The notes under the pieces were generated by a model that saw nothing but the letters and a program-made list of their open reading frames with translations, was not told the DNA's origin and searched no databases. From Acidilobaceae archaeon (GTDB lineage: Archaea > Thermoproteota > Thermoprotei_A > Sulfolobales > Acidilobaceae): a DNA stretch of 33,905 nucleotides. Both the position numbers and the translations under genes were made by a program. Numbering within the stretch: position 1 is the first letter of the stretch; each line of letters starts with the position of its first letter. This document shows positions 1 through 33,905 of this stretch, in pieces. Location: contig JALUAM010000064.1 of assembly GCA_027051095.1 (NCBI GenBank), positions 1 through 33,905 of the forward strand, written 5' to 3'.

Positions 1-666
1 GCCGACAACCTCGAGGCCCTCCCCGGGGCCCAGAACCCTGTCTACGCCGCCCAGGCACAGCTTGAGGGCCTCCTCGGGGCCCACCTGAGCCCAGCCGATC
101 CTCGAGGGCCTGCCCACGGCCTTCTCAACGAACTCTCTCAGCTCTGAGAGGGCGAGGACCCCGTAGGGCCTCGACTCGAAGCCTAGCCTAGAATAAGCGT
201 CTAGGACCTCGCGGGGCCAAGACTTGAGCCACGACTGCCAGGTGGCGCCCCCCGACCAGGGCGTGAAGGTCCTGGACAACTCGGCTAGGGGATGCCCCTT
301 GCAGGTGAGCCCGAACTCCTTGTACCAGCCGAAGGGCGCCCTGACCACCCTGCCGCCGAACCTAGCCTTGACCTCCTCCTCGAGGAGCCTAGACAGCCTG
401 AAGGCCTCCCCCGGCGGCGCGAGCCTCGGAGACAAGTGAGCGTAGGGGTAGAGTAGCACGGTGTCGACGCCCAGCTTGGAGGCGTGGGAGGCTAGGTCCT
501 CCGCCGCCGCCCTGACTACAGACTCGTCGTCGCCCTCCTCGACAGTGAAGAAGGCGAGGAGCGCCTCACCCACCCTACCCTCCCCGCCAGGCTCCGGGGG
601 CTCCCTCAGCGCGGGCCTGACAGCCTTGAACCAGGCCTCGGAGACGTGGAGGTAGAGTAGCCTCAA
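1..666 (-). CDS. Threonyl-tRNA synthetase editing-domain protein (archaeal ThrRS-ed N-terminus; C-terminus runs off the window)
   Basis: Manual minus-strand translation from a TTG at 666: (M)[17 protein letters not shown]...[23 protein letters not shown]...[26 protein letters not shown]. The [16 protein letters not shown] and [10 protein letters not shown] blocks are typical of the archaeal ThrRS editing domain. Not in the ORF list because the frame is open at the left edge. Confidence 0.85.
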
Positions 667-795
667 GCCCGGGCCCTGGGAGCGGCATATGTGGGGCCTC
701 CCAGGCTTAAAGGCGAGGGGCCCGCTGCAAGTGCCCGGCCTTACCCAAGCTTATCCGCCGCCTTCGGCTACAGGTGTTTACCCTGGTGCCCCCTC

Positions 796-1857
796 TTGCT
801 GCCGAGATACTCGCCCCTCAGCAGCAGTGTCAGACTATACGAGGTGGGCTTCCACGAGATCGTAGACTTCTTCTACAGGCTGGCGGAGGCGGCTGACAGG
901 CTGAGGGAGGAGGGCCTCTGGATGGCCTACGGCCCCGAGGTCCTGCCAGAGAGGCTTGAGGTGCCGGAGAGGGGCACCCTTAGGGTCAAGTACGGCTTCC
1001 CCGTGTACCAGAAGGGCGGGGTTGTCATGGACGTCACTAACGTGGAGCAGGCGCAGATAGCCGAGGAGGCGGGGGCGACAGCTGTAATGGTCCTGGACAA
1101 GCTGCCCTACGACGTGAGGAGGTCTGGCGGCGTAGCCAGGATGGCCGACGTCAGGGTGATAGAGGAGGTTATGAACAGCATAACTATACCTGTGATGGCT
1201 AAGGTGAGGATAGGCCACTACTACGAGGCCCTGATACTGGAGGAGATAGGCGTGGACATGATAGACGAGAGCGAGGTCCTAACCCCCGTCGACGAGAAGC
1301 ACCACATAAACAAGTGGCTCTTCAAGGTTCCCTTCGTGAACGGAGCGAGGAGCCTTGGCGAGGCGCTGAGGAGGATAGTCGAGGGGGCCTCTATGATCAG
1401 GACGAAGGGGGAGGCGGGCACGGGCAACGTCGCCGAGGCTGTTAGGCACATGAAGCTGATAATGGGGGAGATATGGCAGCTCAGGGGGCTCCCCGCAGAG
1501 GAGAGGCTCAGGAGGGCTAGGGAACTGGGGGTGCCCGTAGAGCTGGTAGACCTCACGGCTAGGCTCGGCAGGCTCCCGGTGGTAAACTTCGCTGCGGGCG
1601 GGATAGCGACGCCCGCGGACGCAGCCCTAATGATGTGGCTCGGCGCGGACGGCGTCTTCGTGGGCAGCGGCATATTCAAGAGCGGCGACCCGAGGGAGAG
1701 GGCGGAGGCGATAGTGCTCGCCACCAGCATGTGGGACGACCCCGAGAGCGTCGCGGAGGCCCAGAGGATGGTCAGCGAGCAGAAGAGCATGATGGGCCTT
1801 GACATCAGGAGGCTGAAGCCCGAGGAGCTGCTCCAGGTCAGGGGTGCCGAGGCTTGA
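796..1857 (+). CDS. pdxS: Pyridoxal 5'-phosphate synthase subunit PdxS
   Basis: Translation [57 protein letters not shown]...[16 protein letters not shown]...[11 protein letters not shown] matches PdxS throughout. The start is uncertain: the ORF opens at 691; a TTG at 796 or GTG at 844 looks more likely. Confidence 0.97.
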
Positions 1858-2465
1858 GGATAGGCGTGCTGGGCTACCAGGGCGGCGTCTACGAGCACGT
1901 CTACATGCTCAGGAGGGCCCTGGAGGAGCTTGGCTACACGGGGGAGGTTATCGTCGTCAAGAAGCCCGGCCAGCTCGAAGGGCTCGACGGCATAGTCATA
2001 CCGGGCGGGGAGAGCACGACCATGGGTGTGCTCGCCAGGAGGACCGGAGTGCTGGAAAGGCTCAGAGACTCGATAAGGGGGGGCCTGCCAGCGATGGGGA
2101 CCTGCGCCGGCGCCATAATGCTCGCCGAGAGGGTCAGGGACAGGGTGGTGGGGGAGACAGGGCAGCCCGTGATAGGAGCCATGAGGATAGAGGTGGTGAG
2201 GAACTACTTCGGCAGGCAGAGGGACAGCTTCGAGGCAGACCTCGAGGTTGAGGGCCTAGACTCCCCCTTCAGGGGGGTCTTCATAAGGTCGCCGGCAATA
2301 CTCTCGGCGGAGCCCCCAGCCAGGATCACCGCGTGGCTAGACACGGGGCAGGCTAAAGTCGGGGTCGCAGCAGTCCAAGGCCCCCACATAGCGACGGCAT
2401 TCCACCCGGAGCTCACAGGCGACACAAGGATACATAGGATGTGGCTGAGAGTGATAAAGAAGTAG
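1854..2465 (+). CDS. pdxT: Pyridoxal 5'-phosphate synthase glutaminase subunit PdxT
   Basis: [36 protein letters not shown] and AFHPELT class-I glutaminase motifs. TTG start overlaps the pdxS TGA (TTGA). Confidence 0.97.
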
Positions 2466-2511
2466 CAGCGGCTATCCAGCCCGCGGCCGCCGCGGAAGCC
2501 CCGCTAGCCCG

Positions 2512-4203
2512 CTAACCTTTGAATACGTACTCAGCCAGATCTTCCATTAACTTACGCGATACATTGTACACCTTGTCCAGGAGGCAGGGATCGTAGTAGA
2601 GTTTTATCGCGTGCTTCACGTCAGGCTCGCAGTTAGACTCAACAGTTAACACTCTAGCCGTGAGGCCCGCGTGAGCAGCGAACACTCTATCAGGCAGGTC
2701 TCCCTTAAGGGTTTTCTGCTTTAAGCCTAGGTCCTCCGCTGGGCCGCACAGCCTGTGAGCCTCGTGTGCTAGCTTGTAGTCGGGCGCGGCCTCTTCACCT
2801 TTCGCGGCGCGCTCGAAGTTAGAGACCTCGTTCTCGACTATAGCCTTGGAAGGGCCTACGAGCATATACTCAGCTATCTTCTCTAAAGCGTGCAGGCTCG
2901 CCACAGCCACTTTAGCCCTAGGCCTCTTGCATCCGGCTTTTGAGCCAGCTAGACTAGACCCCCTCTCCTCTACTCTGACTCCCCCCATTCTAACTGCATG
3001 GCTGGAGTAGAGCGTTAGCGATGAGAGCGCGGCGAGCTTCTTAACAATCCCGTACCTTAACGCCGCCAGGTGTTCTACTTCCACACTAGGCGGCTCCTGC
3101 CTGCAACCTTTACGCACCTCTACCACGGGTAACAGTTCTAAGAGCTTTGCCGGGTACCCGGTCAAATCGCTTACGCTCAGGCCGCTATCCTGGGCGGCAG
3201 CCCAGGCTTGGGCTAACAGCAGTGGGGCGCCCGCTGTTATCGCCGCTGCCGCGGCCCATCCAGGCCTATTCAAATTATTAAGCTTTCCGAGCGTTTTCCC
3301 GAGGTCTCGTGCGATCCTGCTTTTGCACTCGCCGCACTTGCCGGACACATCGACGAGCTTTGGCACTCTGAGGCTAGCATGCCCTCCGTCGCCCTTAGCA
3401 GATAAAGCGGCGTATACTAGCCTCGAAGCCGCAGCCCTAGGCTTAATCCTCTCCCTCCTGACTATCAGAACGTTGAGGCTCCCGGACCCCTCCACGTAGG
3501 GCTCACTGTTATAGACTGTTATGTCGACGGGGGCCTTGCTGGCTGCCGAGTAGACTCGGGAGGCGAAGAGAACAGCCCTGTAGATGGAGTAGCTTGCATA
3601 GTTGATCCCGTGGGTCAGGTCCACGTGGACCTCGGCCCCGCAGCCTTCGAAGAAGCTCTGCATAGCATCTATTATGTGCAGGGCTTGGAGGGCCATGAGG
3701 TAGTCCATGGGTCCTACTCCGCCCTTCTCGAGGTCCTCCGCCAGCTTCCAGCGAGCCCTTCTCCTGTCCCCGGCCGCGGCGGTGTAGCTAAGCTCCCCGA
3801 AGCCGGGTATAACTCTCACGTCCACGTCGATCTGCTCCACCCGCTTAAACCAACAGTATATGCACCCGCCCACCCGCTCCATGAAGGTCCTGTAAACGCC
3901 GGCTTCCACTACGCCTTCGGGCAAGTCGTCGAAAGGGTCTGGCAGGCACTCGGCACCCTCGACTTCTTCACCGCCACGCCTATACCTCGTGTAGGCTGAG
4001 AGAGTGTCAAGGGCGAAGACGATGACCTTTACGTCCACGCCTCTGCTAAGTAGCCACTCGTAAATCAACTTAATGCTAGTCCTAGACTTTACAGAGTCTA
4101 CATGCCCCTTCTCTCCGCCGCGAGCCCAGGGAGCCCTGTACTCGACCTCGCGCCAGCCGTAAGGAGCGCCTATGGGGGCTATCAGGAGGGCCCTGCCCTC
4201 CAA
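2512..4203 (-). CDS. csx1: CRISPR-associated CARF-HEPN protein, Csx1 / DxTHG-motif (MJ1666-like) family
   Basis: DxTHG motif in VHVDLTHGINYASY. C-terminal HEPN-like R-x4-H in DRVFAAHAGLTARV, comparable to RNxxxHxGL of Csx1 proteins. N-terminal IAPIG...VIVFALDTLS Rossmann/CARF-like strands. TTG start. Confidence 0.8.
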   Translation of the reverse strand: MEGRALLIAPIGAPYGWREVEYRAPWARGGEKGHVDSVKSRTSIKLIYEWLLSRGVDVKVIVFALDTLSAYTRYRRGGEEVEGAECLPDPFDDLPEGVVEAGVYRTFMERVGGCIYCWFKRVEQIDVDVRVIPGFGELSYTAAAGDRRRARWKLAEDLEKGGVGPMDYLMALQALHIIDAMQSFFEGCGAEVHVDLTHGINYASYSIYRAVLFASRVYSAASKAPVDITVYNSEPYVEGSGSLNVLIVRRERIKPRAAASRLVYAALSAKGDGGHASLRVPKLVDVSGKCGECKSRIARDLGKTLGKLNNLNRPGWAAAAAITAGAPLLLAQAWAAAQDSGLSVSDLTGYPAKLLELLPVVEVRKGCRQEPPSVEVEHLAALRYGIVKKLAALSSLTLYSSHAVRMGGVRVEERGSSLAGSKAGCKRPRAKVAVASLHALEKIAEYMLVGPSKAIVENEVSNFERAAKGEEAAPDYKLAHEAHRLCGPAEDLGLKQKTLKGDLPDRVFAAHAGLTARVLTVESNCEPDVKHAIKLYYDPCLLDKVYNVSRKLMEDLAEYVFKG

Positions 4204-4340
4204 GGACCGTCACCCGGAGCCCGTGCAGGCCCGTCGATAAATAAAAAACAAGTTTAAATTGCAATAAATCTCTGAGTTGAAGCAGCGCATTGAGGGGTGC
4301 AAGCCCCTAGCTCTTTTACGAGGTATATAGCCTGGGCTTG

Positions 4341-4793
4341 CTAGGACCTACCAGCCCAACCGTTCACCGTGAATGACGGGTATGGTATGGGCCCTAGCCT
4401 CGGCCTGGCTTTCACCCGATATTCTACCTCGATGTCAACCTGCTCGCCTAGAATGATCCCAGCCACGTACTCTAAGATCGCTCCGGCCGCTATGTCCTGG
4501 ACATGCAGTGTTATATACTCTGACTCTCCGGGGCCTACAGTAACGCTCCCCCTAGACCTAGCCTCTAGGATGAGCTCGCCGCCAGCGTAAACCCTGACCT
4601 CGATGCTCGATACCTCGTAGGAGAATATGCTGCTATTGTTTACAACGACTGCAACCATGCCGCCTCCCAGCGTGAAGTCAGTAACCTCTAGGTCTAGATC
4701 CTCGAGGTCAACGTAGGCTAAAACCAGCCCAGCGAGGTACAAGGCAGCGGCCGACGCGAAGAGTACTGCTGCCACCCTAAGAATACCGGTCAT
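4341..4793 (-). CDS. Single-pass membrane protein with an extracytoplasmic beta-rich (possibly LEA14/WHy-like) domain
   Basis: N-terminal hydrophobic helix VAAVLFASAAALYLAGLVLAYV followed by alternating beta-like segments (GMVAVVVNNSSIFSYEVSSIEVRVYAGGELI). AT-rich TATA-like sequence upstream (4817-4841). Confidence 0.5.
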   Translation of the reverse strand: MTGILRVAAVLFASAAALYLAGLVLAYVDLEDLDLEVTDFTLGGGMVAVVVNNSSIFSYEVSSIEVRVYAGGELILEARSRGSVTVGPGESEYITLHVQDIAAGAILEYVAGIILGEQVDIEVEYRVKARPRLGPIPYPSFTVNGWAGRS

Positions 4794-4868
4794 ACAGCAA
4801 GCCCTCCGCCAAATTAAGAATAATTTAAAAATTTTAGTTCGCTGCGGGCCTCCGGCCAGGTAGAGACG

Positions 4869-5180
4869 TTACTGTCCGCCTGTCTCCTGTAGGCCCTGGG
4901 GCTTATAGTTGGGAGGCGCCACTATGTAGAAGACGAAGTTGACTGTTAAGAGCGTGAGGCCCCCGCCTAGATCCTCGATGGAGGCCTCGTGGACTGCCGG
5001 CGGGTTGCCCTCGCCTACATGCGATATGGCCAGCACCTTTATCCTCCCGAGGACCTCGGCGTCGAGGTAGGCCATGGAGAGGGTTATGGAGCCTCTGCCC
5101 TCGGGGCATTCAGCCGGAGCTGAGAGGCTGGGGGCGTTGACCGAGAAGCCCTTATCCGAGGGTATTATGTGGCCGAGCAC
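4869..5180 (-). CDS. Conserved-looking hypothetical protein
   Basis: Open frame from GTG 5180 (MLGHIIPSDKGFSVNAPSLSAPAECPEGRGSITLSMAYLD...). The frame stays open upstream towards the tRNA, so the start is uncertain. No family recognised. Confidence 0.4.
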   Translation of the reverse strand: MLGHIIPSDKGFSVNAPSLSAPAECPEGRGSITLSMAYLDAEVLGRIKVLAISHVGEGNPPAVHEASIEDLGGGLTLLTVNFVFYIVAPPNYKPQGLQETGGQ

Positions 5181-5308
5181 GTAGGTGGGCCAGGAGGCCT
5201 GGAAGAACCGCCAGGGTCCCCCGTCTAGCTGGAGAAGCCCGGGCGCCCCAGCCTCCAGGCTAGTGAGGCTGAGATCCCGGAGGGCTTAAAGGAGTGGGGC
5301 GTGAGTGG

Positions 5309-5394
5309 CGCCGGGGGCGGGATTCGAACCCGCGCGCCCCTTGCGGGGCAACGGGTCTCCAGCCCGTCCCCTTGGACCGCTCGGGCACCCCGGC
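5309..5394 (-). tRNA. tRNA-Ser(GGA), type II with long variable arm; CCA encoded at 5306-5308
   Basis: Reverse complement GCCGGGG TG CCCGAGCGGTCCAAGGGGACGGGCTGGAGACCCGTTGCCCCGCAAGGGGCGCGCGGGTTCGAATCCCGCCCCCGGC G CCA. The anticodon loop CTGGAGA gives GGA; there is a long variable stem and a GTTCGAAT T-loop. Confidence 0.95.
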
Positions 5395-5475
5395 TCCCAG
5401 CCGCTATCGTAATTGTAGAGGCCCGGGGGTTATTGAGCTTCCGCCCGGGGGAGCCCTCAAAACGCGGGGAGGAGG

Positions 5476-5784
5476 CTACCTCATCTGCTTTATGGCTATG
5501 TAGACGTTGTCCGGCACCCTGATCCTCATCAGCTGCCTCAGCACCCTCTCGTCGGCCTCGAGGTCGATGAGCCTCTTGTGTATCCTCATCTCCCAGTGGT
5601 CCCAGTACTTGCTCCCCTCGCCGTGGGGCAGCCTGAATATGGGGACCTCGAGCCTCTTGGTTGGCAGCGGTACCGGGCCCCTCATCCTGACCCCGGTCTT
5701 CTGCGCTATCCTCTTGATCTCGTTCACGACCTGCTCGAGGCTCCTGACGTCGGTGCTCCAGAGCCAGATCCTTATGAAGGGCAT
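5476..5784 (-). CDS. rps10: 30S ribosomal protein S10
   Basis: [72 protein letters not shown] is archaeal S10. Confidence 0.97.
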
Positions 5785-5890
5785 GGCGGAGCCCCTCCAA
5801 GGCTAAGGGGAGCGAGGGGTTATAATGCTGGGGGTCCCGCTGTAAAACACTGTGTCCCCCTGAGGACCCGCGGGGTGCGGCCTGCAAGCT

Positions 5891-7204
5891 CTACTTCGAC
5901 TTTATGTCCACCTTGGCGGGCTTTACCTCGGTCACTATCCCTATGCCGACGGTCCTGTTCATGTCCCTCATGGCGAAGCGGCCCAGCTGCGGGAAGTCCT
6001 TGAACGCCTCTATCACCATCGGCTTTATCGGCTTGAACCTGACTATGGCGGCCTCGCCCTGCTTGATGAACTGCGGGTTCTTCTCTATCACCTGGCCGGT
6101 CCTCGGGTCCAGCTTAGCGACGATCTCTACTATCCTGGCGCTGACGCTGGCCGTGTGGACGTGTATCACCGGCGTGTAGCCCACTGCTATCGCGCTGGGG
6201 TGCCATATCACTATGACCCTGGCGGTGAACTCCTCCGCCACAGTCGGCGGGTTGTCCAGGTGGCCGGCCACGTCGCCCCTTCTAATGTCGCTCCTGCTGA
6301 CGCCCCTCACAGCAAAGCCGATGTTGTCGCCCGGCTCGGCCTTGGGCAGGTCCTGGTAGTGCATCTGTATGCTCCTGACCTCGCCCACGACGCCCGGGGG
6401 CATGAAGACTACCTTGTCGCCCACCTTCAGCACTCCAGTCTCTACCCTGCCCACGGGCACCGTGCCGGCCCCGGGGATGCTGTAGACGTTCTGTATGGGT
6501 ATCCTGAGCGGCTTGTCGATCGGCTTCTCCGGGGGCTTAAGCATGTCGAGGGCCTCCACTATGGTCGGGCCGTTGTACCAGGGCATGTTCGGGCTCCTCT
6601 CGATCAGGTTGTCGCCCTTCCAGGCGCTGACGGGTATGAAAGGTATCTGCTCGGGGTTGTAGCCAAGGCCCTTCATGAACTTCTTGAGTATAGCGACTAT
6701 CTGCTCGTACCTCTTCTTATCGTAGTTCACGTCGGGGGCGTCCATCTTGTTAACCGCCACTATTATCTGGTTTATACCCATGGTCCTGGCCAGGAGCAGG
6801 TGCTCCCTGGTCTGGCCCTCGGGGCTCATGCCGGCCTCGAACTCGCCCTTCCTCGCGGAGACAACGAGTATGGCCGCGTCGGCCTGGCTGGCACCCGTGA
6901 TCATGTTCTTGACGAAGTCCCTGTGGCCGGGCGCGTCTATGATCGTGAACACGTACTTCTTGGTCTCGAACTTCATGAAGGTCAGGTCGATCGTTATACC
7001 CCTCTCGCGCTCCTCCTTCAGCTTATCCAGTATCCAGGCGAACTTGAACGACTCCTTACCCCTAGCCTTAGCCTGCTCCTCCAGCTCCTTCATTTTCTTC
7101 TCGTCGATATAGCCCAGCCTGTAGAGTAGGTGGCCCACCAGCGTGCTCTTACCGTGGTCTACGTGGCCTATCACCACCAGGTTCAGGTGGGGCTTCTCAG
7201 CCAT
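5891..7204 (-). CDS. tuf: Translation elongation factor 1-alpha
   Basis: MAEKPHLNLVVIGHVDHGKSTLVGHLLY, DAPGHRDFVKNMI and VNKMD GTPase motifs. The ORF extends to 7225, but MAEKP at 7204 is the likelier start. Confidence 0.98.
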   Translation of the reverse strand: MAEKPHLNLVVIGHVDHGKSTLVGHLLYRLGYIDEKKMKELEEQAKARGKESFKFAWILDKLKEERERGITIDLTFMKFETKKYVFTIIDAPGHRDFVKNMITGASQADAAILVVSARKGEFEAGMSPEGQTREHLLLARTMGINQIIVAVNKMDAPDVNYDKKRYEQIVAILKKFMKGLGYNPEQIPFIPVSAWKGDNLIERSPNMPWYNGPTIVEALDMLKPPEKPIDKPLRIPIQNVYSIPGAGTVPVGRVETGVLKVGDKVVFMPPGVVGEVRSIQMHYQDLPKAEPGDNIGFAVRGVSRSDIRRGDVAGHLDNPPTVAEEFTARVIVIWHPSAIAVGYTPVIHVHTASVSARIVEIVAKLDPRTGQVIEKNPQFIKQGEAAIVRFKPIKPMVIEAFKDFPQLGRFAMRDMNRTVGIGIVTEVKPAKVDIKSK

Positions 7205-7307
7205 ACACGCACACCCCCCACTCAACCAGAACCAGGGTTGAGGAGTTAAGCCTTAAAAACGATTTCCAGGGGCTCGGGCTGTGAGGACGGTGGGCCGGAG
7301 AGCCCCC

Positions 7308-7913
7308 TTACCTCGAGCTGAGGGCTATCCTCTCGATCTCCTCCTTCTGCCTCACAGCGTAGCTCCTCGGGTCGCCCCTCGCGGCTAGGATTATCTCCTC
7401 GGCGAGGCACTCCTCTATGGGCTTCGGGTTGTTGAAGGCGCACATCCTAGCCCCCTCGGTTATGAGCTTCAGGGCGACGTCGACCCTCCTCTGCGGCGAC
7501 ACGTCCACTGACACCCTGTAGGTTATACCGCCGTAGGTTATCCTAGTGGTGTCCTCCCTCGGCGCAGCATTCTCTATAGCCCTCACCAGGACCTGGATCG
7601 GGTTCTCGCCGGTCTCGAAGTATATTATGTCGAAGGCCGTCTTCACTATGTTATAGGCCAGGTGCTTCTTCCCCCCGTTCCTCCCCGGCCTCATAAGCTT
7701 GTTCATAAGCCTCTCTACTATGGGCACCTCGGCCTTGCCGAACCTCTTCTTCTCGTGCCTCCCCCCAGTGTGGGGCAGCCACACGGGCTTCAGGTTAATG
7801 TACTTCTTCAGGCTTGGGTCCCTGATCTCGACGCCCACCCAGCTCCACTTCCCGAAGAGCCTTATCTGGTCGGGCCTAACCTCGATGTCCTCTGGCAGCT
7901 TCAACTCGCTCAT
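7308..7913 (-). CDS. rps7: 30S ribosomal protein S7
   Basis: [46 protein letters not shown] and [18 protein letters not shown] are archaeal S7 motifs. Confidence 0.97.
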
Positions 7914-7989
7914 ACCATGTACCCCGGGCTTAGACCTGGTACCGGGAAAGTCTTATACTTCTCGGGAGGGAGAGTGTAGAAGCGAAGGA

Positions 7990-8481
7990 GTGAGGCGTAG
8001 AGGCTTGCCCCTACCACCCGGCTACGGCCTCGTAAAGGCTGTTAACGTCGTTGCCTACGCTAAGAGGTTCGCGGACCCCCACACGAGGATGTACTACGAG
8101 ATACCGGTGATAGAGCTTAGACTCGAGAACGGCAGGAGGTTCCTAATGAGCAACGTCCCCCCGGAGATAGTGGAGGCCATACAGGTGATGAACAACCAGC
8201 TCGACGTGCCCAGGAGGCAGAGCATCTACATTCTACTCATGAACAACCAGGAGTTCAGGGACATAGTGACAAGGAGCGTCAAGGAGGTCATAATAGACGA
8301 GCTGGACGAGGTCAGGGGCCTCTACACCGCGAGCCTGGTGCTAGAGGAGAACGGCTTCCACCTCACACTCAAGATGATACCGAGCCACGCAATCTTCCTG
8401 GCGCTCCTAGCAGGGAAGCCCATATACGTCAGGGAGGACCTAGTCGAGCAGGCGGCCGAAGACGAGGAAGAAGAGTTCTAG
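7990..8481 (+). CDS. DUF151 / bifunctional-nuclease (BFN) domain protein
   Basis: YEIPVIELRLENGRRFLMSNVPPEIVEAI...SLVLEENGFHLTLKMIPSHAIFLALLAGKPIYV matches the DUF151 pattern. Start GTG 7990 or TTG 8005; the N-terminal part of the listed ORF (from 7699) is a shadow of rps7. Confidence 0.75.
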   Translation: MRRRGLPLPPGYGLVKAVNVVAYAKRFADPHTRMYYEIPVIELRLENGRRFLMSNVPPEIVEAIQVMNNQLDVPRRQSIYILLMNNQEFRDIVTRSVKEVIIDELDEVRGLYTASLVLEENGFHLTLKMIPSHAIFLALLAGKPIYVREDLVEQAAEDEEEEF

Positions 8482-8503
8482 GCAATAAAACCTATTAAAT
8501 CCC

Positions 8504-11500
8504 CTACGGCTTGGCCGCTCCGCCGTCTGTCTTGGAAACTGCTGGCTCCTCGATTAACGCATAGAGCCTCTTAACTTTCACGCCACCGGCCCTCTCTAGC
8601 CTAAATCTGCCTACGAATGCATCCATGAAGTCCGAGAATGCTAGGCGATTCCCGCCGTTATACTCGATTGATGCCTGCACTAAAATCCGCGTCTCGCGGG
8701 AGTTTGATGCCAGGAGCTGCGCTAGCCCCGGCGCTATGCTCTTCATCCTCTCTATGTCAGTGAATGTAAGGTCTACCGTGCCCCTGAGCTGGCCGCCGCC
8801 GACTTCTATGACTAGCCTGGCGTTCACGACGTACGATTTCAACGTCCTCTTATAGATTTCGGCTAGCGCTAGTGCTAGCAGATTAGTGAGGGGCCTCGCC
8901 CTCTCGACAGTAAGCTCGGCTTCAACCTCTAGGTCGGCATTCATTAGAAAAGCGTTAGTGTAACCGCCTATCTTTCTCTCCAATAGCTCCCTTAACTCGT
9001 GCAACTCCACCTCCTCATCTATCACGATCCTGCGTCTACCGCGCTCCTGGGACTCTCTTACAGCGGGCACAGAGAACTGCGGAGGAGTTGCTTCAGCCTC
9101 CGCCCCTCTGCTTTCCGCTCTCCTCTCGCATCTCCACGACCTAGAGTCTTCGTCCCACACGGGCTCCACGCAATCTACCGGAGGCTTTGGCCTGCATATA
9201 GTCAGGCCCTCCTCATTCTTAGTCACGAGACAGTAGCGCCTCGCCTCCTCGAGGTTGCAGGGGACGAACAGATACCCCTCGACCTTTCCGATCTTGCCGA
9301 GACAGACCGCGCTGTCCTCCGAGGCGCTCACCGCCACTAGATAACCATCCTCTACAAGCCTAGCAAGAGCTTCAGACACAGCCTCCCTAGCCCTTAGCAC
9401 CATAGGCTTTTCTACGTCGCCCGTGAGGCTCTCAATAACGTCGCTGAGGCTCACAGGCCTCCCGAGGCTCGAGCTCAGAGTCTCCACTAGACGCATCACG
9501 TATGAGGGAGTCAAGCTCCTGCGGACAAGTTTTCCTGCAGCCTCTAGAACCTCCGACACAGCGCCCCACAGCCTACCCCTCTTAATGGCGCCCGGCCTGA
9601 GCGTCTCCCTTGCGAAATCAAAGTCACTACCCACTAGAGCCCTCACAGGGTAGTAAACCTCGATGTACAGCTGCTGCAGCTCGCTTTCAAGCTCCCTCTC
9701 AAGTTTCTCCCTCTCAGATGCTAGACCTTCAAGATCATCGCGCTGCAGGCCGTAACGGTCCTTTTCGGCTTCTATCTCTTCAATCGCCTTTAAGCGTGCT
9801 AGCCCCCTAAGAACCCGTCTATATGCCTCAACGTTAGGCACCAGGAACACCATGGTGTTCCTGTGCCTCCTGAACTCGGAATCCCCTCTCTGACGGTATA
9901 TAATGAAGCGTGACATCAACCTCTTAAGTCTGCGTTCATCGCCGCTCACAACATCCTCCGACTCGGGATCCAACAGCACTACCTTGAGCCTTGGGCTATC
10001 TTCTACTTCCCCTGGGTGGATAGGCCACACTACAAGCCTAGCTTCAGTAGAGGACGCTAATCTTTTTAGCCTCTCCCTTAATTCTTCTCTTAATAATTCT
10101 CTCTTAGCGTTTAATAGTTCTCTAGCTTTCCTGGCAACGATCATGTACACGTTGGCCTTTGTCTTGACAATGTATGCTGTCTCCCCCGTCTCAAGCACCC
10201 TCTTATGTAGATGTGCGGTCTCCCTTGCAAGCTGCTCTAGGACCGACGAAACTAGCTCAACGTTTACACCCCTCAAGGGGGTAACAGCAGCTGCCATCAC
10301 CTCGCTCTCCCTCATGTAGCGTCCCGAGATGCTTCTAAGCAGTATCGCGGAGTAGACCATGGAGGCTACCCTTCCAAGCCCCCTCCTAACACGTTCCTCA
10401 TCGAGGTCTTTCACTACCTCCACGTCGTAAGACACGGCCTCGAGGAGCCTCCTAAGCTGAGGATTATCGACCTTAAGCAAGTCCCGTATCTCATGTCTAG
10501 TAACATCGACGTCGCCTAGAAGGACGAAGTCGCGCGTTACGCCTTGCTCGGGGCTCTTAACCCTGTAGTGTAGCGTCCACGCGGCTATCCTTAACACGTC
10601 TCTAGTGCCCTGGAATCCGGGCGTCTGAGCCACGTTCTCGTACAGCTCCCTCACTAGTAATGGGTGGAATGGGTAGCTCCTCCTTAACTCATCCTTATAC
10701 TCGTCCCTAACCAGCTCGCCTGGATATCTCTCCCGCCTGGACAGGTACTCCTTCATATACCTCCAGGCGGCTCTCTCAGCTGCGTCAGCATCCACCTCTC
10801 TTATGAGAGCGCTCTTGAGGATCTCCGCAGCGTCCGAAGGCCCTACTATGGAGGTCGTCACAGCCACTCTCTGGACGTCGGATAGAAGCGCTTCAACCCC
10901 ACTCGACTCCTCGTACTGCTGCGGCGTGGCTATAACGACTAAAGTGTGCCTCGCGTTGGACGCCGCCACCGCCAAGTTATGGATGAACACCCTTAGGGCG
11001 CTCGCCTCCTTTTCCCTGCCCGTCGAGAGCAGGTTGCGCAGGTATACGGCCAGCTCGTCTATCAGCACCACGGGCTTAAAGCCTCTAGACTCTATCGCGG
11101 AGAAGAGCCTAGAGAGCTCGTCGTGGCCGGGAACCGCGTCCCTATACTCATCTACTTCCCTAGCAAGCCCTCCATCGCCTATGGCCTCCGCAAGCTCTCT
11201 CATAATGAAGACCCATGGGTTAGGGGCCCCGTATCGCCTGCGTAGCGAGACCGGGTCCAGGGCTGCCCCGTCGAAGACGCTCACAGCCACTCTCAGATCC
11301 TGAGGCAGCCTCAAGCCCCTCTCTTCCAAGAATCGCCTCAGCTTCACGCTATCCAACGACCTAGACGGGTTCCTGGCAATATGGTATATTGCCACGAGGG
11401 TATGCGACTTCCCGCCCCCGAAGCCTGTGTGAAGCAGGTATACGGCGTCGCCGCCCCCCTCTACGAGTCTCCTAACAGCCCCGGCCAGTACTTCGGAGAG

Positions 11501-11701
11501 GCCGCTTGAGAAGTAGGTCCTCTCAAAGAACTTAGCGGGGTCCCTATACCTCTCGTCTAGGCACTCCCAGCCCCCGCCAGGGCACCCCCTATGAACGGTC
11601 CACAGCTTAACCGTGAAACTATCGCTCCTAATCCTTCCCTCTACTATCTCCTCGAAAGGCTCCCATCCCACAGGGCCATACTTTCGGGCCTCCACGGCCA
11701 C
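8504..11701 (-). CDS. DUF499-type AAA+ ATPase (BREX BrxC/PglY-like), putative defence protein
   Basis: Walker A LLHTGFGGGKSHTLVAIYHIA, Walker B-like KPVVLIDELAVYLR, sensor-like HTLVVIATPQQYEE, and overall DUF499 layout (1065 aa). GTG start. Confidence 0.85.
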   Translation of the reverse strand: MAVEARKYGPVGWEPFEEIVEGRIRSDSFTVKLWTVHRGCPGGGWECLDERYRDPAKFFERTYFSSGLSEVLAGAVRRLVEGGGDAVYLLHTGFGGGKSHTLVAIYHIARNPSRSLDSVKLRRFLEERGLRLPQDLRVAVSVFDGAALDPVSLRRRYGAPNPWVFIMRELAEAIGDGGLAREVDEYRDAVPGHDELSRLFSAIESRGFKPVVLIDELAVYLRNLLSTGREKEASALRVFIHNLAVAASNARHTLVVIATPQQYEESSGVEALLSDVQRVAVTTSIVGPSDAAEILKSALIREVDADAAERAAWRYMKEYLSRRERYPGELVRDEYKDELRRSYPFHPLLVRELYENVAQTPGFQGTRDVLRIAAWTLHYRVKSPEQGVTRDFVLLGDVDVTRHEIRDLLKVDNPQLRRLLEAVSYDVEVVKDLDEERVRRGLGRVASMVYSAILLRSISGRYMRESEVMAAAVTPLRGVNVELVSSVLEQLARETAHLHKRVLETGETAYIVKTKANVYMIVARKARELLNAKRELLREELRERLKRLASSTEARLVVWPIHPGEVEDSPRLKVVLLDPESEDVVSGDERRLKRLMSRFIIYRQRGDSEFRRHRNTMVFLVPNVEAYRRVLRGLARLKAIEEIEAEKDRYGLQRDDLEGLASEREKLERELESELQQLYIEVYYPVRALVGSDFDFARETLRPGAIKRGRLWGAVSEVLEAAGKLVRRSLTPSYVMRLVETLSSSLGRPVSLSDVIESLTGDVEKPMVLRAREAVSEALARLVEDGYLVAVSASEDSAVCLGKIGKVEGYLFVPCNLEEARRYCLVTKNEEGLTICRPKPPVDCVEPVWDEDSRSWRCERRAESRGAEAEATPPQFSVPAVRESQERGRRRIVIDEEVELHELRELLERKIGGYTNAFLMNADLEVEAELTVERARPLTNLLALALAEIYKRTLKSYVVNARLVIEVGGGQLRGTVDLTFTDIERMKSIAPGLAQLLASNSRETRILVQASIEYNGGNRLAFSDFMDAFVGRFRLERAGGVKVKRLYALIEEPAVSKTDGGAAKP

Positions 11702-11761
11702 AGCCGGCTACCCGGGTCTATAGCCTCCAGCTACACTAATTTATAATTTAAATGTGCTATG

Positions 11762-14413
11762 TTAAAAGAACTCGTCGAGCCTCTTTACCCGCCTATCGGC
11801 TCCCAGCCCTGAATTACTACCCTTATGCTTCTCGATGCACAGCTCGACTAGCGTTGAGAGCGCTTCTTTCTCCTCACCCTGCGAGTCGCCCCGCAAGGCC
11901 TCAATATACCTACACACGCCCCCGTCCAGAACGTAGCCCGCATCCTCCAGCGCCTTAGCAGCGCTCCTAGCGCCTCTCACCCCAACTATTCTCACCGCGA
12001 GAGCTAGCGCCTCAACCAGGCTCGAGGGGGAAACCGAAGGTTGGATCTCGATGAGGCTCTTGACAGGGTACTTCTTGACCCCGCCCGTTACTCTAGGCTT
12101 CCCTGCGAATCGCCTGAGAAAGCTGTCGTGGTCTACTCCAAACGCGTAGCCCAGCCTCCTAGCGTCGTCGTACTCTAGCTCCCCGTAGATGACCCTAGCA
12201 ACTAGGTACATGAGGGAGGTTGGATCGGCGTTGACGCTCCCAAGCGTCTCATAAACGAACCTCCTAACGGCGACCTTGACGGCGTAGTCGATCAGGGCCT
12301 TCACAGACAATTCTCCGCCTTCCAGGCTCTGTAGGGGCCAGCAATCGCCTACAGCCCTGAACGCCGCCCCTATCGCAGCCATTATCGCATCGACCCAGTT
12401 AAGGTCTAGCTTCAAGGCGAGCGATACAGCCATCTCCACCGCATCCTCGGTTTTCTTCCTGACCTGAGCGTCCCAGAAGCAGCCGGAACCCTTGACTCTG
12501 GGTAGAGCCGCCACTACCATCATGCTCTTCACAGCAGCCTTGCGGGCTATGTGAATGCTCCTGGTCTGCTCGGAGGCTACGCTCCACACGGCCACGGGCT
12601 TCCAGCCCGCGTCCAGAAGCGCCTTGAATATCGCGTATAGGCCTTCGCTGCTGCGATGAGCATAGAGCACAGCGAGCCTCGAGACCCCGGCCTCCCTTAG
12701 AGCCCCAAAGGCCATGGACAGTCTCGATATAAACCACTCGCCGTCCCGCCCCCGCGCCCTGTTAACAACGATTTCATCATCCTTCGGCGTCAGCTCCCAC
12801 ATGAACGCCTCCGGGTACAAGTGGCCTATGCTCCTCTTGAACCACACATAGAAGAAGTCGCTTAGCTCCGCGTACTGGACGTTATCGTAGTAGGGGGGAT
12901 CTGCCACAGCGTACAGCCTCCCAGAGATACCCTCATAGAGCGTGGGGTCTGCCGCGTCACCCAGCCTCACCTCGACACTCCCCGGCGAGCCCTCAAGCAG
13001 CTCCACAATCTTCTCGAGAGCCCTCACAACGCCCGTTTGACTAAAGAACACCCAATATATACTTGAGGCGTCCGAAAGTGGATCTCCCTCGCCGAAGTCC
13101 TCGCCGAACACGTAAGCGTGCATGTAGAAGGTATGGTTTATTGAACCCTTGCCGTGAGGATCCCATGTAGTTATAGCTGAGTTGTAGTCGAGCAGCTTGC
13201 CATGGCCCAGTGCGAGGTATGTCGTCACAGCCTTGGCGTACTCGGGCTCATACCCCTCGCTAAGCATTCTATTATAGGCCTCTCTCACTAGGCCGACTAT
13301 AGTAGCATGAGTTAGGAGCTGACGAGCATTAAATAGTTTATAAAATTTGTCTAAACCTCTGCTAAGCATGTCAATTGTTTTATCGCCTTTTGGAATCTTT
13401 TCTATGGGTATTAAATCTTCCGTGATTAGTTTCTCCCAGGATGCCCTGAGGTCCTCCTCCGCCCTTCTATAGGCTTTAAGCATCTCCTCCGTGGGCTCAG
13501 CGTACGACCCGTCCTCCAGCTTCACTGCAGCCATGACAGCCGGGTGATAGCCGTACATTCCCTTGGACTCCCATGACTCCATCGCCCTCCTATACTGTCT
13601 CTTGAGCTCCTCCGAGCTGAGCACCCCCCGGAGGCAGCTCAGCTTCTTGCCTCTCGCCGTCGCTAGCCCGCGGGCCTCTTCCGGCGATGCCCTCACCACT
13701 CTTAGCAATGGCTCGCCTCTCTCCGTGAACCCCTCGAGCCTCAGAGCAGCGCCGTTATCCTCTGAGAGCAGGGGGTTGGCCAGCGCTGGCATGAGTGTGC
13801 CGTCAGGGCACTTGTAGACCCTGACCCACACGTAGTTCGTGGGCCTGCCCCTAGGGTGGGGAGGGTAGTATTTTTCAAGCCTCCTCTGCGCCTCCTCTAC
13901 TAGCCATTCAGCCCACTTCCTGACGTCGCGTGCTAGCCCTTTCCCGTACCTTAGCGGGTATTCCAGGGTAGCCTTCAGTATCACGTAGGCCACTGGGTTG
14001 TACTCGGCCGCTACTACCCTCTTGTAGCCTAGGCGGAGGGCTTCGAAGGGGAGGCTTCCGCCGCCGGCGAAGGGGTCTATCAGAGTGGCTTCGCTCACGG
14101 CGCTGTGAGCCTTCACCCAGCCCCTGTCCGGGCTGTAATTATATGCTGGCCGGGGGGGCCTATTATGCAGCCTTATCGCTCTAAGGAACTGATTGATTAA
14201 GTCTTTATCAGGGGTGCCGTCAACGTCGACGGCTAAGGCCGCTACTATCGCTCTAGACGCTGCTAGGGGCCTCCTAGCCCACCAAAGATGTAGATAGAAA
14301 ATCGGCGGGAATCTTGCACCCCTTTCCCTCTGGGACTCGAAGCCAGCCTTATCTGCCGGGAAGTAGTGCTGGAGGAGGGGCTCCAACTTCGGCACCCAGC
14401 TCCCTTTCCACAT
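11762..14413 (-). CDS. DUF1156-domain DNA methylase (predicted adenine-specific, COG1743-like)
   Basis: N-terminal DUF1156 signature FYLHLWWARRPLAASRAIVAALA; motif I LIDPFAGGGSLPFEALRLGYKRVVAAEYNPVAYVILKATLEYP; motif IV AVADPPYYDNVQYAELSDFFYVWFKRS. Confidence 0.9.
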   Translation of the reverse strand: MWKGSWVPKLEPLLQHYFPADKAGFESQRERGARFPPIFYLHLWWARRPLAASRAIVAALAVDVDGTPDKDLINQFLRAIRLHNRPPRPAYNYSPDRGWVKAHSAVSEATLIDPFAGGGSLPFEALRLGYKRVVAAEYNPVAYVILKATLEYPLRYGKGLARDVRKWAEWLVEEAQRRLEKYYPPHPRGRPTNYVWVRVYKCPDGTLMPALANPLLSEDNGAALRLEGFTERGEPLLRVVRASPEEARGLATARGKKLSCLRGVLSSEELKRQYRRAMESWESKGMYGYHPAVMAAVKLEDGSYAEPTEEMLKAYRRAEEDLRASWEKLITEDLIPIEKIPKGDKTIDMLSRGLDKFYKLFNARQLLTHATIVGLVREAYNRMLSEGYEPEYAKAVTTYLALGHGKLLDYNSAITTWDPHGKGSINHTFYMHAYVFGEDFGEGDPLSDASSIYWVFFSQTGVVRALEKIVELLEGSPGSVEVRLGDAADPTLYEGISGRLYAVADPPYYDNVQYAELSDFFYVWFKRSIGHLYPEAFMWELTPKDDEIVVNRARGRDGEWFISRLSMAFGALREAGVSRLAVLYAHRSSEGLYAIFKALLDAGWKPVAVWSVASEQTRSIHIARKAAVKSMMVVAALPRVKGSGCFWDAQVRKKTEDAVEMAVSLALKLDLNWVDAIMAAIGAAFRAVGDCWPLQSLEGGELSVKALIDYAVKVAVRRFVYETLGSVNADPTSLMYLVARVIYGELEYDDARRLGYAFGVDHDSFLRRFAGKPRVTGGVKKYPVKSLIEIQPSVSPSSLVEALALAVRIVGVRGARSAAKALEDAGYVLDGGVCRYIEALRGDSQGEEKEALSTLVELCIEKHKGSNSGLGADRRVKRLDEFF

Positions 14414-14430
14414 CCAATCTTAAAGAGGGG

Positions 14431-14440
14431 CGCTGCAGCG
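14431..14440. repeat. Perfect 10-bp palindrome CGCTGCAGCG in the divergent intergenic region
   Basis: CGCTGCAGCG equals its own reverse complement. Confidence 0.6.
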
Positions 14441-14442
14441 TT

Positions 14443-14451
14443 CCTTATTAG
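14443..14451. promoter_or_regulatory. Candidate shared TATA-like element between divergent DUF1156 methylase and nuclease genes
   Basis: CCTTATTAG is the only AT-rich box roughly midway in the 62-bp gap, about 30 nt from each start codon (14413 minus, 14476 plus). Confidence 0.4.
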
Positions 14452-14475
14452 CCCCGCCGCTGTCTCAATTTACTG

Positions 14476-16404
14476 GTGCCCCTTTGCTTGCTAATTGAGG
14501 GTTTCTTCGCCCGCGAGACCGGCAAGAGCGCCTGCGGCGATATAGGCCTCAGGATGCTATCGCGGACAGCTCACCTCGTGAGGGCTAGGAGCGTCGCTAC
14601 AGCCGCCGCAGGCTGCGTGTTCCAGGCCAGGCTCGGAGAGGCTATGGGCGTGAGGGGCTTCTACCACTCTGTGCTGCCGGGTAAGGGCGAGGCCCTTCAC
14701 CTTCTCCTAGCTCTGTCATTCCCCAGGGCTTTTAGGGAGTTCGTGGATAGGGGTTTCGAGCGTGGCCTGTGGCTCGAGGACGTCGCTTCTGAGGCCCTGG
14801 AGAGGATGAAGGACCTGGGGTTCAGCGAGGAGGAGCTCGGCGGTGAGAGCCCTGATAGACTAGCTGAAGACGCTGCCCTAATGTTAGAGGGAGGCCTCAT
14901 TTTCGTCGAGGAGGCGTTCAGGGCTCTCCACGGAAATGAGTGGAGGGAGGCTCTGGCCAGGTCCTCGGTGATAGTTGAAGCCCACATGCTAAGCTACACT
15001 TTCCATATATGGGGGGTTCCCGACGTCATTGTAGAGTACCCTGAAGGTGGTACCGCCGCCGTTATAGAATGGAAGAGCTATACGCCCAGCGAGTCCAGGT
15101 CGGCGCAGGTCAGCGAGGTTGACGAGGCGCAGGCCTACGTATACGCAATCCTCGAGGCCGAGAGGCTCCACGGCGACCCTAATAAGAGCATGAGTTTCGA
15201 GGAGCTGAAGAGGCTCGTTCTCGGCTCGCCCCCCGGAGGCTCGGGGGCTAGGGTGATACCGGGGGTAGTCAGGCTCGTTAGGACCTCCAGGGCCAACCCG
15301 GTTAGGGTCAGGCACCCTCTCCTCTGCATAGGCCTTAATAGGAGGGAGAAGTGCAGCTACGATGAGCTAAGCGATCTTCTAGCTAGGATAGTGCTGGCTG
15401 CCGAGCATCTGGCCCTCACTCTCGCCGACGTCTCCGGCATGCTGAAAGGCGAGGGGGTGCCAGAGTCTCTATGCAGCGTTCTAGGGCGCGACGGTACTCC
15501 AAGAATCGTGTTTAGGAGGGTACCCGAGGTTGAAGTTGACGGTAGAAGAATTAAATTAAGGTGGGGTAACCCCCTCAAGGAACCGCCCCATTGGATATGC
15601 AAGATGTGCCGTCCCGAAGTAAGAGAGGTCTGTAAGTACTACCTCTCCCGAGGAGGCAGTATACTAGACATTGACCAAAGGCTCCTGGAGCGGTCTGTGA
15701 AGGAGGCGCTGGAGAGCGCGAGGGACCATATATGGAGGGAGTCGTGGCGCGCGAGGTTTAGAATATACGGGTTGAGGGAGAACGCCCTGAGACCCTATAA
15801 AGTCTTTAGGAGCTTAGCCCTCAAGTTCGGCGCCGACGGGGGCTGGATTAAGGGTCACATAGATACAAGGGTATCGAATGAAGGGTACAGGCTCGATTAT
15901 TTCGATGAGGCTAGGGTTGAGGATGGCGTCCTAGTGCTGAGGAGGCCCCCGACTAGGTGGGAGCGCGAGAAAGAGGTCCTAGTCACCCTGAGGGAGGGGA
16001 GGCCCGCGGCCGTTTTCTTCAGGGAGAGACACGTGAAGGACCCGCTTCTCAGGCTCAGCTTTCACGGCGCCGTATCCAGCGTGAGATACGATAGGGTTGA
16101 GGGCTACGTTGTAGTGGAGATAGCTCCCTCCCACAAGCCCTCGCGGGTGAACTTAGAGACTCTGCAGGACGCGATCGAGAGTAGGCCCGAGATAGCTGAG
16201 GGCGTAGTAGCCATAGAAGTCAACGTTGACCTGACGCAGCTCGAGCTGCTGGGCATCACGGCTGCAGAGATAGGTACCGCTGTTAGGCTGAGGGAAGCTG
16301 CTGAGAGAATTGCGAGGGGGGAGGAGGAGCCCGAGGACCTGCTGGCTTTCTACTTCGGTGGAGTCCCCCCGGCTTTCTGGAAAAAGGTGCGTGATCATGG
16401 TTAG
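14476..16404 (+). CDS. Cas4/RecB-like PD-(D/E)xK nuclease with putative Fe-S cysteines, putative defence nuclease
   Basis: WGVPDVIVEYPEGGTAAVIEWKSYTP (PD...ExK), downstream VDEAQAYVYA (QxxxY), and WICKMCRPEVREVCKYY with an upstream Cys, a Cas4/AddB-like cysteine layout. Start may be GTG 14476 or ATG 14554. Confidence 0.75.
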   Translation: MPLCLLIEGFFARETGKSACGDIGLRMLSRTAHLVRARSVATAAAGCVFQARLGEAMGVRGFYHSVLPGKGEALHLLLALSFPRAFREFVDRGFERGLWLEDVASEALERMKDLGFSEEELGGESPDRLAEDAALMLEGGLIFVEEAFRALHGNEWREALARSSVIVEAHMLSYTFHIWGVPDVIVEYPEGGTAAVIEWKSYTPSESRSAQVSEVDEAQAYVYAILEAERLHGDPNKSMSFEELKRLVLGSPPGGSGARVIPGVVRLVRTSRANPVRVRHPLLCIGLNRREKCSYDELSDLLARIVLAAEHLALTLADVSGMLKGEGVPESLCSVLGRDGTPRIVFRRVPEVEVDGRRIKLRWGNPLKEPPHWICKMCRPEVREVCKYYLSRGGSILDIDQRLLERSVKEALESARDHIWRESWRARFRIYGLRENALRPYKVFRSLALKFGADGGWIKGHIDTRVSNEGYRLDYFDEARVEDGVLVLRRPPTRWEREKEVLVTLREGRPAAVFFRERHVKDPLLRLSFHGAVSSVRYDRVEGYVVVEIAPSHKPSRVNLETLQDAIESRPEIAEGVVAIEVNVDLTQLELLGITAAEIGTAVRLREAAERIARGEEEPEDLLAFYFGGVPPAFWKKVRDHG

Positions 16405-17950
16405 GATTTCATTATGCGATGCTATAAGGAGGGCGATGGAACTATCGAATAGACGATGGGGACCGCTAAGACTAAACGAGAGCCAGGAGAAAGCGCTGAG
16501 ATTGTTGGAGGAGGCTGTTAAGGGCTCAATAGACGTGCCGCTCGGAGCAGTCCAGGGCCCTCCCGGCACCGGAAAGACTAGCGTTGTCGAGGCGTTTGCA
16601 GATAGAGTGCTGCCTCGCTTTCTAGACGATATTGAGAGTAGGGAGATCATTATTTACGTGGCGCCTACTAACCACTTAGCGGTTGAAGCATTTGTAAGGA
16701 TAGCGTCTACTCTGCTCTCTAAAGGCCTCTTCACGGTGAGAGACCTCATCGACATGATAAGGGTTTACGGCTACAAAATATCGCCGGGTGACTGCAAGAG
16801 CCTGGAGAGGCTCCATGGAGTCACGGCAGACATGGTTAGGCAGGTTCTCCAGGACTACATCGAGCCCGGCGCGGTCAAGTTAGTATTCACCACGGAGTTC
16901 CAGAGGGTTAGCGGAAAGTTTAGAGAGAGCCCGGAGAAAGTGCACCTGATAGTCGATGAGGCAAGCAAGTCTCCTTACTTTAGGGCTTTTCTCCCCGTGG
17001 CCGACTATATCATGAGGTATAGTGGATACCCCGCGTCGCTCATAGCATTAGGCGATCCAGAGCAGGCTATAGCAGTGCCTGAGGAGCTAAGGAAAGACGT
17101 CCCCCTTCTCATGAAAAAGGTTATAAGGCTCCTAAAAGAGGGGGGCCTCAGCGGCTCGAATTACGTATTCCTAAACATTACATACAGGCTACCTAAACCT
17201 AGCGAAGAGCCCATAAGCCGGGGATTCTACGATGGAATGTTGAAGGCTCGTTTTACGTCGATCGAGAGACTGAGAGATATGAGCGAAGTTTTTGTTGATG
17301 AAAGGGAGAGAGTCCTCGAGGAGCTAGGCAAGCTGCGGGCCCTCGACAACGAGACAGAACGCATACATGATGCGCTCTACAACGCCGTCACCTCGGACGC
17401 CCCGATAGTAGTTATTGATACAGGCAGATTCTCTCCCCTATCTATGAGAGCCACTTTATCAACGTACGACGCTAAGAGGGCTAAAGCGTCGGCTAAGGCT
17501 CTCCTAATTTTAGGGCTCTATAGGCGAGTGGCTGGCGGCGAATTCGACGTTATGGCTCTCACGCCTTACAGCGACATGGCATATAATATTGAGTACCTCA
17601 TGGCCTCGAGATACGGCCATTTAGTTAGAACCCTTCCGCCCTCGCGGACGGTCCACTCTGTTATAGGCGGCGAAGCTGATGCCATTGTAGCCGTACTAGG
17701 CAAGGAATACGCCTTATCCCGCGTGTATAGCCCGTTTATGGATGAGAGGGAATACCAGACAATATACTTTAACGAGCCCCAGGTGCTGAATGTGCAGCTT
17801 AGCAGGCATAGGAAATTGCTGGTTATAGTGGGCCACGTAGACGGCCTTGCCTCTACGCAGAAAAAGGGCGAATGGAAGAAGTTAGCGGTTACAGCAGAAA
17901 CCGTTAACAGGCTTGTAGACGAGGGCCTAGCTATCCGCATCAAAGTCTAG
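16397..17950 (+). CDS. SF1 (Dna2/UPF1-like) DNA/RNA helicase
   Basis: Q-motif NESQEKAL, Walker A VQGPPGTGKTSVVEAF, motif II VHLIVDEASKSP, motif III ALGDPEQAI, TVHSVIGGEADAIV, NVQLSRHRKLLVIVG. ATG 16397 lies inside the end of the nuclease gene (8-nt overlap). Confidence 0.85.
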   Translation: MVRISLCDAIRRAMELSNRRWGPLRLNESQEKALRLLEEAVKGSIDVPLGAVQGPPGTGKTSVVEAFADRVLPRFLDDIESREIIIYVAPTNHLAVEAFVRIASTLLSKGLFTVRDLIDMIRVYGYKISPGDCKSLERLHGVTADMVRQVLQDYIEPGAVKLVFTTEFQRVSGKFRESPEKVHLIVDEASKSPYFRAFLPVADYIMRYSGYPASLIALGDPEQAIAVPEELRKDVPLLMKKVIRLLKEGGLSGSNYVFLNITYRLPKPSEEPISRGFYDGMLKARFTSIERLRDMSEVFVDERERVLEELGKLRALDNETERIHDALYNAVTSDAPIVVIDTGRFSPLSMRATLSTYDAKRAKASAKALLILGLYRRVAGGEFDVMALTPYSDMAYNIEYLMASRYGHLVRTLPPSRTVHSVIGGEADAIVAVLGKEYALSRVYSPFMDEREYQTIYFNEPQVLNVQLSRHRKLLVIVGHVDGLASTQKKGEWKKLAVTAETVNRLVDEGLAIRIKV

Positions 17951-18038
17951 GGGAGCCGCCTTCGTAAGCCCAAGCAATTACACTCCTAACCTGTCCCAGC
18001 CGCTCCCAGCCGGGAAACCCTTAAGCGGGGTGTGAAGG

Positions 18039-19157
18039 GTGCCCATTAACCCTTGGAGAAGCTTGCCACCTCATAGATCTCTAGGGGTTTACACTGAGCA
18101 CGGGCTAACCCCCACCCTTCTCAGGGAGTTTATATCGTCGGCGAGGCAGGCGGGATGCATTGAGATCTATGATCCCTTCGTTGGCAGCGGCGTAGTAGTG
18201 ACTTATGCCCAGGAGACGTGCATGGCATCCGCTGGGGCAGACTCCAATCCCTGGAGCCTACTGTTGAGTAGGGCTAAGACTCTGCCGCTAGACTGGCATG
18301 CGCTTAAGTCCTGGGCCGAAGATGCTAGGATGCTAGTAAACAGTCTTAAGCCCCTAGTACCGTCTCCCAGACTAGCCAGGTACCATGACGCCAAGACGCT
18401 GGAGGACTTAGGGAGGCTAAGAGCGCTGGTAGAAGAAGCGCCCGAAGAATGGAGGCCTCTGCTTCTAGCCGTGCTAGCTAGGGTAGCCTATAAATGGAGC
18501 AGGCTAAGAAGGACTCCAGCCCCCAGGTTCCGGGAGGGAGTTACCCGCAGCGCCGGGAGCGTCTATGCGGACTTCTTCCGGCTCTTGGGAGAGGCCGTGA
18601 AAGAGCTGGAATCAAGGAGATTCTGTGGACCCGTAGCTCTCTTCCAGGCCGATAGTTCCTCGTGGATGCCCCGACGGGTGTGCGGCGTAGTCACTAGCCC
18701 GCCCTTCGCTAACAATATAGACTACGTGAGGCACACTATGCTAGAGCTACTCTGGTCCGGCCTTGCTAGGAGCAGCGAGGACCTCGGCCGCCTAAGAAGC
18801 GCGCAGGTGCCAGCATGTGAAGCTGCCGCGAGGAGCTGGAAGCCACTCTCCACTAGGCCCTGGCTGGTGGAGCTGGTCTCGAGAGTGGGCGGCTCGAGAG
18901 CCGTTGGCTTTAGAAGATTCCTTCTCCAATACTTCCGCGCTATGGAGACCCACTTCTCGCTACTCTCTGAGGCCCTAGAATGGGAGGCTTGGTACACTGT
19001 GGGAGACAGCGTGCTAGGCGGCGCCTACATACCCACCCACGAGCTGCTGGCAAAACTCGCAGAGGAGTCGGGGCTGAAGGCCCAGATAAAGCCCCTGGGC
19101 CCCCGGATGAAGCCGGGAAGAACTATATACTTGCTGAGGCTTACGCCACGAAGGTAA
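18039..19157 (+). CDS. DNA methyltransferase (TSPPF motif; N4-cytosine/N6-adenine class)
   Basis: Motif I EIYDPFVGSGVVVTYAQET; motif IV GVVTSPPFANNIDYVRHTMLELLW; N-terminal NPWRSLPPHRSLGVYTEHGL. GTG start. Confidence 0.8.
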   Translation: MPINPWRSLPPHRSLGVYTEHGLTPTLLREFISSARQAGCIEIYDPFVGSGVVVTYAQETCMASAGADSNPWSLLLSRAKTLPLDWHALKSWAEDARMLVNSLKPLVPSPRLARYHDAKTLEDLGRLRALVEEAPEEWRPLLLAVLARVAYKWSRLRRTPAPRFREGVTRSAGSVYADFFRLLGEAVKELESRRFCGPVALFQADSSSWMPRRVCGVVTSPPFANNIDYVRHTMLELLWSGLARSSEDLGRLRSAQVPACEAAARSWKPLSTRPWLVELVSRVGGSRAVGFRRFLLQYFRAMETHFSLLSEALEWEAWYTVGDSVLGGAYIPTHELLAKLAEESGLKAQIKPLGPRMKPGRTIYLLRLTPRR

Positions 19158-19177
19158 AGCCCCCGGAACCCCTATGT

Positions 19178-19621
19178 CTACCTCCTGGGCTTCTGCTTCT
19201 TGCCCTCCCATAGGGCCTTCAGAGAGACGCCGTTGACCATGACAACCCTGTACCTGACGCCTGGTATGTCGCCCATCGACCTGCCCCTCGGGCCCCCTAT
19301 ACCCTCTATTATCACCTCGTCGTGCTCGTCTATGTACTCCAGGCCTCCGTCGAACGGCACGAACGCTGTGACAACCTTCTTGTTCTTGACCAGCTGCACC
19401 CTCACGCACTTACGCAGGCCGCTGTTAGGCTGCCTAGCCTCGACCCCGACCTTCTCGAGCACTATGCCCCTGGCCATCGGCGCGCCCTCCAGGGGGTCGT
19501 ACTTCTTCTTCAGCCCTAGCATCCTGACCTTGAACTCCCTCTGGCTCCACCTGAACTTGAGCCTCTTCCTCCTGAGCTTCCTGGCGGCGAAGAGGCCCGC
19601 GGGGGCCTTCTTGCCTGCCAC
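19178..19621 (-). CDS. rps12: 30S ribosomal protein S12
   Basis: [52 protein letters not shown]...[29 protein letters not shown]. Confidence 0.98.
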
Positions 19622-19666
19622 CCTCCGATCCCTCCACCACAGCTCTGCCTTCGAAGCCCTTAAAGG

Positions 19667-20110
19667 CTACCTGACTACGACGCGCTCGACGCCGAATAGC
19701 TTGGAGAGCACCAGCCTCGCCCTCTTGACGTTCCTGCCGTTCCTCCCGATCGCCACCCCCTTATCCTCCTCCTCCACCGTGAGCCTTACTATCGTGCTGC
19801 CGCCCCTCCTCGAAATGTTTATCGACTTTATCCTGACGCCGGGGAACAGGTTCCTCACCATCTCCTTCAAGTCGTTAGAGTACTCGACGACCTCTATGTC
19901 GCGTCCCAGCAGCTCCCTCAGCGCCTTCACCTTGCTGCCATTCCTGCCTATAGCCTTCCCTGCCTCGCCCTTGCCCACGAGGAATATGAGCCTGTTGAAC
20001 TCCTCGTCGACGAGGCAACGGTACACTGAGACTCCGGTGAGCTCCTGGAAGAGGGAGATATACCTCATCTCCTCGAGGGTTATCATGTCGTCCCTCTCTT
20101 CCCCGCTCAT
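19667..20110 (-). CDS. nusA: NusA-like transcription termination/antitermination factor (KH domains)
   Basis: Two KH-type motifs VGKGEAGKAIGRNGSKVKALREL and DKGVAIGRNGRNVKRARLVL; position in the rpo operon. Confidence 0.95.
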   Translation of the reverse strand: MSGEERDDMITLEEMRYISLFQELTGVSVYRCLVDEEFNRLIFLVGKGEAGKAIGRNGSKVKALRELLGRDIEVVEYSNDLKEMVRNLFPGVRIKSINISRRGGSTIVRLTVEEEDKGVAIGRNGRNVKRARLVLSKLFGVERVVVR

Positions 20111-20430
20111 CCCTCCGAAGCCTCCGCCTCCCTAGCAAGCTCTAGTATCCCGCTGGTGCCCTCGTCGACCACGGCGATCATCGATATGGGGAACGGCTTG
20201 CCAGCCAGCAGGCCCAGCTCCACGCTGGTCCCCTTGAACACGTAGACTGGAACCCCGGCCAGCTTAGCGTAGTAGAGCGCCTTCCTCTTGTACTGGGGCG
20301 GCGCGTTCTCAGCCATGATAACCATCTTAGCCTTCCCCAGCTTCAACGCCTTGATAGTGCTCTTGGAACCTATATAGTAGACGCCCGTCTTGAGCAGGTC
20401 CTTCAGCGCCCTCTCGAACGTCACAGGCAA
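20107..20430 (-). CDS. rpl30e: 50S ribosomal protein L30e
   Basis: LKTGVYYIGSKSTIKALKLGKAKMVIMAENAPPQYKRKALYYAKLAGVPVYVFKGTSVELG. Confidence 0.95.
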   Translation of the reverse strand: MPVTFERALKDLLKTGVYYIGSKSTIKALKLGKAKMVIMAENAPPQYKRKALYYAKLAGVPVYVFKGTSVELGLLAGKPFPISMIAVVDEGTSGILELAREAEASEG

Positions 20431-20444
20431 CCCTCACCGACCCC

Positions 20445-24381
<3,937 letters not shown>

Positions 24382-24457
24382 CAGCTTGCACCTCCCCGAG
24401 GGGCCCTGGAGTCAAGGTAAATAGTGAATTGAGGGTTAAAAAGTGAGGCGTCCACCG

Positions 24458-27400
24458 CTAGAGCACTATCTTGTCGAGGATCCTGAGCTTCCTCGCCGCC
24501 TTGATCTCGGGCTTTATCATCATGCTTGTTATCTCCTGTATCAGCAGCTTGAACGCGTACGGCACCTTTACAGCCCTTATGTCCGCGTTCTCCCCGTGTA
24601 TCGGGCACTCCAGCTTGCCTTTCCTGGCGTTGTACCATGCTATGTTGCCGCACTCGTTGCACACGTACATTATGTACACGTCGCTGTTCTCTAGCATCCT
24701 GTCCCTGAGCATCATAGCGGCCCCGTGGCCCACTAGGCAGTCCCTCTCCATCTCGCCGAACCTGAGGCCTCCCTGCCTCGCCTTGCCCTCCGTGGGCTGC
24801 CTGGTCAGCAGGTGCACCTTGCCAGTCGCCCTCGCGTGGATCTTGTCGGCAACCATGTGGTAGAGCCTCTGGTAGTATGTGATGCCTATGGTTATCATCC
24901 TCTCGATCATCCTGCCCGTCCTTCCGTCATACATGACCTCGAGGGCGTCGGGGTGGTAGCCGGCCTTGACCAGGCTAATCCTAAGGCCCTCTATGGGCTC
25001 CTTGAAGAAGGGGGTCGCATCTACGTACCTCGCCTCGATAGCACCGATCTTCCCGGCGATCTCCTCCAGCAGCTGGCCCACGGTCATCCTCGACGGTATG
25101 GCGTGCGGGTTGAGTATCACCTCCGGCTCTATGCCCTCCTCGGTGTAAGGCATGTCGTACCTGGGCAGGATCATGCCTATTACTCCCTTCTGGCCGTGCC
25201 TGCTCGCGAACTTGTCGCCTATCTCGGGTATCCTCAGGTCCCTGACCCTCACTTTCACCATCCTATTCTTCTCTATAGTCGTAGTTATCATGACCATGTC
25301 GACCACACCCTTCTCGCCGTGCCTCAGGGTGACGCTGGTGTCCTTGTACCTCCTCTCGGCCGCCGTAGCCCTGGTGTCGCCGAGGAACCTGGGCGGGCTC
25401 TTCTTAGCTATGAGGACGTCGCCTCCCACCACCTCAGTCTCGGGCTCCACTATGCCGTCGGGCGCCAGCTTCTTATAGGCGTCGGCTCCCTTATAATCTG
25501 CGACTTCCGTGGGGTCGGGGATCTTGATCTCGTCCCTAGCGCCGCCGGGGTACTCGTACTCCACCGTGCTGTAGACCCTGAAGAAGTAGGCCCTCGCGAG
25601 GCCCATATCAAGGGCTCCCTTGTTGAATACAAGCGCGTCCTCTATGTTGTAGCCCGTGTAGGCCATTATGGCGACTACCATGTTCTGCCCGGCGGGTAGC
25701 CTGTTATACCCTATCGCATCCAGCATCCTGGTCTGAACTATAGGCTTCTGGGGGTACTGGAGCAGGTAGCTGTGGCTGTCCATCCTCAGCTTGAAGTTGA
25801 GGGCGTACACGCCTAGCGCCTGCTTGGCCATCGCCGCCTGGTACGTGTTCCTCGGGCTCTGGTTGTGCTCCAGGTACGGTATCGTGGCAGCGGATACGCC
25901 GACTATGGCCGCAGGCCACAGCTCCATGTGGGTGTGCTCCTTCGTGACCTCCCAGGGGAGCTGTGCTATGTAGGCGTTAGCCTCCTCCTCAGGGTCCAGC
26001 AGCTCTATGATGCCCATCTTGACGAGGTCCCAGAACTTGAGCTCGCCCCTCCTTAGCTTCTCCACGTGCTCCCTCGTGAGCTTCGGCTTGCCGTTCTCAA
26101 CAACAACCACGGGCCTCATCAGCCTGCCCGCGTCAGTGTTAATGTAGACCTCGTCTATCTCGCCCTCCTTCAGGTGGAACACGCTGACCTCGTAAGCCCT
26201 CTCAACGGGAAGCTCGCCACGCCTCCTAAGCTCCCTGATCCTCCTCGCCAGCTCCTCGCCGTTAGGGTGATACCCTATCGGCCTCCCATTCAGGAAGACC
26301 TTGCTACCCCTGAGCATGATCTCCGGCGGCACACCCGTCTTAACCGCCTCCTCTATTAGGTCCTCCAGGCGCTCGACTCCAAGCTTCTCGTATAGCAGCT
26401 TCTCGATCTTGCTCTCGTCAACGCCCACGGATATGTAGGCCATTAGGGCCAGGTTCTTCACGAGGCCGCAGTTGACGCCCTCAGGCGTCTCGAAGGGGCA
26501 CAGCCTGCCCCAGTGGCTGCCGTGGAGGTCCCTTGCCTCGAAGTGGGCCTGGCCTCTGCTCAGCGGCGACACTACCCTCCGCAGGTGGCTCCTAACGCTT
26601 ATCCAGTTAGTCCTGTCCAGTTGCTGGCTTATCCCCGTCCTATCCTGGCCCCAGTTGCCAGTGGCGATGGCGCTCCTCAGCCTGTCCGTTATTATGTCGC
26701 TCCTTACTATGTAGCCCAGGTTGGTTATTGGCTTCCTCTCCGATATGTACTCCTCCAGCTTCTGCGCTATGTTGTTCACAAGGGCTTCGAGAGCCTCCCT
26801 GAACAGCTCGGCTATGAGGTCGCCTGCGAGCCTCAACCTCTTGTTGCCCAGGAAGTCCTTATCGTCAGGGGCCCTCATGCCCAGGTAGAGCTGGAGAACC
26901 CTGTTGACCATCTCGGCTATGAAGAACGCCTTCTTCTTCCTGTCCTCCGGCCTCATGCCAAGGTGTGGCAGCAGCTGGGTGTCAAGGAACTCCTCCGCCC
27001 TTCTTATCCTGACCTCCTCCGGCTGGCCAGGCGCGAGCCTATTACCTATATACCTCAAGGCGTCGATCCTTGAGGGGGCTAAGGCATTAGCCTTCTCTAT
27101 GCTCGGGAGCAGCTCCATCTGTATCTCCGGCCTGGGCGACACCGCCATCATTATCTCAACGTCCTTCTCGAGGCCCAGAGCCCTGAGGAGTATCACCACC
27201 GGGATCCTATGCCTGAGCCTGCTCAGGCTAGCCTCTATTGTGCCGTCGCTCATCCTATCTACTATGATCTGCCTCCTTATGCCTAGCACCGTGGAGACCG
27301 CTTTAGCCGTGTGGGTTATCTTCGCGGTAGCCGTGGTCGCAGGGCCCGCTATTATCCTGTTAACAGCTAGGTCCTCCTGGGCTACTATGACCTTCTCGCT

Positions 27401-27946
27401 GCCGTTGATTATGAAGTACCCTCCCGGGTCCTCGGGGTCCTCGCCGTACTCTATGAGCTGGTCCCTGCTCAGCTTGAATATCGGGTCTAGCACGCTCCTG
27501 ATCATCACCGGGAAGTCGGCTATCCTGACCTTCTGCTCCTTCTCGAGGTTGCCGTTACGGTAAAGCGCCATCTCGACCCTAAGCGGCACGCTGTAAGTTA
27601 TCCCCCTGATCCTGCACTCCATAGGAGTAACCGGCTTGTCATAGACCATCTGCTCCTTAGCCAGCGGCGTGTGATGGAACTCCACCTTCTTTATAACCAG
27701 CTTCACGTCGGGCCTCAGCTCCTCGGCTACCGCCCTCCTCTGGCGCCTCCTCCCCATGGTAAGCCTCATCTGCGGCCTGATCTCCTTCACGCTCATGATT
27801 ATCTTCTCTATCTCCTCTGTCACCAGCCTGTTGTAGGAGTCCAGGTGCTGCCTGGCAAGCCCCGTCTCCTCTATGAAAGCCTTGAACGTGTCCCATAAGT
27901 CGTCTACCGTCAGGTCTCCTACCACAACCTCCCTGCTACTACTCAC
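24458..27946 (-). CDS. rpoB: DNA-directed RNA polymerase subunit B (unsplit)
   Basis: GSHWGRLCPFETPEGVNCGLVKNLAL, GDKFASRHGQKGVIG, C-terminal zinc motif CNECGN...CPIHG. Confidence 0.99.
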   Translation of the reverse strand: MSSSREVVVGDLTVDDLWDTFKAFIEETGLARQHLDSYNRLVTEEIEKIIMSVKEIRPQMRLTMGRRRQRRAVAEELRPDVKLVIKKVEFHHTPLAKEQMVYDKPVTPMECRIRGITYSVPLRVEMALYRNGNLEKEQKVRIADFPVMIRSVLDPIFKLSRDQLIEYGEDPEDPGGYFIINGSEKVIVAQEDLAVNRIIAGPATTATAKITHTAKAVSTVLGIRRQIIVDRMSDGTIEASLSRLRHRIPVVILLRALGLEKDVEIMMAVSPRPEIQMELLPSIEKANALAPSRIDALRYIGNRLAPGQPEEVRIRRAEEFLDTQLLPHLGMRPEDRKKKAFFIAEMVNRVLQLYLGMRAPDDKDFLGNKRLRLAGDLIAELFREALEALVNNIAQKLEEYISERKPITNLGYIVRSDIITDRLRSAIATGNWGQDRTGISQQLDRTNWISVRSHLRRVVSPLSRGQAHFEARDLHGSHWGRLCPFETPEGVNCGLVKNLALMAYISVGVDESKIEKLLYEKLGVERLEDLIEEAVKTGVPPEIMLRGSKVFLNGRPIGYHPNGEELARRIRELRRRGELPVERAYEVSVFHLKEGEIDEVYINTDAGRLMRPVVVVENGKPKLTREHVEKLRRGELKFWDLVKMGIIELLDPEEEANAYIAQLPWEVTKEHTHMELWPAAIVGVSAATIPYLEHNQSPRNTYQAAMAKQALGVYALNFKLRMDSHSYLLQYPQKPIVQTRMLDAIGYNRLPAGQNMVVAIMAYTGYNIEDALVFNKGALDMGLARAYFFRVYSTVEYEYPGGARDEIKIPDPTEVADYKGADAYKKLAPDGIVEPETEVVGGDVLIAKKSPPRFLGDTRATAAERRYKDTSVTLRHGEKGVVDMVMITTTIEKNRMVKVRVRDLRIPEIGDKFASRHGQKGVIGMILPRYDMPYTEEGIEPEVILNPHAIPSRMTVGQLLEEIAGKIGAIEARYVDATPFFKEPIEGLRISLVKAGYHPDALEVMYDGRTGRMIERMITIGITYYQRLYHMVADKIHARATGKVHLLTRQPTEGKARQGGLRFGEMERDCLVGHGAAMMLRDRMLENSDVYIMYVCNECGNIAWYNARKGKLECPIHGENADIRAVKVPYAFKLLIQEITSMMIKPEIKAARKLRILDKIVL

Positions 27947-27960
27947 ACCAGTGCACCCCC

Positions 27961-28317
27961 CTAGCTCTTACCGTAAGCCGCCACAAACCTGTAATACACT
28001 ACCTTGCCGCCCGTAGGCGACTTCCTCACTATCTCTATTATATCGCCCGGCTTAGCGCCGAGAGCCTTGGCCACTGGGTCGTTGACGCTTATCTTAGGCA
28101 GCTGGAGGGGGCTCACGCCGAGCCTCTTAAGGAGGTCCCTAGCCTCCTCTATGCTCAGCACTCTATGCTCAGGCACGTACTCGTGCTCGAGGATCTTGGG
28201 TTTGCGCCTGCGGGCCGACGCCAAAGGGATTAAACCCCCACTCTCCCGCCTCTGTACGATTCGCCCCAAGCCCTTATATACTGCCCCTCCCTCTTTACGC
28301 GGAACCTCCAAGAACAC
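27961..28317 (-). CDS. rpoH: DNA-directed RNA polymerase subunit H
   Basis: [72 protein letters not shown]. The true start is probably internal to the listed ORF. Confidence 0.95.
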
Positions 28318-28364
28318 GTTTCAACCATATTAAAGCCCCGGGCCTATTACAATTATACTCCGGC

Positions 28365-28470
28365 GGGCCCGTAGCTCAGCCCGGCAGAGCGGCGGGCTTT
28401 TAACCCGTTGAGGGGTCCAGAGCCTGGCCTGGCCCCGCGGAAGTCCCGGGTTCAAATCCCGGCGGGCCCG
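28365..28470 (+). tRNA. tRNA-Lys(TTT) with predicted 32-nt intron (28411-28442) at position 45/46; CCA encoded at 28471-28473
   Basis: GGGCCCG TA GCTC AGCCCGGCA GAGC G GCGGG CTTTTAA CCCGT TG[intron]GTC CCGGG TTCAAAT CCCGG CGGGCCC G. Removing AGGGGTCCAGAGCCTGGCCTGGCCCCGCGGAA gives a 74-nt cloverleaf with a 5-nt variable loop. Confidence 0.93.
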
Positions 28471-28500
28471 CCAGGCTTCTTCCCCACAATCGTTGATTCA

Positions 28501-29319
28501 TTGAGAGTTAACGGCTTGAAGCCGCAGGTAATACCTTGGGGTGCGGCGTTGGGTGGCAGTGGCAGGCTCTTCCCGCTGCTGCCGGGCAAGGGGCTCTACA
28601 TACTCGAGGGCACGCCGTTCCTCTACCACCAGCCTAGCAGCAGCCTGGTGGCCGCCGACCTGCACCTGGGCTATGAGGAGGCGATGGCGAGGCTTGGGGT
28701 GTTCCTCCCAAGGCTTCAGCTTAGGAAGGCGCTGGAGATGCTGGAAGACGCCGTAAAGACGGTTAGGCCCCGGAGAGTCGTTATAGGAGGCGATATTAAG
28801 CATGTCTATGAGAGGCTGCTTAAGCAGGAGGTGAATGAGTCCCTCAGGCTGGTGGGTAAGCTGCTCGAATGGGGCGTTGCGGATATTGTGCTCGTTAAGG
28901 GCAACCATGACACCTTCATTAGCGGCCCTCTAAAGAAGAATGGCGTGGAAGTTGTAGACGTGCTCGAGCTGGGCGATGGCATCCTGGTGGCTCACGGTCA
29001 TAAGAGGGTTGACGTGGACTATGAAGTGCTGGTCATGGGCCACGAGCACCCGGCGGTCCAGGTAGACGTTGGAGGCGCCCGAGTCAAGTTCCCCGCCTTC
29101 CTGCTAGCGCCCCTGAAGTCGTCATCGTCACTGATTATAGTCATGCCGGCCACTGGGGTCTACCAGACCGGCAACCCTGTGACCCGGTCCAGCGCGAACT
29201 ACCTATCACCCATGATGCAGAGCGACGTGGATATAGACGAGGTCAAGCCGATCATAAGCGATAGGAGCGTGGGCGTCTTCCCCCTGCCCCCCCTAAAAGA
29301 ACTGTTACCCCCCGTCTAG
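28501..29319 (+). CDS. Predicted metallophosphoesterase (ICC-like, COG1407-type)
   Basis: VAADLHLGYEEAM, VVIGGDIKH, VLVKGNHD, ILVAHGHKRV and VLVMGHEHPAV motifs. The listed ORF start (28408) lies in tRNA-Lys; TTG 28501 is a plausible start. Confidence 0.85.
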   Translation: MRVNGLKPQVIPWGAALGGSGRLFPLLPGKGLYILEGTPFLYHQPSSSLVAADLHLGYEEAMARLGVFLPRLQLRKALEMLEDAVKTVRPRRVVIGGDIKHVYERLLKQEVNESLRLVGKLLEWGVADIVLVKGNHDTFISGPLKKNGVEVVDVLELGDGILVAHGHKRVDVDYEVLVMGHEHPAVQVDVGGARVKFPAFLLAPLKSSSSLIIVMPATGVYQTGNPVTRSSANYLSPMMQSDVDIDEVKPIISDRSVGVFPLPPLKELLPPV

Positions 29320-29429
29320 CCGGGGAAGCCCTCAGCGCTCAGCTCTGCTCCGCATCAGCCCCCGAGGGGGCCTCGGTAATCCCGGCCATATCATCACAAG
29401 GCTTCGCGGGGCTCGAGGATCCGCCCTTC

Positions 29430-30026
29430 CTAATCGAGTATGGCCTCGGCCTCTCTAAGCCTCTCCGCGACCTTCCTGATCGCCTGGTAGACCTCAGCCT
29501 CCTTCTTGGCCCCGGTTATAACCATCTTGCCGCTACTGAATATCAGCATCACAACCTTCGGCTCATCCATCCTGTATATAAGGCCGGGGAACTGCTCCGG
29601 CTCGTAGAGGCTGTTCTCGAACCTCATTGCAGCGGTCTCAAGGTCGATCCCCACCTTTAGGTTAACAGAGGCGACTATATTCTGGATTTGTATCTGCGGC
29701 TTGCCCCTAATCTCTATGCCCTCGACTTCGAACGTCTTCAACAGCCTCTTAACAACGAAGACCAGCTGCTGTATGCTCTTGGCCCCGGTTATAACCATCT
29801 TGCCGGACTTGAATATCAAGACCGTGACCTTGGGCTGCTCGAGCCTATAGACGAGGCCGGGGAACTGGTCCGGGTTATAGTCAACATCCCTAATCTTAGT
29901 CTCTATCAGGTTGAGGTCTAGCTCGTTCTCAAGGGTCACAGTCGCAACTATATTCTCTATCTTAACCTCGGGCTCTGGGAGCCCGAGGTCGCTGAGGTCG
30001 ACTTTTGCCTCAGCGCCTTTCGACAC
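29430..30026 (-). CDS. tbp: TATA-box-binding protein
   Basis: Two direct TBP repeats: [31 protein letters not shown] and [34 protein letters not shown] start. Confidence 0.99.
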
Positions 30027-30068
30027 CTCAAAGCCCCTCCACTAGCTCTACTCCTAGACATTATTCTA

Positions 30069-30094
30069 AAATTTAAAGCCCACGGGCTAAATTT
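30069..30094. promoter_or_regulatory. Imperfect inverted repeat containing A/T boxes between divergent tbp and 30133 gene
   Basis: AAATTTAAAGCCC-AC-GGGCTAAATTT; the right arm reverse-complements to AAATTTAGCCC. Confidence 0.5.
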
Positions 30095-30132
30095 ATAAAG
30101 TCTTTTAAGCCGTGTATATATGCTTCAAGGGG

Positions 30133-30666
30133 ATGAAGAGGCGGGCAGCCATTGAGGAGCCGGATGACTGGCCTAGTCTCACCCTGACTCCCCGCGCAGG
30201 CCTCGTCGAGGGCACGATAGTCATTATAGACTTGGACAGGTTCGGCGAGTTCGTGAGGGAGCGGGGGCTCAGCGAGTACTCTCCCAACGATGTGACGGGG
30301 CTCCTGAGCCGCCTGGTTGAGGACCTGGCCAGGCGGTGGGGCGGCGTCATACTCTACGGCCTGGACTGGGAGAGGGGCACCGAGGAAGCAGTAGTGGAGA
30401 TCCCCGGCGTCGAGGCATCCGAGCTAGCCGGGGACCTGCTGAGGATCGCGAGGGAGGTCTGCGAGGAGGGGGCTTCTGTAACCATAGTGGCCGTCACGGG
30501 ATTAGTGGGTGCGGGCAGGCCTGTGGGGAGGAGGGAGGCGTATAGGGGATCCCCCGACAGGGTTAGGGCTCTCCGGCTGCTCAGGAGGCTCAAGAGGAGG
30601 GGCGGCGGTGTTGTCTACGTGGACGGCTCGGAGTTCAAGGCGTGCTCTAGCGGAGCTCGCCTATGA
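30133..30666 (+). CDS. Small protein with possible palm-fold (GGDEF / GTP cyclohydrolase III-like) architecture; otherwise hypothetical
   Basis: VIIDLDRFGEFVRERG...LLSRLVEDLARRWGGVILYGLDWERGTEEAVVEI...ASVTIVAVTG...VRALRLLRRLKRRGGGVVYVD resembles the beta-alpha-beta-beta pattern of GGDEF/GCH III proteins. ATG 30133 preferred over GTG 30112. Confidence 0.5.
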   Translation: MKRRAAIEEPDDWPSLTLTPRAGLVEGTIVIIDLDRFGEFVRERGLSEYSPNDVTGLLSRLVEDLARRWGGVILYGLDWERGTEEAVVEIPGVEASELAGDLLRIAREVCEEGASVTIVAVTGLVGAGRPVGRREAYRGSPDRVRALRLLRRLKRRGGGVVYVDGSEFKACSSGARL

Positions 30667-31714
30667 ATATGTTGTCCTTGTCCCTCACTATCCTGAGCCT
30701 GACCTCCATGCCGGGGGCTAGGTCCTCGCCTGCGGGTCCGGGGAACACTGCTATAACCCTCCTCCACCCCCTGTCGACCGCCAGCCACTCGCCCCTATGC
30801 CAGCCCGGCGAGGCCACCACAGCCCTCACAACGTCGCCCTCGGAGAAGGGCTTCTCGATGCTAGGCCGCTCCTCGAATCCTATCTCCCGCGGCTCAACTA
30901 TGAGCCTGTACCCCGTCTCCCTCTCGAGCCTCCTAAGCCAAGAGTAGAACCTCTGCCAGCTCCAGGGGCCTCCCTTCAGCCTAGGCTTCCTCCCGTACTT
31001 GTGGACCTCGAACTTCTGTATTAGGACCCCAGTCGGCCACCCAGACTTCCTCCCGGCCCCGACCCTCCTAGCCCACTCTATGAGGGCGCGCATCTCGCCC
31101 TCGTTGTAGCCCGGGACGACGACAGGCGTCAAGACAACGTCTATACTGGTCTCCTTGATAATCCACTCCGCGATCCTTAGCACCCTCTCTACGTCATACC
31201 ACTCCACCCCGACGAGCCTCCTAGCGAGGCTGGGGCTGACAGCGTCGACGCTCAGGTTTATCCTGTCGAGCCCCGCGGCCTCGAGCCTCCTAGCCAGGCT
31301 CTTGGAAAGGCTGCCCCCGTGTGTCTCTATGGCGACGCGCTCCACGCCGGCCACGTCGGACTTAAGCTTCTCAACTATATCCACTATGCGGGGGTGGGTC
31401 AGAGGCTCTCCCACACCGTCTATCAGCGCCTCCAGGCCGCCCCCCTTGACCGAGGCAACCCTCCCCACCCACTCGACGAGCAGGTCCACGTCTACTATGA
31501 ACTCGGCCCTGCGCGTCCTGCTGGAGGGGCCCGCGTCCACGCTGCAGAATATGCAGTCGTGGAAGCAGAGGGTGGAGGGTCTCACCTGGAGCACGTTAGT
31601 GCCCCTGTCCAGCACGCCGAACGCTATATGACCGACGAGCGGGAGACCCCTCACTTTGAGCACAAGCCTGCCGTGAAACCTACCGGCCTCCTCCACTCCG
31701 AGCAGTCCCTTCAA
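30647..31714 (-). CDS. Radical SAM protein with C-terminal TRAM/OB-like segment
   Basis: RPSTLCFHDCIFCSVDAGP (Cx3Cx2C), GVGEPLTHPRIVDIVEKLK, SVDAVSPSLARRLVG; C-terminal EGDVVRAVVASPGWHRGEWLAV...GMEVRLRIVRDKDNIFIGEL. Confidence 0.85.
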   Translation of the reverse strand: MKGLLGVEEAGRFHGRLVLKVRGLPLVGHIAFGVLDRGTNVLQVRPSTLCFHDCIFCSVDAGPSSRTRRAEFIVDVDLLVEWVGRVASVKGGGLEALIDGVGEPLTHPRIVDIVEKLKSDVAGVERVAIETHGGSLSKSLARRLEAAGLDRINLSVDAVSPSLARRLVGVEWYDVERVLRIAEWIIKETSIDVVLTPVVVPGYNEGEMRALIEWARRVGAGRKSGWPTGVLIQKFEVHKYGRKPRLKGGPWSWQRFYSWLRRLERETGYRLIVEPREIGFEERPSIEKPFSEGDVVRAVVASPGWHRGEWLAVDRGWRRVIAVFPGPAGEDLAPGMEVRLRIVRDKDNIFIGELR

Positions 31715-31930
31715 GGCGCCGCTTTGACCCTCGCAGGCCCCCGTCCTACGGGATAATACCCTATGAGGGCCGGGGGCGATATAGCTGGCTTACTGTGCGG
31801 CCGCAAGTTCTCGAGAGCGTTCAGCCTGTTCGACTATAGACGGCTCCAGTCTCGTCTGCAGGCTAACAGTTTATAAGCTTCCGGGCGGGCTAGCGGGTAG
31901 TATGACGCAGGTGGTCTGCGCTTGCGCCCT

Positions 31931-32989
31931 ATGCGGGGCGGCGCCGGGATCCACGGGTGGGGCGCCTACGTGCCCATATACAGGATCAAGGCCTCAGAGA
32001 TCGCCAGAGCCTGGGGGTGGCCCGACCACCAGTGGAAGGCCCTGGGCATTATTGAGAAGGCTGTCGCGGCCCCCGACGAGGACTCCACCACTATGGGTGT
32101 AGAGGCCTCCCTCAATGCCGTAGAGAGGGCGGGCGTCGACCCCTCGAGGATCTCGGCCGTGTTCTTCGGGAGCGAGTCTAAGCCCTACGCAGTCAAGCCG
32201 AGCGCTACGATCATAGCCGAGGCTGTCGGAGCTACCCCGGCCACTATGGCGAGCGACATCGAGTTCGCGTGTAGGGCGGCTAGCGAGGGCCTAAGGAGCT
32301 CGATGGGACTCGTCTCCTCGGGCTCCGTGGAGTACGCACTAGTCGTGGGCAGCGACACCGCCCAGGCGAGCCCGGGCGACGTGCTCGAGTTCACCGCCGC
32401 CAGCGGCGCTGTGGCATTCGTGGTGGGCCCGGCGCATGGGGCCGCCGCCTTGATAGAGGCCGTGTACACCTACGTCACGGACACGCCCGACTTCTGGAGG
32501 CGGGCCGAGAAGCCTTACCCGAGCCACGGTGAGGGCTTCACGGGGGAGCCTGCCTACTTCCACCACATAGAGTCGGCGGTGAAGGGCCTCTTCGAGTCCG
32601 AGGGCTACAGGCCCAGCGACTTCGACTACGCCATATTCCACCAGCCCAACGGCAAGTTCCCCCTCAAGGTCGCCTCCAGGCTGGGGTTCAAGCCTGAGCA
32701 GGTGAAGCCGGGGCTCCTGACGCCTGTGATAGGCAATACCTACAACGCCAGCGCCCTCATAGGCCTGGCGAGGGTCCTAGACGAGGCTAAGCCCGGGTCC
32801 AGGATACTAGTGGCTCCCTTCGGGAGTGGCTCGGGCAGCGACGCCTACAGCATAGTAGTGACCGACGCGGTCGAGGAGAGGAGGGGCAGGGCCCCGGGCG
32901 TTGACTACTACGTCTCGAGGAAGGTCTACATAGACTATGGGACTTACGTGAAGTTCAGGGGCAAGGTGAGGGTTAGAGCTGGTATTTGA
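31931..32989 (+). CDS. Hydroxymethylglutaryl-CoA synthase, archaeal type
   Basis: GIHGWGAYVPIYRIKASEIARAWG, catalytic Cys in ASDIEFACRAASEGLRSSMG, FHQPNGKFPLKVASRLGF, VIGNTYNASALIGLARVLD. Start ATG 31931 or TTG 31922. Confidence 0.95.
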   Translation: MRGGAGIHGWGAYVPIYRIKASEIARAWGWPDHQWKALGIIEKAVAAPDEDSTTMGVEASLNAVERAGVDPSRISAVFFGSESKPYAVKPSATIIAEAVGATPATMASDIEFACRAASEGLRSSMGLVSSGSVEYALVVGSDTAQASPGDVLEFTAASGAVAFVVGPAHGAAALIEAVYTYVTDTPDFWRRAEKPYPSHGEGFTGEPAYFHHIESAVKGLFESEGYRPSDFDYAIFHQPNGKFPLKVASRLGFKPEQVKPGLLTPVIGNTYNASALIGLARVLDEAKPGSRILVAPFGSGSGSDAYSIVVTDAVEERRGRAPGVDYYVSRKVYIDYGTYVKFRGKVRVRAGI

Positions 32990-33001
32990 GGGTGCGCTGC
33001 T

Positions 33002-33905
33002 GTGGGTGGCGTGGGCGTCTCCGCGGCGGGCATGGTCAGGGTCGACAGGCACTATGATAAGAGCGTTTTCGACCTGGCAGTGGACGCCGTAGACGACGCT
33101 CTAAGGGACTCGGGGAGGCGCGGCATAGACTACCTGGTCGTGTCCACCACCGTGTCGAGGCTGCTGACCCCCCAGCTAGACATAGCCTCCTACATGGCCT
33201 CCCAGCTGGGGCTGAGGTCCTCCAGGGCGCTCAGCGTGGAGGCCGGCGAGGCTAGCGGCCTGGCCGCTATCCAGGTGGCCGCCGGCCTGGCGGCGACGGG
33301 CAACAGGGTCCTAGTAGTGGGAGTTGACAAGCTCACGGACGCACCGTCCCACGCCGTGTACAGGGCTTTAAAGCACGTCTACTACAGGTACTCCGACGGC
33401 TTCTATGCCATCGGTCATGCTGCCGTGGCCGGCATACTCGCCAGGATGTACATGGACAGGTACGGCGTCGGCAGGGAGGTCATGGCGGCCTGGCCTGTAA
33501 TGATGCACTCGCACGCGAAGAGGAACCCCTATGCGATGCTGAGGTTCGCTGTGAAGCCCGAGAGCGTGGTCAGCGCTATGCCCGTGGCCGAGCCCCTAAC
33601 ACTCCTGGACACCTTCCCCCTGGGCGACGGGGCGGCGGCCGTGCTGCTAGAGAGGGGCGGGGGCCTCGCTAGGCTGGAAGCAGTCGACTCCGCGGTAGGC
33701 CCCCTGAGCATAGCTGTCGCAGAGGATCCCTTGAGGCTAGACGCTGTCAGGGAGGCGTGGATGAGGGCTTCACGCGGCGCCTCCGTAGACGTCGTCGAAG
33801 TCCACGACTCCTACACTATCATGGGGCTGCTGATACTGGAGGAGATAGGGCTCGCTGAGAGGGGGAGGGCTGCCGAGAAGGTGGCAGAGGGCTGGTTCAC
33901 CGAGG
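33002..33905 (+). CDS. Thiolase-like protein (acetyl-CoA acetyltransferase family), C-terminus runs off the window
   Basis: Manual translation from GTG 33002: VGGVGVSAAGMVRVDRHYDKSVFDLAVDAVDDAL...NRVLVVGVDKLTDA...NPYAMLRFAVKPESVVSAMPVAEPLTLLDTFPLGDGAAAVLLER...VEVHDSYTIMGLLILEEIGL. Located directly after HMG-CoA synthase. Confidence 0.85.
   Translation, partial: MGGVGVSAAGMVRVDRHYDKSVFDLAVDAVDDALRDSGRRGIDYLVVSTTVSRLLTPQLDIASYMASQLGLRSSRALSVEAGEASGLAAIQVAAGLAATGNRVLVVGVDKLTDAPSHAVYRALKHVYYRYSDGFYAIGHAAVAGILARMYMDRYGVGREVMAAWPVMMHSHAKRNPYAMLRFAVKPESVVSAMPVAEPLTLLDTFPLGDGAAAVLLERGGGLARLEAVDSAVGPLSIAVAEDPLRLDAVREAWMRASRGASVDVVEVHDSYTIMGLLILEEIGLAERGRAAEKVAEGWFTE

What the first reader, a model, noticed from the sequence alone, without database searches (positions are those of the whole stretch)
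8504..19157. Candidate defence cassette: DUF499 ATPase + DUF1156 methylase + Cas4-like nuclease + SF1 helicase + second methylase
Five tightly packed genes form two divergent arms: minus-strand DUF1156 methylase then DUF499 ATPase, and plus-strand nuclease, helicase, methylase. Motifs for all five are readable in the translations. DUF499 ATPases and DUF1156-type methylases are known from BREX/Pgl-like and R-M-like systems (established family association, from memory). Here I see no PglZ phosphatase, PLD nuclease, DUF1998 protein or BrxA/B/L. The effector/processing role appears to be taken by a PD-(D/E)xK nuclease with an SF1 helicase. I infer a methylation-guided exclusion or restriction system with a non-standard composition.
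Basis: partly seen in the sequence, partly recalled or inferred. Interest (0 to 1): 0.88.

Follow-up and report, generated by a model that had tools for sequence, protein, structure and literature searches.

The report
Methylation defence system with split Dna2
A heat-loving archaeon carries a five-gene, probably antiviral, DNA-marking system in which the usual DNA-cutting motor is replaced by a two-gene version of the repair enzyme Dna2, and relatives of that two-gene module also sit beside a different, sulfur-type DNA-marking gene.

Summary
In detail: five intact, packed genes at 8504-19157 form two divergent arms. DUF499 and DUF1156 are relatives of HmaC and HmaB, so the locus belongs to the Hma / DUF499-centred 'BREX-related' group. 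The defining Swi2/Snf2 helicase (HmaA) is missing from the locus and from the held genome (82.6% complete). The plus arm encodes a Cas4-like PD-(D/E)XK nuclease (NUC), a Upf1-family SF1 helicase (HEL) and a second DNA methylase (MT2). AlphaFold plus Foldseek give one significant PDB match for NUC: full-length Dna2 (E 1.2e-7). NUC looks like Dna2's nuclease plus helicase stalk/1B region, HEL like the RecA core: a Dna2 split over two genes. The cassette recurs in Aeropyrum, Pyrodictiaceae, Bathyarchaeota and other Thermoproteota (10 loci, plus a fragment). In eight further loci the NUC/HEL pair sits beside a DndC-like gene instead. Across the phylum sample 47 other DUF1156 proteins lie in loci with an Snf2 helicase; none of the 10 NUC/HEL loci has one. 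Four sister Aeropyrum genomes show the empty site. No paper found describes it; the library searched is partial. Verdict: real; new variant of a known kind, sharing a restriction module with a second kind. Function is inferred, not shown.

The parts
8504..11701 (-). DUF499 STAND/ORC-like AAA+ ATPase (HmaC relative), 1065 aa
   Evidence: Pfam DUF499 6e-33; PADLOC HmaC 2.6e-57; NCBIfam NF042962 4e-29, far below its cut-off
11762..14413 (-). DUF1156 N6-adenine-type DNA methylase (HmaB relative), 883 aa; motif I DPFAGGG, motif IV DPPY
   Evidence: Pfam DUF1156 1.1e-12; PADLOC HmaB 2.8e-60; motif residues invariant in 10 relatives
14414..14487 (.). Divergent intergenic region between the two arms (about 74 bp), presumed shared promoter region
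   Evidence: coordinates; promoter function not tested
14488..16404 (+). NUC: Cas4/Dna2-type PD-(D/E)XK nuclease with four invariant Cys (Fe-S type) followed by a Upf1/Dna2-type stalk and 1B beta-barrel domain
   Evidence: PDDEXK_1 7e-9; invariant H, D, (E/D)xK, Q, Y and four Cys across 15 relatives; AF2 pLDDT 86, pTM 0.90; Foldseek Dna2 5eax E 1.2e-7 over 650 columns, next hits Senataxin and MGME1
16397..17950 (+). HEL: SF1 (Upf1/SMUBP2/Dna2-like) helicase RecA1+RecA2 core, 517 aa, begins just before the Q motif, so no 1B domain of its own; overlaps the NUC stop by 8 bp
   Evidence: AAA_11/AAA_12; Upf1 chains 4e-11 by profile; AF2 pLDDT 83.6; Foldseek Upf1 4e-15, SMUBP2 1e-14; sequence
18039..19157 (+). 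MT2: second DNA methylase, 372 aa; motif I DPFVGSG, motif IV TSPPF (m4C-like by motif, inference)
   Evidence: PADLOC MTase_II 2e-12; 7-row alignment with conserved motifs; close relatives only beside HEL or as a remnant
7990..8481 (+). Left border: BFN (bifunctional nuclease domain) core gene, directly convergent with S12 in sister genomes; start approximate
   Evidence: Pfam BFN_dom 3e-9; empty site
19178..19621 (-). Right border: ribosomal protein S12 gene of the rpo-str cluster
   Evidence: Pfam 4e-46; empty site

Best explanation
The cassette is a multi-gene restriction-modification-like antiviral system of the Hma / DUF499-centred BREX-related type, in which the usual Swi2/Snf2 helicase(-nuclease) HmaA is replaced by a Dna2-like nuclease-helicase encoded as two genes. 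Proposed mechanism: the DUF1156 methylase (m6A type) and MT2 (m4C type by motif) mark host DNA. The DUF499 AAA+ ATPase forms a scanning complex on DNA with the DUF1156 methylase. On unmodified DNA it recruits or licenses NUC-HEL, which assembles into a Dna2-like particle in which the NUC stalk/1B domain completes the HEL motor. That particle unwinds and degrades the invader from ends, flaps or nicks. Shown here: gene content, domain identities, intact catalytic motifs, recurrent co-occurrence, absence of Snf2 and PglZ, recent insertion at one site, purifying selection. Inferred: protein complexes, methylation specificity, self/non-self logic, antiviral effect.
For: DUF499 and DUF1156 match HmaC and HmaB. 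No Snf2-family helicase or PglZ in the own genome. Of 67 long DUF1156 proteins in the tree set, 47 lie in loci with an Snf2/HmaA-type helicase, 10 in loci with NUC+HEL, 10 with neither; none has both. The control helicase in sister genome G006 is HmaA at 6e-61. The DUF1156 tree needs two separate gains of NUC/HEL, one nested inside the Snf2 clade. NUC and HEL are adjacent in every locus that holds both ends. Every HEL found in 398 genomes lies beside a modification gene, either DUF1156/MT2 or DndC-like. NUC's fold is Dna2 and HEL's is Upf1-like. MT2 is present in all 8 loci not cut by a contig end, broken in one. Empty site in four sister genomes.
Against: No experiment. NUC and HEL were modelled apart; no complex was predicted, so the shared stalk/1B idea is an inference from the order of domains. 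No Foldseek coordinates were available, only aligned length. The own genome is 82.6% complete, so an Snf2 helicase elsewhere is not excluded. Defence function is by association. In the G199/G090 lineage the place beside DUF499 is taken by McrBC-like genes, so 'replacement of HmaA' is not the only reading there.
Confidence: 0.62

Rival explanations
1. MT2+NUC+HEL is a self-contained three-gene R-M-like system (sister of the DndC+NUC+HEL type) that sits beside an incomplete or separately acting DUF499+DUF1156 pair; the two are neighbours in a defence island, not one machine.
For: The methyl-type NUC clade (100/100 support) pairs with two distant DUF1156/DUF499 lineages. MT2 moves around the locus: beyond DUF499 in L033, opposite strand in L029. 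A 3.5 kb contig of G239 carries HEL directly followed by MT2. The DndC type needs no DUF499.
Against: No full-length locus has MT2+NUC+HEL without DUF499+DUF1156 (0 of 8). NUC/HEL directly abuts DUF1156 divergently in most of them. DUF499+DUF1156 there have no Snf2 partner.
Confidence: 0.22
2. NUC-HEL is a guard or integrity sensor, like Hachiman HamAB, that attacks damaged or replicating foreign DNA irrespective of its modification; the methylases only protect the host or form a separate layer.
For: Dna2 acts on flaps and resected ends (established family knowledge); HamAB is a nuclease-helicase defence complex that senses DNA damage (PMC12278908, abstract). NUC/HEL combines with two chemically different markers, which suggests it need not read the mark itself.
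Against: Every HEL found lies beside a modification gene, which a mark-independent effector would not need.
Confidence: 0.1
3. The cassette is a DNA repair or replication-fork module with epigenetic regulation, not defence.
For: Dna2 is a repair/replication enzyme; the cassette lies among housekeeping genes.
Against: Patchy: NUC in 12 of 398 and HEL in 15 of 398 genomes. Empty site in four sister species. The locus core is of a defence family, and several relatives lie beside McrBC-like, Piwi or other defence genes.
Confidence: 0.04
4. A chance accumulation of unrelated defence genes in one island.
For: Defence genes do cluster.
Against: Same genes in ten loci over several families and an unrelated class, in different genomic sites and arrangements; conserved divergent layout.
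Confidence: 0.01

Closest known systems
Hma / DUF499-centred BREX-related (BR) type 1 systems (PMC8565338; PMC12839542)
   Same: DUF499 AAA+ ATPase and DUF1156 N6-methylase, detected as HmaC and HmaB
   Different: All described BR types carry a Swi2/Snf2 SF2 helicase (with REase, HKD nuclease, or PglZ plus iSTAND); here it is absent and a two-gene Dna2-like SF1 enzyme plus a second methylase are present
BR type 3 (with PglZ and iSTAND)
   Same: DUF499 and DUF1156 core; no nuclease fused to a Snf2 helicase
   Different: No PglZ in the own genome, no Snf2 helicase
Dnd phosphorothioation systems (DndABCDE-FGH, DndCDEA-PbeABCD; PMC6459918, PMC10853773)
   Same: Relatives of the NUC/HEL pair sit beside DndC-like PAPS-reductase genes in eight loci
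   Different: The window has no DndC. In those loci NUC/HEL is not DndFGH or PbeABCD (PbeA is an HKD/SF2 helicase)
UvrD-Cas4 fusion proteins near type III R-M and Dcm (PMC5704561)
   Same: Cas4-like pfam12705 nuclease with an SF1 helicase beside DNA methylases
   Different: Those are single-chain fusions with UvrD (SF1A) in bacteria and mesophilic archaea; here two genes with a Upf1/Dna2-type helicase
Eukaryotic Dna2
   Same: NUC model matches Dna2 over its full length; Cys pattern and RecB-type nuclease motifs; Upf1-like motor
   Different: Two genes instead of one, sequence identity about 14%, in a modification cassette rather than replication/repair
Hachiman HamAB (PMC12278908)
   Same: Two-gene nuclease plus helicase
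   Different: HamB is a DEAD-box-type helicase in PADLOC; no methylase or DUF499

Membership tests
Hma / BR type 1 | DUF499 (HmaC) ATPase | tested here: met
   HmaC 2.6e-57, DUF499 6e-33
Hma / BR type 1 | DUF1156 N6-methylase (HmaB) | tested here: met
   HmaB 2.8e-60; DPPY motif
Hma / BR type 1 | Swi2/Snf2 helicase (HmaA), usually fused to a REase | tested here: not met
   no HmaA hit, none by the custom Snf2 profile, no PF00176 in the own genome (82.6% complete)
BR type 2 | DUF3780 gene and HKD-Snf2 helicase | tested here: not met
   no such Pfam hit among the scanned window ORFs
BR type 3 / BREX | PglZ | tested here: not met
   PF08665 absent from own genome; control genomes positive
BREX | BrxC of the DUF6079 type, BrxA, BrxB, BrxL | tested here: not met
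   best match of the ATPase is DUF499/HmaC; no Brx hits in the ten ORFs scanned with PADLOC
DISARM | DrmA helicase, DrmB DUF1998, DrmC PLD | tested here: not met
   no Drm hits for the cassette proteins
Dna2-type nuclease-helicase | RecB/Cas4-type nuclease with four-Cys cluster | tested here: met
   invariant residues; fold. Cluster occupancy not testable
Dna2-type nuclease-helicase | SF1 Upf1-like motor with stalk and 1B domain in one chain | tested here: inconclusive
   motor in HEL, stalk/1B-like region at the NUC C-terminus; two chains, complex not modelled
Defence system | Protection against virus or plasmid | not testable with these tools
   no experiment

The most novel reading that the evidence does not exclude
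A split Dna2 (NUC-HEL) is a previously undescribed, exchangeable restriction module of Thermoproteota that works with chemically different self-marks: base methylation (DUF499+DUF1156+MT2) in one clade and DndC-dependent sulfur modification in the sister clade. It thereby defines both a new type of DUF499/Hma system and a new phosphorothioate-linked restriction system.
Probability: 0.5. Interest if true: 0.8.

Novelty: new variant of a known kind. Interest (0 to 1): 0.68.

Why it matters
Hyperthermophilic archaea have few described defence systems beyond CRISPR and classic R-M. This locus adds a variant of a widespread but little-studied family in which a repair enzyme (Dna2) appears as the restriction effector, cut into two genes. 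The same effector module beside two different DNA-marking chemistries makes it testable whether the effector reads the mark or is licensed by a sensor. The domain split gives a natural experiment on how a Upf1/Dna2-type motor assembles.

Tried and rejected
BREX proper: rejected, since no PglZ or Brx proteins were found and the ATPase is of DUF499 type. DISARM: no Drm hits. Complete Hma: rejected, HmaA absent. Sequence search of the NUC profile against the PDB: nothing at E 1, so the Dna2 link rests on structure. MT2 profile against the PDB: only chance hits. Mobile carriage: no NUC relative in plasmids or viral contigs (44 pattern hits, none confirmed). The orphan DUF499 on contig C20 was looked at and set aside: its neighbours are argininosuccinate genes and a CDC48 ATPase.
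Full report
What is there. The window is one whole contig (C64) of a 1.43 Mb, 76-contig archaeal genome. The flanks are the rpo-str region: rpoB, rpoA1, rpoA2, L30e-like, nusA, rpS12 on one side, and rpS7, EF-1alpha and a tRNA-Ser on the other. Between S12 and a small BFN-domain gene beside S7 lie five genes in two divergent arms. DUF499 (8504-11701) and DUF1156 methylase (11762-14413) are on the minus strand. A nuclease (14488-16404), an SF1 helicase (16397-17950) and a second methylase MT2 (18039-19157) are on the plus strand.

Insertion. Four sister genomes of the genus (G005, G006, G007, G009) have BFN and S12 as convergent neighbours with only about 80-240 bp between them. In the window and in G008 the same gap holds the 10.7 kb cassette. 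Between these two species the five genes have 70-75% amino-acid identity, with dN/dS of 0.07-0.12 although dS is near saturation. The cassette is therefore a discrete, maintained unit, acquired or retained in part of one genus.

Identity of the core. PADLOC gives HmaC (2.6e-57) and HmaB (2.8e-60); NCBIfam gives the antiphage DUF499 and DUF1156 models, far below their cut-offs. Hma was defined as helicase, methylase and ATPase (PMC8565338). It was renamed and split into three types of DUF499-centred BREX-related systems in PMC12839542. All three types have a Swi2/Snf2 helicase; type 1 has a fused REase, type 2 an HKD nuclease and DUF3780, type 3 PglZ and an iSTAND protein. The window has none of these, and neither an Snf2 domain nor PglZ was found in the held genome (82.6% complete).

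What replaces it. The nuclease model (15-sequence alignment, pLDDT 86, pTM 0.90) has one significant PDB match, Dna2 (5eax, E 1.2e-7, probability 1.00, 650 alignment columns for a 638-residue query). The next hits are of two kinds: Upf1-family helicases without a nuclease (Senataxin, Aquarius) and RecB-type nucleases (MGME1, AddB, Cas4). That is what one expects if NUC joins the Dna2 nuclease domain to the stalk and 1B barrel of the helicase. The predicted long helix 402-447, barrel strands 468-546 and helix 583-609 agree with this. Four Cys (47, 375, 378, 386 in P0001 numbering) and the nuclease residues H75, D183, (E/D)198, K200, Q219, Y223 are conserved. The helicase model matches Upf1, SMUBP2 and Sen1 (E about 1e-14) and starts just before its Q motif, leaving no room for a 1B domain. 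I infer that NUC and HEL are two halves of one Dna2-like enzyme. The 8-bp gene overlap fits co-production. The complex itself was not modelled.

Recurrence. Searches with NUC over 48 family genomes, 398 genomes of the phylum and the GTDB contigs, read with profiles of the five proteins, give ten loci with DUF499, DUF1156, NUC and HEL: the window, G008, G028, L028 (Thermoproteota MAG), L029 (Bathyarchaeota), L030 (Pyrodictiaceae), G252, G066, G199 and G090. L026 and L027 are the named records of G008 and G028. MT2 is present in eight of the ten; the two without it are cut by contig ends, and the G090 copy is split over two frames. Gene order varies (MT2 beyond DUF499 in G066, on the other strand in L029), so the association survives rearrangement. 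A 3.5 kb contig of G239 has HEL followed by MT2, and G270 has an MT2 remnant.

A second context. In six other loci with NUC and HEL (L031/L036, L037-L041) there is no adjacent DUF499/DUF1156 core; each has a DndC-like PAPS-reductase gene beside the pair (Pfam; L040; PADLOC DndC about 1e-35 for L031 and L037, and L038). Two more HEL genes found with the HEL profile (G080, G215) also have a DndC-like gene and a PDDEXK_1 protein adjacent. So every HEL found lies beside a DNA-modification gene. The NUC tree separates the methyl and DndC types with full support; the HEL tree agrees except for one very long branch, L041. Some DndC-type loci share further genes: an AAA-like protein, a Methyltransf_11 protein and a roughly 175-aa protein. 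Whether these DndC-like proteins make phosphorothioate DNA was not tested.

Comparison set. DUF1156 occurs in 70 of 398 phylum genomes. In the tree set of 67 long DUF1156 proteins, 47 lie in loci with an Snf2-type helicase, 10 with NUC+HEL, 10 with neither (several cut by contig ends, five forming a clade of their own); no locus has both effectors. Sister genome G006 has a canonical Hma elsewhere, with a helicase matching HmaA at 6e-61. The DUF1156 tree needs two gains of NUC/HEL: a main clade of eight and the G199/G090 pair, nested in the Snf2 clade. In G199/G090 McrBC-like genes follow DUF499 and no Snf2 helicase is present. It is a quick tree with some long branches, so the count of two is probable rather than certain.

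Mechanism. The most likely reading is an R-M-like system in which two methylases mark self, DUF499 scans and licenses, and the split Dna2 destroys unmarked DNA. The chief rival is that MT2+NUC+HEL is its own R-M unit, sister to DndC+NUC+HEL, living beside the DUF499 pair. Co-occurrence cannot separate the two. Antiviral action is inferred from family membership, patchy distribution and defence-island neighbours; nothing here shows it.

Novelty. Full-text searches and reading of the two most relevant surveys found no Dna2- or Cas4-like nuclease with an SF1 helicase in DUF499 or Dnd systems. The nearest precedent is the UvrD-Cas4 fusion beside R-M genes (PMC5704561). The library lacks most subscription papers, and supplementary tables could not be read; PMC12839542 mentions unspecified PD-(D/E)XK nucleases near some type 1 loci, so individual loci of this kind may be listed there without comment. 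I therefore rate it a new variant of a known kind, with an even chance that the NUC-HEL module deserves a class of its own.

Noticed in passing
window 2512-4203 (-): Csx1-type CARF endoribonuclease (PF22230, 1.4e-21) about 4 kb from the cassette, beyond EF-1alpha and tRNA-Ser; not found at the same place in G008.
   Followed up: no
L010 5780-8398 (own genome contig C20): An orphan DUF499-like ATPase (872 aa) next to argininosuccinate synthase and lyase-type genes and a CDC48 gene, without methylase or helicase.
   Followed up: partly
L137, L128, L135, L139, L140: A separate DUF1156 clade with an unassigned ~1,060-1,100 aa protein instead of a recognisable DUF499 and, in several, ~275 aa and ~160 aa partners, no Snf2 helicase; in L137 a BrxL gene follows. 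Possibly another undescribed DUF1156 system.
   Followed up: partly
L031 5961-7755, L040 6020-7670, L174, L175: DndC-type NUC/HEL loci share a ~175-aa protein (MRIRxLRExYCxxC...RSPRSTGV) and a ~400-aa gene, Methyltransf_11 in L031 and L040.
   Followed up: partly
L030 12507-15317: A Piwi-domain protein (936 aa) directly beside MT2 in the Pyrodictiaceae copy of the cassette.
   Followed up: no
L142 4861-9799 (G199): Two McrB-like AAA_5 genes (one with an EVE domain) and a likely McrC follow DUF499 where HmaA normally lies.
   Followed up: partly
L035 6366-7424 (G090) and L163 9655-10092 (G270): Decaying MT2 copies: split over two frames in G090, a fragment without the rest of the cassette in G270.
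   Followed up: partly
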